64,000 nt of DNA. It comes from Leptolyngbya sp. FACHB-261 (GTDB lineage: Bacteria > Cyanobacteriota > Cyanobacteriia > FACHB-261). Within the stretch, counting starts at the first letter, position 1; every line of letters begins with the position of its first letter. The stretch spans positions 124,001 through 188,000 of the forward strand of contig NZ_JACJPL010000024.1 in the NCBI RefSeq assembly GCF_014696065.1, given 5' to 3'. A model generated the notes under the pieces. It was not told the origin of the DNA. It worked only from the letters and a program-made list of their open reading frames with translations, and searched no databases. The position numbers were made by a program, and so were the translations under genes. Below are positions 1 through 64,000 of this stretch, piece after piece.

Positions 1-1112
1 GCGATTGGCTACCTGTATTTAACGATTCGTTAGCAACTGAGCTGTCCTGGTCAGAGCGACCAGAAATTCTCGAATTGGTCTCGCTCGCAGACTTGAACTT
101 GGCAAACAGTCGCGTGCTTCTTTGCTTAGCGAAGGCACAGACTCTGTCGGTTGAGATCCCCTTACTCCGTGATCTGTTGGGTGCTAGCTTCTGCCTGGGT
201 GTAGCGGTAGACGAGTCCAAGCAGCAAGTACAGTTGCTGGGCTTTTTGAGCGCCGCTGCGGTGCTGCGGCGTGCTGGTGAACAACTCACTTACAGCTTTG
301 ATGTATCAGACCTGGAGCCAATGCTCTATTTTGCTGACCGGCTAGGTGAACCAGCGCCAGCTGCGGCTGTGCTGCCTGCTCTCAGTCCGGAGCAACAGCA
401 AGAGGCTGTCCAGAGCTTGAGCCAGCGTTATGCTTCGCCCTTTGAGATGTTTGAGCCTGGTCTGGCGATTCAGGTTCTACAGGATGCGACAGTTTGCCGT
501 CAGGTTCTGGCCGTGCGCTGTCTATCTGAGCAACTGGCTCAGCCCTTGGCTCGAGCTCACGAGGCAGTCCAGCAACGCCCAGCTATCAATTTGAGTCATT
601 GGATCCAGAACCAACTGGACGAAGCCGCGCAGGCTCTGCACTGGCTGCTGTTACCGCCCTTGGCGAGTGGTGTGCGTTCCCGCTCTACGCTGGTTCGCCC
701 GGATGCCTCTGATACCCTGACCAGCTTGTTTGCCGATTTGCGCCGCCAGGGTATTCGGGTCCCACAAAGCTCTGGGGGAGCCAGCCACGACTTCAGCCTT
801 GGCTCTTTGCGCTTGCGACTCTACATCTTGACCTGGATGGTTTCGGACCAGGAGTGGTCCATGGTAGCAGTGCTGGGTCCTCAACAACCTGGACAACTGC
901 TGCCTGCCGAGTTGCTACTGCGGGTCGAGGACCAACAGGGGCTAGTGGATGAACACTTCCCACGACAGCCTTCTCAGGAACCACTGTGGCTTCAGGTGAT
1001 CCCCGAAGTCGGTGAAACCATCTTGCTCAAGGTTGCCCTAGGCGGCATTCAGGTTAGCCCGAGTGGTCGCTTGCGGTCCCTAGTCCAAGAGTTTCCTCTG
1101 ACCTTCAGTTGA
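1..1112 (+). CDS. DUF1822 family protein, 5' end outside the window
   Basis: The frame is already open at position 3, so the true start lies left of the window; the TTG at 75 is probably internal. About 370 codons are visible. The segment INLSHWIQNQLDEA (encoded near 583-625) and a beta-rich C-terminus ending in LRSLVQEFPLTFS match my memory of the cyanobacterial DUF1822 family, whose function is unknown. No signal peptide or membrane helix is visible, so a cytoplasmic protein is likely. The gene upstream cannot be seen, and downstream lie minus-strand photosynthesis genes, so no operon partner is apparent. The family assignment rests on motif memory only. Confidence 0.7.
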   Translation, partial: DWLPVFNDSLATELSWSERPEILELVSLADLNLANSRVLLCLAKAQTLSVEIPLLRDLLGASFCLGVAVDESKQQVQLLGFLSAAAVLRRAGEQLTYSFDVSDLEPMLYFADRLGEPAPAAAVLPALSPEQQQEAVQSLSQRYASPFEMFEPGLAIQVLQDATVCRQVLAVRCLSEQLAQPLARAHEAVQQRPAINLSHWIQNQLDEAAQALHWLLLPPLASGVRSRSTLVRPDASDTLTSLFADLRRQGIRVPQSSGGASHDFSLGSLRLRLYILTWMVSDQEWSMVAVLGPQQPGQLLPAELLLRVEDQQGLVDEHFPRQPSQEPLWLQVIPEVGETILLKVALGGIQVSPSGRLRSLVQEFPLTFS

Positions 1113-1242
1113 AGTTTCGCTAGTTCGTTCGTGCGCTAGCCTACCCGAAGAGCTATCGAGTCCCCCTCAAGCGCTTGGCCTTCCTACGCCTGGTTCTTAA
1201 ATTCCTGACTCTATTCCTGACTTCCAAGTTCAGGAGCGTAGC

Positions 1243-1386
1243 CTATTTGCGGTCTTGCTCTTGGCGGCGTCGGTCCCGCCATTCAGCATAGGTCAAATAG
1301 GCTATGCCACCTGTTACAGTCAGCAGCAGCACCAAGGCCAGCAGGACAAGGACTGTAGTCAGTGTGTTGGTGGTCAGTTCCCCCAT
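1243..1386 (-). CDS. 47-residue single-span membrane protein beside petN
   Basis: A short minus-strand frame starts at ATG 1386 and stops at TAG 1243. The product has a polar N-terminus (MGELTTNTL), one hydrophobic segment rich in Leu and Val (about residues 11-31), and a strongly charged tail (EWRDRRRQEQDRK). This is the layout of small bitopic thylakoid or plasma membrane subunits. It lies about 60 bp downstream of petN on the same strand, so it may be cotranscribed with it. I do not recognise it as any named Psb, Psa or Pet subunit. The positively charged tail predicts a cytoplasmic C-terminus. It could be a conserved small protein or a chance frame, but the clean topology favours a real gene. 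Confidence 0.6.
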   Translation of the reverse strand: MGELTTNTLTTVLVLLALVLLLTVTGGIAYLTYAEWRDRRRQEQDRK

Positions 1387-1444
1387 GGCTGGCCTTTAGA
1401 TAAGCTCTGCAATCAATTCTTAACTGTCTGTAAATTCGAGTGAG

Positions 1445-1534
1445 TTAGAAGCCATTGCGGCCCCAGACTACCATGGCAATGGAGAAGGTGAAGATGGTGA
1501 GTACCGCAACCCAACCCAGCGTCAGAATGTCCAT
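1445..1534 (-). CDS. petN: Cytochrome b6f complex subunit 8 (PetN)
   Basis: The frame encodes 29 residues beginning [19 protein letters not shown] and ending VVWGRNGF, which matches PetN in length and sequence. PetN is a single-helix subunit of the cytochrome b6f complex, which passes electrons from plastoquinol to plastocyanin or cytochrome c6 in the thylakoid membrane. An AGGA ribosome-binding site lies eight bases before ATG 1534. The gene is transcribed away from the TonB-like gene, and a second tiny membrane protein follows on the same strand. It is easily missed by gene finders because of its size. Confidence 0.96.
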
Positions 1535-1752
1535 AATTAGCGTCCTGCAAGCCTTTTAGATCATTACACTGGACTCATCATAGGGCAAACTGCTCCCGCT
1601 AAGCTGCTCTTAGCATCACCTGGCTTTAACTGGGGTTCCAATTGCATCTGCGCGGGGAACCTGTACGGGCTACGGTTTCCAGTTTTTGTAGAAGTCTGCT
1701 TAGATTGCAGGCAGCCCCTATTGCCTCCCTTCGTCGTATCTCGCTCAGTCGT

Positions 1753-2739
1753 ATGTCCCTCGCTCGGAAGTTTCGCCACCGCTACGAGGTTCGCCGCAGC
1801 GATCGCCTGACCTTCTTTCTAGCGATGTCAGCGCTCCTGCATGCCACCTTGCTGATGGCGGCTGTGGCCTCAATGCGTTGGTTGGGTGACCTGTTTCCCA
1901 AGCAAGCTGAAGCACCGATTCCGCTGGAATTTATTGACGTCCCGCCTACTATTGAGGCTAAGACTCCCCCAGACAATGCGGTGAAGATTGCTGCGGCCAA
2001 CTCAGTTGCTGGTGGTCAGTTTCGTCCAGAGCGGTCTGCGGCGATTGGAGAAACGGCGGCGGCTCAATCGATAACCAACGCTCCGGCTGCTCCGAGCCAG
2101 CCCAGCCAACCGAGCCAGCCCAGCCAATCTAGCCAGTCCGACCAATCCAGCAGTCAAGAAACTGCTGAGCCTCAACTGGAACCGCCACAACCACCCACTC
2201 GAGTGCAACCGAGAACCCGAGTTGCCACTCAAGCTGCCGATTCCCCTGCTCAAGTGGCAACAGTGCCGGCACCCCGACGGGTTGCTCCTAGTGCTAGCAA
2301 TTCGACCAGCAGCTCCAGTTCTCTAGGCGCGCCGATGAGTCAGAGTGCCAATGGGGGTGGTTCCAGTAGCCAGGGCAATAATGTGCTCGCCAATTCCAAC
2401 CGCGAAGCTCCTAGTCCTCAGGGCGTTGATGCTCGGCGGGAGGTGTCTTGGGGGCCGTACATGGATGCACTGAAACAACAGGTTCGGCAGCAGTGGATTC
2501 CAGGCCAGACCCAAAATTCTAAGCGCACCGTTCTCAGATTTACGGTCAGCCGCAATGGTCAGATTTCTGGTTTAAGCATTGCGCGGTCTTCAGGTTCAGA
2601 CGTCGCAGATGAAGCCGCTCGGAGTGCGGTGGCACGAGCAGCCCCGTTTGCGTCGCTGCCCAGCGAGTATCAGGGAGACTCGGTTGAGATCAACTTCACG
2701 TTCGATATCAACGTCTTTGGCAATGTTACTGAGCCTTAA
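1753..2739 (+). CDS. TonB-like energy-transducing protein
   Basis: The product has the three-part build of TonB proteins. A cytoplasmic basic N-terminus and one membrane helix (about residues 23-42) come first. A long periplasmic linker rich in Pro, Gln and Ser follows, with repeats such as QPSQPSQPSQ. The C-terminal TonB domain contains TVSRNGQISGLSIARSSG and the terminal strand VEINFTFDI. TonB family proteins relay proton-motive force from an ExbB/ExbD motor to outer-membrane receptors; no exbB or exbD is present here. I chose ATG 1753 (MSLARKFRHRYEVRR) because the in-frame upstream extension to 1642 lacks family character. A HIP1 octamer lies at 1799-1806. It may equally be a TonB-C protein with another role. 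Confidence 0.8.
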   Translation: MSLARKFRHRYEVRRSDRLTFFLAMSALLHATLLMAAVASMRWLGDLFPKQAEAPIPLEFIDVPPTIEAKTPPDNAVKIAAANSVAGGQFRPERSAAIGETAAAQSITNAPAAPSQPSQPSQPSQSSQSDQSSSQETAEPQLEPPQPPTRVQPRTRVATQAADSPAQVATVPAPRRVAPSASNSTSSSSSLGAPMSQSANGGGSSSQGNNVLANSNREAPSPQGVDARREVSWGPYMDALKQQVRQQWIPGQTQNSKRTVLRFTVSRNGQISGLSIARSSGSDVADEAARSAVARAAPFASLPSEYQGDSVEINFTFDINVFGNVTEP

Positions 2740-2844
2740 ACTTGAGCCTTAACCCAGGGTCAAATAAACTGTCATGCCATCAGTAAGGTGCCATAAGTAA
2801 GTAGTGTCGAACAGGGCCCTAAATCAATAGATCAATCATCTGGT

Positions 2845-3924
2845 GTGTCCATGTCCTCTGCTCCTTTCGCGTCAGTTTCCCAGGTTTACCCTGTCGTTTG
2901 GGTGCAAGACCGGGTTGTACTCATTGACCAGACTCGTCTGCCGCAGGAATACACACTGGTTGAGATTAGCCGGTCTGAGGACATGGCCCATGCTATCCGC
3001 ACGATGATTGTGCGGGGGGCACCAGCAATTGGTGTGGCTGCTGCCTACGGCATGGCTTTGGGAGCCCGCGAGATTGAGACACAAGACCGGGGCAAGTTCT
3101 TGAGCCATCTCGAACAGGTGGCGCAGCAGTTACGACAGACCCGCCCAACTGCGGTGAATCTGTTTTGGGCGATTGAACGGATGTTGCGTGTGGCTCGCCA
3201 AACGGTAGCCCCGGTGACACACCTTCAGCAATTGCTGCTGGAGGAAGCGCAGCGGTTGGGTGAGGAAGATGTGCGCACCTGCGAAGCGATTGGTGAGCAA
3301 GGACTGCGGGTTCTGCCGCAATCACCTGGCGAGTTGCGCCTACTGACTCACTGCAATGCTGGTGCGTTGGCAACAGCGGGCTATGGCACGGCTCTGGGGG
3401 TGGTACGTTCGGCTTGGCGGTCGGGTCGTCTGGAGCGGTTGTACGCGGATGAGACTCGACCCCGCTTGCAGGGTGCAAAGCTGACGACTTGGGAATGTGT
3501 GCAGGAAGGGATTCCAGTCACGCTGATCACTGATGGCATGGCGGCTCACTGTATGCAGCGCGGTCTGGTTGATGCGGTGGTGGTGGGAGCTGATCGTATC
3601 GCGGCGAATGGCGATACGGCTAACAAAATTGGTACCTACAGCTTGGCACTGGTCGCTCAGGCTCATGGTGTGCCCTTCTATGTGGCTGCGCCTCTGTCCA
3701 CGATTGACTTTAGCCTGACGACGGGCACTCAAATTCCCATTGAGGAGCGCGATCCGGCAGAGGTGTATCAGGTGGGCGAGACGGTTATTTGCCCAGATGG
3801 CGTGAGTTTTTATAATCCGGCCTTCGATGTGACACCCGCCTGGTTGATTGCAGGCATCATCACCGAGTTTGGCGTGTTCAAACCGGCCAGCTTGACTCAG
3901 CTTCAGGAGCGAGTGGCACAGTAA
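2845..3924 (+). CDS. mtnA: S-methyl-5-thioribose-1-phosphate isomerase (MtnA)
   Basis: MtnA converts 5-methylthioribose-1-phosphate to 5-methylthioribulose-1-phosphate in the methionine salvage pathway. The family's recognisable stretches are present: [17 protein letters not shown] near residue 55, the active-site Cys in [17 protein letters not shown], and the catalytic Asp region [20 protein letters not shown]. Length (about 357 residues) is normal. Translation may begin at GTG 2845 or at ATG 2851, two codons later. No other salvage genes adjoin it. Just beyond the TAA stop the same frame stays open for about 59 codons across a repeat array, described separately. Confidence 0.95.
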
Positions 3925-3953
3925 GTCTCGCTGGTTCTAGTTACTCTTGCTGC

Positions 3954-4165
3954 AAAAGCACTGGATCCAGCAACCAAAGGATTGGATCCAGTGACATCAC
4001 TGATTAATCTCATTAACAGAAGCATTGCATCGAGTGACAGAAGCATTGCATCGAGCAGCAAAAGAGTTGCTTCCAGTGACATTACTGATGGATCCCAATG
4101 ACAGAAGAGTTGGAGCCAGCAACAGAAGAATTGGACCCGATGACATAGCTTTTGGATCTAGCTTC
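3954..4165 (+). repeat. Degenerate 21-bp tandem repeat array, about 10 units
   Basis: Ten consecutive units of 21 bp (two or three of 22) can be laid out from 3954, each resembling AGAAGCATTGGATCCAGTGA plus a final C. Units at 4018-4038 and 4039-4059 are nearly identical; others keep the TTGgATCcAG core and the trailing GAC or AAC. Some 22-bp units beginning AT(C/T)ACTGAT recur at 3996 and 4081, suggesting a higher-order pattern. The array starts 30 bp after mtnA and ends shortly before structured RNA element A. A period of 21 bp equals two helical turns and also seven codons. I see no inverted symmetry inside units. Confidence 0.75.
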
Positions 4166-4202
4166 TCAAGATCGCAGTTTGGCTCCTAGTCTTAGCCACT
4201 AA

Positions 4203-4231
4203 CAACACAACGCGCCAAATCCGATGTGTTG
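4203..4231 (+). other. Hairpin just 5' of structured RNA element A
   Basis: CAACACA at 4203-4209 and TGTGTTG at 4225-4231 form a perfect 7-bp stem with a 15-nt loop. No matching hairpin is evident at the same distance before element B, so it may not belong to the conserved fold. Confidence 0.5.
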
Positions 4232-4234
4232 CGT

Positions 4235-4508
4235 AAAAGCGACCCTTCTGATAGCGTGTTTTCAATCGTCAGAAGTGGAGCTTTTGCCTAACGAAAAATC
4301 ACTCAAGCAACATAAAAACTTAGCGCTACCTAGAAGCTCATAACCAACTTCTAGATAGCTAACCCCCCAACTGGTACTAGGCCAGTCAGGCGGCTAACGG
4401 GTGATTTTAACACCCCACTAGCCACCCCGACTTGCTACGGCAACTTACCGGGGTGGTTAACACTTTGGGCGGTCTTTGCGTAGGGATGAAATTTCAATTC
4501 GTCCCTAC
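4235..4508 (+). ncRNA. Candidate structured RNA element A, upstream of orf Y
   Basis: This stretch has no gene but can fold into a chain of stems that reappear in element B. They are: AAAAGC 4235-4240 with GCTTTT 4280-4285, enclosing CTTCTGA 4245-4251 with TCAGAAG 4269-4275; TTAGC 4320-4324 with GCTAA 4358-4362, enclosing CTAGAAG 4330-4336 with CTTCTAG 4348-4354; ACTGG 4370-4374 with CCAGT 4382-4386; GGGTG 4399-4403 with CACCC 4411-4415; AGCCACCCCG 4420-4429 with CGGGGTGGTT 4449-4458, enclosing TTGC and GCAA; GTAGGGATGAA 4480-4490 with TTCGTCCCTAC 4498-4508. No T-tract follows the last stem. The strand is inferred from the downstream gene. It may be a leader of orf Y or a free-standing RNA. 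It matches no family known to me. Confidence 0.72.
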
Positions 4509-4561
4509 CCGCAGCCGCATGCTTATCCAACTCCTACCCAGCAATCGAGAGAGAACTAACC

Positions 4562-4909
4562 ATGAACTTTGACCATTTATCGCCTTCGCAAATTCGGTTG
4601 ATGCTCTGGGACTACATCAGCCGTCAACTGCATCTGCCTGCCTCGACCAAAAGCATTCTGCTAGTGATCGCCAACCTCACTGACCCGCGTAGTCTACGCG
4701 CCCGCATCCCTATCTCGCTGATCGTCGTTCATGGTGGACTGAGCCAATCCGACACCAATCGGCTGCTAGTCAACCTGGAAGCAAACCAGTGGGTCAGCAA
4801 AATGTTGGTGCCTGACGAAGCGATCGGTCGCCCACCTATCACCCTCTACAACCTCTCCGAGCAACTGGTTCGAGCAGCGTTACAAGCCAGCAAGAGATCT
4901 AGCGATTGA
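4562..4909 (+). CDS. Uncharacterised 115-residue protein (orf Y), winged-helix-like
   Basis: The gene follows structured RNA element A by 53 bp, with GAGAGAACTAACC before ATG 4562. The product reads like a small helical DNA-binding fold: SPSQIRLMLWDYI, then LPASTKSILLVIANL, then a possible recognition helix SQSDTNRLLVNLEANQWV and a beta-wing-like PPITLYNL. It shows no membrane segment. A broken relative lies at 12591-12880, directly behind orf X and structured RNA element B, so the gene belongs to a recurring module. Its stop is 2 bp from the stop of the opposing Uma2 gene. The winged-helix idea is inference from the helix pattern; the function is unknown. Confidence 0.8.
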   Translation: MNFDHLSPSQIRLMLWDYISRQLHLPASTKSILLVIANLTDPRSLRARIPISLIVVHGGLSQSDTNRLLVNLEANQWVSKMLVPDEAIGRPPITLYNLSEQLVRAALQASKRSSD

Positions 4910-4911
4910 AA

Positions 4912-5676
4912 TCAAAGCTGATCTGGATCCACACCCAGCGCCCTCAATCGCTCTGCCAACTGCTGCGCTCGCTGTTGCTCATGGGCTAACTGTGCCTCAG
5001 CCTGTTCTGCTCTTTGCTGTTGCTGTTCCGCTCTGTGCTGCTCTAAAGACGCCCGTTCATCACCCGTAGGCAAAACCTCGCCCTGTCGGTCACACCAGCG
5101 CAACCACACCGCCTGCTTGCCTTCAAACTCGCCTTCCCACAACGTCAGCCCCAAACCGACTTTCTCCAACCAGGTTTGAGACATTGCCTCATAACTATTG
5201 CCCTGCAATTCGTAAATGTGCAGCAGCGTCTCACTCAGTTGTTGCAGCGGATCAAACACCACATAGTAGGCCACACCAATACGGGCATAGTCTCTCAACT
5301 TGCTTCCCAATTCGTTGCCTTCCCGATTGGAAACAATCTCAATCACGACATCCGGTGGTTTGCCAAACTCCCAGACAAAATAAGCTCGGTTCTGCTTGTC
5401 TCGCCAGTCTTGAGGAGCCTGCACACCCAAGCTGAGGAAGACATCTGGCACCAGAGGCGGCTGACGCACCGCATAGAACACGCCCACATTAGCAGCCGTT
5501 AGAAACGAGCGATCATTCAGGCCCAACCAAGAACTGTAGAGGCAAACCGTCAACAGGCGTTGCAGAGTTTCAGAGAAGAGGTTATCCACAGGCGCATCAT
5601 CTTCGGTAACCAGATGACTGACATCTGGCTCAACTGCCGATTCATCCAGGCTGATTGCAGACTGAGACATACTCAA
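4912..5676 (-). CDS. Uma2 family endonuclease-like protein (DUF820) with coiled-coil tail
   Basis: The central region carries the PD-(D/E)XK-like pattern of Uma2/DUF820 proteins, which are very abundant in cyanobacteria: PPLVPDVFLSLG, then KPPDVVIEIVSNREG, then LRDYARIGVAYYVVFDP. The C-terminal 50 residues are a Gln/Glu/Ala-rich coiled coil (EQHRAEQQQQRAEQAEAQLA). The acidic N-terminal 40 residues are probably disordered. A nuclease activity is proposed for the family from its fold, but the physiological role is not established. It is convergent with orf Y. Start ATG 5676 gives MSMSQSAISLDES; the ATG two codons later is also possible. Confidence 0.85.
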   Translation of the reverse strand: MSMSQSAISLDESAVEPDVSHLVTEDDAPVDNLFSETLQRLLTVCLYSSWLGLNDRSFLTAANVGVFYAVRQPPLVPDVFLSLGVQAPQDWRDKQNRAYFVWEFGKPPDVVIEIVSNREGNELGSKLRDYARIGVAYYVVFDPLQQLSETLLHIYELQGNSYEAMSQTWLEKVGLGLTLWEGEFEGKQAVWLRWCDRQGEVLPTGDERASLEQHRAEQQQQRAEQAEAQLAHEQQRAQQLAERLRALGVDPDQL

Positions 5677-5784
5677 ACTCTCGCCTGACTGGTCACTTCA
5701 CCTGCCGTTATCGTAGCCGTTATCGCAACTGCATCCAGAGAAGATCAAGCCGACTCATTTCGGTGGAACCATTTCGAGTGGAAC

Positions 5785-6777
5785 TTAGTTTCCATTACCG
5801 GGTAGAAAGGCATGAAATCGCCATTGGCCCCGTGAGCGCACAAAAATAGCGCGATAATCAGTTGGCTCGTGAAAGGCATAACGGTTCTGCACAAAGCCAC
5901 GCTGACCGTTGGGCAAAATTATGGGCGACCAGGCATTGAGCTTAAACGCTTCTGCCTGAAAGTTGCCCTTCTGATAGGTTTGCCAGTCCCGTTGCAAAGC
6001 CTCATTTGAAGCCGTTGCGATCACTGGGTAGTCCATACCAGGGCCAGAGCGAATGTTCACACTGTCCCCCCGAATTCGAATCGCAGATTCCCCATAGGTT
6101 GAGGGCTGCATAGGTCTCAAATCTGGACAGTTCCACAGATTGGAGCCCGGCTCTTGGTTGGGGATGCGAAACTGAGTCTCCGCTGCACAGCCTGCCACCA
6201 CTGCTTTCTCTAAATGCTGCCAGAAAGGAGCATTGGCATCACTAATCTTGTACGTATCCAAACTGATCGTGCCGCCCCAACTCCACTGCGTCTGTAGCGT
6301 GACCAGCGAGCGCACAAAGGCAGCGTCTCGCCGCTGGACTGCGTCCAACAAACGCAGCCGAAATTGCAAAAAGCTGCTGGCGGATTCAGAAGGTTTGGCC
6401 GATGGTTTAGCTGACTGTTTAGCCGATGCCGATGGCCCTGTTGAACTTGAGGCCGGACGAGGCGACACGGGTGGCACTGTAGGTGCTGTAACAGAGGGTG
6501 GAGTTGGCGTGGATTGAGCTGTTGGTTGAGCCTCAGGTGATTGGGCCTGAGTTAGCTGAGCCTGAGTTAATTGGCCCTGAGTTGATTGGCTCTGAGTTAA
6601 TTGACCCTGAGTTGCTTGATCTTGGCTTGGTTGCGGAGATGTGACGGGTGCGCTGGCTGTCGCCACTGTAGGTTCAGGATTGCTCCGAGCCGTCAAATAG
6701 GCAACTGTTGCGATGGTGGAGCCCAAAATACTTCCTACAACCACCAGCGCAGCCAGAAGGAGCTGTTGTTGCTTCAT
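5785..6777 (-). CDS. Membrane-anchored SH3b-domain protein with Gln/Thr/Pro linker
   Basis: The N-terminus has one hydrophobic segment (residues 7-29) acting as signal or anchor. A low-complexity linker follows with short repeats such as QGQLTQAQLTQAQ and a Ser/Ala/Pro stretch. A globular part follows (about residue 135 onward), containing an SH3b domain around RGDSVNIRSGPGMDYPVIAT. The region between (LLDAVQRRDAAFVRSLV to NLWNCPDLRP) looks like an independent periplasmic domain. SH3b domains commonly bind peptidoglycan or peptides. No catalytic domain is visible, so a binding or scaffold role in the periplasm is the best inference. It is transcribed divergently from ycf34. Confidence 0.72.
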   Translation of the reverse strand: MKQQQLLLAALVVVGSILGSTIATVAYLTARSNPEPTVATASAPVTSPQPSQDQATQGQLTQSQSTQGQLTQAQLTQAQSPEAQPTAQSTPTPPSVTAPTVPPVSPRPASSSTGPSASAKQSAKPSAKPSESASSFLQFRLRLLDAVQRRDAAFVRSLVTLQTQWSWGGTISLDTYKISDANAPFWQHLEKAVVAGCAAETQFRIPNQEPGSNLWNCPDLRPMQPSTYGESAIRIRGDSVNIRSGPGMDYPVIATASNEALQRDWQTYQKGNFQAEAFKLNAWSPIILPNGQRGFVQNRYAFHEPTDYRAIFVRSRGQWRFHAFLPGNGN

Positions 6778-7234
6778 ACCAATTGAATTGACATTAATTC
6801 GTGATCGGTGAATTCAGATCTGGCAAAGCAGATAAATTTCCACTTTACGTAAAGGAAGTGGTACTGCACTTCATGCCGCCGATTCACCTGATCGGGGGAT
6901 AGGAAATCAAGTTGAAATCAGGGCGATAGCTCACGTAGGTATTACTTCTAAAAGACTTATCTGAAGTTGCTGAAGTTCCTCTCTCCACTTGGGCTACCTA
7001 TGAGATGCTCAACGGATGGCTCGGCAGAAAGTCAAAACTATGACCTAACCGAGAACTCAAGAAATGATCACACCATTACATACAGCTCATAGCTAGGTAA
7101 GATTACGCTCCTCTGCTCACTCCCTCACAAGGATTAAATCTAAGCAAAGCCAGCCCCAGTCTGAGAAACCTGCGCTAGAGTGTCAGAAAGCTTAGTCTCC
7201 CTAAGACTTGTACACAGACCGAGGATGGGCTCCC
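6778..7234. other. 457-bp divergent gap without a gene
   Basis: The gap separates the SH3b protein from ycf34. It holds a loose inverted pair, GATCGGTGAA near 6802 and TTCACCTGATC near 6884, enclosing a smaller hairpin CCACTT/AAGTGG (near 6840-6861). It may hold both divergent promoters. I see no coding frame with a ribosome-binding site. Confidence 0.4.
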
Positions 7235-7477
7235 ATGTGTATTTGCATTAATTGCCATTACGTCGACCAGTGCATTACTTATCATGCTGTCGAAGGCCAG
7301 CACCAGCAGCCCCATCTCACCGAAGAGCCAAGTTTTGAACCGGTTGGTCCAACGATTAACGTCAATATCCGTAACCACGGCACAGAGATGGAATGGGATG
7401 TCGTTGGCTGCTTAAGCTTTAAGCAGGAGACAGGTAAGTGGGCTCGTTTGCGTCCTGGCGAACTGGTTCCCACTTGA
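7235..7477 (+). CDS. ycf34: Ycf34 family protein
   Basis: The product, 80 residues from ATG 7235, begins MCICINCHYVDQCITYHAVE and contains EEPSFEPVGPTINVNIR, the hallmark of Ycf34, which is conserved in cyanobacteria and red-algal plastids. The CxCxxC cluster plus a further Cys fits the reported iron-sulfur binding and role in photosynthetic electron transport. An in-frame TTG 27 bp upstream would add nine residues, but family members start at the Met before the first Cys. The length is typical. It is monocistronic by position; a hairpin terminator lies 140 bp downstream. Confidence 0.93.
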   Translation: MCICINCHYVDQCITYHAVEGQHQQPHLTEEPSFEPVGPTINVNIRNHGTEMEWDVVGCLSFKQETGKWARLRPGELVPT

Positions 7478-7616
7478 AATTCTCAACGAAAATCTCAGCT
7501 AAGAAGTAAGACTAGTCTGAAGCTCTTTCCCATAAACTTAGTCAGCGTTAATACACTCGGCTTCAGCTCCTAATTCATCCCTTAGACAGACACGCTTGGG
7601 GAGACCAGAGGTAATT

Positions 7617-7650
7617 AGTGCTTGTTGCAAAGCAAGCACTATATTTTTTA
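7617..7650 (+). terminator. Rho-independent terminator downstream of ycf34
   Basis: AGTGCTTG (7617-7624) pairs perfectly with CAAGCACT (7633-7640) across an 8-nt loop and is followed by ATATTTTTTA. The T-tract fixes the plus orientation. It would end a ycf34 transcript with a 3' untranslated stretch of about 140 nt. Confidence 0.8.
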
Positions 7651-7860
7651 GGGCTCTCTCAGAGTTCTCTAAGCAGGCGCTTCCTGAAAGCTGCCTCTTG
7701 GTCCTCAAACCCTTGCAGAGCCTCACAAGCTCATGATTAGTTTGTCGAAATTATTAAGAATATTACTGCAATAACTCAAGAATTATTGAGAAACTTTTGG
7801 CTCTTGGACTAGGTAATGATACTCTCTGAGAGCCTTCCACTTATAAAGCTCTTTAAACCA

Positions 7861-8034
7861 ATGCATAACGGCTCTTCCAAAGATCCTTTAACCGCTATTG
7901 TCACTGCTGGCATGGGTGCAGGGATTGTTACCAGTTTCGCAGTGAGTCAGGGACAAAACATCTTGACAGCTCTTGGCATCACTGCGTTTTCAATTGTGGT
8001 TGCGCTGATTGTAGACGCAGCTGATTTCTCCTAA
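7861..8034 (+). CDS. Small hydrophobic membrane protein, 57 residues
   Basis: From ATG 7861 the product reads MHNGSSKDPLTAIVTAGMGA and continues with two hydrophobic stretches (about residues 9-27 and 31-51), giving a helical hairpin or tight two-span topology, and ends DAADFS. An in-frame ATG at 7816, which has a GGA eight bases upstream, would add 15 residues, so the start is uncertain. No ribosome-binding site is strong. I do not recognise the family. A weak hairpin with arms GGGTTAG and CTAACCC follows near 8050-8080. Confidence 0.6.
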   Translation: MHNGSSKDPLTAIVTAGMGAGIVTSFAVSQGQNILTALGITAFSIVVALIVDAADFS

Positions 8035-8253
8035 CAGTTCTCTCTTAAGGGTTAGTTAGGGGTAGTTGCTAACCCGTTATTACTGCCCAAGCTAGCACTC
8101 CATCCACACAGTGTGACTCTGGCCCTTGAGCAATGAAACCTGAGCAATTTCTTGCTAAATCTCGTCTCTCACTGTATAAGGTGTAACGGGTGTATCACGT
8201 CCAGGCTCAGGCGCTAGGCTTAGCGGTTCAGGCATAGTCGGGGAGTGGTGATC

Positions 8254-9285
8254 ATGCAGCGTTCGCCTCAGCACTGTGCTGGGTATGGCACAATTCGCGG
8301 TTCAGTGGCTTGGCTGGGGCTCAGCCTAGGTTGTTGGCTATGGCTGGCTCCAGGTGAGCCTGTTCTGGCCCAGGAGTCTCCTGATCTTGCCTCTGGAGCA
8401 ACTGAAGTCCGTCAGCCAGAGGTTACCGGCGTCATTATTGATGCCCAGGGATTAGGGTTTCAGCCCAGTATGGGGATGCGTCTGTTTGACGCTCAGGGTA
8501 GGCAAATTTATCTCACCACTGCTGCCAGGCGCCGCTTGGATGTCGATGCAATCTCTACCCAAGGCACTGCCAGCTACGCCTACAGTCTGGATCAGGCTCG
8601 TAACTTAAATCGGGCTGGCTCTCGACCTCTGATTGTCAAGGCTTTGGGTACGCAAGGCGAGGACCTGGTGATTTCGCAGGAGGACGCCGAGATCCTTCAA
8701 GCCAAGAACCAGCAAGACCGCTTTTTAGACAGAATGGCGGTAGTTGTGGTGTGGAGCGCCCCGCAACTCAGCCCACCGTTGTCGCCTGAGTTGATGCGAC
8801 AGGCCCGACGCGACCGGGAGCTGATCATGCAAACGACCGGCAACCAAGCGCCTAGCCCTCAGATTTCCCGGTCTCAGAATACTGCAACTCAAGCCACTAC
8901 CAATCAAGCCACTACCAATCAGGCCGCTACCAATCAAGCCGCCACGCAAACCACTCAGCCTGCCAGAAACTTGGGACCTGCCCCAGTTCAGGCTGTTCAA
9001 GCGGCTGCGCCAGTTCCGCCCGTGCCTGTGACCATTCAGCCAGCCGACGCTACACCCTGGCCATCGGGTCCCGTTGCACCTAGTACTTTTGTGCGCGAAC
9101 AGCCTATTCAACGGCCAACGCAAGCAGCAACCCAAACCATTGTTCGCGGTTCCAGACCACCCGGTCCGTTGCCCCCACCAGCAACCAATTTTCCAATCAC
9201 TCCCTTACCGCCTGCGCCTCAATCTCCAGTGCCTCAGGCACCTCAAACACCCACTGAATTTGAATGGGTCCGCCCCTCTAACTGA
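8254..9285 (+). CDS. Secreted protein with LPP20-like N-terminal domain and Pro/Gln-rich tail
   Basis: ATG 8254 lies eight bases after GGGAG and gives a signal peptide with a hydrophobic core (VAWLGLSLGCWLWLA) and a likely cut after PVLA. The domain that follows (about residues 45-170) reads VTGVIIDAQGLGFQPSMGMR and LFDAQGRQIYL, resembling LPP20/FlgP-like or flagellar-assembly-associated domains of exported proteins, though only loosely. Residues 210-240 hold perfect short repeats (NQATTNQATTNQAATNQAAT), and the rest is Pro-rich and probably unstructured. Its 3' end overlaps the convergent permease gene by 8 bp. Periplasmic or outer-membrane location is inferred; the function is unknown. Confidence 0.7.
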   Translation: MQRSPQHCAGYGTIRGSVAWLGLSLGCWLWLAPGEPVLAQESPDLASGATEVRQPEVTGVIIDAQGLGFQPSMGMRLFDAQGRQIYLTTAARRRLDVDAISTQGTASYAYSLDQARNLNRAGSRPLIVKALGTQGEDLVISQEDAEILQAKNQQDRFLDRMAVVVVWSAPQLSPPLSPELMRQARRDRELIMQTTGNQAPSPQISRSQNTATQATTNQATTNQAATNQAATQTTQPARNLGPAPVQAVQAAAPVPPVPVTIQPADATPWPSGPVAPSTFVREQPIQRPTQAATQTIVRGSRPPGPLPPPATNFPITPLPPAPQSPVPQAPQTPTEFEWVRPSN

Positions 9286-10240
9286 TGCGTAAATTGACAA
9301 ACAGCGTCAGTAGAAAGGTGAGTTGCCCAGCCAGCAGAAACAGGTAGAGCACAACCCGCTTTTTAAAGACCGTCAGCAGTAGAGCGACGGTCTTGAGGTC
9401 GATCATCGGCCCAAATACCAGAAATGCCAGTAATGAGCCACTGGTGAAGGTCGAAGCGAAAGATAGAGCGAAAAACGAGTCTACCGTTGAGCAAATCGAC
9501 ACAATCGTTGCCAACAGCATCATGGCAGCAATCGAACTGATCGGTCCTTGACCCAAGCTCAGCACGACTTCACGGGGCACTAAGACCTGAACCGCCGTGG
9601 CAATTGCCGCTCCCAGCAACAGCACTGCTCCCAATTCACGGAACTCCTGCACTGTGTTGGCTGCTAACAATTGCAAGCGTTGGCCTAGGGGTTTGGTCGC
9701 CACCGCTACCGTCTCTCCCTGCACAAAGAAAGTGCCACCCTGCAACAAATCGACGCTGCTGGCACTGGGCACGGAACGCACGCTCAGTGAGCGGGCCATC
9801 TGCGGCTGTAAAAGGGGCGTCAGATCTGCCTGAGCGCTGAACACCCAACCCACCAGGGTGGCAATCAGCAGTGAGAAGCTAATCCGAAGCAGCGCAATCT
9901 CAGGCTGGTCCCGGAAAGCGGTCCAGGTGGCCCAGAAGACCACTGGGTTCACGACTGGAGCAGCTAGCAAAAAGCCAATCGCTACGGAGCTGGGAGCACC
10001 CAGCATCAGCAAACGTCGCGCCACTGGCACATTGCCGCACTCACACACGGGCAACAAGAAACCCATTACCCCACCGGCCAAAGCCCCTAGCAGGGGATGG
10101 CGCGGCAGATTTGCCACTAACTTGCGCTCGTCTATGAATAACAGCAGCACACCTGACAGAATCACCCCTAACAGCAAAAAGGGCATCGCTTCGACGATCA
10201 GGCTCAAGAACAGGGTCAGGGTACTACTGAAGTTGTTCAT
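9278..10240 (-). CDS. Permease of the YraQ/ArsP-like family (DUF318)
   Basis: The 320-residue product is a polytopic membrane protein with about eight helices in two blocks separated by a cytoplasmic loop (residues 145-200). The N-terminal block contains LPVCECGNVPVARRL, and the second contains VSICSTVDSFFALSFA and FLVFGPMIDLKT, which are typical of the predicted permease family that includes YraQ and ArsP. Some relatives export organoarsenicals or metals; the substrate here cannot be told. It begins 22 bp downstream of serS on the same strand and may be cotranscribed. Confidence 0.85.
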   Translation of the reverse strand: MNNFSSTLTLFLSLIVEAMPFLLLGVILSGVLLLFIDERKLVANLPRHPLLGALAGGVMGFLLPVCECGNVPVARRLLMLGAPSSVAIGFLLAAPVVNPVVFWATWTAFRDQPEIALLRISFSLLIATLVGWVFSAQADLTPLLQPQMARSLSVRSVPSASSVDLLQGGTFFVQGETVAVATKPLGQRLQLLAANTVQEFRELGAVLLLGAAIATAVQVLVPREVVLSLGQGPISSIAAMMLLATIVSICSTVDSFFALSFASTFTSGSLLAFLVFGPMIDLKTVALLLTVFKKRVVLYLFLLAGQLTFLLTLFVNLRIS

Positions 10241-10262
10241 TAGGAGGTTAGTTAGAGCAGGG

Positions 10263-11537
10263 TCAAGCGATCAGATCGCGGCCTAAATAGGGCTGTAGCA
10301 CGTCAGGCACGCGTATGCTGCCATCAGGCTGCTGATAGTTTTCGAGGACTGCTGCCATCGTGCGCCCAACCGCTAGACCGGAGCCATTGAGGGTATGTAC
10401 AAACTGAGTGCCCTTCTTACCCGGCTCTTTGAAGCGAATATTGGCTCGTCGCGACTGAAAGTCCAGGAAGTTAGAGCAACTAGAAATTTCTCGGTACTTG
10501 CCCGAAGACGGCAACCAGACTTCTAGGTCATAGGTCTTGGCGGACGAGAAACCCAGATCCCCAGTACACAACGCCAGCACGCGGTAGGGCAGTTTGAGCG
10601 CTTGCAGAATCGCCTCAGCATTGTTAGTGAGGGTTTCTAGCTCCTGCATGGAGGTATCGGGGTGACAGAACTTGACCAGTTCGACTTTGTTGAACTGGTG
10701 CAGGCGGATTAAACCCCGCATATCTCGCCCATAACTGCCTGCCTCGCGACGGAAACAGGGCGTATAGGCACAGTGATAAATCGGGAGGTCTTCACTGCTG
10801 AGAATTTCGTCGCGGTAAAGGTTGGTGACGGGCACTTCAGCTGTGGGGATTAGCCAGAGGTCATCCTCGGCACAGCGGAAGCTTTCCTCAGCGAATTTGG
10901 GCAACTGTCCCGTTGCAGTCAGGGATGCAGTATTGACCAGCACGGGCGGTATCACTTCTAGATAACCGGCGCGGGTTTGCATATCAAGCATGAAGCTGAT
11001 CAGGGCGCGCTCTAGTGCCGCCCCTAAGCCCTGCAAGACCACAAAGCGACTCTGGGCAATCTTGACTGCTCGCTCGGTGTTGAGGATGCCTAGTTTCTCA
11101 CCAATCTCCCAGTGGGGCAAAATCCCGTTGCTATCAGGAATATAACCGTCGCCCCAACGGCGAATCTCAACGTTTTCGTCTTCGTTCTTGCCCTCTGGAG
11201 TGGAAGGGTGAGGCAAATTGGGCAGGGCCAGCAGTTGCGCATCCAGAGAGACACGAATTTCTTTTTCTTGCTTCTCTAGTTCGGCGATCTCGGTTTTGAT
11301 CGCGGTGCCCCGGTCCCGTAGTTGCTGGATCTCGGCGCTGTTGGGGTCTTTGCGCATCTGTTCGCCGACCTGTCTGCCGATGCTGTTGCCGTCGGCTTGC
11401 AGAGCAGAGCGCTTTTGCTCAAGTTCGCGCACTTGCCGGTCAAGGTCGAGTATGCCGGTCAGATCATAGGAACCGCGCATCGCTAAGCGGGCCTGGGCCT
11501 CCTCGGGCTTATCTCGCAGTAGCTTCAGGTCTAGCAA
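10263..11537 (-). CDS. serS: Seryl-tRNA synthetase
   Basis: SerS charges tRNA-Ser with serine. The N-terminal arm is a long antiparallel coiled coil ([16 protein letters not shown] to [11 protein letters not shown]). Class II motifs follow: motif 2 as [20 protein letters not shown] and motif 3 as [19 protein letters not shown] place the start at TTG 11537 ([14 protein letters not shown]) because this matches the family start and has GGAG about 10 bases upstream; the longer frame to 11576 adds 13 unsupported residues. Product length is 424, normal for the family. The permease gene follows. Confidence 0.96.
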
Positions 11538-11849
11538 GGGAAACGCTCTCCAATGGCTGGAAGGGGTTTGCTTCACTATTTAACCCTGAAGCTGGACGGT
11601 TCTGGCTGAAGCTGGCTGCCTTGCGCCCTCTACTGTGCGGAAATCCAGACGTTTGCTCACCCTAATATCTATGACATCCAAAACATTCGGGCGGCAATTG
11701 GGAGCACTAGTCAGGAGGGCAGTGGTAGTAATGACAACAAGGACGATGATTTTCTAAGATTTTCTAAACGGTAATAAGCTATTGAGCGCTCAGGATGTAA
11801 CTCCTGCATCTAGAGAGAGCTACCTGACATTAGAAAGAGGCGAAATACA
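11538..11849. other. 312-bp gap upstream of serS and element B
   Basis: This holds the serS leader and the region upstream of the element B module. Direct repeats of TTTTCTAA occur near 11750-11768 and a short hairpin (CAGGA/TCCTG) near 11790. I see no gene. Confidence 0.35.
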
Positions 11850-11912
11850 ATGAAAATTTTCGCAAAAAGCTCGACTCACTTAAATACGCTTGTCAAAGCT
11901 GTGCTCCTTTGA
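11850..11912 (+). CDS. Possible 20-residue leader peptide before structured RNA element B
   Basis: GAGG (11837-11840) sits nine bases before ATG 11850, which opens a frame MKIFAKSSTHLNTLVKAVLL ending at TGA 11910. The stop lies inside the first stem of structured RNA element B, so translating ribosomes would disturb that stem. No equivalent frame is seen before element A, which weakens the case. It may be a true leader ORF or a chance frame. Confidence 0.35.
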   Translation: MKIFAKSSTHLNTLVKAVLL

Positions 11913-12158
11913 TAACGTACTCTCCATCCTGCGTAAAGGAGCAACCTGCTTAGCGACAAAATCCCTCAAAAATTTAGCGCTACCCAAAAGCTTTAGCCAA
12001 CTTTTGGATAGCTAACCCCCTAACTGCACAGAACGCAGTCCGGCGGCTGACAGGTGATTTTAACACCGACTAGCCACCCCGACTTGCTATTGGCAAATCA
12101 CCGGGGTGGCTAACACTTTGGCGGCATTCCGGTAAGGGCAGGATGGCCCTGCCCTTAC
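11895..12158 (+). ncRNA. Candidate structured RNA element B, upstream of orf X
   Basis: The stems match element A one for one with different bases: AAAGC 11895-11899 with GCTT 11948-11951, enclosing GCTCCTTT 11903-11910 with AAAGGAGC 11935-11942; TTAGC 11974-11978 with GCTAA 12011-12015, enclosing CCAAAAG 11984-11990 with CTTTTGG 12001-12007; ACTGC 12023-12027 with GCAGT 12035-12039; GGTG 12053-12056 with CACC 12064-12067 around loop ATTTTAA; AGCCACCCCG 12072-12081 with CGGGGTGGCT 12102-12111, enclosing TTGC and GCAA; GTAAGGGCAGG 12132-12142 with CCTGCCCTTAC 12148-12158. Between the two elements ACTGG/CCAGT becomes ACTGC/GCAGT, and the last stem changes at several pairs while staying paired. 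This argues for selection on RNA structure. Confidence 0.72.
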
Positions 12159-12204
12159 CCACAACCGCGTTCAATTTTTCGCGTTCAACTTTTGTGGAGT
12201 GGGC

Positions 12205-12576
12205 ATGTTGATGCGCCAACTTTTGCATGTGATTAATCCGCGTCAATTCGAGATTTCGCTCAGCTATCTCGCCACCTATTTAGGCATTCCAGCCAACTGT
12301 ATTTTGCGTTTTGAACAGTGGGCCAATGTCCTCTTCGTCCATCGCAAAGATCGGGGCGGGCAATTCGTGAGTTATCGCAACTTAATCCACTGGATCGAAG
12401 CCTGTGTTCGTGCCATTCAAACCTGTCCTAACCCCCAGGCCCTACAAGAACTCGGCCAATTTCTCAAAACCGAAATCGAGCGTTTCACCTACGCCGATGA
12501 CGTTATTAGGTACCTGCGGCGACTCTGGCTACAACGCAAAGCCCAACTCAATCTCACCCCTAATCTCTACTCCTAA
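12205..12576 (+). CDS. Uncharacterised small protein (orf X) behind structured RNA element B
   Basis: GGAG at 12196-12199 precedes ATG 12205 by 5 bases and ATG 12211 by 11; either could start. The product begins near MRQLLHVINPRQFEISLSYL and continues LATYLGIPANCILRFEQWAN, VLFVHRKDRGGQFVSYRNL, then helical segments (WIEACVRAIQTCPNPQALQELG) and a basic tail. No signal peptide or membrane helix is present. I do not recognise a named family; the mix of a short helix-turn-helix-like start and a strand pair could be a nucleic-acid-binding fold, but that is a guess. The degraded orf Y relative begins 14 bp after its stop, so X and Y once formed an operon behind element B. Confidence 0.78.
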   Translation: MLMRQLLHVINPRQFEISLSYLATYLGIPANCILRFEQWANVLFVHRKDRGGQFVSYRNLIHWIEACVRAIQTCPNPQALQELGQFLKTEIERFTYADDVIRYLRRLWLQRKAQLNLTPNLYS

Positions 12577-12590
12577 CCCCTAATTCCCGC

Positions 12591-12880
12591 CTGACTCCCT
12601 CTCAACTTCGCCTCAATGGGGCTACATCACCCACGAACTGCCCCTGACGCCACCGCTCAAGCTCATCCTGCTCGTGGTCGCCAATTTCTACTGCTCCTCG
12701 GAGCCGCACTGCCAAACTGCCTGTCTCCCTGATCGTTTACGGCTCCGGTTGTGCCACCAAGAACTCCAGTGTCTGCTCGTCAGCTTGAAATCTGCTCAGT
12801 GGCTCCACTCGATCTGGAGCACCGACCAAGTTGGGCAACGACCGATCTTGCTCCACAACCTGTCACCCCGCCTGATCTAA
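12591..12880 (+). pseudogene. Frameshifted relative of orf Y
   Basis: Conceptual translation in shifting frames aligns with the intact gene at 4562-4909. LTPSQLRL matches LSPSQIRL; after a shift, WGYITHELPLTPPLKLILLV matches WDYISRQLHLPASTKSILLV. After another shift, RTAKLPVSLIV matches LRARIPISLIV. After a third, LLVSLKSAQW matches LLVNLEANQW, and QRPILLHNLS matches RPPITLYNLS. At least three frame changes are needed, so the gene is dead as written, unless there are sequencing errors. It begins 14 bp after orf X and stops at TAA 12880. The decay contrasts with the preserved stems of element B upstream. Confidence 0.75.
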
Positions 12881-13063
12881 CTGCCTCTGAGCGAGAACTC
12901 CTGAAACTCTGGCTTAATTCCCTTATCTCAGTGGCTGGAGTTGCCTGGTCTTCAGGTGGAAGCCTGAAAAGAAATAATTGAAGGCTTTACTCCTTAGTCA
13001 GGTTTACTGGCCTCAGCTGCCAGCCTGACCGCCCAGATCGGTGCGACCCGCCAGGAGAATCAG

Positions 13064-14533
13064 GTGCTTGAGACTTTATCGGAATTTCTGCTGCAAGATG
13101 CCCAAGCCATCGAGGATGACTTTGGTCGTGCGATGGCGCTCACCGAAATCGTCGACCGCCTGGTCTCAGCAGGGCACTACGACCGGGCTTTGCAAATCGC
13201 CCGCACCATCGAAGATGCCTTTATCAAAACCTGTACCCTGGCGGATCTAGCAGGTCGCTACGCCGAAGCAGGTCAGTACGACCAAGCGCTGCAAGTTGCC
13301 CAAAGCGTTGAAGATGCCGCAGTCCAGAACAACACCCTGAGCGAGGTGGCCGCTAAATACGCCCTTGCTGAGCACTGCGAGCAAAACCAGGCGCTGACAG
13401 CCATGGCGCTGAAATACGCCAGCAGCGAGCAGTACGACCAGGCCTTACAGGTCAGCAGTCTGATCGATACTCCCCTGGATCAAGGGCAGACCTTGTGGCA
13501 AATTGCCCTGCAAGCCCTAAGCACTAAAGATTACCAAACAGCTCTGCGCATCAGTCGCACTATTGAAGAGCCGCTCATCCAAGCTCAAGCACTCGCCGAA
13601 ATCGCCTGCCGAGCGGGTGCTGCCGAGCAGTATGACTGGGCGATGCAGATTGCTCAGTCGATTAACGAGGCAGAAATTCAGCCCCAAACCCTGAGTAAGC
13701 TCAGCAGTCAAAGCGCTGTCGCTGGACAGTTTAGTCAAGCACTAGTTTTTGCCCAGGCGATTCAAGATGTCATTCAGCTGGACATCACTTTGCAGCAGCT
13801 CGTGGCCAGAGCCCTAAGCATCGAACATTATGACCAGGCTCTACAAGCGGCACGTTTATTACAGGAACTCGATCAAAAAGACGCAGCATTTCAGGATATT
13901 ACTCTCAACGTTTTAGCCTCCGGCCATTGGGAAAATGCGCTGCAAGTGGCTCAGCTGATCGAAGCGATTGAACGTAAAGACGAGGTCTTAAAAAAAATTG
14001 CAGAGCATGCCTTAAATGAGGGCTACTGGAGCCAAACCCTCGATATTGCCCAAACCATCCAGGCCAAAAGCCAACGCGATGGGATCCTGCAAAAAATTGT
14101 GTTGCGAGCCTTAGAAGCCTGTAGCTGGGACCGCGCTCTTCAGGTCACACAACTGATTCAAGATCACTCATTACAGGTGTGGTCATTAACTGAGATCGCC
14201 TTTAAAGCCTCCGAAGCTGGGCACTGCAATCAGGCACTGCAAATCGCTCAAATCATTGAGCAAAATCTGTCTAAAGCCCGTGCCTCAGCTGAATCAGTTG
14301 TCAAACTGGCAATGACTGGACATTATGACCGAGCCTTTGAACTTGCCCAGAGCATCGAAGATAGCTCCAGCAAAGCCCATGCCTTAGGTGAATTGTCAGT
14401 CAAACTAGCAACAGCTGGACATTACGCCCAAGCATTGCGAGTTGCTCAAGCAATCGAGGATGCCTCCAGCAAGGCACGCATGTTAGCCGAAGTCGGTCGG
14501 CGCTTGGCCTGGTTAGGCGCTTTGTCGAAGTAG
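13064..14533 (+). CDS. Protein of about fourteen 33-residue TPR-like helical repeats
   Basis: Almost all of the 489 residues consist of a 33-residue unit of the type HYDQALQVAQSIEDAS plus KAxALxEIAxKxAxAG, repeating from near residue 5 to the C-terminus. Each unit is two amphipathic helices, as in TPR or SEL1-like solenoids. The third full unit is cut to 19 residues (HCEQNQALTAMALKYASSE). AGGAG lies six bases before GTG 13064, supporting that start, although the frame is open back to 12998. There is no signal peptide. It follows the broken orf Y and is convergent with the binding-protein gene. A protein-protein scaffold is the natural inference; partners are unknown. Confidence 0.85.
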   Translation: MLETLSEFLLQDAQAIEDDFGRAMALTEIVDRLVSAGHYDRALQIARTIEDAFIKTCTLADLAGRYAEAGQYDQALQVAQSVEDAAVQNNTLSEVAAKYALAEHCEQNQALTAMALKYASSEQYDQALQVSSLIDTPLDQGQTLWQIALQALSTKDYQTALRISRTIEEPLIQAQALAEIACRAGAAEQYDWAMQIAQSINEAEIQPQTLSKLSSQSAVAGQFSQALVFAQAIQDVIQLDITLQQLVARALSIEHYDQALQAARLLQELDQKDAAFQDITLNVLASGHWENALQVAQLIEAIERKDEVLKKIAEHALNEGYWSQTLDIAQTIQAKSQRDGILQKIVLRALEACSWDRALQVTQLIQDHSLQVWSLTEIAFKASEAGHCNQALQIAQIIEQNLSKARASAESVVKLAMTGHYDRAFELAQSIEDSSSKAHALGELSVKLATAGHYAQALRVAQAIEDASSKARMLAEVGRRLAWLGALSK

Positions 14534-14548
14534 CTGGTATTTGATGAA

Positions 14549-15949
14549 TCAGGGCAGAGGCACAAAGTCGTAGCCCGTCTTAGACCGATTGCCAGGCTCT
14601 ATTCTCACCAGCACTGCGCCACCATTGCGGTCCCCAGAAGGCAAGAAGTTGATCGGCCCGGTGGCTCCGCTAGCAGTGAAGCCAGGGGCAGCCAGAACTT
14701 GCTCCACCTCAGCGCGGCTGCGGGCTTTAGCAAGAGCCACCCGTAGGGCTTGCACCGCGTCGTAGCTTAGGGCAGTACGCCAGTTGATATCTCCACCCCA
14801 CAAGCGGTTTGCGGCTTGGGTGAAGTTAGAATCAGCAGTTTTTAAGGGATGCCAAGGCACTGGCAGCACCATGCCATTGAGGGCAGCCCCACCCTGCCGC
14901 AGGCTATCAACCGTGTAGAGGGCATCATCGCCCAAGAGCGGCAGCCGATTCTGATTGGCCTGAGCCACCTGGATCGCCTGCGGCAGGGTCGCAGCATCAG
15001 GAAGCAGCACCAGCACCTCAGCCGCCGTGCCGCCTAGTTGCTCGCTAGGATTACCCTGCGAGAGATCGACCTGCTGCACCACCTGCCCCCCTTCCAAGCC
15101 CAAAGTGGTGGTGAAGGCTGTATTTAACGATTGGCTGTAGGAACTGCCAGCATTGAAGAAAATCATCGCCTTGCTTTTGCCCAATCCTTTGAGCAAGTAG
15201 CGGGCTAGAGCCGTGCCAGTAAATTGATCGCTCGGAACCGTTCGGAAAATGTAATTGCTACTGCCCTTTTGCACTTGGGCGAGTTCGGTGCTGGTGCTAG
15301 TAGGAGCAATCATTACCAGCTTATTTTCCTCATAGATCGGAGCTGCCGCTAGAGAAGTGGTACTGGTGCCATGACCCACTACCGCCAGAATGTTGCTGTC
15401 CTGCACCAGCGTATTCGCAAGCTCTTTGGCCTGGTTTGGGTCGTTGTTGTCATTGCCGATTACCACTTTGAAGGGCTGCCCTGTCCGCACAGCCTCATCC
15501 TGCGCCTGCGCCACGCCTCGCAGCAACTCACGGGCTGAGTTTGGGCTGCTGCTTACGGGTACCACCGTCGCGATCGTGGGCGCTGCGGCATTACCGATCC
15601 GGGCGTTGTTTAGGTAGATCAGCGCCTCAGGGTCATTGCGGTCGGCTTTCAGCGCAGCTTCTAGTTGAGTAGTTGCTGTTTGAAAGTCACCAGCAGCCAG
15701 GGCAGCCACCCCCGCTTGCTTATCTGGATTGGGGTTGTCGGTAAATAACAGCCGCTCACCTTGACTGAGTCGTTCGCCACTACCACTGGGTAGCGAAAGA
15801 CCTCCTGTACCAGGACTACCTTGAGAGTTGAGCAATGCGCCTGGATTTAAGCCCGAACGGCTGAGAAAGAACCAACCTAAACCCAGCAGCGCTGCCGTAA
15901 TTAGAAACGACAGCAGTAGTAGAGGTCCTTCCTTACGGTTTCCGGCCAT
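14549..15949 (-). CDS. Membrane-anchored TPR plus periplasmic-binding (LivK-like) protein
   Basis: An N-terminal hydrophobic segment (residues 9-30) anchors the protein. A short TPR-like unit (AALAAGDFQTATTQLEAALK, near residues 82-112) follows, and then a type 1 periplasmic-binding fold of the branched-chain amino-acid receptor class: ELANTLVQDSNILAVVGHGT, then KLVMIAPTSTSTEL, and FRTVPSDQFTG. No ABC permease or ATPase is nearby. Instead a Ser/Thr kinase lies 80 bp upstream on the same strand, so this protein may sense a ligand for signalling rather than feed a transporter. In the family such domains bind amino acids or amides; the ligand here is unknown. Confidence 0.82.
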   Translation of the reverse strand: MAGNRKEGPLLLLSFLITAALLGLGWFFLSRSGLNPGALLNSQGSPGTGGLSLPSGSGERLSQGERLLFTDNPNPDKQAGVAALAAGDFQTATTQLEAALKADRNDPEALIYLNNARIGNAAAPTIATVVPVSSSPNSARELLRGVAQAQDEAVRTGQPFKVVIGNDNNDPNQAKELANTLVQDSNILAVVGHGTSTTSLAAAPIYEENKLVMIAPTSTSTELAQVQKGSSNYIFRTVPSDQFTGTALARYLLKGLGKSKAMIFFNAGSSYSQSLNTAFTTTLGLEGGQVVQQVDLSQGNPSEQLGGTAAEVLVLLPDAATLPQAIQVAQANQNRLPLLGDDALYTVDSLRQGGAALNGMVLPVPWHPLKTADSNFTQAANRLWGGDINWRTALSYDAVQALRVALAKARSRAEVEQVLAAPGFTASGATGPINFLPSGDRNGGAVLVRIEPGNRSKTGYDFVPLP

Positions 15950-16029
15950 AGCAACTCAGGTGGTAATTCTGTGTGATTGTTCTTTGATTTTGAGGGTAGG
16001 TGACTTGAAGGCAGGCGACTGCAATGAGG

Positions 16030-17493
16030 TCACTTAATCAGGTTGGAGAGGAGCGTGTAAACCAAGCGGAACAGGGTCGCTAAAGCCACCGCTGCCAAAC
16101 TGGCGAAAACTGCCAAAGCCAGAGTGGGCACAGCAACGGCTCTCGCCAAAACTAGGGCAGCCGCCACTGTGATGCTCAGTAGGACCAGTCGCTCTGTTTT
16201 TTCAATCCAGCGCAGGGTTTGACCAATGATCAAAAGCGCAACGACTAAGCCCCAGGCCACTAGGCCACCCGAAAGCCCACCCAAAACACCACTGCCCAGC
16301 CCCACAATCAGTCGCCAGAGCAAACCGGCTTCAAAACCAGTAAAGGCCGCCGAAACTAGCAACCGTGTTAGCGAGAAACCAGCCGATGTGGCTGGGGATT
16401 GAGCTGGGGGTGCGGGGACCGGGGGCGGAGGAGCTGGGGTTGGAGCCGGTTTTTGCAGGTTAGTCGAGCGACGCTTGGAGAGCCGCTTGGAAGCCGGGGG
16501 CTGGGGGGTTAGAGGTTGAGAGGCTGGAGGCTGGGGACTAGGGATCGGGGTTTGCAGGGCAGCTAGAGCTTCACCGGCAGTTTGAAAGCGTCGGGTCGGT
16601 GCCGACTCCAGCATCCGATCTAGAACACTGCCGAGATGGTCACTCACCTGGGTATGCGGTCGCCAAGCCCAGCAGTTGTTGTGGGGGTCAAACAGTTCCT
16701 CTGGTGGCTTACCCGTGAGCAAGCAGATGCAGGTCACGGCCAGGGAATAGAGATCGGTCGAAGGAAACACAGCGTTGCCGTGAGTCTGTTCGGTGGGCGC
16801 AAAAAAGGGAGTGTAGATGCCAGTGAGCCCTCGTGCTGGGTTGGCAGCAGCTCGGGTTACCTGCTTCACCGCACCAAAATCTAGCAAATACAACCGTCCA
16901 TCTTTGCGCCGCATAATGTTGGCGGGCTTAATGTCGCGATGGATCGAGCCAGCCTCATGGACGAATTCCAGCACCGGCAGCATGGAGGTCAGCACTTCCC
17001 GCCCCTTGGCTTCGCTGAAGGGTCCCTGGTCGTGCAGTTCCTCTTCTAGCGTTTGGCCATCGACAAACTCTTGAACCAGGAAAAAGAACTCCTGGGCTGC
17101 TTGAGAACCAAAGCCTTTAACGGGCAACTCAAAAAAGGCCAGAAGATCAGGGATCTGCGGGTGTCGTCCCAGGTCTTCGAGCACTTCGCCTTCGCGAATA
17201 AACAATTGCTTGGCTGTCTCTAGCTGATTGGCATCTAGACCCAGCGAGGGCTGCAACTGCTTCACTACACAGCGACGTAAACCAGGTGTATAACGATCCT
17301 GGGCAATGAAAGTGGCACCAAAGCCACCCCGAGCTAACGGTTTTATAATCAGGTAGCGGCCCACCAGAATCAGGGGCATACCGCAGGTGGTGCAGAACTT
17401 TTGCTGCACCGTTTTGAGGGTCGCTAGACTGTCAAGATCGCTATAGCTATTGAGTGGGCGAGGACAGCCAGGACGGGTGCAGAAGAGGTCCAT
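16030..17493 (-). CDS. Serine/threonine protein kinase with zinc-ribbon head and membrane tail
   Basis: The N-terminus has paired cysteines (CTRPGCPRPL and FCTTCGMPL), a zinc-ribbon-like cap common in cyanobacterial kinases. The kinase domain (about residues 47-310) has the Gly loop LARGGFGATF, the Lys in CVVKQLQP, the catalytic loop IHRDIKPANIM and DFG in LLDFGAVKQV. A Pro-rich linker leads to about four hydrophobic segments (residues 380-485), so the kinase is held at the membrane by its C-terminus. All core catalytic residues are present. It is probably the first gene of an operon with the binding protein at 14549-15949, and it is divergent from the TPR gene at 17756. Confidence 0.92.
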   Translation of the reverse strand: MDLFCTRPGCPRPLNSYSDLDSLATLKTVQQKFCTTCGMPLILVGRYLIIKPLARGGFGATFIAQDRYTPGLRRCVVKQLQPSLGLDANQLETAKQLFIREGEVLEDLGRHPQIPDLLAFFELPVKGFGSQAAQEFFFLVQEFVDGQTLEEELHDQGPFSEAKGREVLTSMLPVLEFVHEAGSIHRDIKPANIMRRKDGRLYLLDFGAVKQVTRAAANPARGLTGIYTPFFAPTEQTHGNAVFPSTDLYSLAVTCICLLTGKPPEELFDPHNNCWAWRPHTQVSDHLGSVLDRMLESAPTRRFQTAGEALAALQTPIPSPQPPASQPLTPQPPASKRLSKRRSTNLQKPAPTPAPPPPVPAPPAQSPATSAGFSLTRLLVSAAFTGFEAGLLWRLIVGLGSGVLGGLSGGLVAWGLVVALLIIGQTLRWIEKTERLVLLSITVAAALVLARAVAVPTLALAVFASLAAVALATLFRLVYTLLSNLIK

Positions 17494-17755
17494 GGGCGTT
17501 TATCCGTCTCGCTGGCAGCGTTCCCAGAAACTGAGCCATCTCCAGAGTATCGTCTCCAGTTTGCTTCTTTGGTGGTTCCTTGGATAGTCCCAGAGATTTT
17601 GGCGACGATTCTGGCTTGCTGCGATTGAAGTCTGAGCCTGTGATGCAGAATTTTGGCCCTATTTTGGCCCTCAGGTTGCAGGCGCTTTCCGATTAGACCT
17701 GGATTAGCCTGTATAGGGTAGCAGGTGCCAGTAGCCCGGATGGGGCCTTGAAGCC

Positions 17756-20536
17756 ATGATTGCTACGATCGACAGCCTAATCAGTGCGGATGGTGCCTCC
17801 GAAGAGCAACCGAATCCGGTGCAGTTCATGAACGATGAAACCTACCAGCGACTCAAGGCTGTCTTGCAACTCAGGTTGCGTCGCCAAGTGCTGATCGCAG
17901 TTTGCGACAACTTGCAGCTCCGGTCTCAGCTGCTGCAAGCTTGTCACCAAGATTTATCCACGAGTGCTAAACTGGTGGATCTGCAACTGGAAATGACAGA
18001 TCCAGATCCCTTGGCGCAGGTGAGCGAGTGGCTGCGCAATAACCCAGGCTATCCTCAACCAGTATTCCAGGTGCTGGGCATTGAGCGTCTGACTCTGGCT
18101 CCCGCTCTGGCGCAAAAGCTGTTTCTCAGCAATTTGGAGCGCATTGAGTCTGCGTTGCGGCACCTAGACTCAACCCTGGTGTTCTGGTTCACCCAGCCCT
18201 GGGCCAGTGCAGCTTGTCAGTCTGCGCCTCTGTTCTGGAGTTGGCGCAGTGGGGTTTTCGAATTTGAAGGCGATCCCACCCCAATTGCAAACCAGGGCAG
18301 TGTAGCTGTGCCCGATATCCGGTTGCCAGAAAACGCGCCGAGTCTGGCGGAGCGCGAGACGGTCACAACCGAGCTGCTTACCACCGTGTTTGGGATGGCC
18401 AACGGCTCAGCCGAGTCACCACCTCCTGACTTAACCCCTGCTACGCGCCCACTTTCCCCTAGACCCCTTGAGGCTGCAAGTGCCGCTCCGGCTGAGGCCC
18501 CAGAGGATCTAGCTGAAGCAATGGCCAACGAAGCTATTGCCGAAGCGACTCTTGAACCTGCTAATGATCTAGACAATCAGCGGGCCAATGAGGTCATTAG
18601 CGAATCTGTCGGTGAACTTACCAGTGGACCAGTTGGTGAATTTGAGACAGTCAGCAGCCTAGAGGAACCAGACTCGCTCCAAGTGCAGAGCGAGGAAGTC
18701 GATTACCTCAGCCCCGAGGACTTGCAGGAATATGAGTCGATCCAGGCTGAGATGGTGTCTGCGGCTTTAGAACAGGTCGCTCTTGGTTTGGAAGCGCCGA
18801 GTCTGGCCGAGTTAGAAGCGGCGATTAATCAGAGTCTGGCTGCATACCAGGAGCCCACCGAGGTTAATCTGACCGATGCGGATTTGCCGGAGGATCTGGA
18901 TGGCTTAGGGTCCCTGTTTGATGCCGTGCTGGTCGAGCCAACGCTGCCGCCTGTTGAAGCCCCTGCAGCCGGCCCACCAGCTCAGACCCAATCGCCAACC
19001 CAATCTCAACCTCAATCTCTAGCTGCTCAAGCCGAGCCTGAGCAGGAAACCCCTCAAGATCTGGGTCTAGGTTCACTGTTTAGTGATGCCCTCATCGATC
19101 AGGGTCAGGGTGAGGACACGGGGTCGCTCTTCAGTGAGGCACTGATTAATGAGCTGATTGCTGCTGAAGCGCTGCCTGAGACACCCGTTGAGCTGCCTAT
19201 AGACCTACCTATAGAGTTGCCCGTTGAGACACCCCCTGAGATACCCAGGGAGATACCCACTGAGACGCCAGCAGCACCAGTTGATCTGCTAGATGAGACT
19301 GAAACAACGCAACTGATAGAACCCACTGAGGTTCAAGAACAGCGCGGCGAGATTGCTGAACTAGAGGAGACACAAGCCAGTCCTGCGCTGCTGGCGCTGG
19401 AGTACCGTAGGCTGGGTGACTCGTTCCGAGAATTATCGGAGCAGCAGGGTGGACTCAATCCTTCCCATCTGCTCCAAGCTGCCCAAGCTTATCAGCAAGC
19501 CTTAGATCACCTGGATCGGACCCAAACCCCAGCCGAGTATGCCGAAATCCAGAACGACTTGGGCAATGTCTTCTGGCTAATTGCGCAGCACAGCACCGAC
19601 CCAGCGGCCTGCCTACATTCCAGCATCGCGGCCTATGAAGCGGCGCTGCAAGTAGCCGACTCAGCTCGCTACCCACAGGCTTACGCGATGGTCCAGAACA
19701 ACCTGGGCACCGCCTACTCTGATTTAGCGCGTTACAAGGAACCAGCCGCTAACCTGCAACGGGCAGTTCTGGCTTATCAGGCCGCTTTGCTCTATCGCAC
19801 ACCAGATAGCGAACCACTCAAATACGCCGCCACCCAAAACAACTTGGGCACTGCCTATTGGAACCTAGCTCAATACGTAGAGCCCACCAAACATTTACAA
19901 CGGGCAATCCAGGCCTATCTCAGCGCCTTGGAATACTACACACCTGAAACTGATGCTCTCTCCTACGCCATGATCCAGAACAACCTGGGTACGGCCTACT
20001 GGCAGATTTCTCAGCAAAAGGGGATTGAAGCAGCTGATGCACCAGCCAGCCTGCTGCAAGCGATTGGCGCTTATGAAGCAGCCTTGGTCTATCGCACATC
20101 AGAACGCCATCCGAGCGGTTACGCAGCGACGCAAAACAACCTGGGCACAGCCTACTGGCATCTCTCTAAACACCTGGATCCGGAGCAAAATCTGCAACGT
20201 GCGATCATGGCCTATGAAGCGGCTTTGCACTACACCGAGGTGCGCCAGCCGCCAGTTTCAGCCAGCTTTGATCTCGGGGCCACTCACAACAACTTGGGTT
20301 TGGCCTATCGGCATTTGCCCACTGGCAATCGCCGCCGCAATTTAGACCGTGCTTTACGTCACCACGGCCACGCTGCCCAAGGCTGGAAGAGCCAACCTCA
20401 GGCGTACCAGAGTGCCGTTGGCAACTTGGTTCAAGATATTCGTACAGCGTTTACTGAATTTGGCATTGAGGGCCAGGCCAAAGCTCTGTCTAGCGTTCCA
20501 GCGGAACTGCTCAGTGATGTCATGAAGCGGCTCTAA
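17756..20536 (+). CDS. Large TPR protein with acidic linker
   Basis: The 926-residue product has three parts. Residues 20-190 look like an NTPase-type fold (RRQVLIAVCDNLQLRSQLLQ, then FQVLGIERLTLAPALAQKL) but show no Walker A motif. Residues 190-545 are highly acidic and Pro/Glu-rich, with two similar LGSLFSDALI/TGSLFSEALI motifs. Residues 545-860 are TPR-like repeats of roughly 50 residues containing QNNLGTAYW and LQRAIQAYLSAL. No signal peptide is present. The kinase is transcribed divergently from a shared 262-bp gap, so the two might be coregulated. A scaffold role is inferred. Confidence 0.82.
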   Translation: MIATIDSLISADGASEEQPNPVQFMNDETYQRLKAVLQLRLRRQVLIAVCDNLQLRSQLLQACHQDLSTSAKLVDLQLEMTDPDPLAQVSEWLRNNPGYPQPVFQVLGIERLTLAPALAQKLFLSNLERIESALRHLDSTLVFWFTQPWASAACQSAPLFWSWRSGVFEFEGDPTPIANQGSVAVPDIRLPENAPSLAERETVTTELLTTVFGMANGSAESPPPDLTPATRPLSPRPLEAASAAPAEAPEDLAEAMANEAIAEATLEPANDLDNQRANEVISESVGELTSGPVGEFETVSSLEEPDSLQVQSEEVDYLSPEDLQEYESIQAEMVSAALEQVALGLEAPSLAELEAAINQSLAAYQEPTEVNLTDADLPEDLDGLGSLFDAVLVEPTLPPVEAPAAGPPAQTQSPTQSQPQSLAAQAEPEQETPQDLGLGSLFSDALIDQGQGEDTGSLFSEALINELIAAEALPETPVELPIDLPIELPVETPPEIPREIPTETPAAPVDLLDETETTQLIEPTEVQEQRGEIAELEETQASPALLALEYRRLGDSFRELSEQQGGLNPSHLLQAAQAYQQALDHLDRTQTPAEYAEIQNDLGNVFWLIAQHSTDPAACLHSSIAAYEAALQVADSARYPQAYAMVQNNLGTAYSDLARYKEPAANLQRAVLAYQAALLYRTPDSEPLKYAATQNNLGTAYWNLAQYVEPTKHLQRAIQAYLSALEYYTPETDALSYAMIQNNLGTAYWQISQQKGIEAADAPASLLQAIGAYEAALVYRTSERHPSGYAATQNNLGTAYWHLSKHLDPEQNLQRAIMAYEAALHYTEVRQPPVSASFDLGATHNNLGLAYRHLPTGNRRRNLDRALRHHGHAAQGWKSQPQAYQSAVGNLVQDIRTAFTEFGIEGQAKALSSVPAELLSDVMKRL

Positions 20537-20626
20537 GCGAAGTAGCCAGGCCAGAGATTTAGGCTAGAGATAGAGGAGTAAAGATTTTCTGGACTCTTCG
20601 CAAGGTTGCCTGAGCACAGGTCTATG

Positions 20627-20669
20627 ATCCATTGGTTAATCCATCTGTTTGATGGACTAACCAATGGAT
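20627..20669. other. Long near-perfect hairpin between the TPR and CHAP genes
   Basis: ATCCATTGGTTA (20627-20638) pairs perfectly with TAACCAATGGAT (20658-20669). After one mismatch, TCCATC (20640-20645) pairs with GATGGA (20651-20656) around loop TGTTT. TGTTTGATGG from the loop recurs right after the stem at 20670-20679. The 18-pair stem could be a terminator for the TPR gene (weak T-tract), a structured leader of the CHAP gene, or an operator. Confidence 0.7.
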
Positions 20670-20723
20670 TGTTTGATGGCCGTTCGTGCTCGCTTCCTTT
20701 GTAAGTTTTAGGGATGGAAAACC

Positions 20724-21518
20724 ATGTCAGCCGTGACCGTTCAAGGCATCGATGAAAGTAAATTATCGGCTCCAGCACGCAGTGCACTCGCAATTCTAAA
20801 AAGCTTGCCAGCTGAGCAAGTCAACGAGTTCAAACAAACTGTCGGTCTGAGTCAACCTGGGGTTATTGGCCCTACCTCTCCACAAGCGTTTGTGCAGTTC
20901 TGTGAGCGGGAAGGGGTTGACCTATCGCCTGCGGGCATCAGTGCTTTTAAGGCATCACAAAATCTAGAGAAGAGCTCAGAGATTGGCCCGACAACGGCTG
21001 CTAAGTACTACGCTGCCTACAAAAATCGCAAGACCAATCCTGAGAAAGAACTGGTCGCTGTTGCTACTTCCTACGTCGGCGTTGAGGAGCGCGGACCTAA
21101 TCGCGGCAAAGAAGTTGAGATGTTCCAGAAGGCCGTAGATGGCAAGGCTCAGGGTGAGCCTTGGTGTATGGGCTTTGTGCAGTTCTGCATCAAAACCGTT
21201 GAAGCTTCCACACGGTCTCAGTCCAAAATTTTTCGCTCTGAGCACTGCTTAACCGTTTGGGAGAAATCGCCTAAAGATCTACGCTTGGCACGACCGGAAC
21301 CAGGTTGCTTGATCATCTGGCGCCACGGTAACAGCTCAAAAGGGCACGTCGGCTTTGTAGAGAAAGTTAAGGCCGATGGCAAGAATTTCACAACGGTGGA
21401 AGGCAACACAGGTGGCGGCAGTGGCGTCGAGCGCGAAGGTGATGGGGTCTACCGCAAGTCACGGGACATTGACGGAGCGGGTTCGATGAAAGTCGCAGGC
21501 TTCCTGCGCGTTTTCTAG
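20724..21518 (+). CDS. CHAP-domain peptidoglycan amidase/endopeptidase without signal peptide
   Basis: The C-terminal half is a CHAP (NlpC/P60-like) hydrolase: the nucleophile Cys in GEPWCMGFVQFCIK, the His in KGHVGFVEKV, and the polar residue in TTVEGNTGGG. The N-terminal 110 residues contain two related segments (FKQTVGLSQPGVIGPTSPQA and FKASQNLEKSSEIGPTTAAK) resembling small peptidoglycan-binding repeats. CHAP enzymes cut the cell-wall peptide. ATG 20724 has GGATGG upstream. The absence of any export signal is notable; release by lysis, a dedicated exporter or cytosolic storage would be needed. It is preceded by a strong hairpin. Confidence 0.85.
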   Translation: MSAVTVQGIDESKLSAPARSALAILKSLPAEQVNEFKQTVGLSQPGVIGPTSPQAFVQFCEREGVDLSPAGISAFKASQNLEKSSEIGPTTAAKYYAAYKNRKTNPEKELVAVATSYVGVEERGPNRGKEVEMFQKAVDGKAQGEPWCMGFVQFCIKTVEASTRSQSKIFRSEHCLTVWEKSPKDLRLARPEPGCLIIWRHGNSSKGHVGFVEKVKADGKNFTTVEGNTGGGSGVEREGDGVYRKSRDIDGAGSMKVAGFLRVF

Positions 21519-21536
21519 CGCGGTTCAGCTTAAGGT

Positions 21537-22289
21537 TTACTGGCTTTGTTGAGCACAAAATGCCAGCGCAACCGCTAGGCAGTCAGTCTGTTGAGGATAA
21601 GTTACTGCTGGCCGTTCAACTAGGCACCAATCAATGCCTAGCTCAGCCACTAGTGCTGCCTTGACATCTTCGCCGCCAGCTGAACCTGAAGCCTTGCTGA
21701 CCAGTAGGTCAATCCGCCAGTGCTGCCAAAGTGCCCGTTCCAGGGCGAGCGGGACAGGTGGGCGCAGTGCGATCAGACGGTCTGAGCTGAAGCCAGCCTC
21801 AAGTGCCGCTTGCAGAGCAGTCACCGAAGGTAGAAGCCGGGCAAATAGGCTGGCTTTGTTCTGCCAAGAGGCGAACAGCGCTAAAGGGCGATAGCCCACC
21901 ACTAGCAACACCCGCTTGCCCAGCAATACCTGACTGCTCAACAGTGCTTGGAAATCGGCAAAGTACTTCACCCCAGACGATTCTAGGCAGCTCAAGTCAG
22001 CTCCTAGCACAGGTCGTTCGAAGCGCAGGTAGGGCAAGTGGGTTGTCAGCGCCAGCCGCGAGATCTCAGTAGCAAAGGGATGGGAGGCATCCAAAATTGC
22101 CGTTATTCGATGGGCTTCTAGAAAACTCGGTAGCGTCTCAGCCTCTAATCGCCCTACCCAAACAGTTGCGCCTGGATAGAGTTCGCGAGCCGCTTGGGTC
22201 GTGACGCTCACAACAAAGGCTAGCCCTGCCTGGATGAGTTGCTGCGCTAGTTCGGCGCTCTCTTGCGTGCCTCCAATTAACCAGATCAC
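21537..22289 (-). CDS. cobK: Cobalt-precorrin-6A reductase (CobK/CbiJ)
   Basis: The protein matches CobK/CbiJ: N-terminal IWLIGGTQESAELAQQL, then ILDASHPFATEISRLAL, then PYLRFERPVLG, and C-terminal LLVSKASGSAGGEDVKAAL. The enzyme reduces the macrocycle of (cobalt-)precorrin-6A during cobalamin synthesis using NADPH. I prefer GTG 22289, which gives the family-like start MIWLIGGT; a TTG seven codons upstream is possible but adds unsupported residues. It lies directly downstream of cobM, so the two form a small cobalamin operon. Confidence 0.92.
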   Translation of the reverse strand: MIWLIGGTQESAELAQQLIQAGLAFVVSVTTQAARELYPGATVWVGRLEAETLPSFLEAHRITAILDASHPFATEISRLALTTHLPYLRFERPVLGADLSCLESSGVKYFADFQALLSSQVLLGKRVLLVVGYRPLALFASWQNKASLFARLLPSVTALQAALEAGFSSDRLIALRPPVPLALERALWQHWRIDLLVSKASGSAGGEDVKAALVAELGIDWCLVERPAVTYPQQTDCLAVALAFCAQQSQ

Positions 22290-22319
22290 GATACAGACTT
22301 TAAAAGGCAAAAAGGCGGT

Positions 22320-23105
22320 CTAGTGGGAACCGGCGCGGGGTCGGAACAGGTGGCTGTGGTCTGGACTATAGAGGCGAGAGCGGGCAGCAGAGTGACCAGG
22401 CTCTAGCTTCAGAGCTGGGCTGATCAGGTAGAGGGTCGTGCGAATCAGCTCTTGTTGCTGGGTTGTGCTCGCCATCTCAGAGAGGGGCACTGTCCAGATC
22501 TGCTCATCTGGCCAGCCCAGCCGGAAACAGATGGCTACAGGCGTGTCCGGTTCATAGGCCGTAAGCAGCTTCGCCTGAGCATCTTCCACGTGGCGAGCGC
22601 TCAAATATAGGCAGAGCGAGGCTCGATGCGCTGCCAACGCCGCGAGTTCTTCACCCTCTGGCACCTGGGTGCGGCCACTGATGCGCGTCAGAATAATCGT
22701 CTGCACCAGCCCTGGCACCGTCAATTCCACCTTCAAGCTGGCGGCTGCGGCCTGAAAGGCACTAATGCCTGGAATCACTTCAAAGGGAATCTGCGCTTGC
22801 GCTAACGCCTGCATTTGCTCATGAACGGCTCCGTACAAGCTGGGGTCCCCTGAATGTAGTCGCACTACAGATTTGCCAGCCTGCACTCGCGCGACCATCA
22901 GCGGCAAAATTTCCTCGAGTGTCTTGTTAGCGGTTTGGATAATCTCAGCGTCAGCACGGGCAACGCTGAGCATTTGCCGAGGCACGAGCGAGTCGGCATA
23001 CAGAATTACTTCGGCTTCAGCTAGCAACCGTTGGCCGCGCACCGTGATCAGCTCAGGGTCACCCGGACCGGCGCCCACGATATAGACCATGCCTGATGTG
23101 CTCAT
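22320..23105 (-). CDS. cobM: Precorrin-4 C11-methyltransferase (CobM/CbiF)
   Basis: This is a tetrapyrrole methylase. VYIVGAGPGDPELITVRGQR at the N-terminus forms the SAM-binding loop, and SVVRLHSGDPSLYGAVHEQM and PFEVIPGISAFQAAAA are characteristic of CobM/CbiF. It methylates C11 of (cobalt-)precorrin-4 in cobalamin synthesis. The length (about 261 residues) is normal. It is followed by cobK with a gap of about 30 bp; the other cob genes are outside the window. Confidence 0.94.
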   Translation of the reverse strand: MSTSGMVYIVGAGPGDPELITVRGQRLLAEAEVILYADSLVPRQMLSVARADAEIIQTANKTLEEILPLMVARVQAGKSVVRLHSGDPSLYGAVHEQMQALAQAQIPFEVIPGISAFQAAAASLKVELTVPGLVQTIILTRISGRTQVPEGEELAALAAHRASLCLYLSARHVEDAQAKLLTAYEPDTPVAICFRLGWPDEQIWTVPLSEMASTTQQQELIRTTLYLISPALKLEPGHSAARSRLYSPDHSHLFRPRAGSH

Positions 23106-23309
23106 TTGGGGCTCCCCTACGGACTTCGGGTAATGGTAACGCGTGCGTGCTCAAGTTCAGCGCTAAACAGCTGTAGTCTTCTGTGTCTCAGCACTATGCA
23201 AGGATCCCTGCCAGCACATAAGATTTCGAGATTGTAAATATTGTGAATTATTAATTGGAATGTTAAGTTTATTAAATAAGATTATTAGAATTTCCAGAGG
23301 ATCGCACCA

Positions 23310-23876
23310 ATGACCACCGCTCAGCGTCCAACGCTCGTCTTTACAGGGCTACTCCAGTCTGATGTCGCCGCTAGCACTGTCGGTCAATTGGCTTGGGCTG
23401 TTTTGCGTGTCATTGCTGGAACGGTGATGATTCAGCACGGGCTGGAGAAGATAGGTGACATTCAAGGCTTTGCAGATGCCTACGTTTCTGCAATTGGCTT
23501 GCCCTTCCCAATTTTCTTTAGTTACTGCGCAGCCTTCGCGGAGCTGATCGGCGCACCGCTAGTTATCCTGGGTCTCTTTACCCGCTTGGGTTCTCTAGCA
23601 CTGCTAGGGACAATGTCTGTAGCAATTTATCACCACCTTTTGGTTGCCGGTCTGAACCTGTCCTACCTGGAACTCTCCCTGCTCTACACAGGCTGTTTTG
23701 CCTTCTTCTTGGTCAATGGTGGTGGACGTTTCTCATTGGACGCGCTGATTGATGCCTGGCTAGTTCGGGGCTCTCAGGCACGCCGCTTGGAAACCCTGGA
23801 AGCCTCCTACACCGCCTCTGAGCAAATTCTGCAATCTACCGAGGTTGCTCCTGAGATTTCAGTCGAGCAGAAGTGA
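23310..23876 (+). CDS. DoxX family membrane protein
   Basis: The 188-residue protein has about four membrane helices and the DoxX signature: WAVLRVIAGTVMIQHGLEKI, then YCAAFAELIGAPLVILGLFT, and GCFAFFLVNGGGRFSLD. DoxX relatives are membrane proteins of unclear function linked to quinone or thiol metabolism and oxidative stress. GAGG lies about ten bases before ATG 23310. The 80 bp upstream are very AT-rich (near 23220-23300) and probably contain the promoter. A strong terminator follows. Confidence 0.9.
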   Translation: MTTAQRPTLVFTGLLQSDVAASTVGQLAWAVLRVIAGTVMIQHGLEKIGDIQGFADAYVSAIGLPFPIFFSYCAAFAELIGAPLVILGLFTRLGSLALLGTMSVAIYHHLLVAGLNLSYLELSLLYTGCFAFFLVNGGGRFSLDALIDAWLVRGSQARRLETLEASYTASEQILQSTEVAPEISVEQK

Positions 23877-23969
23877 TTGGTGCGCAATTCAATCACCCTT
23901 CATTCGTCCTTCATTGGTCATTTCTGATTAGCTACTTCTCAAGCCACCGCTGATCAAAAGTAGGCATCA

Positions 23970-24007
23970 CTAAAAGAGGGCAGGGTTGTAACCTTGCCCT
24001 CTTTTAG
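23970..24007. terminator. Bidirectional terminator between doxX-like gene and htrA-like gene
   Basis: CTAAAAGAGGGCA (23970-23982) pairs perfectly with TGCCCTCTTTTAG (23995-24007), with a TTTT tract on either strand inside the stem ends. It lies between convergent genes and can serve both. Confidence 0.88.
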
Positions 24008-24106
24008 TCTTTGAGGAATCAGTGCGGCATCAGTCTTTGCTAACCGCTTTATTGAGAATGAGTTGTTGAAAACGAGCTAGTCGTTAATCAACCGAGATGG
24101 CAAACA

Positions 24107-25315
24107 TCAAGAAGCGCGTTGCTGAGTTGGGAAGACCCCAGGCTGAACATTGAGGCTGCGTTGCTGGCCATTACGGTTGATCTGAAGCTGGAGATTACCC
24201 CCTACCTTGCTGGCTTCTACTCTCTGCTGAAGCTGGTTAGAGTTGGTGACTGCTTGACCATCGGCCTGAGTAATCACATCACCACTACGCAAACCGGCTC
24301 GCGCCGCAGGCGAATTTGGCTCTACGCCTGCCACCAGCACACCCTGATCCACTTCGACCCGCATCGGGCTATTGGGGTTGTCGTTGATCTGCTTACGAAT
24401 GTCGGCGCTGAGCGTCACCATCCGAATGCCCAAATAGGGGTGATCCACCCGACCAGTAGCGACCAGTTGGTCAGCAATGCGCCGGGCTGTATCAATGGGA
24501 ATCGCAAAACCCAAGCCCTGAGCCCCTTGAATGATTGCCGTATTGACGCCCACTACTTGACCATCCTGGTTGAGCAAGGGACCGCCCGAGTTGCCGGGGT
24601 TGATCGCAGCGTCTGTCTGGATGAAGTCAACCCGTTGGTCGTTCACCCCCACTTGGCCGCTAGAACGCCCCAGCGCACTGATAATACCGGCGGTGACTGT
24701 GTTGTTGAAGCCCAAAGGATTACCAATGGCGATGGCCCACTGGCCCGGCTGCAGGTTACTAGAAGCCCCCAGAGGCGCCACTGGTAACTCTGTGGCATTG
24801 ATTTTGATCACCGCAATGTCAGTCAGCGGGTCCGTTCCCAGCACCCGGCCTTGGAAATTACGCCCATCTTTGAGAGTGACGGTCACAGTATCGGCACCAG
24901 ACACTACATGCGCATTAGTGATAATGCGACCGTCAGCACTAACAATAAAGCCAGAGCCCAACCCACGCTCCGTTCGCTCTCGCGGAATCTGGCGCGGATC
25001 GATACCAAAGAAGGACCGGAAGAACGGGTCATTAAAGACGGGTGGCACTCTCATCGTCACCGTTCTTGAGGAATCAATCCGGACCACTGCTGGTCCAACT
25101 CGCTCCACTGCTGAGGCAATAAAGTTTGAACCAAAGGCGGCAGCGCGATTACCTGGAATCGTGCCAGGAGCTGCTTGGGCCACCAATGTACGACCTACTG
25201 CCACGGCCTCGGTACCTGCATCGGCAGGGGACCAGCGGGAGCTAATCAACATCCCCCCTGCGCCCAACAGCAGCAGAGATACACAGGCTGCCGACTGCTT
25301 GAGGATTCTGTTCAT
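24107..25315 (-). CDS. HtrA/Deg-type trypsin-like serine protease with one PDZ domain
   Basis: The catalytic triad is visible: His in [13 protein letters not shown], Asp in [11 protein letters not shown] and Ser in [16 protein letters not shown]. One PDZ domain follows ([20 protein letters not shown]). An N-terminal hydrophobic segment ([17 protein letters not shown]) exports or anchors it to the periplasm or thylakoid lumen, where HtrA proteases act in protein quality control. ATG 25315 has AAGGTGATC before it; the in-frame extension to 25438 is unlikely to be translated. The cyanobacterial set is HtrA, HhoA and HhoB; I cannot say which this one is. Confidence 0.93.
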
Positions 25316-25520
25316 CGAGAGATCACCTTGTTCTGTGAGATCGCGTTGAGATCTAGACCTAAGCCCATCCAAGGACAATTGTAAAAACTGAGTGCGACGT
25401 CCGTATGACCTCAGTTTGACAGCCCAGCTGCCTATCACTGCCCTATCTAATCTGTAGCTGAAGGCTCCCGTATGCTGAAGAAGTCAGCCCGACTCCAAAA
25501 AAATAAAAAAAACCTCTGCC

Positions 25521-26756
25521 ATGACTCTTGCCGACAGCACCCAATCCCAACTCAGTCAACGACTTTCCAGTCCTGGCTCAAGTTCCCAGATTCGGCCTGA
25601 AGTTGCAGCGTTGCAAGGCGATTTAGTCAATTGGCGGCGTCACCTACATCAGCATCCCGAACTGGGCTTCCGTGAGGAATTGACCTCAGCCTTTGTAGCC
25701 CGCAAGCTCACCGAGTGGGGACTAGAGGTGCAAACGGGAGTTGCCAAGACAGGCGTGGTCGCCTTAGTGCGGGGTGAGCGACCTGGACGCACCTTAGCGA
25801 TTCGGGCTGACATGGACGCGCTGCCCATCCAGGAAGAGAATGAGGTACCTTATCGCTCTCAGCACGATGGGGTCATGCATGCCTGCGGCCACGATGGGCA
25901 TACGGCAATTGCCTTAGGAACAGCCTACTATCTCAGCCAGAACCGCCATCTATTCAACGGTCAGGTCAAGTTTCTGTTTCAACCTGCTGAAGAAGGGCCG
26001 GGGGGGGCACAGCCGATGATTGAGGCAGGTGTCCTGCGCAATCCTGAGGTTGATGCCATTATTGGCCTACATCTGTGGAATAATTTGCCGCTCGGTACTG
26101 TAGGCGTTCGCACCGGCCCATTCATGGCAGCGGTTGAAGTCTTTGAGTGCACGCTCTCAGGCAAAGGCGGTCACGGAGCCATGCCGCATCAGACTATCGA
26201 TTCGATTGTGCTAGGCGCTCAGATCGTCAACGCCTTGCAAACCATTGTGGCTCGCAATGTCGATCCGCTGGAAGCTGCCGTGGTCACGGTCGGTGAGTTC
26301 CATGCAGGCACCGCCCATAACGTCATTGCTGGCAGTGCTTACTTATCAGGCACCGTGCGCTACTTCAAGCCCGAGCTGGCCGAACTGATTTCGCATCGCT
26401 TCCGCGAAGTTGTCGAAGGCGTTTGCGCCAGCCAGGGAGCTAGGGCCAAGCTTGACTACCGGCGCATCTATCCACCTGTGGTCAACCATCCTGAGATTGC
26501 AGACCTGATTCGTCGTAATGCAACAGCCGTGGTAGATACCCCCGCCGGAATTGTGCCGGAGTGTCAAACCATGGGCGGGGAAGACATGGCGTTTTTCCTG
26601 CAAGAGGTTCCCGGCTGCTATTTCTTTCTGGGCTCTGCCAATGAGGCTCGTCAGCTCAGTTATCCACACCATCACCCGCGCTTTGACTTTGACGAAACTG
26701 CCTTAGCAATGGGCGTCGAGATCTTCACGCGTTGCGTCAGCGATTTTCTGAGCTGA
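25521..26756 (+). CDS. M20 family metallo-amidohydrolase (N-acyl-amino acid hydrolase type)
   Basis: Typical M20D motifs are present: RRHLHQHPELGFREE, AIRADMDALPIQEEN, the metal ligands in MHACGHDGHTAIALG, the catalytic Glu in PAEEGPGGA, and the dimerisation-domain start KGGHGAMPHQTIDS. Relatives hydrolyse N-acetyl- or N-acyl-amino acids, hippurate or indoleacetyl-amino acids; the substrate here is not determinable. No signal peptide is present, so it is cytoplasmic. It stops 5 bp before the end of the convergent aminotransferase gene. Confidence 0.93.
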   Translation: MTLADSTQSQLSQRLSSPGSSSQIRPEVAALQGDLVNWRRHLHQHPELGFREELTSAFVARKLTEWGLEVQTGVAKTGVVALVRGERPGRTLAIRADMDALPIQEENEVPYRSQHDGVMHACGHDGHTAIALGTAYYLSQNRHLFNGQVKFLFQPAEEGPGGAQPMIEAGVLRNPEVDAIIGLHLWNNLPLGTVGVRTGPFMAAVEVFECTLSGKGGHGAMPHQTIDSIVLGAQIVNALQTIVARNVDPLEAAVVTVGEFHAGTAHNVIAGSAYLSGTVRYFKPELAELISHRFREVVEGVCASQGARAKLDYRRIYPPVVNHPEIADLIRRNATAVVDTPAGIVPECQTMGGEDMAFFLQEVPGCYFFLGSANEARQLSYPHHHPRFDFDETALAMGVEIFTRCVSDFLS

Positions 26757-26761
26757 GTCCC

Positions 26762-27970
26762 TTAGCTGCTAACCCCCGCAAATTGCAGTAGCCGCTCTGA
26801 TGCCTCGGTTAAGGTACTGTCCTGTTTGGCAAAGCAGAAGCGCAAACCATTTACAGTTGAACGTTGCGGTCGCACAAAACAATAGCCAGGCACCGCAGCC
26901 ACTCGCGCTTCTTGAGCCAGACGATAGGCAGCAGTGTTAGCCTCAGCGGCCAGAGGCGAGCTATCGGTCCAAATGTAATAAGCGCCTGCAGGCAGTACAG
27001 GGTTGAGGCCAATCTTTTGCAGAACAGGGAATAGAAGGTCACGCTTGCGGCGGTAGTCTGCTGCCAATTGCTGATAGTAATCCGTCCCTAATGCTAAGGC
27101 GGCTAAAGCTGCATGTTGTAGCGGCGCAGGAGCACAGATAGTAAGGAAGTCATGAATACGGCGCATCGCTGCCGTTAGTTTCGGCGAGGCAACCGTGTAG
27201 CCCAATCGCCAGCCAGTAACACAGAAGGTTTTGGAGAAACCATTCACTAACACAGTACGGTCTTGCATGCCCGGCAAACCCAATAAGCTAATGTGCTCGC
27301 CTTCATAAACGATGGACTCGTAAATCTCGTCGGTCACAACGTAGACGTTGTATTTCTGGCAATACTGCGCCAGCAACTCCAACTCGGCACGATTCCATAC
27401 CTTCCCCGTGGGGTTAGCAGGCGTATTTAAAATCACGACCTTGAGCTGATCACTAAAGACCTGGTCCAGCATCTCAGAGGTCACCGCCCACTCGGGAGGC
27501 GACAGCTCTAGAAAGCGAGGAACGGCTCCCACTGTGGCCAGGTTGGGCAAATAGTTTTCGTAGAAAGGCTCAAAGATCAAGACTTCGTCGCCTGGATTAA
27601 GCAGGGCCATCAGTGCCAGGTTGAGCCCTTCAGTCGCCCCACAGCTCACCGTGATCTGAGTTTCCGGGTCGACCGTCAGACCATTGTCTCGCTGAAGTTT
27701 CTCCGCCAAGGCCACCCGCAGGGCCTCCAAACCCCAGGGGTCACAGTACTGGTTGTGGTCTTCACGGATAGCAGCACAGGCTGCTGCCTTGAGCGCTTCT
27801 GGAGCGGCAAAGTCCGGCAGCCCTTGAGCTAAGTTAAGAGCACCAAATTTTTGGCAATACCGTGAGGCTTCCCGGATTTGCGACTCCTGAATTGCCTGGG
27901 AGCGCAGCGACAGCAAAGGCAAGGCAGCCTCAAGGGACACAGCCGAATCTGAAGAGAGCGCCATAAACAT
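26762..27970 (-). CDS. PLP-dependent class I aminotransferase
   Basis: Fold type I features are clear: VSCGATEGLNLALMALLNPG, the Asn-Pro motif VILNTPANPTGKVW, the Asp in VVTDEIYESIVYEG, and the PLP-binding Lys in NGFSKTFCVTGWRLGY. The sequence most resembles the kynurenine/methionine/DapC-like subgroup (LNLAQGLPDF near residue 45). Exact substrates cannot be assigned from sequence alone. Start ATG 27970 gives MFMALSSDSAV; the second Met is also possible. It is cytoplasmic. Confidence 0.92.
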   Translation of the reverse strand: MFMALSSDSAVSLEAALPLLSLRSQAIQESQIREASRYCQKFGALNLAQGLPDFAAPEALKAAACAAIREDHNQYCDPWGLEALRVALAEKLQRDNGLTVDPETQITVSCGATEGLNLALMALLNPGDEVLIFEPFYENYLPNLATVGAVPRFLELSPPEWAVTSEMLDQVFSDQLKVVILNTPANPTGKVWNRAELELLAQYCQKYNVYVVTDEIYESIVYEGEHISLLGLPGMQDRTVLVNGFSKTFCVTGWRLGYTVASPKLTAAMRRIHDFLTICAPAPLQHAALAALALGTDYYQQLAADYRRKRDLLFPVLQKIGLNPVLPAGAYYIWTDSSPLAAEANTAAYRLAQEARVAAVPGYCFVRPQRSTVNGLRFCFAKQDSTLTEASERLLQFAGVSS

Positions 27971-28022
27971 GCAGGCTTAAAAGCCCGCTCATTTTACTTC
28001 ATCAAATCTCAACGCTGGCGGC

Positions 28023-28051
28023 TGGACTTACTCTGCTGCGCTGGGTATACT
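28023..28051 (+). promoter_or_regulatory. Candidate promoter of the porin gene
   Basis: TGGACT (28023-28028), a 17-bp spacer and TATACT (28046-28051) resemble a sigma-70 type promoter. It would give a leader of about 120 nt before the porin start at 28181. Confidence 0.45.
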
Positions 28052-28180
28052 CATTGACTATCAGGACAATTTGATGGAGACATGCGCCTATAGGTGCAGG
28101 CTCGGGCAGATTCGAACTAAAGTCGAGATTAGCAGCCCTAAACGTTAACCCTGATTACTCTTGTGAGGAGTGTACAAAAA

Positions 28181-29896
28181 GTGAAAAAGATCTACTTGCA
28201 CCTAGCCGGTGGGATGAGCGTTCTGGGTTTGGTAGCCCAAGCTGCTCCCGCGATGGCAGCTGAGGTCGCTCAGTCTACGAGCCCCGAGCCAGTTGTCGCT
28301 GTTGAAGCATTGCCCGCGGCTTCCGTTGACCAAACCAGTGCTATTGCTGCACCGGAAATGACCCCGGTTGCACCGATAGTGGTTGCTCAAGCAGCCCCTG
28401 AAGCAGCTCCCGCCCCTGCCGCAACCCGAGAGCAGATCAACTCGGTAAGCCAGCTCGCAGGCACCACCAACTCGATGTCTCAGGTGACCTCGGTTTCTCA
28501 GCTTTCTGACGTCAGGCCAACGGACTGGGCTTTCCAAGCCCTGCAATCTCTGGTTGAGCGCTACGGTGTGATCGCCGGTTATCCCGATGGCACCTACCGC
28601 GGCAACCGGGCTATGACCCGTTATGAGTTTGCTGCTGGTTTGAATGCCGCTCTGGACCGGGTAAACGAACTGATCGCGGCTGGTCTGGCTGACAAGGTTT
28701 CTCGTGAAGACCTAGCCACCTTACAGCGCCTGCAAGAAGAGTTCGCAGCTGAACTGGCTACCCTCCGCGGTCGGGTCGACAGCCTAGAAGCTCGCACAGC
28801 TGAGCTGGAAGCAAATCAGTTCTCCACCACCACCAAGCTGAGCGGTCAGGTGATCCTGTCCTTCAACGGTGGTTCTATCGATAACAGCCCGGATCCGAAC
28901 ACCACGTTCATCAGCCGTGCTCGTCTGAACTTGAACACCAGCTTCACTGGCGACGACTTGCTGTTAACCCAGTTGCAAGCGGGTACCGGCAGCGATGTTG
29001 ACAACGCTGGTCAATTCTCTGGTGGTATCTTCAGCGGGTTGGACTACGCCAACCAGAGCAGTGAGTTCAGGCTCAACCGCTTGAACTACACCTTCCCGCT
29101 CTTTACGCCAGACCTGACGGCTTCGATCTACGCCACCGGCTTCATCTCTGACTACGTTGACTTCGGTAGCTACAACAACAACAGCGCCACTGACTTCACC
29201 TCCTCGTGGGCAGTCAACAACTACCTAGTGCTGGCGGGTGACCGCAGAGGTGCTGGTGCAGCTCTGACCTTCAACCCTGGTAAGGGCCCTCTGACAGTTA
29301 CCGCTGCGTATCGTGCTTCTGGCGCGACCATCGCTGACCCAGATGATGACATCACGGGTGACAACCGTAACGGTCTATTCGGCGACCCCAACCTGGGTGC
29401 AGTCGAAGTGACCTTCGCACCTTTCCAAGCTCTAACCCTGCGGGCTCTGTACACCGGTGGTGCGGATGGCGGTGACAAGTGGAGCGCACTAGGTGGTAGC
29501 TTCGAGCTGAACCTGGGTCGCAGCATTGCCCTCTTTGGTCGCTATGGCTATGTGTTCGATTACGCGAACTCTGCCATCGCCAATGGCTTCGCTGACCCTG
29601 GCGCGACAGCTGGTGATATCGTCGGCGCTGGCGCTAATCCTCAGTACTGGTCTGCTGGGATTGCCTTCCCTGACCTGTTCGTTCCCGGTGGTCTAGCTGG
29701 TATCGCTGTGGGTCAACCCTTCATCGAAGAGTCGGTAGGTGACGTAACTCAGTCCAACCTGGAAGCCTTCTATCGCTTCCCGTTGAGCAGCAACATCACC
29801 GTCACGCCCTCGGTACAGGTGATCAACAATGCTGGCAACGACAGCAGCAATGGTACGTCCTACGTTGGCACCCTGCGTACGGTGTTCTCCTTCTAA
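28181..29896 (+). CDS. Outer-membrane porin with SLH domain (cyanobacterial OprB type), copy 1
   Basis: GAGGAG at 28165-28170 points to GTG 28181 as start, giving a signal peptide (MKKIYLHLAGGMSVLGLVAQ, cut near AMA). An SLH domain follows (SQLSDVRPTDWAFQALQSLV), which grips peptidoglycan-linked polymer, then a coiled-coil stretch (LATLRGRVDSLEARTAELEA), then an OprB-type beta-barrel ending in Phe (TVFSF). Such porins dominate cyanobacterial outer membranes, carry inorganic ions and small solutes, and are annotated in some strains as iron-uptake porins. The paralogue at 45123-46961 is nearly identical through the SLH and coiled coil but diverges in the barrel. Confidence 0.94.
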   Translation: MKKIYLHLAGGMSVLGLVAQAAPAMAAEVAQSTSPEPVVAVEALPAASVDQTSAIAAPEMTPVAPIVVAQAAPEAAPAPAATREQINSVSQLAGTTNSMSQVTSVSQLSDVRPTDWAFQALQSLVERYGVIAGYPDGTYRGNRAMTRYEFAAGLNAALDRVNELIAAGLADKVSREDLATLQRLQEEFAAELATLRGRVDSLEARTAELEANQFSTTTKLSGQVILSFNGGSIDNSPDPNTTFISRARLNLNTSFTGDDLLLTQLQAGTGSDVDNAGQFSGGIFSGLDYANQSSEFRLNRLNYTFPLFTPDLTASIYATGFISDYVDFGSYNNNSATDFTSSWAVNNYLVLAGDRRGAGAALTFNPGKGPLTVTAAYRASGATIADPDDDITGDNRNGLFGDPNLGAVEVTFAPFQALTLRALYTGGADGGDKWSALGGSFELNLGRSIALFGRYGYVFDYANSAIANGFADPGATAGDIVGAGANPQYWSAGIAFPDLFVPGGLAGIAVGQPFIEESVGDVTQSNLEAFYRFPLSSNITVTPSVQVINNAGNDSSNGTSYVGTLRTVFSF

Positions 29897-29920
29897 GTGA
29901 AGGCAACTTAGCTTGATCTA

Positions 29921-29950
29921 AAGGCGCTCCCCTAGGGGAGCGCCTTTTGT
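29921..29950 (+). terminator. Rho-independent terminator of the porin gene
   Basis: AAGGCGCTCCCC (29921-29932) pairs perfectly with GGGGAGCGCCTT (29935-29946) around a TA loop and is followed by TTGTTGT. It lies 25 bp after the porin stop. Confidence 0.93.
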
Positions 29951-30131
29951 TGTGGCTTTAGTCTTGAGTATTATCGTAGAGAGTCTTAAAAGTTGGCCTA
30001 GTAGCACCTTCGGGCAACACTTCCTCTTACAAAGCATTGCAAAGGTTTGAGAAAGATCTGAGCCAGGATTGGGCACAGGTCGCTCGTGTATGATCAAACG
30101 TAAACTAGCCGATAGGCTATAGCGACTCTCT

Positions 30132-31700
30132 ATGAATCTTGCTAGTAAACAAACTACTTTTGCCCTAACCACCCCCCTCTACTATGTAAACGATCTCCCT
30201 CACGTTGGCAGTGCCTATACCACCATGGCAGCAGATGCTCTGGCCCGCTTTCAAAGGCTGAGAGGCCAGGAGGTTCTGCTAATTACGGGAACTGATGAAC
30301 ATGGACAGAAGATTCAACGTACAGCAGAAAAATTAGGTCGTTCGCCTCAGGCTCACTGTGATGAGATTGCTGCCGGTTTTCAGCAGCTGTGGCAACTGCT
30401 TGATATTCAGGTGGACCGATTCAGTCGTACGACTGCCGCTCCTCACAAAGCAATCGTCGCAGAATTTTTTCAGCGCGTCTGGCAAGCGGGTGACATTTAT
30501 GAGGGCCGCCAGCAGGGTTGGTACTGTGTTTCTTGTGAAGAGTACAAAGAAGAGCGCGAGTTGCTAAGCAACAAACACTGCCCAATTCACGTCAATACTG
30601 CTGCCGAATGGCGAGATGAACCAAACTACTTTTTTCGCCTCTCTAACTATCAGCAAAAGCTAGAAGCGTTTTATCAGGCTAATCCTGATTTTATTCAACC
30701 AGAAACCCGGCGTAATGAAGTCCTGAATTTTGTAGCTCAGGGCTTACAAGATTTTTCGATTTCACGGGCCCAGGTGAGTTGGGGATTGCCGCTGCCAGTC
30801 AATCCTGAACAGACTATTTACGTCTGGTTTGATGCCCTCTTGGGTTATATAACTGCCCTACTCGAACCTGGGGATAAACCCACTTTAGACAATGCCTTGC
30901 GCAAGTGGTGGCCGATTAACCTACATCTGATCGGTAAAGACATCCTGCGTTTTCATGCTATCTACTGGCCCGCAATGCTACTGTCAGCTGGATTGCCTTT
31001 GCCTGGCCGAGTGTTTGGTCACGGTTTTTTAACCAAAGACGGGCAGAAAATGGGCAAGAGTTTAGGCAACATTATCAACCCATTCGAGCTGGTGGAGCGC
31101 TATAAACCTGATGCCATTCGTTACTATTTTCTAAAAGAAATCGAGTTTGGGCGAGATGGCGATTTCAACGAGGAGCGCTTTGTGCAGATCCTCAACGCTA
31201 ACTTGGCCAATGACTTAGGCAACCTGCTACAGCGCACTCTCAAAATCGCACAGAAGTCCTGCGGGGGCAAAGTGCCGGCGGTTGATCTAGCCTCTCTGGA
31301 AGTGGACTCCCTAAAAGTGTCAGGGGTAACGCTGGGAGAGCAGGTAGCGACAGCCTATGAACATTTGGCCTTCGACAAAGCCTGTGAGCTAGCTCTGAAT
31401 TTAGTCCGTCAAGGCAATAAGTTCGTAGACGAACATAAGCCTTGGGCCCTCTACAAGGAGGGAAAGACTGACCTAGCCAATCAGGTTCTCTATTCAGTGC
31501 TCGAATCTGCTCGTCTGGCTGCCTTTTTGCTCTCCCCGATCATTCCTAACATCAGCCAAGAAATCTACAGGCAGCTGGGTTACTCGGGTACTATCCCCAA
31601 CAATTGGGAGCACGCTAGTTGGGGAATTTTACAAGCTGGTCAAAGTTTGCCAGAGCCAAGCCCTGTCTTTGCACGTTTAGAAGTGCAAGCGACTGGCTGA
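30132..31700 (+). CDS. metG: Methionyl-tRNA synthetase
   Basis: MetG charges initiator and elongator tRNA-Met. The class I HIGH motif appears as PHVGSAYTT and KMSKS as KMGKSLGN, with GTDEHGQKIQRTA between. One zinc knuckle is visible (WYCVSCEEYKEE and KHCPIHVN). The anticodon-binding helical domain forms the C-terminal third, and there is no C-terminal tRNA-binding (Trbp111-like) extension, as is common in cyanobacteria. The length, 522 residues, is normal. Start ATG 30132 is family-like. Confidence 0.95.
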   Translation: MNLASKQTTFALTTPLYYVNDLPHVGSAYTTMAADALARFQRLRGQEVLLITGTDEHGQKIQRTAEKLGRSPQAHCDEIAAGFQQLWQLLDIQVDRFSRTTAAPHKAIVAEFFQRVWQAGDIYEGRQQGWYCVSCEEYKEERELLSNKHCPIHVNTAAEWRDEPNYFFRLSNYQQKLEAFYQANPDFIQPETRRNEVLNFVAQGLQDFSISRAQVSWGLPLPVNPEQTIYVWFDALLGYITALLEPGDKPTLDNALRKWWPINLHLIGKDILRFHAIYWPAMLLSAGLPLPGRVFGHGFLTKDGQKMGKSLGNIINPFELVERYKPDAIRYYFLKEIEFGRDGDFNEERFVQILNANLANDLGNLLQRTLKIAQKSCGGKVPAVDLASLEVDSLKVSGVTLGEQVATAYEHLAFDKACELALNLVRQGNKFVDEHKPWALYKEGKTDLANQVLYSVLESARLAAFLLSPIIPNISQEIYRQLGYSGTIPNNWEHASWGILQAGQSLPEPSPVFARLEVQATG

Positions 31701-31710
31701 ATCGCCTACT

Positions 31711-31762
31711 CTAGAGAGAGGGCTGCTTATTACCGTCAATAGCTAAACTCTCTAGCTTTTTA
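31711..31762 (+). terminator. Probable terminator of metG
   Basis: CTAGAGAG (31711-31718) pairs with CTCTCTAG (31748-31755), followed by CTTTTTAG. The loop is long (29 nt), so the strength is uncertain. Confidence 0.55.
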
Positions 31763-31794
31763 GTGATTGCTACTTAATATATCGAGGTATAACA

Positions 31795-32406
31795 GTGTTG
31801 AACCTAGAAAACGACTCCGTATTTACGCCGGAGCAAGTGCTTGAAAACCGAGGCCGCGTCGCCATCTTCATTGATGGCTCCAATCTGTTCTACGCTGCTT
31901 TACAGCTTGGCATCGAGATTGATTACACCAAGCTCTTGGTGCGGCTGACCGCCGGCTCACGCCTGCTACGCTCCTTTTTCTACACAGGCGTTGACCGCAG
32001 CAACGAGAAACAACAGGGCTTCTTGCTGTGGATGCGTCGTAACGGCTATCGAGTGATCTCTAAAGACTTGGTGCAACTGCCAGATGGCTCCAAAAAGGCC
32101 AACTTGGATGTCGAGATCGCAGTGGACATGATGTCCCTAGTGGGGGCCTACGATACAGCAATTCTGGTCAGTGGCGATGGGGATCTAGCTTATGCTGTTG
32201 ACGCAGTCAGCTATCGAGGCGTACGTGTGGAAGTGGTTAGTCTGCGCTCGATGACCAGCGATAACCTGATCAACGTTGCCGATCGCTACATTGATCTAGA
32301 AATGATCAAAGAAGAAATCCAGAAGGCACCGCGCCAAAATTACACCTACCGTCCGCTTTCGGGTGTTGTGAGCCCAACAGAGCATGCGGGTGCGGGCGAG
32401 GTTTGA
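31795..32406 (+). CDS. NYN-domain protein (LabA/DUF88-like putative RNase)
   Basis: The PIN-like NYN fold is indicated by acidic motifs in the expected order: AIFIDGSNLFYAALQ, then NLDVEIAVDMMSLVGAYDTA, then LVSGDGDLAYAVDAV and YRGVRVEVVSL. LabA of Synechococcus, involved in circadian output, belongs to this family; whether this is its orthologue is unclear. NYN domains are predicted metal-dependent ribonucleases. GAGG lies seven bases before GTG 31795. The following lipoprotein gene begins about 80 bp later, so the two may be cotranscribed. Confidence 0.88.
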   Translation: MLNLENDSVFTPEQVLENRGRVAIFIDGSNLFYAALQLGIEIDYTKLLVRLTAGSRLLRSFFYTGVDRSNEKQQGFLLWMRRNGYRVISKDLVQLPDGSKKANLDVEIAVDMMSLVGAYDTAILVSGDGDLAYAVDAVSYRGVRVEVVSLRSMTSDNLINVADRYIDLEMIKEEIQKAPRQNYTYRPLSGVVSPTEHAGAGEV

Positions 32407-32489
32407 TCCTGGAGCCGAGACGCTCACAAGAGCAAGCCGATAAGCACCCAGACAACCTTCGCGTAACTGCCGCAACATGGCAGGCTAGG

Positions 32490-33620
32490 ATGTCTTCCAT
32501 GATGCTTTTTGCTTTTCGAAGCTTGCGCCTGCTGAGCGTCCTGCTGCTCCTGCTTGGGATCCTTAGTTGTGGTCGACAGCCCAACAAAAATCTGGCCGAG
32601 GAAATCGACCAGTCCCAAGAGGGACAAATGAATTTCGACAAGATTGTGCTCTCAGAGGCTGACGAGCAGGGCAAGCGCCTTTGGGAGATGAAGGCAAACG
32701 AAGCGGTTTACAGCCGGGACAAACGGACGGCTCAAATTCAAGGAGTCGCGGGGAGTTTCTTCAAAGACGGTAAGGTGCTGCTGACTACCACAGCAACTCG
32801 GGGTGAGGTACGCCAGCAAACCCAGCAAATTAGGCTTGAGGGCTCAGTCAAGGCTTATTCTCTGCCTGACAAAATTACGCTCCAGGCCGACAAGCTGGAG
32901 TGGCAACCGAAACAGGATCGACTGATTGCAACAGGCAATGTGATTTTGATCAAGGCTGACCAGAAGATTCAGGTGGCGGCCTCACGCCTGACAGCGTCTC
33001 CCAATGCCCGTCGCTATGTTCTAGAGGGCAACGTCTTGGCAACTGTCCAGGAGCCTCAGATGCAATTGAAGACCGAACGCCTGAACTGGGAAGCAGCCAC
33101 TGGAACTATCAGCAGCAATGGACCTTTGACCGTTGTCCAAGGGCAGAACGGTCGAGATGGCAATTTACGCGCAGATAGTGGCCAGTTCAATCTTAAGACG
33201 CAGCTGATTGCTTTACAGAACAACATCCAGATCAACGTGGTAAACCCACCTCTGCAAATTGCTGGCAACAACCTGACCTGGCAGATGCGAGATAAGCTTG
33301 CCGTCAGCAAAGCACCGATTACAATCTATCGGTCTGATCAGAACCTGAGAGCCAGCGCCAACAGTGGCCAAGCCGACCTCAAGGCTCAGCGCATCGTCCT
33401 GACAGGAGCAGCCCAGGTTCAAGCTCGCAATGGCTCCCAGCTGAGCGCGACGCAGTTGGTATGGCAGATGCAGGCTCAGGAGGCGACGGCCAGTGGCAAT
33501 GTTGTCTACCGGCAACCTCAGAACTCAGCCCTAGTCACTGGCGATCAAGCAGTTGCCAAGTTAAAGGAACAGACAATTCAAGTGACTGGCGGCAACGTCA
33601 CGACACAGCTGGTGCCCTAA
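32490..33620 (+). CDS. LptC/OstA-like lipoprotein for lipopolysaccharide transport
   Basis: From ATG 32490 the product has a lipoprotein signal (LLSVLLLLLGILSCGRQ; lipid would attach to the Cys). A LptC-like domain follows (IVLSEADEQGKRLWEMKANE, SFFKDGKVLL), and then OstA/LptA-type repeats (ADKLEWQPKQDRLIATGNVI). LptC and LptA move lipopolysaccharide through the periplasm on a beta-jellyroll bridge; cyanobacterial proteins often fuse the two. The frame is open back to TTG 32403, overlapping the NYN stop, but the signal-peptide logic favours 32490 or the Met three codons later. Confidence 0.87.
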   Translation: MSSMMLFAFRSLRLLSVLLLLLGILSCGRQPNKNLAEEIDQSQEGQMNFDKIVLSEADEQGKRLWEMKANEAVYSRDKRTAQIQGVAGSFFKDGKVLLTTTATRGEVRQQTQQIRLEGSVKAYSLPDKITLQADKLEWQPKQDRLIATGNVILIKADQKIQVAASRLTASPNARRYVLEGNVLATVQEPQMQLKTERLNWEAATGTISSNGPLTVVQGQNGRDGNLRADSGQFNLKTQLIALQNNIQINVVNPPLQIAGNNLTWQMRDKLAVSKAPITIYRSDQNLRASANSGQADLKAQRIVLTGAAQVQARNGSQLSATQLVWQMQAQEATASGNVVYRQPQNSALVTGDQAVAKLKEQTIQVTGGNVTTQLVP

Positions 33621-33684
33621 TTTATCCCCTAATTTACCCCTAGTTCATCCCTTAGCTGCCAGCGCTGCGCCTACGCCTGAGAAG

Positions 33685-35232
33685 TCACCAACCAAAAGAC
33701 TTCCAATGCTGGTAGCGCTCGGCCAGCTTGAGGTCGTAATGATTTTGGGCATAGCCTTCGCCATTGTAAGCACGGGCGAACTCCGCCCAATCTTGAACAT
33801 TCAGCAGGTGATCTAAGCCTCGATTGCGGAGCCAGCGGGCAAGAGAAATCAGCTGTTCACGCACGCTTCGCGCATAGGCACCGACCATCGCCTCAACACT
33901 GCTAAAGCCTGCCCCTGCATGGTTAAAGCCCATAATCTGAAACATGCCCCAGGAGGCCGCGTTTAAAGCAGCTGTGGGATGGATTTGCATCGCCAGTTCC
34001 AGACGGCTGTACTCCAACACGCCTCCTAGATAGTGTTCGGGGGTCCAGGTTTTGTAGACAATGCTGGGGTAGCGGAGTGCCAGAGGCTGCGGATCCAGCC
34101 CCCGATCCTGAAGTTCTTGCCAGAATACCTGTCCCTCAAACAAAATTTTCAACCGACCGTCGCTGAGGTAACCGGTGCCGTTCGATTCCACATCAGCAAC
34201 GGTTCTCAGAGCAGCCGGTTCTACATTGATCAGAGCTGCCGCCTCAATACAGTCGGCTTGGGTGAGTGCAAGCAACGGTTGCTGATTGGGATTCAAGAAG
34301 GCTAGCGGATCCGGTACGCCCAGGGCTCGCTGCGTCTGAAGTGTTAACTGCCCGTTGCCTTCCAGCCCAGTCCAGATTTGAAAATAATGGACTAGAGCAG
34401 CGAACTGAGTAGGGTCACCGTCATAGAGCTGCGTAGTCGCCCGTAGAAAGTCGAGCCGTGCAGCTTCGGCACTGTCTCGACCAGGGCTAGAAGGTTTGGG
34501 TATCTCATCCGGAATCGCAAGTGGAGGGTAAGCGAGTGGGTCTACACCGGGTAAGCCTTTGTCCTCACTTAGCCAGTGCCGCCCGTAGGTGACCAGCGCT
34601 TGACGCTGGTTGGAAGTGCTGCGATAGGCAACCAGACTCCGGATCAGAAAAACCAGTAGCGCCCGCTCAGTGGCATCTCGGGGTACATAACGAGCCAGGA
34701 GGCTGGCAATCCCCTCCGTTTCAGGACCCAACTCACCATCGGGTGTCAGCCCTGCCCAGGTCTGAAAGTACAGAGTTAGCGCCTGACGTTGGCTGGTTTC
34801 GCCTGTGTAGGTGTTGAGCACATCCTGCAGAAAGCTGAGCAAATCAGCGTCAGCAGGCGCAGGGTCGACCAGAGGTTGACCAGATACAGCGGGTTCGGTC
34901 TCCTGTTTCTGCCAGGCTTGCCAGAAACGCCAAAGCGCCCGTCGTTGAAGGTCTTGCCCTTGATAATGTTGACTAGTGCGCGCCAGGAAGATCAGCAGGT
35001 TACGCTCGGTCTGAGTGCTTGGAATATAGCGATTGGCCAAAGCCAACAACTTGACGGTAACCGGATCAGACTGGCCAGTTGCAGGCAGCCCCATCCAGAC
35101 CTGAAAGCTGGTGATCAATGCCTGCCTCTGTTTGGGCGTGCTTTGATAACTCTGGGCGCTGCGGCTTAGGAAGACAATGAGCGCCCGGTCGAGGTCAGTG
35201 CGCAGGATGGGTTGAGTGTCGCTGACAGTCAT
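33685..35232 (-). CDS. N-acetylmuramidase-domain protein with repeated N-terminal modules
   Basis: The C-terminal 190 residues match the phage-like N-acetylmuramidase domain (DUF3380 type): ALRTVADVESNGTGYLSDGR with the catalytic Glu, then KILFEGQVFWQEL, then AASWGMFQIMGFNHA and FARAYNGEGYAQNHYD. The first 300 residues contain four or five modules of about 65 residues of the form YQSTPKQRQALITSFQVWMG, resembling peptidoglycan-binding repeats. It would cleave glycan strands. No signal peptide is visible. This is the second lytic enzyme in the window without an export signal, after the CHAP protein. Confidence 0.85.
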   Translation of the reverse strand: MTVSDTQPILRTDLDRALIVFLSRSAQSYQSTPKQRQALITSFQVWMGLPATGQSDPVTVKLLALANRYIPSTQTERNLLIFLARTSQHYQGQDLQRRALWRFWQAWQKQETEPAVSGQPLVDPAPADADLLSFLQDVLNTYTGETSQRQALTLYFQTWAGLTPDGELGPETEGIASLLARYVPRDATERALLVFLIRSLVAYRSTSNQRQALVTYGRHWLSEDKGLPGVDPLAYPPLAIPDEIPKPSSPGRDSAEAARLDFLRATTQLYDGDPTQFAALVHYFQIWTGLEGNGQLTLQTQRALGVPDPLAFLNPNQQPLLALTQADCIEAAALINVEPAALRTVADVESNGTGYLSDGRLKILFEGQVFWQELQDRGLDPQPLALRYPSIVYKTWTPEHYLGGVLEYSRLELAMQIHPTAALNAASWGMFQIMGFNHAGAGFSSVEAMVGAYARSVREQLISLARWLRNRGLDHLLNVQDWAEFARAYNGEGYAQNHYDLKLAERYQHWKSFGW

Positions 35233-35345
35233 AGGATCAGGGGTGCACAGAGGGGTATCAGATCCTGGTCGAAAAGCAAGTGGGATAGCAAACGGGCGGG
35301 TTTGAACAGGCGGTCTTTACTTCCTCACAGTTTAGGGTTTTAAGG

Positions 35346-36329
35346 TTAGGAAACCCCGACCCAAGCCTGCTGGTTCTCTAATAAATAGGCCACAATCGGC
35401 TCAGCCGTGAGCAACTCAGGCCAATGGCTTAAGGCCAACGTTAGTCCGAAACGAATGAGATCTCGGTTAGGCAGGCGCAGCAGATAGGCTGATACGGCTT
35501 GCTCATAGCCCCATCCCCCTGCAACCAGGCTGATGATCACGGCATAGCCCAGTTCAGGCCGCTCTGGGAGGGGCGCTTGGGTTGGCTCATGCAGAATGGC
35601 ATCCAGACTCGGCAAACTCCGGCTAGCCGCTAGATAGTGGCTGAACTCTATGGCAGCAGCCTGACCAATTGCCCCAACCAAGTTTTCTGAGCGAGCTAAC
35701 CCAGCCTGAAGCAGGGTGTTGACGAAGGCCCAGGAGCGGGGAGTGGGAAACCCCGGCTCGCCTAGCCCTCTATTCAAGACGGGAGGCACAAACAGTAACG
35801 CTGGCTTGAAGTAGAGGAAGCCAATAATGCGGGGATCAATCTTTGCTCCCATTGCCCAGCGCGTCCATTGCTCCAAGTCTGGCTCAAGCTTGCGATGAAC
35901 AAAGCGGTTCAGCAGGGAGGCCGTCGTCTCGGCAAGCGGCTGGTCCTCGGGCCAATACCCAGCCATGCAGATCCACCAACCCGTCGGTAGGCTGTAGTCG
36001 CCTAATCGACGCTCTAGGGCGAGTTGGTAGGCTGCACTCTGCACTTGGATACTGGCACTGGTGATGTCATCGAGCAACAGAATGCCTTCTGGGCTAGCCT
36101 CAGCAGTGGGCAATAGTGTGGGTGGATACCAGCGGGTCTGTCCAGCCTCAATGCGCGGTAGTCCTCGCAGATCCACCAAGCTGAGCTGCGCCAGACGCAG
36201 TTCAACGAGGGGCAGCTTCAGCTTTTGCGCGAGTTGCTGGACGCGAGAGGACTTGCCCACACCAGGAGGCCCCCATAACATGAGGGGTAGGCGGCCTTTG
36301 AAATAATCTTCCAGCTCTTCCAATTGCAT
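35346..36329 (-). CDS. MoxR-like AAA+ ATPase
   Basis: Walker A is MLWGPPGVGKSSRVQQLA and Walker B is GILLLDDITSA; the sequence between (LVELRLAQLSLVDLRGLP) and the later RFVHRKLEPD fit the MoxR/dynein-like AAA subgroup. Such ATPases act as chaperones that load metal or assemble complexes, often with a VWA-domain partner. No VWA gene adjoins it; the VWA protein at 59870-60979 is 24 kb away. Length is 327 residues, with no membrane segment. Confidence 0.86.
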   Translation of the reverse strand: MQLEELEDYFKGRLPLMLWGPPGVGKSSRVQQLAQKLKLPLVELRLAQLSLVDLRGLPRIEAGQTRWYPPTLLPTAEASPEGILLLDDITSASIQVQSAAYQLALERRLGDYSLPTGWWICMAGYWPEDQPLAETTASLLNRFVHRKLEPDLEQWTRWAMGAKIDPRIIGFLYFKPALLFVPPVLNRGLGEPGFPTPRSWAFVNTLLQAGLARSENLVGAIGQAAAIEFSHYLAASRSLPSLDAILHEPTQAPLPERPELGYAVIISLVAGGWGYEQAVSAYLLRLPNRDLIRFGLTLALSHWPELLTAEPIVAYLLENQQAWVGVS

Positions 36330-36489
36330 CGCCTTCTAGCGGCACATGGCATCAGATGTAACACAAGCTTAGGGCCCGCCGCCCTTGAGCACGACTGCTT
36401 ATGCCCCTGCTTGCCTCTACAAAAGGGAAGATTATCCCTGCCAGTTAGCTGTGATACACAGGGAACACCCTATGAGGAAGTCAGTCAGA

Positions 36490-37545
36490 ATGACCGTTCG
36501 GCTTCATGATCTTCTTCCAGCGCCATCTGTATCAGAACCGAGCCTATCTTATCGGTTTAACTGGTTTGATCGGTTTTGCCTTTGGTATCCGCCAGGCTGG
36601 TTAATTTTATTCAACCGCCATTGGCAACATTACCGCCCAGATCCAGATGGCTGGCGACCCTTAGAGTACGTTTTATTTCTCATTCCAGGAGGCTTTTACT
36701 TAGCGTTGCTCATCCGTTGGTTGCGTCTAGGATGTCGTGCACCCCGTTCTCTATCCGGAGAACTCGACCCAGTTTATCAACAGGCTTTCCGGGATGAAAT
36801 TCTCACACCAATCGTGAAAGGCTATTTTCAAGCTGAGCTGAATCAACTGGAGAATTTGCCCCAGAAAGGACCTTTGTTGGTGGTGATGAATCATGCGGGG
36901 ATGTGTTTTCCCTGGGACTTTTTAGGCTTGGGGGTATTACTTGGACAAGCCCAGGACTGGATTGTACAACCGCTGGCTCATACTGCTCTTTTCGAGCATG
37001 CCTGGATAAAGTGGTGGTTGCCATCCGGTTGGTCTCAAAGCTTGGGGGGAGTTAGAGCCCAGCCTGAATGTTTCGAAGCAGCTCTGGCTCAGAAGACAAT
37101 TTTGCTCTACGCACCAGAAGGTCTGCGGGGTCCTGCCAAAGGCTGGCGGGAACGTTATAAATTGGCAACTTTTGACCCGAGTTTTGTACGTTTGAGTGCT
37201 CGCTACCAAATTCCAATTTTGCCAGTCATCTGTTTGGGCAGTGAGCAGTTACATCCCTGGACCTTAAATCTCAACAAACTGGCCGGTTGGTTGCGCATGC
37301 CTTTTTTGCCAGTATCCCCATTGATGTTCGTATTTTTGTTGTTTCCTTCTATGGGCGTATGGGCAATGCGTAGCCAGCTAAGCTACATAATCCGGCCACT
37401 GATTCGTTGGGAACAACAGGCGTTAGACTCCCTGCAAAAACGCGCCGTTGCCTATCAACAAGCCGAAGCTTTGCGCCAACAATTACAGGGCGAAATTAAC
37501 CAGTTACTACAGCAAGGGACACCTGAATTTCACTCAGCCCATTAA
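36490..37545 (+). CDS. Lysophospholipid-type acyltransferase (PlsC-like)
   Basis: The catalytic region reads LLVVMNHAGMCFPWDFLG, with the His and Asp separated more widely than the usual HX4D, and the acceptor motif appears as LYAPEGLRGPAKGW. One hydrophobic segment (YVLFLIPGGFYLALLI) near the N-terminus and another (FLPVSPLMFVFLLFPSMG) suggest membrane association. The family transfers acyl groups to glycerophospholipids or related acceptors. GAGGAAG about ten bases before ATG 36490 supports that start over the in-frame upstream options at 36385 and 36472. The acceptor is unknown. Confidence 0.82.
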   Translation: MTVRLHDLLPAPSVSEPSLSYRFNWFDRFCLWYPPGWLILFNRHWQHYRPDPDGWRPLEYVLFLIPGGFYLALLIRWLRLGCRAPRSLSGELDPVYQQAFRDEILTPIVKGYFQAELNQLENLPQKGPLLVVMNHAGMCFPWDFLGLGVLLGQAQDWIVQPLAHTALFEHAWIKWWLPSGWSQSLGGVRAQPECFEAALAQKTILLYAPEGLRGPAKGWRERYKLATFDPSFVRLSARYQIPILPVICLGSEQLHPWTLNLNKLAGWLRMPFLPVSPLMFVFLLFPSMGVWAMRSQLSYIIRPLIRWEQQALDSLQKRAVAYQQAEALRQQLQGEINQLLQQGTPEFHSAH

Positions 37546-37598
37546 ACTAAGCTCAAACGACTGAAGTGTTGAGCAACAGGCTAAGTGAAACCAGAACC

Positions 37599-39251
37599 CT
37601 AAATCCCGTGACTCTTGCCAATCACCCAATGGCGCTTAAAAAACCGGGCTAAGTCGGTTTCTTCTAATGCCATATAGATTGGTCGTCCGTGGGGACAGGT
37701 ATGGGGATTGCGCGTGCGTTGCCACTGCTCTAACAAAGCCTGTTGCTGACTCGACTCCAGAGGTGTACCGTTGCGGATCGCGCTGCGACAGGCAGTTGCA
37801 ACTCGAGCCGTTTGCAGATCACTGCACAAACTTAGTTCCAGCAATGCAGCCTTGCAATCCTCACGCTGGCTTAGCGGTTCAGGTGCAGAGCGCACTGCCC
37901 AAAGGTCCTCGCCAAAAGGCTCTACATCGAGTTCCAAATTCTGCAACTGCTCCACCTGCTGCGGCTTGAGGGAGCCTAAAACCACTGGTCCCGGCAGTTC
38001 TACCAGCACCCAACGATCTTCCAGGGCTTCAAATAACACTCGTTCATGGGCAATGTGCTGCTCCACTAGCCACAGGCCTGCTGGATGCTCTGCCAGGATA
38101 TAGGTCTTGTGGACCTGAGCCAGAGCTCGCAGTTGGCCCAGACCACGGCCAGGGGATTGCGGGGTTGAGGCTTCAGAGAGCGATGAGTCTGGAGCAGGCC
38201 CAATCGTGCGATAACTGCCCCGCTCCTCAGCAGCTTTGATCACGGCAATTGACCGGCGCGAGCGCTCAGGCTCAACGGTTTGTAGCGCTTGTTTAATCAG
38301 CGCTGCAACTTGCTCCTGCCAGTGGCTGAGCTGATGTAGATAAACCTCTAGCTTGGCAGGATGGCGGTTCCAGTCGATCTGCTCAGGAGGCACGTACAGA
38401 TGCACTAAACAGACTGGATAGCGGTCGCGGCGCAAGGTGCGGCTGAACGCACTAAAAATGGTATGTTCCAGCTCTGGTAAGCGCACGAAACGCCCATTAA
38501 CCGCCACTTTCACCCAATCCGGGCGATGGCGATGACAGCGATCCGGCAAACCTAGAGTGACGCTGAGCTGAGTTGTGCTGAGGTGGCGTAGGTCAGTTGC
38601 AGCCAGAGTGGGCACAATTTGAGGCAGCAGGGCGAGTGGAGCCTCGCCGGGCCACAAAGAAAACCAGGGCTTGCCTCTCAGCTCACACCGCCAAGTCACC
38701 CCGGGATGAGTGAGGGCGCAGCCATAGATAATCTGCTGCACCGAGCGCACCTGCTGCGGCAGACTGGGCAGGCCAGCGCGACGGGTCGCCCAACGCTCAA
38801 ACAAGTTCGCGACTGTAACTACCGTGCCAGGGGCAAGCCCTGATACCTCCCAACCCTGGGGCTGGCCTTGAGCATCGTAGACCATCTGCCAGCCGTGCAC
38901 CGCTTCGCGAGAACGGCTACAAATTTCGAGGTCGCCCAGTTGGGCCAGACTGTGTAAGGCTTCGCCTCGGAAACCCAGGCTACTAATTTGCCAGAGGTCT
39001 TGGGCAGCTCGAATTTTGCTTGTGGCATGGGCCGTAGCTGCGACTTTGAGGTCAGTCAAATCCATGCCGCAGCCATTGTCCGACACCTGCATGCGCCACT
39101 CATCTGGCCACAGAGCAAGGCCAATGCGGGTTGCGCCAGCATCCAGTGCGTTTTCTATAAGCTCACGCACCGCTGCAGCCAGAGAGTCGATCACCTCTCC
39201 CGCTGCAATTAAATCAACAACACTGCCAGGTAAAGCCGAGATCGCACCCAT
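37599..39251 (-). CDS. mutL: DNA mismatch repair protein MutL
   Basis: The N-terminal GHKL ATPase is clear: VDLIAAGEVIDSLAAAVREL, NALDAGATRIG, VSDNGCGMDL, and ISSLGFRGEALHSL. The C-terminal domain holds a variant of the endonuclease site, EQHIAHERVLFE in place of DQHAxxExxxxE, plus ATACRSAIRNG and CPHGRP, which make up the zinc and beta-clamp-linked elements. MutL couples MutS recognition to strand incision. At 550 residues it is on the short side, mainly in the linker. Confidence 0.95.
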   Translation of the reverse strand: MGAISALPGSVVDLIAAGEVIDSLAAAVRELIENALDAGATRIGLALWPDEWRMQVSDNGCGMDLTDLKVAATAHATSKIRAAQDLWQISSLGFRGEALHSLAQLGDLEICSRSREAVHGWQMVYDAQGQPQGWEVSGLAPGTVVTVANLFERWATRRAGLPSLPQQVRSVQQIIYGCALTHPGVTWRCELRGKPWFSLWPGEAPLALLPQIVPTLAATDLRHLSTTQLSVTLGLPDRCHRHRPDWVKVAVNGRFVRLPELEHTIFSAFSRTLRRDRYPVCLVHLYVPPEQIDWNRHPAKLEVYLHQLSHWQEQVAALIKQALQTVEPERSRRSIAVIKAAEERGSYRTIGPAPDSSLSEASTPQSPGRGLGQLRALAQVHKTYILAEHPAGLWLVEQHIAHERVLFEALEDRWVLVELPGPVVLGSLKPQQVEQLQNLELDVEPFGEDLWAVRSAPEPLSQREDCKAALLELSLCSDLQTARVATACRSAIRNGTPLESSQQQALLEQWQRTRNPHTCPHGRPIYMALEETDLARFFKRHWVIGKSHGI

Positions 39252-39306
39252 ATTCTCAGGGTAACGTTCGTCCCCCAGACCCTGCTGCCGGAATATTCTG
39301 CCTCGA

Positions 39307-39334
39307 CCGAACGCTCAGCCAACGTTCGGTTTTT
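39307..39334 (+). terminator. Orphan plus-strand terminator between mutL and the ABA4-like gene
   Basis: CCGAACG (39307-39313) pairs with CGTTCGG (39323-39329) and is followed by TTTTT. Both flanking genes are on the minus strand, and no T-tract exists in that direction, so it does not serve them. Confidence 0.7.
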
Positions 39335-39367
39335 CCTGAACTTAATGCACGAGATTAATGCAGGGGA

Positions 39368-39829
39368 TTAGCCTTGGGCTGGCTCGGTCGCAGTCTCTTG
39401 CGGACCTAATTTTTGGCTAATCCAGGCAGTCACGATGTGGGACAGTAAGCCTAGCGGACCGGCGAATAGGCACAGTACCAAGGAGTGCAGGGTCCAAACA
39501 CCAGTGCGCTGGCCCTCTAAATAGATGTGGCGCCCCACAAACAGGTCTAGTACCAGAAAATGCACCCAGCCTGCCGCGACGACAAGCTCACTGCTAAAGA
39601 ACTGCGTAATTGTTGACAGGGTCGGGTTAGCAAGCTCTTGGGCTGTGTTGGGGTCAAAGGCCAGAACAAACAAGTAGAGATAAGCCAGTGCTAGTGCTGC
39701 GAAGGGTAGGTAGGACGACATCACCCGATGGGTAACACCCCAACCTGGCAGCAAAATCATCAGCGCCCAGAAGGGCAACACAAATAGGTTAGCGAAATCA
39801 AAAATCTGAGCGAGGTTGAGGGAGGACAT
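39368..39829 (-). CDS. ABA4-like membrane protein
   Basis: The protein has four membrane helices and the ABA4/DUF4281 pattern: FANLFVLPFWALMILLPGW, then TITQFFSSELVVAAGWVHFL, then LDLFVGRHIYLEG and LCLFAGPLGLLSHIVTAW. In plants ABA4 is required to make neoxanthin; in cyanobacteria relatives are linked to carotenoid metabolism, but the reaction is not established. It is followed upstream by fni, an isoprenoid gene, on the same strand about 55 bp away, which supports a carotenoid context. Confidence 0.88.
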   Translation of the reverse strand: MSSLNLAQIFDFANLFVLPFWALMILLPGWGVTHRVMSSYLPFAALALAYLYLFVLAFDPNTAQELANPTLSTITQFFSSELVVAAGWVHFLVLDLFVGRHIYLEGQRTGVWTLHSLVLCLFAGPLGLLSHIVTAWISQKLGPQETATEPAQG

Positions 39830-39885
39830 AGGGGTTTGGGGCGACGAGTAGGGTGGGGGTTGAGGCGCAGGCTAAAAACTATTTA

Positions 39886-40914
39886 TTACACGCGTTCCAG
39901 CAAGCCGGGGGCACGCAGGGCGCTCAGATTGGCGCTGCCCGTGCAGAAGGCAACGGTCAGTAACTCGTCCCGCAGCAATTCCACTAACTCAAATACGCTT
40001 TCTTCAGAGAGACTGGCCGCTTGCAAAAACGGCCAAGCTAAGCCTACTAAATCAGCGCCAAGGGCCAATGCCTTAGCGACCTCTAAGCCATCGCGCAAGC
40101 CACCAGAAGCAATCAAGGGCACCTGGGGGGCAGAGCGCCGTACTGATACTAAACATTCCGCAGTCGGCAGCCCCCAGTCGGCAAAAGTTTGCCCCAAGCG
40201 GCGCTGCCGCAAATCTGTGGCACGAGCCCCTTCCACTTTGGCCCAGGAGGTCCCACCTGCACCAGCAACATCAATTGCAGCCACTCCAGCAGACAGCAGC
40301 CTGCGAGCCATTGGGGCCGAAATACCATTGCCGACTTCTTTAGCGATTACGGGAACCGGCAGCTGACGGCACACTTCCTCAATGCGTTTCAGCAACCCAC
40401 TGAAATTGCGGTCACCCCGAGTCTGAACACATTCCTGTAGAGGATTGAGATGCAGAATTAGGGCATCCGCTTCTAATAGGTCCACCGCTTTTTGAGCCTG
40501 GGCAAGACCGTAGCCATAGTTGAGTTGAACCGCCCCTAAATTTGCAAACAAGAGAATGTCAGGAGCATACTTGCGTACGGCGAAGGTGTGCTCCACTTGA
40601 GGCGATTCCACCGCTACTCGCTGTGAACCTACGCCCATGGCTAAACCGAAGGCTTGAGCTGCCACTGCTAGTCGAGTATTCAGTATTCGGGCTTGCTCTG
40701 TGCCTCCCGTCATTGAAGAAATCAACAGGGGCAGCTTCAAATCCTTCCCCAAAAATCGAGTACTGAAATCGATCTCAGCTAGGTCCAGTTCAGGCAGACA
40801 ACAATGGTTAAAACGATAATGCTCTAAGCCATTGGTGATGTTTTGGCACTGAACATCATCATCAAGACAAACACGGAGATGGTCGGCCTTACGGTTCTGG
40901 GTTTCGGTTGACAT
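39886..40914 (-). CDS. fni: Type 2 isopentenyl-diphosphate delta-isomerase
   Basis: This FMN- and NADPH-dependent enzyme interconverts isopentenyl and dimethylallyl diphosphate, feeding carotenoids, chlorophyll phytol and quinones. Family motifs are [54 protein letters not shown] and [21 protein letters not shown] 40914 gives the family start [13 protein letters not shown]; five further upstream codons are unlikely. The ABA4-like gene follows on the same strand. Confidence 0.96.
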
Positions 40915-41703
40915 CACACCACGGGACACAGGGAAGCGCCTGAGACACTACGAGAGCCAGTGTGCCACGATCCCGCCTTGTAGGACAGTGGCGGTCGAGT
41001 CAATCGCAACTGTATTGATTATTTTGGGAGTGATTTTGGAACTCATCTAAATTGTTGTTTTAAGAGTTCCGAACATCTTCTCTAACTAAACTCAGGTCAG
41101 AGAGGAGTAGCGTTAGCCTAATGATTGCAATTTTCCTGCAATTGACTTTTACTTATATTTACTCAAAGGTTTTCAGTTCTATTTGTTTTGGCAAATCAAC
41201 ACAAAGCACCGCTGAATTCTGATCAAGATCAAAATTACATCAACCTAACCAGGCCCGAGTGAGTAGGTAAATGAAAGCGTTCGTAGCTCAGAAACCCAAT
41301 ACTGTGCTCAAGGCACGATTCTCTGGCTGCTCTATCCAAAGGAGTAGCACGGGGAGATGAAGAGATGTTAACTTTTACACTACTGAGTCTCGATCAAGTC
41401 AGGCCATCTACCTAGAGCGGGCTAAAGCAGGGACTAAGCTCCAGCTGAGAGGTTGTCGCTATCAGCAGTCCTACAGTTAGTTGTTGCAGGCAGCAAAGAG
41501 TCTCAAGGGCTGAGACCGGCTCCCTCTTCTAGTCAGAGGTGTTCCCCTGGGCACCAGCGTTGGTTTTGTGAGGTAACCAGAACCTAGTTCGGTAGTCTTC
41601 TCTGACTGCACCCAGATCTGAGCCAAATCTGAGCTAAATCTGAGCCAGCATCTGTCTCTGACCGGTTTGGTTGCTTCACCTGCGAAGGCCGCTATGAGCC
41701 CGC
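40915..41703. other. 789-bp gap before the MHYT sensor kinase
   Basis: No convincing gene is seen. It includes a 29-codon frame near 41271 with a weak AGG, and an exact 11-bp tandem: ATCTGAGCCAA 41616-41626, ATCTGAGCTAA 41627-41637 and ATCTGAGCCA 41638-41647. A tRNA-like TAGCTCAG near 41286 has no partner arms. Confidence 0.5.
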
Positions 41704-44427
41704 ATGATCGCCAATATCACTCATTTAGTCAGACTGCCCAACTTGGAACTTGAAGCCATGAGCCTGCCCGATGGGGTGCTGAGCAGCTCCTACAACCTTC
41801 GCCTAGCGGTTCTGTCGATTGTCATTGCGGTTCTCGCCTCTTACACAGCTCTGGATTTAACTGGGCGAGTCACCACAGCTCAAGGACGAACTCGTCGTGC
41901 CTGGTGGCTCAGCGGTGCAGTTGCGATGGGCATTGGCGTCTGGTCTATGCATTTCATCGCCATGCTGGCGTTCTGCCTGCCTCTGCCCATTGCCTATGAT
42001 GTGCCGACCATGTTGGTGTCGCTGCTGGTAGCCATACTGGCTTCTAGCGTCGCTTTACATTGGGCTAGCTCGCCAGTGCTAAATGGCTTGCAGTTGCTCG
42101 GGGGCGGCACGGTTATGGGCCTCGCCATTGCGGCTATGCATTACCTCGGGATGGCTGCGATGCGAGTTCAGGCGCAGATTCAATACGACATAGCCTGGCT
42201 GTGGTTATCGGTGGCAATTGCGATCGGCGGCTCTCTCGTAGCTCTGGGGTTGGCCTTTCACTTACGAGCTGAAGCGACCAATTGTCATTGGCAGCGCTTG
42301 GTCAGTGCCTTAGTGATGGGTGTGGCGATCAGTGGCATGCACTATACCGGTATGGCCGCAGCTAGCTTCGTACCTGAGGTGCAGGCTGAGGGAGTCCTTC
42401 CCCAAACACTGAATCCAACCTTGCTAGGCAACATCGTCGGCATCGGTACCCTGTTGATTTTGGGGCTGACCCTGTTGACCTCTCTCTTTAATCGACAGGT
42501 AAGCATGCAGCGGTTGAGAGCTGAGGCTCTACGGGAAAGTGAAGAGCGCTTCCGTACCTTGGTTGAAAATATCCAGGTCGGTGTGTTGGTCCTGGGGCCT
42601 CAGCAAGAGGTGCTGATTCATAATCAAGCTGCTCTCAAACTTTTAGGCTTGGACGAGGCACAAATCCAGAATAAAACCGCTTTCGAAACCGACTGGGACT
42701 TGATGGATGAGAACGGCATCAGGTTTCCACCAGGAACTTCGCTAGTCGCAGAGGCCATCAACGGTGGGCAACCTATTCGTAATGTTGTGGTTGGGCTCAA
42801 TCACGCTACTACGAAGGAGCGAATTTGGCTGCTGACTAACATCGAACCTCAACTCGCGCCTGACGGCATGGTAGAGCAGGTAGTTTGTAGCTTTATCGAT
42901 CTCAGCGAGCGTAAACAGGCAGAGGAACGTGAGGCGCTGTTGAGGCTGGTAACAGAGCAAATTCGCAGTAGCCTCGATCTACCTACAGTTCTGCAAACAG
43001 TTGTGCGTGAGGTTCAGCAACTGCTCACCACAGATCGAGTTCTGATCTACCAGTTCAGCCACGACTGGCAGGGAGAAGTCGTAGTCGAGCAGGTATCTGG
43101 CAACTGGCGTTCAACCCTAGGGTTGATTGGTCAAGACGATTGCTTTTCCAAAGAGTATGTCCAGCTTTACCAAGGGGGCAGAGTCCGAGCGGTTAGCGAC
43201 ATTCTTGAGGCGGGACTGGAGAGCTGTCACGTTGAGTTTCTGCAAAACTTACAGGTCCGAGCCAATCTAATTGTGCCGATCTTGATCGGTTCGAAGTTGT
43301 GGGGGTTGTTAATCGCTCACGAATGCAAAGCGCCACGAAACTGGCAGGTTCCTGAAATGAGGCTGCTTCAACAAATTGCTAACCAGCTAGCGATCGCGAT
43401 TAAGCAGGCAGAGCTGTATGACCAGACTCGCCAAGCTGCTGCTACCGCCGTGGCCCAAGCTCAACAATTGAGCCGAGTGCTATCCGACTTACAGCAAACA
43501 CAAGCACAACTGATCCAGACCGAAAAACTTTCCAGTTTGGGACAAATGGTTGCTGGCATTGCTCACGAAATCAACAACCCCGTGAGCTTCGTTTACGGCA
43601 ATCTTTCCTATCTGAATAATTATGCTCACAACCTACTCGAATTGTTGCATCTTTATCAAGAGCACTATCCGCGGCCAGGGCTAGCAATTCAAGCAAAAAC
43701 CGCAGCGATCGATCTAGATTTTATTGTAGAAGACCTCCCCAAAATTCTATCTTCGATGAAGGTAGGAGCGGAACGGATTCAGCAGATTGTTCTGTCGTTG
43801 CGCAATTTTTCTCGCTTGGATCAGGCCGAGATGAAATCGGTAGATATTCATGAAGGACTCGACAGCACCATCTTGATTTTGCAACACCGTTTGCGAGCTT
43901 GCGCTGGCCACAGCAACATCGAGATTCGTAAGCAGTACAGCAATTTGCCGCTAGTTGAGTGCTATGCAGGACAATTGAATCAGGTGTTCATGAATATTTT
44001 GAGCAACGCAATTGATGCTCTGGAAAAACACAACAGTCAATCCTTAGGAGAAGGGCTCAAATCTGAGCCTGGTCTGATCACCATTCAAACTCAGGCAATA
44101 AACACGAACTTGGTAACAGTGCGCATTGCTGACAATGGCCCTGGCATGAGCGAGGCGGTGAGGGCACGGATCTTCGACCCCTTTTTCACTACAAAACCGG
44201 TGGGCCAAGGTACAGGACTGGGTCTGTCAATTAGCTATCAGATTATTGTCAAGAAGCTCGGTGGACAGCTCAGGTGTAGCTCTCAGCCGGGTCAGGGTAC
44301 AGAGTTCTATCTAGAGTTGCCTGTTCGGCAAGAACTTAGCCCATTGCCGCTGCCTTTACTCAGTTCAAAACCTTGGCCCACTCATCCTACGGCTTTGGAC
44401 TATGCTTCTTTAACGGACGGGCAATAA
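41704..44427 (+). CDS. Sensor histidine kinase: MHYT-PAS-GAF-HisKA-HATPase
   Basis: About seven membrane helices at the N-terminus (residues 25-265) include MHYT motifs WSMHFIAMLAF, AMHYLGMAAM and GMHYTGMAAA, a predicted metal-binding sensor for a gas or redox signal. A PAS domain (ERFRTLVENIQVGVLVLG) and a GAF domain (TTDRVLIYQFSHDWQGEVVV, phytochrome-like but with no obvious chromophore Cys noticed) follow. Then come HisKA (QMVAGIAHEINNPVSFVYG) with its phosphorylated His, and HATPase (FMNILSNAIDAL, DNGPGMSEAV, GTGLGLSISYQI). The gene stands alone, and no response regulator adjoins it. Start ATG 41704 is the farthest upstream; ATG 41761 is possible. Confidence 0.92.
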   Translation: MIANITHLVRLPNLELEAMSLPDGVLSSSYNLRLAVLSIVIAVLASYTALDLTGRVTTAQGRTRRAWWLSGAVAMGIGVWSMHFIAMLAFCLPLPIAYDVPTMLVSLLVAILASSVALHWASSPVLNGLQLLGGGTVMGLAIAAMHYLGMAAMRVQAQIQYDIAWLWLSVAIAIGGSLVALGLAFHLRAEATNCHWQRLVSALVMGVAISGMHYTGMAAASFVPEVQAEGVLPQTLNPTLLGNIVGIGTLLILGLTLLTSLFNRQVSMQRLRAEALRESEERFRTLVENIQVGVLVLGPQQEVLIHNQAALKLLGLDEAQIQNKTAFETDWDLMDENGIRFPPGTSLVAEAINGGQPIRNVVVGLNHATTKERIWLLTNIEPQLAPDGMVEQVVCSFIDLSERKQAEEREALLRLVTEQIRSSLDLPTVLQTVVREVQQLLTTDRVLIYQFSHDWQGEVVVEQVSGNWRSTLGLIGQDDCFSKEYVQLYQGGRVRAVSDILEAGLESCHVEFLQNLQVRANLIVPILIGSKLWGLLIAHECKAPRNWQVPEMRLLQQIANQLAIAIKQAELYDQTRQAAATAVAQAQQLSRVLSDLQQTQAQLIQTEKLSSLGQMVAGIAHEINNPVSFVYGNLSYLNNYAHNLLELLHLYQEHYPRPGLAIQAKTAAIDLDFIVEDLPKILSSMKVGAERIQQIVLSLRNFSRLDQAEMKSVDIHEGLDSTILILQHRLRACAGHSNIEIRKQYSNLPLVECYAGQLNQVFMNILSNAIDALEKHNSQSLGEGLKSEPGLITIQTQAINTNLVTVRIADNGPGMSEAVRARIFDPFFTTKPVGQGTGLGLSISYQIIVKKLGGQLRCSSQPGQGTEFYLELPVRQELSPLPLPLLSSKPWPTHPTALDYASLTDGQ

Positions 44428-44544
44428 AAAACAGCCCAATACAGTATAGAACTGCGGGCCTTCGGATGACTCCCAAGGCCCACAATACTCATTAACATTC
44501 ACTAATTGTACTTACGTCTGTAGTGCTTCCTGATTTAAGGACTG

Positions 44545-45018
44545 CTATAGAGGCTGGAACTCAAACACATCACAGTCACTGCCACGTAGCACTGATTCTA
44601 CATGCTTCCCTCGGTAGCGCTGTCCTAAGGCAGCTTCCAATGCCCCCCAAACTGCACCTAAGGTGAAGGTGCATTGGCGGTCAGAGCCCTGAGGTTCACC
44701 AGCAGAGCATACAGTTTCAGCAGCGTAGACCCGCAACACATCGCCTACTGCTTCGATCTTACGAATGATGCAGAGGCGGGTGCCTTGTTTGCCCACAGCC
44801 TGATTCAAGGCCTGAGCCAGGGTCGATAAATCTGCATTCTTCCCTGCAAGATTCAGCTCTTCAACTATTGTTTTGCCCCGTTGGCGACCGGCAGCAATTA
44901 AACCAACCGCAGCCGCTTTTTTGCCTAGGGTGTCCTCAATACCGACGACTAGAGCTTTGAAGCAAACAATACTGTTGAAGTCGCCCAATTCTTGGCGAAC
45001 AGAAGTCGTAGTCATCAT
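44545..45018 (-). CDS. Conserved-looking 157-residue protein, V4R-like C-terminus
   Basis: GAGGAAAAGATT precedes ATG 45018, giving MMTTTSVRQELGDFNSIVCF. Later stretches are ALVVGIEDTLGKKAAAVGLI and AETVCSAGEPQG, with a C-terminus TFTLGAVWGALEAALGQRYR plus SVLRGSDCDVFEF. The order Glu-Cys, Gly-x-x-x-Gly, Cys-x-x-Phe loosely recalls V4R/hydrocarbon-binding domains, but this is weak. The longer frame to 45072 lacks a ribosome-binding site. No signal peptide. It lies between the kinase and the second porin and is transcribed with the latter's strand. Confidence 0.75.
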   Translation of the reverse strand: MMTTTSVRQELGDFNSIVCFKALVVGIEDTLGKKAAAVGLIAAGRQRGKTIVEELNLAGKNADLSTLAQALNQAVGKQGTRLCIIRKIEAVGDVLRVYAAETVCSAGEPQGSDRQCTFTLGAVWGALEAALGQRYRGKHVESVLRGSDCDVFEFQPL

Positions 45019-45122
45019 AATCTTTTCCTCAAGAACTATGGGCTTATCAGAGATACACCATTCACTGATCAACTCTCAGGCTAATTCAGACGAGTCGGCC
45101 CAATTTTTTATCTAAATTTCAC

Positions 45123-46961
45123 CTAGAACGTGAAGGTAGTTCGCACAACCCCCACCACTGTAGTTTCATTGTCACGGTTCCCCTCTGGATTGAACAGGGT
45201 GAAAACACCAGGTGTGATGCTGATGTTGTCATTGACTTTCAGTTTGTAATAGGCCTCTAAATGGTAAGGAACAGCCCCATCCACAACACTGCCATCCGGA
45301 TTGCGCGCATTGCGACGGGCCGCACCATCAGCATCAGCACGGTAGAGTTGCTGCCCGAACAAAATGCCAGCCGTATTACCCTCTTTGAAGAGGTCGCTGA
45401 AGTGAATCCCAGCCATCCAGCTGGTGAGCGTGGTCGAGGCTTCTGGACCACTAGCAGCATCGACCAAGAAAACTGAACCGGAGCCGGTCAGAGTAATCCT
45501 CGGCAACGCGCGCCAGGCAAAGGTTGCACCGAACGAATTGATGTTGACCGGAGTTTTGGCACCTAACCCAGCGAGCACACCTATATCGGCACTGGCTAAA
45601 CCGGTGGCGAGAATATTGATCTCATGGTAGCTGTGGGCGTAGTTAAGCCCAATATCCAGCGCTTTCAAGGGTTTCCAGGTGAGTTGTGCAGCGGCGACCG
45701 TGCTACCGCCGAAGAACCCTGCCCCTAAGGGGGTAGTTGGCCTGCCGTCTAGATTGAGATCGAGATTATCGGCAATCGATGCATTCACACTGGCATAGAG
45801 CGCTCTGAAGTCTAGACTGTCTGAAATTCCCCAAATGAAGCCAACTGCCGAAGCCAAGCCGGTTCCAGATGTTCCTCCGGAGACGCGCAATACCGGATTG
45901 AGCCCTCCAAAGCGCGAGACTGCCTCCTGCCCTTCACCAGCAAAAGGCGTAATCGCGGGAAAGGCATCTGAGGTTTCGGCAGCAGTGCCTGCAAACAGGG
46001 TGAGATTGCGTAATCCCGGAGCCGGGAAAATATAGAGCAACTTGTAGAGCTGCACCGAATTAGCGCCAACTGCTGAAAGCGTCTGTGGGTTCACGCCCGG
46101 AAACTGGAGTTCAAAACCCAAACGAGCATTACTGGCACTCAAGCCCAAACCATCCGCCAAGCCAAGAGCACCGCCTAGGCTGTTAGCACCGCCCCCTATG
46201 TTGTAAGCTTGCAAACCGGTAATTAACGTATCCTTGCCCGTAAAACTGGTGGTGAGGTTGAGGCGGACCCGATTGGTCAGGACCAGATTGGGATCGCCTC
46301 GGTCAGGTGCGCCACCTGTAGCTCCTGCCACAGCAATGATTGCCTCGCCGCTCAACTTAGTGGTAGTTGAGAACTGATTGGCTTCCAGTTCGGCGGTGCG
46401 GGCCTCTAGGCTATCTACCCGACCTCGCAGGGTTGCTAGCTCAGCCGAAAACTCGGTCTGTAACCTCTGTAGCGTTGTTAAATCTTCCCGAGATACCCGA
46501 TCGGCCAGCCCTGCGGCAATCAACTCATTGACCCGGTCAAGGGCAGCATTGAGACCCGCCGCAAATTCATAACGGGTCAGGGCACGGTTGCCCCGGAAGG
46601 TGCCATCGGGATAACCGGCGATCACGCCATAGCGCTCAACCAAAGACTGCAAAGCCTGAAATGCCCAATCGGTCGGCCTGACGTCTGAGAGCTGTGACAC
46701 CGAGGTCACCTGATCCATTGAGCTTGGCGCTGAGAACAGGCCACTGCCGCTTTCTGGCTGAGCCAGCCGTTCAGGAGCGGCGGGGCTAGCGCTAAAAGCC
46801 GGTTCCACTGCAAAGTCGGGGACCTGCGGTGCAGGAGTCGCTGTGCCCGAGTTGGCTAGGTCAGGGGGAGCGGCGGGAGGAGGTGTGGCACCCAGAGGTG
46901 GCGTGGCAAGAAGGCACAACAAACCTGTCCCCCCAGCAGAAGCCAGTTGCGATCCGTTCAC
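45123..46961 (-). CDS. Outer-membrane porin with SLH domain (cyanobacterial OprB type), copy 2
   Basis: GTG 46961 gives a short hydrophobic leader (QLASAGGTGLLCLLATPPLG). A Pro/Ala-rich spacer, an SLH domain (SQLSDVRPTDWAFQALQSLV), the coiled coil (LATLRGRVDSLEARTAELEA) and an OprB-like barrel ending in TTFTF follow. The SLH and coiled-coil section is almost identical in protein to copy 1 at 28181, while its DNA differs at many third positions, so this is old duplication under constraint rather than recent copying. Barrel loops differ, which suggests different permeability. The start has no strong ribosome-binding site and may lie elsewhere. Confidence 0.9.
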   Translation of the reverse strand: MNGSQLASAGGTGLLCLLATPPLGATPPPAAPPDLANSGTATPAPQVPDFAVEPAFSASPAAPERLAQPESGSGLFSAPSSMDQVTSVSQLSDVRPTDWAFQALQSLVERYGVIAGYPDGTFRGNRALTRYEFAAGLNAALDRVNELIAAGLADRVSREDLTTLQRLQTEFSAELATLRGRVDSLEARTAELEANQFSTTTKLSGEAIIAVAGATGGAPDRGDPNLVLTNRVRLNLTTSFTGKDTLITGLQAYNIGGGANSLGGALGLADGLGLSASNARLGFELQFPGVNPQTLSAVGANSVQLYKLLYIFPAPGLRNLTLFAGTAAETSDAFPAITPFAGEGQEAVSRFGGLNPVLRVSGGTSGTGLASAVGFIWGISDSLDFRALYASVNASIADNLDLNLDGRPTTPLGAGFFGGSTVAAAQLTWKPLKALDIGLNYAHSYHEINILATGLASADIGVLAGLGAKTPVNINSFGATFAWRALPRITLTGSGSVFLVDAASGPEASTTLTSWMAGIHFSDLFKEGNTAGILFGQQLYRADADGAARRNARNPDGSVVDGAVPYHLEAYYKLKVNDNISITPGVFTLFNPEGNRDNETTVVGVVRTTFTF

Positions 46962-47221
46962 AATGAGGACTCACACAAGAAATGGGCTGAGAAGCATGAT
47001 CAGAACTTGAGACTTCAAGCAGAACGAGTGAATCCTCGCCAGCAGATGCCCCAGCAGACGTCGTGGTCAGTAGCGCTGTCGCTACGCCAGTGCAAAATCT
47101 ACTGCTTGAATACGGCAGGCTCAGCCTGTCTCCGGACGCTCTAGAGGAATTGTTGGGGTTTAACCTGGATAGGAACTGCGTTGCATACTGGGAAAGAATT
47201 TTGCCAACCAATCAGAGCGAC

Positions 47222-47806
47222 ATGGGACGAGGGAAAGAGCGAAAAGGCTTGAGCCTGGGCACCTACCTCTTCTGGAGCGCCATAGGTATGGGGGTTTGGG
47301 TTTATTTCAATACCAATGTCTTTCCCTGGAGCTTTCTGCTGCCTGCTCGGGTTCCCCCCGAGGTCCAAAGCAAACTCAATCAAGTCGCGGCCAACGTTGG
47401 TACAGACCCCAACAATCTGGCCGCTGTGATCCATTTCGAGACAGGCGGCACCTGGGACCCTTCTATTCGCAATGCAGCTGGCTCAGGGGCCACAGGCTTG
47501 ATTCAGTTCATGCCTCAAACCGCAGCCGAGTTGGGCACCTCAGTCGATGACCTAGCCGCGATGAGTGCCGTTGAGCAACTGGATTATGTCGAAGCTTACC
47601 TGCGGCCCTATCGCGGCAATCTGAACAGCCTAGAAGACACCTACATGGCAGTGCTTTACCCAGCAGCAATTGGCAAAAGTAACAGCACCTGGCTGTTCTG
47701 GTGGGGCACTACAGCTTACGAGCAGAATCAGGGCCTCGACCGCAACCAAGATGGCGTGATCACTAAAGGCGAAGCCGTCCAGCGCCTGCGGGACACAGTG
47801 CAGTGA
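47222..47806 (+). CDS. SLT-type lytic transglycosylase with membrane anchor
   Basis: From ATG 47222 a basic start and one hydrophobic segment (LGTYLFWSAIGMGVWVYF) anchor the protein. The SLT domain follows: AVIHFETGGTWDPSIRNAAG with the catalytic Glu, then GATGLIQFMPQTAAELG, then LDYVEAYLRPYRG. These enzymes cleave glycan strands with formation of anhydromuramyl ends. A C-terminal DRNQDGVITKGE matches an EF-hand-like calcium loop, unusual for this family. The frame extends upstream to 47063, overlapping the porin 2 leader region, but that part has no family likeness. Confidence 0.85.
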   Translation: MGRGKERKGLSLGTYLFWSAIGMGVWVYFNTNVFPWSFLLPARVPPEVQSKLNQVAANVGTDPNNLAAVIHFETGGTWDPSIRNAAGSGATGLIQFMPQTAAELGTSVDDLAAMSAVEQLDYVEAYLRPYRGNLNSLEDTYMAVLYPAAIGKSNSTWLFWWGTTAYEQNQGLDRNQDGVITKGEAVQRLRDTVQ

Positions 47807-47860
47807 TTGCCCAAGCCCATTTGCTCAGGCCCATTGGTGGAGACCCATTTGAAGACTCAG

Positions 47861-49462
47861 CTAAAGACCAAACAATTGCTCCAGTACAACGGCTTGAGCT
47901 ATAGAGTGTTGGTCATAGACGAATAGCATCGGTACCTCGGCTGGCAAGTCAGCGTCAAGTAAGGATTGAATGTATGGGCTGCCATAGAGAACGACTGCCC
48001 GCAATCGGCCTGAACTGAGTACACTGCGCAGCAGCGTTTGGGCCCCTTGAGCCAGCGCAGCACTGCCCCGAAACGGATTGCCCCGGATAAACAACTGCAC
48101 TAGCACCGGCTCACTGCCTGTAGGCAACTGCAACAACGGCAGGTTGCGCTCATCCAACAGCACCGTCCGCCAACCTCTCGCTTCAGGCAACTGAACAGCG
48201 GGAGCCAGGGGTGACAGTCGGTCTCCGGCCTGCGAGATGTCGTCTACGAGCACTAAATTCCAACCGGGCGCGGGGGTTGGCTCAGCCAGGGGTAGAGCCT
48301 CTGCATGCGTCAGGCGTAAGGACTGCTGGGTAATCGTTCGGTTGAGTTCCTGAGCGGCTAGCGACTTGATGCAGTCAGAGAAGACCGACCAGCGCAGGTC
48401 AGAGCCGACTGATGCACTAGCAACCTTGGCCTTAGCCCGCCAGATCCGCTCAACTGAGGCCTGGATCCGCTCAGGTGAGAGTAGCCCCGTTTCCACTGCC
48501 TGTACAACAGCCTGAATCGCAAGCAGTGGGTCGGGGGGCATCAGCAGAATATCGGCCCCAGCTCGCACCGCTTTGACCGCTGCCTCACCGGGGTCAAAAT
48601 GACGTGTGATCGCCCCCATCATCAGTGCATCGGTCACGATCAGACCCTCAAAGCCTAACTCCTGCCGCAAGAGCCCATCCAAAATTGAGGGAGCTAGGGT
48701 CGCAGGCAAACTGGGATCCAACGCTGGGATATTGAGATGGGCGCTCATCACTGCATCAACCCCCGCAGCAATCGCTGCGGCGAAGGGTGGCAGTTCTACC
48801 TGAGCCAAGCGCTCTCGGCTATGAGCCAGCACTGGCAGGTCCAAATGGGAATCAGTCGCAGTATCGCCATGTCCTGGAAAATGCTTGGCTGTGGTGAGCA
48901 TTGGTGTCTCAGTCGCACTTTGGACGCCTTCAATGAAGGCAGTGCTCAAGCGGCTCACCTGGTCTGGGGCTTCGCCAAAAGCCCGCACATTGATCACTGG
49001 ATTGGTTGGGTTACTATTCACATCTACAACAGGTGCCAGCAACCAGTTCAAGCCCAGCCCATAGGCTTCTTGAGCAGTGATTCGCCCCATAGCCCGTGCG
49101 TAATCTTCGCCCTGAGCCAAGTCGGCAAGTGCCAGAGGGGGCGGTAGGGTTGTGGCTCCAGCAAAGCGCTGTCCCACGCCCTCTTCAACATCAGCGCAGA
49201 GCAGCAGAGGCAGCCGCGCCCAAGTTTGAAGCTGTTGGCAGCGCAGACTGAGCTCAGCAGCACTACCGCCCACAAAAATCACACCCCCTACCGCCCAGCG
49301 GCCCAACCAGTCCTGCAACTCGGCTGCTGTGGCCTCCCATTGCGGATACTCCCGTTGGTGATCGAGCAGGTGACCCGAAGCACGGACCACGACCATTTGC
49401 GCCACCTGTTCGGCCAGGGAGAGCGACTTAAGCGTGGGCAAAAGTGTGGGCAGAACAGACAC
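47861..49462 (-). CDS. Glycoside hydrolase family 3 protein, beta-N-acetylglucosaminidase (NagZ-like)
   Basis: GH3 motifs are clear: GVIFVGGSAAEL, PVVDVNSNPTNPVINVRAFG, the His-containing loop KHFPGHGDTATDSHLDLPVL, and the nucleophile Asp in GLIVTDALMMGAITRHF. NagZ enzymes remove N-acetylglucosamine from cell-wall muropeptides during recycling. No signal peptide is seen, fitting a cytoplasmic recycling enzyme. A C-terminal domain of about 170 residues follows the barrel, as in longer bacterial members. It is convergent with the lytic transglycosylase, whose products would feed the same recycling route. Confidence 0.9.
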   Translation of the reverse strand: MSVLPTLLPTLKSLSLAEQVAQMVVVRASGHLLDHQREYPQWEATAAELQDWLGRWAVGGVIFVGGSAAELSLRCQQLQTWARLPLLLCADVEEGVGQRFAGATTLPPPLALADLAQGEDYARAMGRITAQEAYGLGLNWLLAPVVDVNSNPTNPVINVRAFGEAPDQVSRLSTAFIEGVQSATETPMLTTAKHFPGHGDTATDSHLDLPVLAHSRERLAQVELPPFAAAIAAGVDAVMSAHLNIPALDPSLPATLAPSILDGLLRQELGFEGLIVTDALMMGAITRHFDPGEAAVKAVRAGADILLMPPDPLLAIQAVVQAVETGLLSPERIQASVERIWRAKAKVASASVGSDLRWSVFSDCIKSLAAQELNRTITQQSLRLTHAEALPLAEPTPAPGWNLVLVDDISQAGDRLSPLAPAVQLPEARGWRTVLLDERNLPLLQLPTGSEPVLVQLFIRGNPFRGSAALAQGAQTLLRSVLSSGRLRAVVLYGSPYIQSLLDADLPAEVPMLFVYDQHSIAQAVVLEQLFGL

Positions 49463-49917
49463 AGACAGCGCCAGAACAACAATGTGCCTGTTTTACTGCA
49501 AAAACGACGCATCCACTACTGCCAACAGCCATAGGGGATGTCATGGCCGAGCCGCTTTAAAACCTTAAGGGTCTAAACTCTAGCTGCTTTTAGCTAACTA
49601 CCTGGGTTCCTGGACAGCGGGTGGAGTAGACGTGCGGCTAAGCCTAAATAGAAGGCCGAGCGTTGTATGTATGGTCTTTCCTATTAGCTTGGGGCTTGTT
49701 TTTTCTTAACCTGGAGCTTGTCTCTTAGCCTCAGTTTAGGCACAGAGTTTTTCTATTGCTCAACAATAATCAGAGCAGCAAGCTATGCTAAAAAAGCAGG
49801 TTTTTTTACCTAACTTGCTGATTGAAATTCAGAAAAACGCAGGGTTTAAACGACACAGAACTATTACTCAAACCGCTTTAACTTCAACTGTTCTAAGTCA
49901 GCCTAGACGGTGAAAAA

Positions 49918-49934
49918 TCATTAAGATTTAATGA
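49918..49934. promoter_or_regulatory. Dyad 1, possible operator
   Basis: TCATTAA (49918-49924), spacer GAT, TTAATGA (49928-49934): a perfect 7-bp inverted repeat about 100 bp before the 12-codon leader ORF. Its size suits a dimeric repressor or activator site. Confidence 0.5.
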
Positions 49935-49944
49935 ATTTAGTTTA

Positions 49945-49962
49945 TGTGTCTTTTGATACACA
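49945..49962. promoter_or_regulatory. Dyad 2, possible operator or hairpin
   Basis: TGTGT (49945-49949) and ACACA (49958-49962) flank CTTTTGAT. It lies 10 bp after dyad 1, about one helical turn, which is compatible with cooperative binding. Confidence 0.4.
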
Positions 49963-50031
49963 AGGACATTAAAAGACTGCATACTCTGTCTAGCGACAGC
50001 ATGATAGGCTCTGGATCAGAAGGAAAACACT

Positions 50032-50070
50032 ATGAGAAAAACTGGCAATTTCCTACACGGTCGAATTTAA
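50032..50070 (+). CDS. Possible 12-residue leader peptide of the polyamine-type operon
   Basis: AGGA (50021-50024, within AGAAGGAAAA) lies seven bases before ATG 50032. The frame encodes MRKTGNFLHGRI and stops at TAA 50068, whose bases run into the AAAGG ribosome-binding site of the next gene at 50083. This arrangement would couple leader translation to the binding-protein gene. Whether it is translated cannot be told from sequence. Confidence 0.45.
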   Translation: MRKTGNFLHGRI

Positions 50071-50082
50071 AGGTAAACGATC

Positions 50083-51201
50083 ATGGTGAGTTGGATACGT
50101 AAGGATAGTTCATCAATGCGAGCAAAAACGCGAGCAAAAACAACAAGGCAAAGCCACTGGACCGCAGTGCTTTTAGGTGGGCTCTTGGCGTTGATTGCAA
50201 TCTGCATCCCTATTCAGGGAGTGCAAGCCAAAGACTGCACCCTAACTGCAATTGTTTGGGAAGGATATACTGATTCGTCTTTTGAGAAACCATTTGAGCA
50301 GGAAACGGGTTGTGCGGTCAAAGCGACCTATGCCGGGTCTAGTGATGAAATGTTCGCCAAAGTCCGAGCTGGGGGTGGCAGAACTTACGATCTAGTTTCT
50401 GCATCGGGAGACATCACCGAGCGCCTCTATCGGGCAGGACTGGTCATGCCCCTAGACACGAGCAAACTCAAGAATTACAGCTCTGTTTTTGCGCCCTTTC
50501 AGAATGCTAAATGGAACACTTTTGACGGCAAACCTTACGGCGTGAGCTTTGCCTGGGGTCCCAACGTTCTTGTTTACAATACGAAAGAAGTCGCTGAGGC
50601 ACCGACCTCCTGGAACGTTCTATTTGACCCCAAATATGCGGGTAAAATTACGATTCCTGATAATCCCATGACCATCGCTGATGTTGCGCTCTGGTTGGGA
50701 ATGTCAGATCCTTATGATCTCAGTGACGAAGACCTAGCCAAAGTCAAAGACAAGTTACTAGAATTGCGTCCCAGTATTCGCAAATTTTGGTCAACAGCGG
50801 GTGAGTTGGCCAATTTGTTTGAATCAGGCGAAGTCGTAATGGCCCACGCTTGGCCCCTGACCTATACTCAGCTCAGTGAGGCTGGTTTCCCCATTGGTTC
50901 TGCTAGTCCAAAAGGTAAGCTAACAGGCTGGACAGATTCCTGGATGGTCTCAAAAAATTCCCGCAACGCAGATGCAGCCTATCAATGGATTGACTACATC
51001 TTGAGCGGTCCAGGGCAGAAGGGGATTATGGATGTCACTGGTTATTCCGGCGCTACCGATCTGGGTGTTGAGGCGGTTGGTCTAGAACGAGCCAAAAAAC
51101 TGTTCATGGATGACCTCTCGCTGCACAAAGAAATCAAGATGTGGCAGAGCGTCAAAAACTATGACAAATGGGTTCAACTCTGGAACGAGATTCGGAGCTA
51201 G
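50083..51201 (+). CDS. ABC transporter substrate-binding protein, spermidine/putrescine type (PotD-like)
   Basis: The protein has a signal peptide (hydrophobic core VLLGGLLALIAICIPI, likely cut after VQA) and a PotD/PotF-type binding fold: LTAIVWEGYTDSSFEKPFEQ, SGDITERLYRAGLVMPLDT, PYGVSFAWGPNVLVYNTKEV and NPMTIADVALWLGMSDPYD. It would capture polyamines or related compounds in the periplasm and hand them to the permease pair downstream. AAAGG stands about eight bases before ATG 50083. A gap of 163 bp separates it from the first permease, and all five genes run in one direction. The substrate class is inferred from family and from the aldehyde dehydrogenase at the operon end. Confidence 0.9.
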   Translation: MVSWIRKDSSSMRAKTRAKTTRQSHWTAVLLGGLLALIAICIPIQGVQAKDCTLTAIVWEGYTDSSFEKPFEQETGCAVKATYAGSSDEMFAKVRAGGGRTYDLVSASGDITERLYRAGLVMPLDTSKLKNYSSVFAPFQNAKWNTFDGKPYGVSFAWGPNVLVYNTKEVAEAPTSWNVLFDPKYAGKITIPDNPMTIADVALWLGMSDPYDLSDEDLAKVKDKLLELRPSIRKFWSTAGELANLFESGEVVMAHAWPLTYTQLSEAGFPIGSASPKGKLTGWTDSWMVSKNSRNADAAYQWIDYILSGPGQKGIMDVTGYSGATDLGVEAVGLERAKKLFMDDLSLHKEIKMWQSVKNYDKWVQLWNEIRS

Positions 51202-51364
51202 GTTGGTCTGAATTGCCAAACTCTGAACTGCCAATTTGGTGTAGTAGGCATCTCTGTCTCAGGCTTCTGCTGGGTTCTAACTTTGGCTTTGGCTGATTCT
51301 GGCTCTGGGCTGAAACAGGGATGCTTAGAAAGCAACTTGCTATTGTCACTTAAAGCTTAAGATT

Positions 51365-52255
51365 TTGGAGGCGATTCTGGCTCGCTCTGTGACAACCGCT
51401 TCTCAACGTGAGCAGGGCCGCAATCTTGGTCTTTACGCCACCTTGCTTCCCCCTCTAATTTGGATGTCTCTGCTCTATTTCGTGCCGCTGCTCATTCTGA
51501 TTTCTTACAGCTTTTGGCGGCTCGAAAGCTATGACATTATTCGTGAATTCAGTTTAATCAATTTTCAAACGATCTTTGGCAACGCCGCTTATCGAGCTGT
51601 CCTCCTGAGAACCATTGGCACAGCTCTAATAGTCACGCTTATTGATATTGTGATTGCTTTGCCCGTAGGCTTCTTCATCGCTCGCTACGGCGGACGTTAT
51701 CGCACGCTGCTAACAGTTTTGGTGATCCTGCCTTTGTGGTCGAGCTATTTGGTGCGAGTTTTTGCTTGGAAAGTCATTCTGGGCTACAACGGCGTGCTCA
51801 ACAACGCCTTGCTCTCATTAGGACTGCTTCAACAACCCAGTTCACTCTTTCTCTATAACCAGTTCTCAACCCTCTTGACTTTCGTACATATCTGGTTGCC
51901 CTTCATGATTCTGCCGGTGATTACTGCTTTCGAGCGTTTGCCGGTCTCCCTGCTCGAAGCCTCTGCTGATTTGAATGCGGGTCCTTGGACTACCTTTCGC
52001 CGCATTAGCTTTCCCCTAGCATTACCAGGAGTTCTGGCTGGTTCGATCAGCGTTTTTGCGTTGACCATGGGCGACTTCATCACACCCAGCTTAGTGGGCA
52101 GCACCAATGGCATTCTGCTAGGCAATGTCGTATCTTCGCAGTTTGGCGTAGCTTACAACTGGCCACTAGGGGCTGCTTTCACACTGGTGGTGGTAGTCAT
52201 AGTTTTTGTGGCGCTGACGTTAGTATCGCGCTGGGGCGCCCTGGAGAGTCTCTAA
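51365..52255 (+). CDS. ABC transporter permease, polyamine type (PotB-like)
   Basis: There are six membrane helices, with the EAA loop as LLEASADLNAGPWTTFRRIS followed by FPLALPG, as in PotB/PotH. The first helix is PLIWMSLLYFVPLLILISYS. The start is awkward: GGAGG at 51367-51371 overlaps TTG 51365, while no ATG is near; CTG 51377 would be five bases after it and GTG 51389 seventeen. The stop shares a base with the ATG of the next gene (TAATG). Confidence 0.9.
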   Translation: MEAILARSVTTASQREQGRNLGLYATLLPPLIWMSLLYFVPLLILISYSFWRLESYDIIREFSLINFQTIFGNAAYRAVLLRTIGTALIVTLIDIVIALPVGFFIARYGGRYRTLLTVLVILPLWSSYLVRVFAWKVILGYNGVLNNALLSLGLLQQPSSLFLYNQFSTLLTFVHIWLPFMILPVITAFERLPVSLLEASADLNAGPWTTFRRISFPLALPGVLAGSISVFALTMGDFITPSLVGSTNGILLGNVVSSQFGVAYNWPLGAAFTLVVVVIVFVALTLVSRWGALESL

Positions 52256-53100
52256 TGACTAACATGGTGATTCCCTCAGTTACGCCCACGCAGCTGGCAG
52301 ATCGACCTCCAGACACGCCTAAAAACCCTGGCCAGCCCCAGCCCTGGGCGCTTGGGGCTTGGACACTGTTGACCTATGCCTTTCTGTATCTGCCGATCAG
52401 CGTGCTGATCGTGCTCAGCTTCAATCACTCCAAAATTTTGTCGTTGCCACTGAAAGGCTGGACACTCGACTGGTATCAAACAGCTCTTAATGACCAAGCT
52501 CTTCGCTCTGCTTTTGCTAATTCCTTGAAAGTCGCGGCGGTAGCAACAGTTCTAGCGACTCTCTTCGGTTTGCTGGCTGCTTTTGCGATTTATCGATATC
52601 AATTCTTTGGTAAAAAAGGATTTCGTATCGCCCTCACACTGCCGATTTTATTGCCCGGTGTGGTGACAGGGGTTGCCATGTTGGCTTACTTTTCCAACTT
52701 GGGTCTACAACTGTCTTTATGGACTGTGATTCTCGGTCACGCTGTGTTCGGTTTACCCGTTGCCCTAGGTCCTATTTTGGCAAGGCTTGGACAGTTTCCC
52801 CGTTCGTTGGAAGAGGCAGCCTACGATCTGGGCGCTCGTCCTCAACAGGTTTTTCGAGATGTCATTTTTCCCTACATTCGCAGTGCGGTTATCTCTGGGG
52901 CATTACTGGCGTTTACCTTGTCGTTTGACGAAGTCGTCGTCACGATTTTTCTAACAGGGCGGGACAATACCTTACCAATGGAAATCTGGGCGCGGCTCCG
53001 CACCGACATTACGCCTGAGATCGCTGCTGCTGCAACTCTGGTATTGCTAGTGAGTACAGTGGTGATATTGCTCAATGAGTGGATCAGTTCCTCTGAGTAA
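52255..53100 (+). CDS. ABC transporter permease, polyamine type (PotC-like)
   Basis: This is the second permease of the heterodimer. Six membrane helices and the EAA loop SLEEAAYDLGARPQQVFRDV match PotC/PotI, as do YLPISVLIVLSFNHSK and AFTLSFDEVVVTIFLTG. Its ATG overlaps the stop of the preceding permease, which indicates translational coupling. The ATPase gene begins 2 bp after its stop. Confidence 0.92.
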   Translation: MTNMVIPSVTPTQLADRPPDTPKNPGQPQPWALGAWTLLTYAFLYLPISVLIVLSFNHSKILSLPLKGWTLDWYQTALNDQALRSAFANSLKVAAVATVLATLFGLLAAFAIYRYQFFGKKGFRIALTLPILLPGVVTGVAMLAYFSNLGLQLSLWTVILGHAVFGLPVALGPILARLGQFPRSLEEAAYDLGARPQQVFRDVIFPYIRSAVISGALLAFTLSFDEVVVTIFLTGRDNTLPMEIWARLRTDITPEIAAAATLVLLVSTVVILLNEWISSSE

Positions 53101-53102
53101 AC

Positions 53103-54203
53103 ATGAGTGAAGAGCAAGCCCGCGAGAGCCTGGTTTATTTAGAAGGCGTGAGTAAGATTTACCCCTCTGCCCAGGGTGAAGTCTATGCCGCTCGTAATGT
53201 CACTTTAGAGGTGCGAAGCGGCGAGTTTTTTTCTTTGTTAGGTTCTAGCGGCTCTGGCAAAACCACCACATTGCGTTTGATTGGGGGCTTTGAGATTCCA
53301 GATTATGGTCGTGTCTTTATTGGTGGCGAAGAAGTTACCTATCAGCCTCCCTATCGGCGGAACGTGCATACGGTTTTTCAGAACTATGCCTTGTTTCCAC
53401 ACCTGAGTGTGGCGCAGAATATTGCCTATCCCCTGACCCTTGCCCGCACGTCTCGTGCAGATATTGATCGCCGCATCACGGAATCTCTAGCCCTGTTTCG
53501 CTTGCAAGGATTGGGAGACCGTAAACCAGCTCAATTATCTGGTGGACAGCAACAACGAGTTGCTCTAGCGCGCGCCCTGATTAATCGGCCTAAAGTATTG
53601 CTGTTAGATGAACCTCTCTCCGCCCTTGATGCCAAGGTCCGGGAAGAAGTGCGCCAAGAATTGCGAGAGCTACAACGACAGACCAACCTGACATTTATCT
53701 ATGTCACCCATGATCAGGAGGAAGCTCTGGCCCTCTCAGATCGGATTGCTGTCATGCATCAGGGCCAGGTCGAGCAAATCGGCACCTCCCAAGAAATTTA
53801 CGATTGTCCTGCCTCCCTGTTTGTTGCGCAATTTATCGGCAAAGCTAATCTTCTAAGTGGAACGGTACTGGAGGCCAATCATGAGTTTACGAAGGTTGAA
53901 GCCAACGGATTGTGCCTGTTAGCTGCCCCTTGTGGTCATGCTCTAAATCCGGGTCAGAATATTACCCTAATGGTGCGGCCTGAACGTTTGCAGATCAACT
54001 CAGCCGTCGAAACCGAAAATCAAATTTCTGGCGTACTAGAGAACATCACCTACGTGGGTCAACTGGTTGAATATCAGGTTAAAACTCAGGTAGGACCCCT
54101 TAAAATTACTCAACTAAGTCAACGAGAAACCTACCCCCAAGGCGAGTCACTCGACCTACGCTGGAATGCCAGCGATTGCATCATTATCCCTCCTGAAAGT
54201 TAA
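53103..54203 (+). CDS. ABC transporter ATPase, polyamine type (PotA-like)
   Basis: Walker A is LLGSSGSGKTTTLRLIGG, the signature is QLSGGQQQRVALARAL and Walker B is VLLLDEPLSALDAKV, with the switch His in IYVTHDQEEALALSDR. A TOBE-like domain fills the C-terminal 110 residues (LMVRPERLQIN), as in PotA. It powers uptake through the two permeases encoded just upstream. The aldehyde dehydrogenase gene follows after 50 bp. Confidence 0.94.
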   Translation: MSEEQARESLVYLEGVSKIYPSAQGEVYAARNVTLEVRSGEFFSLLGSSGSGKTTTLRLIGGFEIPDYGRVFIGGEEVTYQPPYRRNVHTVFQNYALFPHLSVAQNIAYPLTLARTSRADIDRRITESLALFRLQGLGDRKPAQLSGGQQQRVALARALINRPKVLLLDEPLSALDAKVREEVRQELRELQRQTNLTFIYVTHDQEEALALSDRIAVMHQGQVEQIGTSQEIYDCPASLFVAQFIGKANLLSGTVLEANHEFTKVEANGLCLLAAPCGHALNPGQNITLMVRPERLQINSAVETENQISGVLENITYVGQLVEYQVKTQVGPLKITQLSQRETYPQGESLDLRWNASDCIIIPPES

Positions 54204-54253
54204 ACGTTAAAGCGTTGAATGCGTGAGCCCTTATGTTGACAAAAGAGGTTGAT

Positions 54254-55732
54254 ATGCTGAAACAGACTCACTACCCAATGGTGATTGGCGACGAACTGAT
54301 CGAAACCGGCAGCCAAGACGTACTCGATCCCGCTAAGGGCGAGGTGTTTGCCACAGTGGCAATGTCCACAGTGGAAGACGTCAATCGGGCGGTTGCTGCT
54401 GCCAAAAAAGCACAAGTAGATTGGGCAAATCTTTCTTACGGCGAACGCAGTGTTGCCCTGCTGAAATTTGCTGATGCAGTTGAACAGCAGGCTGACCAAC
54501 TAGCGAAATTGGAAAGCCTACAGACCGGCAAACCGATGAAGCTAGCTAGCAATAGCGATATTCCCTTTGCTGTTGATAACCTGCGCTATTTCGCCTCCGC
54601 CCTGCGACGTCAGGAAGGGGCAGCAGCAGGCAGCTACGTGGGCGGCTATACCAGCATGCTGCGCCGCGAACCCTTAGGTGTGGTTGCAGGCATTTGTCCC
54701 TGGAATTACCCCTTAATGATGGCCGTGTGGAAGCTAGGCCCTGCGCTGGCAGCAGGCAATGCCATCGTGATCAAGCCAGCTCCTAACACACCGATTACCA
54801 CCATCGAATTAGCCAAAATTGCCTTGGACTCTGGGCTGCCTTCAGGTCTAATTAATGTAGTTACGGGGGGTGCCGCTGTAGGCGAAGCTTTGTGCTCCCA
54901 TCCCGACGTACGAATGGTTAGCTTCACCGGCAGCACTGCCACCGGCAAGCGCATTATGGATTTAGCCAGCCAGACCGTGAAGCGGGTAACGCTGGAGTTG
55001 GGTGGCAAAGCACCCTTTGTTGTCTTTGCTGATGCCGACATTGAAGCAGCCGCGCAGGGCGCGGTTGTCGCTGGCTACATGAACACCGGGCAAGACTGTA
55101 CGGCAGCGACGCGCATTTACGTGCAGAGCCCCGTGTATGATGCCTTTCTGAGCCGTTTCAAGGAACTGAGCCAGCAGATCCGGGTTGGCGATCCATCTGA
55201 CCTCAGCACCGATGTAGGACCCTTGGTCAGCGAAGCTCAACGCTTCAAGGTTCACGGCTACGTCGAAGAAGCTCGTCAGCAGGGCATTGAAGTTGTCCTA
55301 GGCGGTGAGATGCCTAGCGGTCCAGGCTTCTTCTACCCGCCCACTATCCTGGCCAATGCTCCCCAAGAGTCAAACTGCGTGCAGGAAGAGATCTTTGGCC
55401 CTGTCTTAGTGGTTAACCGCTTTGAGACTGAAGATGAAGCAATTGCACTGGCCAATGGTGTGAGCTATGGCTTAGCAGGGAGCGTCTGGACTAGCAATGT
55501 CCAGCGAGCCATGCGCCTGTCAGCAGATCTGCAATGTGGCACAGTCTGGGTTAACGATCACCTGCCGATTGCTAGTGAGATGCCTCATGGCGGCTTTAAG
55601 CAGAGCGGTATCGGCAAAGATATGTCTCACTACGCGATTGAGGAGTACACCGTTGTCAAGCACGTCATGCTTGAGATGACAGGAGCCCAGCGCAAACCCT
55701 GGCACTTTACGGTCTTTGGTGACGCTGATTAA
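54254..55732 (+). CDS. NAD(P)-dependent aldehyde dehydrogenase, aminobutyraldehyde/betaine-aldehyde type
   Basis: Family motifs are CPWNYPLMMAVWKLGPALAA, the cofactor loop SFTGSTATGKRIM, the general base Glu in TLELGGKAPFVVF, and the catalytic Cys in NTGQDCTAATRIYV. The protein looks closest to gamma-aminobutyraldehyde (PatD-like) and betaine-aldehyde dehydrogenases. In this operon, oxidation of 4-aminobutanal from putrescine to GABA is a sensible role; this is inference. AGAGG about seven bases before ATG 54254 favours this start over TTG 54233. Cytoplasmic. Confidence 0.92.
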   Translation: MLKQTHYPMVIGDELIETGSQDVLDPAKGEVFATVAMSTVEDVNRAVAAAKKAQVDWANLSYGERSVALLKFADAVEQQADQLAKLESLQTGKPMKLASNSDIPFAVDNLRYFASALRRQEGAAAGSYVGGYTSMLRREPLGVVAGICPWNYPLMMAVWKLGPALAAGNAIVIKPAPNTPITTIELAKIALDSGLPSGLINVVTGGAAVGEALCSHPDVRMVSFTGSTATGKRIMDLASQTVKRVTLELGGKAPFVVFADADIEAAAQGAVVAGYMNTGQDCTAATRIYVQSPVYDAFLSRFKELSQQIRVGDPSDLSTDVGPLVSEAQRFKVHGYVEEARQQGIEVVLGGEMPSGPGFFYPPTILANAPQESNCVQEEIFGPVLVVNRFETEDEAIALANGVSYGLAGSVWTSNVQRAMRLSADLQCGTVWVNDHLPIASEMPHGGFKQSGIGKDMSHYAIEEYTVVKHVMLEMTGAQRKPWHFTVFGDAD

Positions 55733-55750
55733 TTTCTCAGCAAAGCTTAG

Positions 55751-55794
55751 GCTCCCTGAGAGCTGCCTTGAGAAGACAGGCCCTTTCAGGGAGC
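55751..55794 (+). terminator. Hairpin after the polyamine-type operon
   Basis: GCTCCCTGA (55751-55759) pairs with TCAGGGAGC (55786-55794), 18 bp after the dehydrogenase stop. No T-tract follows, so it may be a weak terminator or a 3' stabilising stem. Confidence 0.5.
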
Positions 55795-56027
55795 TTAGCT
55801 ACGCTTAGATAATGCGAAGAGCCCTACGAAGACAAGCGGACCTCAATATTCCAGTTAGCTCAAACCTAATCGGAACTGTTAGTTCTCTACACATTTAGAA
55901 CTGTATTAAAGTCCTGTGAACATGTTCGTGTTTGATATAAAGATTTCGGTTACAGTGTTCTGGTTGGGTGAGGAACAGCCCATCTAAAGTGTTACTAGTG
56001 AAGTCGGCTGCTCAATAGCTTGCAGAT

Positions 56028-56237
56028 TTACTCCTCTCCCCTTCTTTCCCTTTCCTGTAATGTATAGTCTTCAAGAGCCACCCCTACACCTTGCACTGAT
56101 TCAGTCAACCGTGTCAGGCTTTCTTCCATCCGTCTAACCAACAGCGTCAGATTTTGCAATTCCTCCAAACTATTAGAAACGTTCGCTCTACCCTGCTGTT
56201 CAAACTCTTGAAATTCCATCTCACGCTTGCTCATCAA
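56028..56237 (-). CDS. Small coiled-coil protein, 68-69 residues
   Basis: The product is highly charged and helical (FEQQGRANVSNSLEELQNLT, then LVRRMEESLTRLTESVQGVG), without Cys or membrane segments. Heptad spacing of Leu and Val suggests a short coiled coil. Start could be TTG 56237 or ATG 56234; no ribosome-binding site stands out. It does not resemble a named family to me. The composition looks protein-like rather than random, but it could be spurious. Confidence 0.5.
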   Translation of the reverse strand: MMSKREMEFQEFEQQGRANVSNSLEELQNLTLLVRRMEESLTRLTESVQGVGVALEDYTLQERERRGEE

Positions 56238-56345
56238 TCTATACTAGTATTTTAAGACGCTCGGTATCCTCTAACGTCAGCACTTCTTCGATATAAAGCT
56301 CAGCCATTTGGCCCGACTGAAGCATCTCTTAAAAGAGATAGAATT

Positions 56346-56744
56346 ATGAATACTGGTACAGAGCAGACTGGCGAAACGATGGGTCGAGTTGTCCTATTTG
56401 AGAACAATAAGCTATCGGCTGAGCTAGCCTGCGACTATCTTGAGAACGAAGGCTGGACAGTAAGAATAACCAACCTTCGAGAGGATTTGATTCGGGTTAT
56501 CAGTAGTTTCGAGCCGAAACTTTTAATCTTCGCCTTGTATATTGCACCTCACGAATCGCTCCTACAACTACGGGGGCTGAGATTTGTATTTCCCAACCTT
56601 GCCATCCTGGCATTGAGCACGTTTATGGGGGAAGTTTGGGAAGCACAGGTGAGGCAAGCCGGAGCTGATGAATATCTCAACAAACCCTTTGACCTAGAGG
56701 AGTTGCAAGTAGCTATGCGCCAAGCTTTGTCTGTACGGTGCTGA
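56346..56744 (+). CDS. Degenerate receiver-domain protein
   Basis: The 132-residue protein follows the receiver (CheY-like) layout: an N-terminal strand VVLFENNKLSAELACDYLEN, a middle strand LLIFALYIAP, a helix-strand pair LRFVFPNLAILALSTF, and the terminal QAGADEYLNKPFDLEELQVA. The acidic pair after strand 1 reads Glu-Asn, and the phosphoacceptor Asp position after strand 3 is Ala, so normal Asp phosphorylation is unlikely; the conserved Lys in NKPF is kept. It is probably a pseudo-receiver working by protein contact. ATG 56379 is an alternative start. Confidence 0.75.
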   Translation: MNTGTEQTGETMGRVVLFENNKLSAELACDYLENEGWTVRITNLREDLIRVISSFEPKLLIFALYIAPHESLLQLRGLRFVFPNLAILALSTFMGEVWEAQVRQAGADEYLNKPFDLEELQVAMRQALSVRC

Positions 56745-57057
56745 ACCAGCAGCCCCCCTTACCAAAACCGGCCTTAATAAGGCTGCTCATACTAAAGCTT
56801 AGAGATTTAAGTTCTAACCCCAAAGCCTATCTGCGCTTTATTCGTAATATACTGAATATATTATTGACAAATTGATAAACATATTCGTTAATCAAAAGCG
56901 AAAACTAGAGCAAAACAGGAAGTTCTACTCAGTTACTCCTCTTCAATGCCTCTAGTTTTTCTTAGTTTTCTTATTTATTGGCAGTGCAAAAATTTGTCTT
57001 AAAGTAGACGCTGACACGCAGATACTACTGCAAACACGTAACTACTGAGAATGACCA
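56745..57057. other. AT-rich gap with an inverted repeat
   Basis: AAAACTAGAG (56901-56910) and CTCTAGTTTT (56950-56959) form a 10-bp stem enclosing 39 nt, with T-rich DNA beyond, so it may terminate transcription. AGCAGCC/GGCTGCT near 56750-56785 is a second stem, and TTGACA occurs near 56865 without a clear -10 box. No gene is seen. Confidence 0.5.
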
Positions 57058-57255
57058 CTAGCCAACGGCTTGCGGTCTCTTTGTTTTGCGAATCTGAGCT
57101 TGCGCTACAGAGTCGAGGACAGCGTTTGTATAGCCTGCCTGGTACAGCGGGTCCAATTGATTTGCTGAAGCCCCTGCCTTACCATCTGCAAAGCCTGCAA
57201 GATAGAGGCGCAGCTCAGCTTCTGTTTGATCTTGGCCTTGGTACATGCGGTACAT
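57058..57255 (-). CDS. Small uncharacterised protein, 65 residues
   Basis: AGGTGG lies nine bases before ATG 57255, which gives MYRMYQGQDQTEAELRLYLA, then GFADGKAGASANQLDPLYQA and GYTNAVLDSVAQAQ. The two Gly-rich turns between helices look like a small folded helical domain. A longer frame reaches 57288. It runs in the same direction as the next small gene at 57362-57595. Function unknown. Confidence 0.65.
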   Translation of the reverse strand: MYRMYQGQDQTEAELRLYLAGFADGKAGASANQLDPLYQAGYTNAVLDSVAQAQIRKTKRPQAVG

Positions 57256-57361
57256 GTTTTTCGCCCACCTAGTCCACTTTAGAGTCACATTATTCGTTGT
57301 AGAAGTCGTCAGCTATTCGGCTGAATGCCTAAAGCTAAATGACCAAAGCCCTTGGCTAGCA

Positions 57362-57595
57362 TTAGTTTTTAGCAGAAGCAAGGGTTTTAATTCGGTTTTT
57401 AAGGTCTTCAGCCTCAGCTTCTAAGGAACGGATCAGACCGTAGAACCTCGGAGACGTTGGTTCTACGCCGCTCAGCTCGTCCAGCTTATTTTTAACTTTG
57501 TTGAACATCGCTTGCGCTTCGTCCAGATTCATCAACTCGATATCATTACCGGTTAGTTCATCATAAACTTCTCGAACCTCGGCATCGCTTAGCAT
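57362..57595 (-). CDS. Small helical protein, 77 residues
   Basis: GGGAG precedes ATG 57595 at a fitting distance; a GTG one codon earlier is also possible. The product is acidic and helical (SDAEVREVYDELTGNDIELM, then LDEAQAMFNKVKNKLDELSG, then SLEAEAEDLKNRIKTLASAK). It has no Cys or membrane segment. I do not recognise it. The gene lies upstream of the 65-residue gene, about 105 bp away, and they may share a transcript. Confidence 0.65.
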   Translation of the reverse strand: MLSDAEVREVYDELTGNDIELMNLDEAQAMFNKVKNKLDELSGVEPTSPRFYGLIRSLEAEAEDLKNRIKTLASAKN

Positions 57596-57886
57596 CACCT
57601 ATCTCCCGTTTGTAACTTAGCTTACCCTTTGCTCAGATTTTAGAACTGGAAAGCAGCCGGTGCTTCCTCCAGGAGGAGGGTAGCCGCTTTTGCTTTTGTG
57701 CACTTTTGCTTTTGTGCAACTACAAGTTTAGGGAGCATTACAAGCAACAATGCAGCCTTCTGAGGACCTTTGTATGGCAGTTGCTAGACGCTCTCTAATT
57801 GGAACATCCCCGGAGAGTCACAGTCGCCGAGCCTGGCGTACTACACTCGTAATCAGAGATGTTCAGAAAACCAGGAGACTCCAGCT

Positions 57887-58213
57887 ATGCATACGATTAG
57901 CCGCACCACGGATATGGAAGTCACCAGCATTCGCCTTGAGCGGGAGCTGAAGGACAAACTCAAGGAGCTTTCTGGCAATCAGGGCTACCAGGCCCTGATT
58001 CGTGACGTGCTCTGGAATTATGTCCAACGCAAGTTAGGAGATTGCACACCTCGCCTTGATAGAGCTGAGATTCGCGCTAGTGTGCCCGCTGTCGCTCAGC
58101 AAGAAGAGCATTGCGCCCTTACTGGCAAGCTCATCCATCCAAACGAGTCTATGTTGTTGGGACTCACAACAACCGGTGAGATGGTTCCCCTGAGTACTGA
58201 GAGTTTAGCTTGA
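57887..58213 (+). CDS. Ribbon-helix-helix-like small regulator
   Basis: AGGAG lies nine bases before ATG 57887. The first 55 residues fit a ribbon-helix-helix fold: a strand VTSIRLERELKDKLKELSGN, then QGYQALIRDVLWNYVQRKLG, as in CopG/Arc-type DNA-binding proteins. The C-terminal half contains CALTGKLIHPNESMLLGLTT, a less usual addition that may sense a ligand or mediate contacts. No toxin gene adjoins it, so it may be an autonomous regulator. A strong terminator lies 220 bp downstream. Confidence 0.78.
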   Translation: MHTISRTTDMEVTSIRLERELKDKLKELSGNQGYQALIRDVLWNYVQRKLGDCTPRLDRAEIRASVPAVAQQEEHCALTGKLIHPNESMLLGLTTTGEMVPLSTESLA

Positions 58214-58434
58214 CTATCAGCCGACACCCGCTACAGGTTAGCTGATGATGGGCTCGCAGCGGTGGAGACCCTTGCCGAATCGTTGCGAGCTTATAGACCT
58301 AAACGCCTGCACAATTTTTTGTTATCCATGAGTTCAACCTCAGTGATTTACCCGGACCCAGGCCAGTGCTCAGGGGAAATTGCAAGCGTGTGTGAGCAAT
58401 TCTCATACACAAGCTCGATGCAGTACAATCGCCG

Positions 58435-58466
58435 TCCCCCTGTTAATGAATAGGGGGATTTTTATT
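58435..58466 (+). terminator. Rho-independent terminator upstream of the amine oxidase gene
   Basis: TCCCCCT (58435-58441) pairs with AGGGGGA (58452-58458), followed by TTTTTATT. It would close the transcript of the ribbon-helix-helix gene or of a small RNA in the 58214-58434 interval. Confidence 0.85.
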
Positions 58467-58532
58467 GAAGCTTTTAGGTAAGTCTCAGTCTCAAATTCAG
58501 TTCGATGATTGCCCAGCGGGGCAGAGTTTTAG

Positions 58533-59846
58533 ATGAGCAATCGCATGAGTAATCTTGTGATTATTGGGGCGGGAGCCGCCGGTCTGGCCGCGGGCCATGC
58601 ACTTCAAGCAGCAGGGCAAACGGTCACGATTCTGGAAGCTCGTAATCGCATCGGTGGTCGGGTGTGGACAGACCGCAGCTTCGTCGATTTTCCGATTGAA
58701 AACGGCGCTGAATTCATTCATGGCGATCAAGCGATCACTTGGCAATGGGTGCGCGCAATTCAAGCACAAACCATTCCTATTGGTAAATATTCCAGCTACG
58801 CCTATGAATACGAAGGTAGGCTTTATTCCTATGAAGAAATGCTGCGCTGGCCCGATTTTGCTCGCGTTTTTGGTTTAGAAGAGCAAGAAATCGGTCAGCT
58901 AGATCTCACGAAGCCGGATCAATCAGTGCAGCATTGGTTAGCGCGGCTGGGGATCACGCCGCAAGCGCAGCAGACCGCAGCCCAATTTCTAGCGCATCCT
59001 TACTTGGCTGAGCCGGAAGATATTGGCGTCGCCGATTTGGCTCATGAAGTGCAAGTGCACCACTCTGGCTACGGCAACTTTCGCCTGCGGGATGGCTATG
59101 ACCAGATTATGACTGCGCTAGCTCAGGGCCTCGATCTGCAACTCAATACTGCTGTTCAGACGGTCCGCTGGGACACCAACCCACTTCGAATTGGAGCAGA
59201 GGTAGCAGGCCAACCAGTTCAGTTCAGCGCTGACCGAGTAGTCATCACAGTCCCTCTGGCGCTGCTGCAACAGCAGGCGATTCGCTTCGAGCCAGCGCTA
59301 CCTGCCACCAAGGTTCAGGCTATTCAAGCCCTGCGCATGGGACCGGTCGTGAAACTGCAGCTAGAGTTTAGTGAAAGCTTTTGGCCCAGTGATGTGAGTT
59401 TGTTCTCGGGGCTAGGACCGGTGCCTGTTTGGTGGTCGCCGGGCTACTGCCGCGGCTCTGTTCGAGCGGTGCTGACTGCCTTCGTTGGTGGCAAGCGAGC
59501 CTTGGCCCTTAACAGGCAAGCCGAGACTGAGGCGGTAGCCTGTGCCGTCACTGACCTGTGCCGTCTGTTCAGCAGCGATGCGCCACGCCGTCTCTTGCTG
59601 CGGGGCCGCCGCATTTCTTGGATTGATGATCCCTGGAGCCGGGGCGGCTATAGCTACGTGCCGACCGGTGCTTATGGAGCACGGCAAATCCTGGCTCAAC
59701 CAGTGCAGGACGTCTTATTCTTTGCAGGCGAAGCAACCGTCACTGATAGCAACCCAGCTACAGTGCATGGGGCAATTGAAACTGGCATTAGAGCTGCGCA
59801 GCAGATTCTCAAGCTCAATCACGGCTCCGAGCCAGCCCTGCCATAA
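58533..59846 (+). CDS. Flavin monoamine oxidase family protein
   Basis: The N-terminal FAD-binding motif is LVIIGAGAAGLAAGHALQAA with GGRVWTDRSF after it, and the C-terminal FAD contact is FFAGEATVTDSNPATVHGAI; both are standard for amine oxidases. The middle part has INDDP-type SWIDDPWSRGGYSYVPTG. Substrates in the family include mono- and polyamines and amino acids. Three kilobases upstream is the polyamine-type uptake operon, so oxidation of a polyamine to the aminoaldehyde is an attractive but unproven role. Start ATG 58533 or ATG 58545. Confidence 0.9.
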   Translation: MSNRMSNLVIIGAGAAGLAAGHALQAAGQTVTILEARNRIGGRVWTDRSFVDFPIENGAEFIHGDQAITWQWVRAIQAQTIPIGKYSSYAYEYEGRLYSYEEMLRWPDFARVFGLEEQEIGQLDLTKPDQSVQHWLARLGITPQAQQTAAQFLAHPYLAEPEDIGVADLAHEVQVHHSGYGNFRLRDGYDQIMTALAQGLDLQLNTAVQTVRWDTNPLRIGAEVAGQPVQFSADRVVITVPLALLQQQAIRFEPALPATKVQAIQALRMGPVVKLQLEFSESFWPSDVSLFSGLGPVPVWWSPGYCRGSVRAVLTAFVGGKRALALNRQAETEAVACAVTDLCRLFSSDAPRRLLLRGRRISWIDDPWSRGGYSYVPTGAYGARQILAQPVQDVLFFAGEATVTDSNPATVHGAIETGIRAAQQILKLNHGSEPALP

Positions 59847-59869
59847 AGCTCATGTGCTGGCGGTGCCTA

Positions 59870-60979
59870 CTAGCGGGGCACAACAGCAACGCTGGTTTGC
59901 TCGCCCTGCCAAGATAAGGTCAGCTCAAAGGGCTCAGGCCTTTCGGCAAACCGCACGGCCACCTGCCCAGCCGCAGGCATTTTCTCCCAACCATAAAAGT
60001 TGGCAATTACCTGACCTTCGCACTCTAAATCCGGTTCAATGTCTTCAGTCTCGTAAATGCGTTTGATGCCATCGCCTACCCCAACAATGCTGGCAGGTCC
60101 ACGCACTGTTACTAAACCGTTATTGCCGACCGTCAGGGCTGAGCGGTCGAGTTCCTGAAAGATCTGGTCCGGAGCACTGAGCACACTTTGGGCCGTAGAG
60201 AAATCAACAATATCGAACGGCAATTCCAGGTTGTCATCCAAGTTTTCTAAGGAACGGCGGCTGTCTGGACTTAGGCCCAAGCCTGTGATGTGAATATGGT
60301 ACTGACGCGACTGGGCTAGACGGGTTCTGCCCACTTGGAGTGGCAAGCCTAGACTAGGTTGAGCAGTTCGATTTTGGGCAACCAATTGCTGCACAGCGCG
60401 CCCGATTAGTTCCACAGTCGCTTCCCGGTCTTCAAAGGCGCCGTCGGTGAGAATTTCTACCAAGACTGAACCGTTCGGCTTCTTCAAGCTCAAAGCGGTT
60501 TCTAAGGCAGGAGCCACGTAGGTCGCTTTGACCATTTTTTGCAACGCCACCTGCATAATGGCTGGGATTTGCCGCAGATTGCGGACAGGCTCGGGCCAAA
60601 TGTAGTGTGCGTCTTGACCTGCAAACAAAATGACTGTGATGCCATCAGCATCGAAGGGCAGCAGATAGCGTAGCACTGCCTCAAACAAAGCCTGCATTTC
60701 GCCTTGCTGGTACTGTTCGCGCATTGAGGCCGAAACATCCAGCAGAATTACCACATCGAGATTAGGCATAGCTACCCGACCGACATGATCAGCAAACCGG
60801 AAGTTCACCGTGACCGTGTTGGCATCTTTGTTATGCCTGCCCACTCGAAAGTTAGTGAACTCACAAATAGTGGCTGGATTAGAAGGTTGAGGCGCGGCGA
60901 ATTCTGGCGAGGCCAGGCTGCCAGTGAACGCGCGGCTCAGGCTCTCAAAAAAACGACTGACCATCACAGCTACTGCCAC
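59870..60979 (-). CDS. VWA-domain protein
   Basis: The von Willebrand A domain (about residues 70-265) has the metal site DxSxS in VVILLDVSASMREQ and a later acidic loop VEILTDGAFEDRE. Beta-rich flanking regions (VTVNFRFADHVGR before, DLECEGQVIANFYGWEKMP after) complete it. No membrane helix is present. VWA proteins usually pair with an ATPase or act in complexes that handle metals; the nearest MoxR-like ATPase is far off at 35346. It is convergent with the amine oxidase gene. The start may be ATG 60979 or ATG 60964. Confidence 0.85.
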   Translation of the reverse strand: MAVAVMVSRFFESLSRAFTGSLASPEFAAPQPSNPATICEFTNFRVGRHNKDANTVTVNFRFADHVGRVAMPNLDVVILLDVSASMREQYQQGEMQALFEAVLRYLLPFDADGITVILFAGQDAHYIWPEPVRNLRQIPAIMQVALQKMVKATYVAPALETALSLKKPNGSVLVEILTDGAFEDREATVELIGRAVQQLVAQNRTAQPSLGLPLQVGRTRLAQSRQYHIHITGLGLSPDSRRSLENLDDNLELPFDIVDFSTAQSVLSAPDQIFQELDRSALTVGNNGLVTVRGPASIVGVGDGIKRIYETEDIEPDLECEGQVIANFYGWEKMPAAGQVAVRFAERPEPFELTLSWQGEQTSVAVVPR

Positions 60980-61071
60980 ACCTACTGAGAATGTTTGAGG
61001 ATTTTGAGGACTGAGAGTTTTGAGGGCGGGTAGATTTCTCCAATCTTATGGGGATGGACTTTTGCTAATTG

Positions 61072-61635
61072 CTAATTTGGCTGCTTTTTGGTCAGGACAG
61101 ACAAAATTTGTGCAAACACTGATTCCGGAGGCTCAGCCCCTGGAATCACTTGAAGGCGTTGACGGTAACGATAGTAATCCAGCAGGGGTAGGGTGCGCTC
61201 CTCAAACAGCTGAATGCGACGTTGCACTACCTCGGGCTGGTCATCTGGCAGTGCCCGTTGAAGCGAACGCTCAACTAGGACCGATTCCGGTACGTCGAGC
61301 AGGATCGCTTGGTCTAAGGGCTGGGCCAGGGCTTCCAGTAGAAAGTCCAACTCTTCAGCTTGAAAGGCAGTTCGGGGGTAGCCATCCAAAATCCAGCCGT
61401 TGCTAGCATCCGGCAACTGCAAGCGGGATTGAATGAACTGAATCATCAGCTCATCGGGCACCAGTTCCCCCTGCTCGACGTACGCCTGGGCCTGTTGACC
61501 CAGTTCGGAATTCTCCTGGATGGCAGCTCGCAGTAGATCGCCAGTGCCGATCCAGGGAATTTGAAAGTGGGCGGACAGCCGTTGGGCTTGAGTTCCCTTG
61601 CCCGCCCCAGAAGCTCCCAACAAAATTAGACGCAC
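61072..61635 (-). CDS. adk: Adenylate kinase, short form
   Basis: The P-loop reads LILLGASGAGKGTQAQRL, then GTGDLLRAAI, GELVPDELMI and GWILDGYPRTAFQAEELD, all adenylate kinase features. The lid is the short type, without a zinc motif (LVERSLQRALPDDQPEVVQR). It equilibrates ATP, ADP and AMP in the cytoplasm. Cyanobacteria often carry more than one adk, and usually one lies in the ribosomal-protein operon; this copy stands alone, so it is probably an additional one. Confidence 0.93.
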   Translation of the reverse strand: MRLILLGASGAGKGTQAQRLSAHFQIPWIGTGDLLRAAIQENSELGQQAQAYVEQGELVPDELMIQFIQSRLQLPDASNGWILDGYPRTAFQAEELDFLLEALAQPLDQAILLDVPESVLVERSLQRALPDDQPEVVQRRIQLFEERTLPLLDYYRYRQRLQVIPGAEPPESVFAQILSVLTKKQPN

Positions 61636-61733
61636 GATACACCCTACCTTAATGGCACCGGAATGGCTTGCAGGACTGCCTTGAGAACGGATACTAGCTG
61701 GCTGGCTTGACTGGCTTGGCTAGCTGCCTTAGC

Positions 61734-62252
61734 TTAAATTCCCTGTAGACGCCGGAAAGCTTCCTGAACCAGGGGGGGCAGGGAGCGCATAATCTTACCT
61801 TTTTGACGATCCACAGTAACCAGAGTGACCCGAGCGCTGGCTAGGAGTGCAGAATCTGAACTGGCATCCAGCCCTAACTTAGTTGAGGTAGCGGCTGAGG
61901 CTGCACAGATTTGATAATCCCAGTCCATGCGTAGGCTATTCAATTCTGCCAAACGCGCACGCACGAGAACCTCCATACCCAAGCGAGCAGGGCGGTGATA
62001 GCGGATCGACATTTCAACCACGGGCAGGTCACAACCCGCTGCGACCAGTTCCTCAAAGCCGATCCCCACCGATCGCAGACATTCCACACGAGCGGCTTCC
62101 ATCCAAGCGACGTAGGTGCCGTGCCAAGCAGAACCTGAGTAGTCGGTGTCTTGAGGCTGAACTCGTACTGGGTACTCAAACCAGCTTGATTGAACGGTGA
62201 GTTCATTTTGGGGCAGTGCTTTAGGGTTGGGTTCAGGGGTTAGAGACTTCAT
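61734..62252 (-). CDS. Hotdog-fold acyl-CoA thioesterase (YbgC/4HBT-like)
   Basis: The 4HBT signature is PQDTDYSGSAWHGTYVAWME, with the catalytic Asp and the substrate-binding His region, followed by VVEMSIRYHRPARLG. Family members hydrolyse thioesters; in cyanobacteria one relative is 1,4-dihydroxy-2-naphthoyl-CoA hydrolase in phylloquinone synthesis, but the subgroup is not settled here. The start is uncertain: ATG 62252 (used), ATG 62264, GTG 62282 with AAGG before it, or GTG 62324, which would overlap the SMR gene. Confidence 0.85.
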   Translation of the reverse strand: MKSLTPEPNPKALPQNELTVQSSWFEYPVRVQPQDTDYSGSAWHGTYVAWMEAARVECLRSVGIGFEELVAAGCDLPVVEMSIRYHRPARLGMEVLVRARLAELNSLRMDWDYQICAASAATSTKLGLDASSDSALLASARVTLVTVDRQKGKIMRSLPPLVQEAFRRLQGI

Positions 62253-62307
62253 CGTTACAGCCATGCTTAGGGCGATCGTCACATCACCTTCAATTTTGGC
62301 CTCTAGC

Positions 62308-62631
62308 TCAATGGCTTCTAGCACCCAGATTCAAGCCCAGCACGCCCAGGATGATCAACCCCACAGAGGCAACTTTCAGAGAGGTCAACGGTTCCCTGAA
62401 CCACAAAACCCCGATCGCTGCAATTAAAGCAGTTCCCAAACCAGACCAGACAGCATAAGCAACACTGACATCAATGCGCTTCAGCGCCAGAGTGAGACAG
62501 CTAAAACACAACCCGTAAAAAACAAAAATCAACACTGAGGGCCAAAAGCGGGTGAACCCTTGTGACAGTTTCATACAGGTTGTGCCCGACACCTCTAAAA
62601 CGATTGCCAGAACTAAATATAACCAGCTCAT
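62308..62631 (-). CDS. Small multidrug resistance (SMR) family transporter
   Basis: The 107-residue protein has four membrane helices and the EmrE/SugE pattern: YLVLAIVLEVSGTTCMKLSQ with the essential Glu of helix 1, then DVSVAYAVWSGLGTALIA and GVLGLNLG. It would exchange protons for a cationic compound or guanidinium. The gene lies just before the thioesterase on the same strand and may be cotranscribed. Confidence 0.93.
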   Translation of the reverse strand: MSWLYLVLAIVLEVSGTTCMKLSQGFTRFWPSVLIFVFYGLCFSCLTLALKRIDVSVAYAVWSGLGTALIAAIGVLWFREPLTSLKVASVGLIILGVLGLNLGARSH

Positions 62632-62946
62632 AATCTCAGATTCCTAGGTAAAGTGTGGCGCAGTTTTTGTATCAATTGCTGTTGCAGCTTCTCTGTTCTT
62701 ACCACGTTAATTTCTAAGAAAGTAACAAACCCAGAAAATAATAAACCCAGTTTTTTGGAGACAGCAACAAAAAACTGGTATATGTTTAGCTCGGATAGCA
62801 GGTGCAAAATCATACTAAAATTGAACCTTTAAAACAAGCTTTAAAGCTGAGTTTGCTGGAGATCAGCCGCAGGAGGCACGTTGCCGTTTCTCCAGGATTT
62901 CTATAATTGAGGACTTGAATTTGTTCCTCTCACATGAGAGCAGGTA
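62632..62946. other. 315-bp divergent promoter gap
   Basis: This AT-rich stretch separates the SMR gene from the PAS sensor. Two short minus-strand frames inside it lack ribosome-binding sites and protein-like character. TTTAAAACAAGCTTTAAA near 62828 is a loose inverted repeat. Confidence 0.4.
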
Positions 62947-64000
62947 ATGGGTAGCTCGCCGCACCGCCAAACTCCTAGGGGTCAGGAAAGAGATGTTGCC
63001 TTGCAGAAGCACGATCAAGAGCTTGAGCAGGGACTTCAGCCATCTGTAGCAATCAAACAGTGCCTGCAAACAGATTTATACAAGGCCCTTCTACAAGCGC
63101 AGAGCGACCTGGGCGAAGGCTCCTTGATTACTGATGGCTCACAGATCTTATGCGTTAATGAAGCGTTTCGTAAGATTAGCGGCTACAACGAGACTGAGCT
63201 ACTAGCCTTATCCTCTCTAAATGACTTAGTCATTGCAGGATACCATCCACTTCAGAATGGCTTTCGGCCCCCTGAGGGATTTCAAGTTTCCTCAGAGCTT
63301 CTGCCACAGAATGGTCAAAAGGACGTCACGCAAAATCATCTCCGAAACTGTTTTAAAACTGCCATCCGACACAAGAACGGACAGTTTGTAGAGCTAGAAG
63401 TTGCAGTCAAAGCTTTCGCTGTAGAAGAAAGCTCTCATCTATTAATAATTGCCCGTAAACTTAGTCGGTACGAGCAAATTGAGGCACTTCAAATTAGTGA
63501 CCAACGCTTTCGGGCAACCTTCGAGCAGGCTGCTGTTGGCATGGCGCATGTCGGACTTGAAGGACAATGGCTACTGGTGAATCAGAAGCTCTGCGACATT
63601 CTAGGCTATAGCCGTGAAGAATTGCTACTGCGAACATTCCAAGACATTACTTACCCTGACGACCTGGATACCGATCTGGGCTACGTTCGTCAAATGTTAG
63701 CGAATAATATTCAGACTTACTCGATTGAAAAGCGTTATCTTCACAAAAGTGGTTCAGTAGTCTGGGCAAACCTAACAGTGTCACTGGTTCGCAAGCCCTC
63801 AGGCGAGCCGGATTACTTCATTGCAGCGATTGAGAATATTGATGAGCGTAAGCAAGCCGAAGCTGAGTTGAACCAATCGCTCAAAGAGCTTGCAGATCTG
63901 ACTTCAGCCCTGGATGAATCTTCCATTGTGGATGTATCAGATCAGCATGGGATCATTCAGTATGTCAATGATAAGTTCTGCGAGATTTCCCAATATTCTC
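62947..64000 (+). CDS. PAS-domain sensor protein, 3' end outside the window
   Basis: ATG 62947 opens a frame that runs past the right edge; at least 351 codons are visible. Three PAS-like regions are seen: SLITDGSQILCVNEAFRKIS near residues 63-82, FRATFEQAAVGMAHVGLEGQ around residue 190 with YSIEKRYLHKSGSVVWANL and its PAC tail (AAIENIDERKQAEAEL), and a third beginning VSDQHGIIQYVNDKFCEIS at the edge. The output domain is not visible; a histidine kinase or a diguanylate cyclase is the usual continuation. No membrane helix appears in the visible part, so it is a cytoplasmic sensor, likely of light, redox or small molecules. Confidence 0.92.
   Translation, partial: MGSSPHRQTPRGQERDVALQKHDQELEQGLQPSVAIKQCLQTDLYKALLQAQSDLGEGSLITDGSQILCVNEAFRKISGYNETELLALSSLNDLVIAGYHPLQNGFRPPEGFQVSSELLPQNGQKDVTQNHLRNCFKTAIRHKNGQFVELEVAVKAFAVEESSHLLIIARKLSRYEQIEALQISDQRFRATFEQAAVGMAHVGLEGQWLLVNQKLCDILGYSREELLLRTFQDITYPDDLDTDLGYVRQMLANNIQTYSIEKRYLHKSGSVVWANLTVSLVRKPSGEPDYFIAAIENIDERKQAEAELNQSLKELADLTSALDESSIVDVSDQHGIIQYVNDKFCEISQYS

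Follow-up and report, generated by a model that had tools for sequence, protein, structure and literature searches.

A probable riboswitch-like leader class ahead of small-protein genes in Leptolyngbya sp. FACHB-261 and other cyanobacteria

What is the structured RNA that occurs twice in one stretch of the Leptolyngbya sp. FACHB-261 genome, and does it serve the genes beside it? The stretch, called the window here, comprises 64,000 nt (NZ_JACJPL010000024.1, positions 124,001–188,000 of the forward strand). A preliminary description, made from the letters of the DNA, had aligned two of its parts, elements A and B, over a core estimated to be 75% identical, in which stems persisted while bases changed. 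It took this for selected RNA structure of no recognised family, either a leader regulating the adjacent ORF or a free RNA of a mobile or regulatory module. We examined the structure, promoter, gene linkage and alternative pairings of this RNA computationally, and we consider it likely to be a cis-acting, riboswitch-like 5′ leader class that is absent from Rfam.

Two copies of a structured RNA in the window

Alignment of A with B bore out the conserved core, with an identity (82.7% over 156 nt) somewhat above the first estimate, and the stem pairs quoted for it (CTAGAAG/CTTCTAG in A and CCAAAAG/CTTTTGG in B, for example) are present. Both elements fold far below their dinucleotide shuffles (Table 1). 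Searches used two covariance models, R1, built from close copies in the same genome, and R2, restricted to the core helices P1–P3. A and B were the only convincing R2 matches in the window. The outline of the element had to be redrawn: the promoter begins upstream of the segment first delimited, and the last conserved stem is P4. While the core stems assigned to the element held, the third stem (4480–4508) did not belong with them. R1 positions 165–193, which cover it, match alone elsewhere in the genome and on both strands, so that we regard it as a dispersed REP-like hairpin outside the core.

Table 1 Features of elements A and B in the window
Feature	Position	Strand	Description and basis
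Promoter of A	4229–4257	+	−35 TTGCGT 4229–4234; 17-nt spacer; extended −10 TGA-TAGCGT 4252–4257; sequence read, boxes aligned in 23 close copies
Leader RNA A	4265–4519	+	putative start, placed from promoter; folding z −7.6; R1 match 4313–4519
Conserved core of A	4316–4424	+	R2 match, 90.4 bits; pair counts
P1 of A	about 4325–4336/4348–4359	+	part of conserved core
P2 of A	about 4363–4373/4383–4393	+	part of conserved core
P3 of A	about 4399–4415	+	GGGTG-ATTTTAA-CACCC; part of conserved core
P4 hairpin of A	about 4418–4460	+	TAGCCACCCCG ... CGGGGTGGTTA; fold and alignment; last stem of conserved RNA
REP-like hairpin of A	4480–4508	+	GTAGGGATGAA/TTCGTCCCTAC; separate matches of R1 positions 165–193; outside core
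Gene X after A	4562–4909	+	115 aa; predicted winged-helix fold (AF2 pLDDT 89.7); MarR-like folds
Promoter of B	11890–11918	+	−35 TTGTCA 11890–11895; 17-nt spacer; −10 TAACGT 11913–11918; sequence read and alignment
Leader RNA B	11926–12169	+	putative start; folding z −6.3; R1 match 11967–12169
Conserved core of B (P1–P3)	11970–12077	+	R2 match, 81.1 bits
REP-like hairpin of B	12131–12159	+	sequence read; R1 match
Gene Y of B	12205–12576	+	about 121 aa; start 12205 or in-frame 12211; homologues found; intact
Decayed gene X remnant after B	12617–12877	+	tblastn 35% identity, E 3e-9; one internal stop

Gene Y is missing downstream of A, which is followed directly by X. Because Y has been lost and X of A sits behind the REP-like hairpin, A itself may be decaying. 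Around A, a 21-nt tandem repeat (ACAGAAGCATTGCATCGAGTG) occupies window positions 4016–4070, upstream of the promoter, and similar heptad-like repeats occur in ORF calls upstream of four other leader copies (L009, L017, L028 and L109). An ORF on the minus strand (window 4912–5676) resembles Uma2 (DUF820) by eye, and leader copies L013 and L014 have ORFs of this kind nearby.

Copies and covariation across genomes

A blastn search of the FACHB-261 genome with A returned 23 further dispersed copies (E ≤ 5e-4). When these close copies were aligned, the core was common to all and the flanks were unrelated; they shared a promoter of the form TTGCnn, 17 nt, TAnnnT, frequently with an extended −10 (TCTGn). 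R1 recovered the RNA upstream of the remaining X loci, which blastn had missed, and its other matches proved on reading to be further copies ahead of other genes. With R2, the 6.9-Mb genome contains about 75 copies, the two weakest of which are doubtful (L283 is truncated and has lost P2; L284 is probably a chance match). To our knowledge, this is the highest per-genome number for any such element. The promoter pattern TTGnnn-N16–19-TAnnnT was present in 57 of 63 own-genome leaders, compared with 12% of shuffles.

The RNA extends well beyond this genome. In the covariance-model search across cyanobacteria that the preliminary description had proposed, R2 matched 94 of 390 genomes, belonging to 49 of 160 genera (own genome included), at E ≤ 1e-3, a threshold at which a rough calibration predicts about 0.4 chance genomes. 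Many of the matched genomes hold at least 10 scored R2 candidates each. We read 79 loci from other genomes, after reorienting those with the R2 match on the minus strand (L166–L168, L171–L173 and others). Most other genomes add a long helix, P0, which closes the RNA and completes a five-way junction, P0–P4.

Base changes within the stems argue strongly for selection on RNA structure, as had been proposed from A and B. Among 39 diverse copies of the own genome, 21 of 26 pairs were changed on both sides, giving 173 two-sided cells versus 64.6 ± 6.6 after shuffling, and shifting the partner by a single base lowered the paired cells from 87% to 37–49%. P1 is the most variable and the best supported stem, column pair 13–43 being A-U, G-C, C-G or U-A across copies. 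At the 79 loci from other genomes, none of which was used in building R2, all 26 pairs were changed on both sides (460 cells versus 159.8 ± 9.8); the alignment was made to the model, and this biases the percentage paired upwards. Palindromic DNA repeats of the REP/MITE type might imitate RNA structure, and the third stem is indeed such a palindrome. However, covariation of P0, P1, P2 and P4 is seen between loci with little sequence in common, and the strand of the RNA is fixed relative to promoter and gene across loci. We therefore give this explanation almost no credence. The conserved block is not coding. Nor are the copies mere DNA repeats, since what divergent copies have in common is their structure and genes, not their sequence.

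No known RNA family accounts for the element, in agreement with the initial impression. Rfam 15 gave no match anywhere in the window, none at E ≤ 0.5 at 10 own-genome loci, and no family at 12 other-genome loci, where two sub-threshold microRNA matches both lay outside the RNA. The models for the Downstream-peptide motif (RF01704) and the glnA motif (RF01739) matched neither the window nor the own- and other-genome loci, and no Rfam model for a group I or II intron, HEARO or other catalytic RNA matched. A literature search, with most subscription papers and preprints outside its reach, found no report of the leader RNA.

Genes downstream of the RNA

In FACHB-261, 72 of the 75 copies have a gene downstream on the same strand. 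The nearest such gene is Y at 47 copies, X at 9, Z1 at 9, Z2 at 5 and a W-like gene at 1; reading added one further Z2-like gene, downstream of copy L282. Copies L280 and L283 have no recognisable downstream gene. Conversely, the RNA lies upstream of all 47 Y genes, of 41 of the 45 X genes, which usually sit after Y, and of 9 of the 11 Z1 genes. The leader is copied about 75 times in the FACHB-261 lineage, where it also precedes Y, X, Z1 and Z2. Two Z2-type copies (L107 2913–4084 and L108 2160–2989, oriented) adjoin CRISPR-like repeat arrays, whose repeat reads VAKNLNPFEGLK in one frame.

Y copies have a median dN/dS of 0.18 (pairs with dS 0.1–1.0), and X copies are looser, at 0.56. The predicted structure of Y is fair (pLDDT 84.5), and its fold had no convincing match in the PDB; X is predicted to be a winged helix. 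Searches of Pfam, NCBIfam, PHROGs and PADLOC left Y, Z1, Z2 and W without a family and gave only weak helix-turn-helix matches for X. X was found in no other genome among the 390 searched and in no viral contig, Z1 in no other genome among 291, and Y in no plasmid or phage. Distant relatives of Y exist in a few genera, and those in Trichocoleus, Symploca and Microseira were found without the RNA, which makes recruitment of Y to the leader within the FACHB-261 lineage probable. By eye, four of these relatives (L063, L065, L067 and L068; Trichocoleus, Symploca) adjoin an XRE-type regulator and/or a conserved protein of 76–94 aa, and a reverse-transcriptase-like ORF follows the one at L065.

In other genomes, the RNA goes with another small protein, W. 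At 71 of the 79 loci, a W profile matched on the same strand within the 500 nt that follow the RNA, and it never matched upstream or antisense; some rows of the profile derive from these same loci, and the absence at three control positions is independent of that. By genome, 87 had both RNA and W, 7 the RNA only, 55 W only and 241 neither (Fisher p 7e-40, phylogeny ignored). Among 30 sampled W loci, the RNA was found at 10 and was not detectable at 20, and it was not found at plasmid-borne W genes of Nostocales. The plasmid W genes (L243–L249) belong to Nostoc, Trichormus, Anabaena, Scytonema, Calothrix and others, and several have ParG, integrase or helix-turn-helix genes nearby. The W profile had no relative in the PDB, and the P3 sequence pattern did not occur in viral contigs. 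The linkage to W, together with the RNA at all 47 Y genes, makes a leader of the downstream ORF the probable reading of the two offered at the outset. Copy number, cyanobacterial spread and the W family all go beyond what was seen in the window at that time.

We think a leader more likely than the other reading, a free RNA belonging to a mobile module. RNA, Y and X might also make up a selfish RNA–protein cassette that spreads copies through the genome, as might be suggested by some 75 dispersed copies with unrelated flanks, a linked cargo, and the decay of some copies (A without Y, B with a broken X). Yet we recognised no transposase, reverse transcriptase or integrase inside the unit at the loci read, the cargo varies among copies, Y is under purifying selection, and W leaders are conserved in other genera too, each tied to a gene. 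We consider such a cassette improbable.

A leader RNA might also answer to its own gene product: the small protein (W, or Y and X here) would bind the leader and repress its own translation, as with ribosomal-protein leaders, in place of metabolite sensing. This special case of the leader reading would suit an RNA whose downstream genes come almost exclusively from a few small-protein families, with many paralogous RNA–gene pairs kept in many genomes. However, the same core precedes the unrelated Y, X, Z1, Z2 and W, so that recognition of every copy by one encoded protein is not to be expected, and a common outside signal would be simpler. Autogenous control is thus rather unlikely in our judgement.

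Alternative pairings and comparison with known leaders

We assessed pairings that could form an expression platform by comparing each locus with permuted partners, using clusters below 80% identity; shared ancestry partly remains in these tests. In the W leaders of other genomes, P0 scored −16.8 kcal/mol when matched and −11.7 ± 0.7 when permuted (0/5000). P4 gave a z of −5.0, and P5, which joins the 3′ strand of P0 to the segment before the SD, a z of −4.2, while two control pairings alongside them were not significant. P0 and P5 share a strand and both exceed permutation; they are mutually exclusive pairings in the W leaders of other genomes only.

A second alternative, also in other genomes, pairs the loop/3′ strand of P3 with the SD region (matched −9.7 versus −7.85 ± 0.45, 0/5000), and the corresponding P1 and P2 controls were null. 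When the four SD bases alone were counted, the excess was modest (38 matched versus 32.8 ± 2.8 permuted), and the pairing is weak in about half of the clusters. Matched changes on the two sides are seen at L168 (TCACTCCACT with AGTGGAGTGA), L208 (CTCCGCT with AGCGGAG), L180 (GCACTCC with GGAGTGC) and L219 (TTTACTCC with GGAGTAAA). The same permutation test did not support P3:SD pairing in the own-genome copies, and this part of the mechanism should therefore not be extended to A and B.

The position of the core bears on one more explanation, a stand-alone gene for a trans-acting small RNA beside a separate ORF. The RNA has its own promoter, as such a gene would, and in subfamily I the core is separated from Y by a strong hairpin and 200–440 nt. 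In W leaders, by contrast, the RNA ends close to the SD and ATG, and in subfamily II the leader continues directly into them; the core ends 54–160 nt before SD/ATG in other genera and subfamily II. The core can moreover pair with the SD region in other genera, and we noticed no U-run terminator after it in the leaders read. There is little to recommend a stand-alone RNA on these grounds.

For the cis-acting leader, we propose that a sigma70-type promoter would start an mRNA whose first 190–250 nt fold into P1–P4, with P0 closing the junction in most other genomes, and that the gene for a small uncharacterised protein would follow closely. The 3′ strand of P0 could, in other genera, alternatively pair with the next segment, as P5, and the P3 loop/3′ strand with the ribosome-binding site; these P0/P5 and P3:SD alternatives suggest that the RNA can hold shapes that open or close translation. 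The trigger might be a protein, possibly the one encoded downstream, or else an ion or a small molecule. Transcription start, switching, direction of control and signal are what we infer for such a leader. The fuller claim, that this is a new riboswitch class in which a five-way-junction RNA of many cyanobacteria senses a signal and controls translation of a multi-copy small-protein family, is one that we hold tentatively, as a serious possibility.

Roughly one in four of the sampled cyanobacterial genomes has this leader, which Rfam lacks; this points to an overlooked regulatory system of the phylum. The P0/P5 and P3:SD alternatives yield predictions as to which mutants should switch, and having one leader in common offers a way into the function of the W proteins, whose family is absent from Pfam and NCBIfam.

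How does this RNA compare with known systems? The Downstream-peptide and glnA motifs are glutamine riboswitches. Both are cyanobacterial leader RNAs, and the former precedes ORFs of about 17–100 aa without known family (PMC2864571). The new RNA resembles both in being a cyanobacterial 5′ leader, and the Downstream-peptide motif also in the short, family-less ORF downstream; unlike either, it has five helices and a P3 with a TTTAACAC-type loop, reaches about 75 copies per genome, and carries W, Y, X, Z1 and Z2, all unnamed families, as cargo. With REP/MITE-like palindromes it has in common the third hairpin of A and B, whereas its core is asymmetric and linked to promoter and gene. Like ribosomal-protein leaders, it is a structured leader whose partner in most genomes is one small-protein family, but in FACHB-261 several unrelated cargo families stand behind the same core. 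Known riboswitch regulons consist mostly of metabolic or transport genes, and the new leader differs from them in copy number and cargo. In build it nonetheless follows the translational riboswitches: the helix that closes its junction has a 3′ strand with a second possible partner, and another part of the RNA is complementary to the SD region.

Follow-up and report, generated by a model that had tools for sequence, protein, structure and literature searches.

Element B of Leptolyngbya sp. FACHB-261, a putative leader RNA of an apparently unrecorded cyanobacterial family

Element B, a structured region in the 64,000-nucleotide stretch of Leptolyngbya sp. FACHB-261 DNA analysed here (the window), seems to be one copy of a widespread cyanobacterial leader-RNA family that is apparently unrecorded. 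The explanation that we consider probable has three parts taken jointly: element B would be a leader of the P1-P4 family transcribed from its own promoter, the family members found ahead of small-protein genes would contain a switch formed by helices P0 and P5, and the 20-codon open reading frame that runs into the first stem of element B would be accidental.

Results

Element B is a repeated structured RNA

The earlier note described positions 11895-12158 as a structured element that repeats the stems of another element of the window, element A. Element B is indeed a genuine structured RNA with the stems of A, and both are matched by covariance model R1, which was built from 20 sequences (clade 1, the clade-2 intermediate L068 and other cyanobacteria). 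The boundaries needed revision: the unit begins at the -35 box at 11890, the core occupies 11972-12117 and a further hairpin extends to 12159. The features of the two elements are as follows.

11850-11912, + strand: supposed 20-codon leader frame of B, ATG 11850 to TGA 11912 (1 of 23 copies; judged accidental)
11890-11895, + strand: -35 box of B, TTGTCA (promoter pattern in 23 of 23 clade-1 copies)
11903-11942, + strand: first stem of B, GCTCCTTT (11903-11910)/AAAGGAGC (11935-11942), with the 5' arm within the promoter
11910-11918, + strand: extended -10 of B, TGATAACGT, after a 17-nt spacer; holds the TGA stop of the supposed frame
11972-12117, + strand: conserved RNA core of B (R1, 138.2 bits)
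11979-12012, + strand: helix P1 of B, arms 11979-11990 and 12001-12012; both-side changes in 11 of 12 pairs (20 and 66 sequences)
12023-12039, + strand: helix P2 of B, ACTG/CAGT with loop; paired cells 100% (20 sequences) and 99.6% (66)
12053-12067, + strand: hairpin P3 of B, GGTG/CACC around ATTTTAA; paired cells 83% (20 sequences) and 63% (66)
12071-12112, + strand: helix P4 of B, TAGCCACCCC/GGGGTGGCTA; paired cells 94.5% (20 sequences) and 95.3% (66); terminator-like in other genomes
12131-12159, + strand: additional GC-rich hairpin GGTAAGGGCAGG/CCTGCCCTTACC, present in clade-1 copies and lying between the core and X
12211-12576, + strand: orfX of B, 121 aa from ATG 12211 (ATG 12205 is also possible)
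12617-12898, + strand: broken orfY copy 3' of X in B, one stop inside (E 9.7e-15)
4229-4257, + strand: promoter of A, TTGCGT, 17 nt, TAGCGT (same promoter pattern)
4318-4464, + strand: RNA core of A (R1, 147.7 bits)
4562-4909, + strand: orfY of A, winged-helix-like; a sister copy weakly resembles HTH_36

The segment 11840-12210 folds far more stably than shuffled sequences (z -6.2; none of 100 shuffles was as stable). When 11840-12220 was compared by BLASTN with its own genome (6.95 Mb in 36 contigs), 40 matches were obtained of which 23, A and B included, were near-complete, and the other 22 near-complete copies had 72-85% identity to B. These 23 copies and strong covariation place the RNA core of element B beyond chance. 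For the structure as a whole none of 500 shuffles reached the observed paired cells and covariation score, either in the 20 sequences or in a 66-sequence alignment fitted to the R1 model. A structured core with covariation, one of the criteria for a translational riboswitch, is thus present. Conservation of the outer pairs of P2 is poor (54% of cells for helix 2 in the 66 sequences), and the conserved junctions of the family are AGCG, CUAACCCC and GGNGGCUA. A gene for a 489-aa protein lies 3' of element B (window 13064-14533), and its DNA contains repeats whose spacing is in most cases a multiple of 99 bases.

The RNA precedes an expanded two-gene cassette

Downstream of most RNA copies in the genome lies a pair of genes, X and Y, with products of about 125 aa and about 108 aa respectively. 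The earlier note had element B preceding a gene different from that of A; B does precede X, but X and Y belong to one gene pair of which each element has retained half: Y in element A, which gave no X match, and X plus the broken Y in element B. X and Y are an expanded two-gene cassette family, with 47 X and 47 Y matches in the window genome that fall into two clades and are often neighbours with the RNA in front (L042-L101). The RNAs at the 11 clade-2 loci examined have the same architecture, and R1 recovered all 10 of those 11 that had been left out of the model (E 1.2e-8 to 2.7e-16). In clade 1 the start of X or Y lies 96-406 nt from the core and most X genes have no clear Shine-Dalgarno sequence. 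Two clade-2 cassettes (L065 and L067) contain low-complexity, repeated coding-like stretches between X and Y.

The RNA is also found before two other short open reading frames of the window genome that lie outside X-Y cassettes (L211 and L212), and 5' of X relatives in Symploca sp. SIO3C6 and SIO2E9. A search for X relatives gave 27 X loci, and 8 of these have the RNA; the X-like locus L105 of genome G170 gave a weaker R1 match (37.1 bits). No match to X was obtained in the viral contigs searched, and neither X nor Y matched a family above cut-off in Pfam, PHROGs, NCBIfam or PADLOC, the best sub-cut-off match being that of a Y protein to HTH_36 (E 1.9e-4). An AlphaFold model of X from 21 sequences had a pLDDT of 90.3; Foldseek gave it no neighbour at E 0.001 and none that was convincing, and the best VIA-align hit, T4 UvsW.1 (Z 6.0), was not judged convincing. 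Y alone gave a poor predicted structure (pLDDT 64.6).

A conserved promoter overlaps the supposed leader frame

The earlier note had pointed out a 20-codon frame with GAGG in front that stops inside the first stem of element B. The sequence is as described, with GAGG at 11837-11840 and the frame at 11850-11912. Alignment of the 23 clade-1 copies gave the pattern TTGNNN-N17/18-TGNTANNNT in all of them versus 1.8 expected in shuffled sequence, and hence a sigma-70-type extended -10 promoter is found 46-60 nt 5' of the RNA core in every copy. In element B it reads TTGTCA-N17-TAACGT with the extended TG (-10 hexamer 11913-11918), and the TGA stop of the frame is the start of the extended -10. A promoter was also found at 47 of 48 loci of other genomes, a median of 57 nt 5' of the core, and at 10 of the 11 clade-2 loci examined. 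The predicted transcription start of element B is near 11925, so the transcript would include neither the frame nor the 5' arm of the first stem.

When more copies were compared, the leader frame proved not to be conserved. An ATG frame with a Shine-Dalgarno sequence that ends at this site occurs in one copy of the 23, that of element B itself, which is not more than chance; TTG frames occur in two others. The idea that translation of the frame gates the fold of B thus meets a frame confined to a single copy and overlapping a promoter present in all 23, and it is the earlier note's own alternative, an accidental leader, that holds. We judge the 20-codon frame to be a chance overlap with promoter sequence. 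The first stem is strong in element B (-14.7 kcal/mol) and in a near relative, L002 (-12.9 kcal/mol). Exchange of its arms among the 23 copies gave no clear covariation: own arms paired at -8.9 kcal/mol and exchanged ones at -7.3 kcal/mol, and in the median case 8 of the 22 foreign arms bound at least as well. Close to their predicted 5' ends the clade-1 copies have a conserved GGAG..TTTGCCTA in common (window 11935-11950 and its equivalents in L001-L023), and no conserved start codon or frame was seen at that motif in the 23 copies.

The RNA family is widespread and is paired with a small protein

Among 388 cyanobacterial genomes R1 matched the RNA in 101, spread over 53 of the 160 genera; this survey scored no more than 8 candidates in each genome. 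When more candidates were scored in 11 chosen genomes, each gave 4-76 matches (72 in the window genome and 76 in G182), although these counts may include weak opposite-strand matches. Most of the RNAs sampled from G182 precede near-identical 72-aa proteins (L177, L178 and L197-L210). A phylum-wide scan for the RNA matched 13 of 386 genomes and, among the matches listed, only the same class was represented. BLASTN gave no match to the RNA in the plasmids and phages searched.

The loci sampled in other genomes were the best loci of the R1 survey plus 20 chosen from its list (L168 was dropped). At 47 of these 48 loci, the exception being L190, the gene downstream on the same strand encodes a small protein of about 70-100 aa belonging to one undescribed family. 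A profile HMM made from 10 of these proteins recognized the product at 37 of 38 loci outside its training set and at none of the upstream or opposite-strand controls. The small protein occurs in 93 of the 101 genomes with the RNA versus 49 of the 287 genomes lacking an RNA match, and the window genome has 8 matches to it. The small proteins matched no family above cut-off in Pfam, NCBIfam or PADLOC. Relatives are encoded on Nostocales plasmids (12 records; L191-L196), some of them beside partition or integrase genes, and the 6 of these 12 records that were inspected gave no RNA match.

Two predicted helices would compete for one strand in the small-protein leaders

At the 48 loci of other genomes the bases immediately 5' of AGCG can pair with those immediately 3' of P4, and this pairing was called P0. 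Its arms gave -17.8 kcal/mol when paired with their own partners, -12.6 when exchanged and -8.7 when shuffled. With one locus per genome (n=30) the values were -18.0 for own versus -12.2 kcal/mol for exchanged arms, and for P5, a second helix, they were -11.8 versus -9.4; none of 2000 permutations did as well in either case, although sequence relatedness inflates these and all our other exchange and shuffle tests. The 3' strand of P0 would also pair in P5, and thus P0 and P5 would compete for one strand. The segment that begins with that strand and ends at the start codon was folded for the 40 loci having a gene nearby, and in the minimum-energy fold the P0 strand had 4 or more paired bases at every one of them. 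The Shine-Dalgarno sequence was at least half paired at 29 of the 40, the remaining 11 being below half or having no Shine-Dalgarno sequence. From sequence we infer that this P0/P5 layout in the small-protein leaders is that of a translational switch.

In the 23 clade-1 copies, A and B included, P0 is unsupported (own -8.0, exchanged -8.5 and shuffled -6.2 kcal/mol). As X in addition often lacks a Shine-Dalgarno sequence and the gene is distant, we claim no working switch for A and B; what we claim for them is membership of the RNA family and the position of a cis leader.

Discussion

Element B would be the 5' leader RNA of its cassette, transcribed from its own sigma-70 promoter with a start near 11925. 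In the small-protein leaders the closing helix P0 and P5, a hairpin that would cover the Shine-Dalgarno sequence, would share a strand, and access to the ribosome-binding site may depend on how the core folds, which would resemble either a translational riboswitch or a protein-bound leader. In the lineage of the window the controlled gene would have become X, or X-Y.

Transcription attenuation would explain some of the same features. P4 and the U run that follows it would be an intrinsic terminator, and the pairing GGCUA/UAGCC would be the competing antiterminator. A run of at least 4 U residues lies within 8 nt of the end of P4 at 39 of the 48 loci elsewhere, and the GGCUA/UAGCC pairing, which excludes P4, is possible in 88.8% of the cells of the 20 sequences. 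However, that pairing shows no both-side change, clade 1 (A and B included) has no U run directly after P4, nor do 9 of the 48 other loci, and the U run doubles as one arm of the covarying P0. We think attenuation unlikely. Control by a protein rather than by a small-molecule ligand, in which autoregulation comes about through binding of the small protein (or X) to the leader of its own gene, would fit the nearly one-to-one pairing of RNA and small protein (47 of 48) and the many paralogous pairs per genome. It fits poorly with the same RNA standing before unrelated proteins (X, X-Y and the other open reading frames of L190, L211 and L212) and with the 49 genomes that have the protein and gave no RNA match, and we doubt it to a similar degree.

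Still less probable is that the unit is chiefly an RNA-X-Y cassette that has dispersed and may be mobile, with the RNA serving its spread or acting in trans. The 23 near-complete RNA copies and the 47 X and 47 Y matches are scattered over contigs and some cassettes have lost X or Y, as such spread would predict, but no transposase or recombinase gene was recognized in the cassettes, no shared ends were seen by eye in the alignment, and elsewhere the RNA is the leader of small single genes. As to control of the folding of B by translation of the 20-codon frame, the frame, its GAGG, the overlap with the stem and the similar stem of L002 are there in the sequence; with the frame in one copy and the promoter that it overlaps in 23, we give this explanation almost no weight.

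The own-promoter leader with a P0/P5 switch in the small-protein members could have a broader meaning, which we put forward tentatively and at less than even odds: the family may be a ligand-sensing leader RNA of a new class that is widespread, is amplified in some genomes to about 70 copies with a separate small protein under the control of each, and was re-used in the window lineage for a spreading X-Y cassette. If so, few regulatory RNA classes would be repeated as often within one genome, and many cyanobacterial genomes would devote dozens of loci to a single undescribed RNA sensor and small-protein family. That the leader is shared points to a common signal, and this makes the RNA and the small protein directly testable. 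The cassettes would also be an example of a leader RNA transferred to unrelated genes.

Comparison with known systems

A scan of the whole window with Rfam 15 gave no matches at gathering thresholds, and the four sub-threshold matches given by 11600-12400 at relaxed thresholds (E 0.36-2.6) were judged to be chance. Element B resembles peptide-leader attenuators in having a short frame over its first stem, but the frame is not conserved and is upstream of the predicted start. Element B was rejected as a peptide-leader attenuator on these grounds, the frame being in 1 of 23 copies and 5' of that start. In the openly licensed PMC literature no description of this RNA family was found in the titles, abstract openings and text passages covered, and the text of PMC11109978 reached by a term search had no mention of cyanobacteria.

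Of the known kinds, the Downstream-peptide/glnA glutamine riboswitch comes closest. The Downstream-peptide motif is described as cyanobacterial leaders before short genes (17-100 aa) whose family is unknown (PMC2864571), and the Downstream-peptide (RF01704) and glnA (RF01739) RNAs are, like the present family, cyanobacterial 5' leader RNAs (same source). Neither model was matched by element B (E up to 5) or by eight family members (E up to 1), and the core of the element B family, about 140 nt with four helices, is unlike both. Translational riboswitches bind a ligand, a role that is a candidate one in the element B family. The small-protein leaders resemble them in layout, with a closing helix and a ribosome-site hairpin that would be mutually exclusive through one shared strand.
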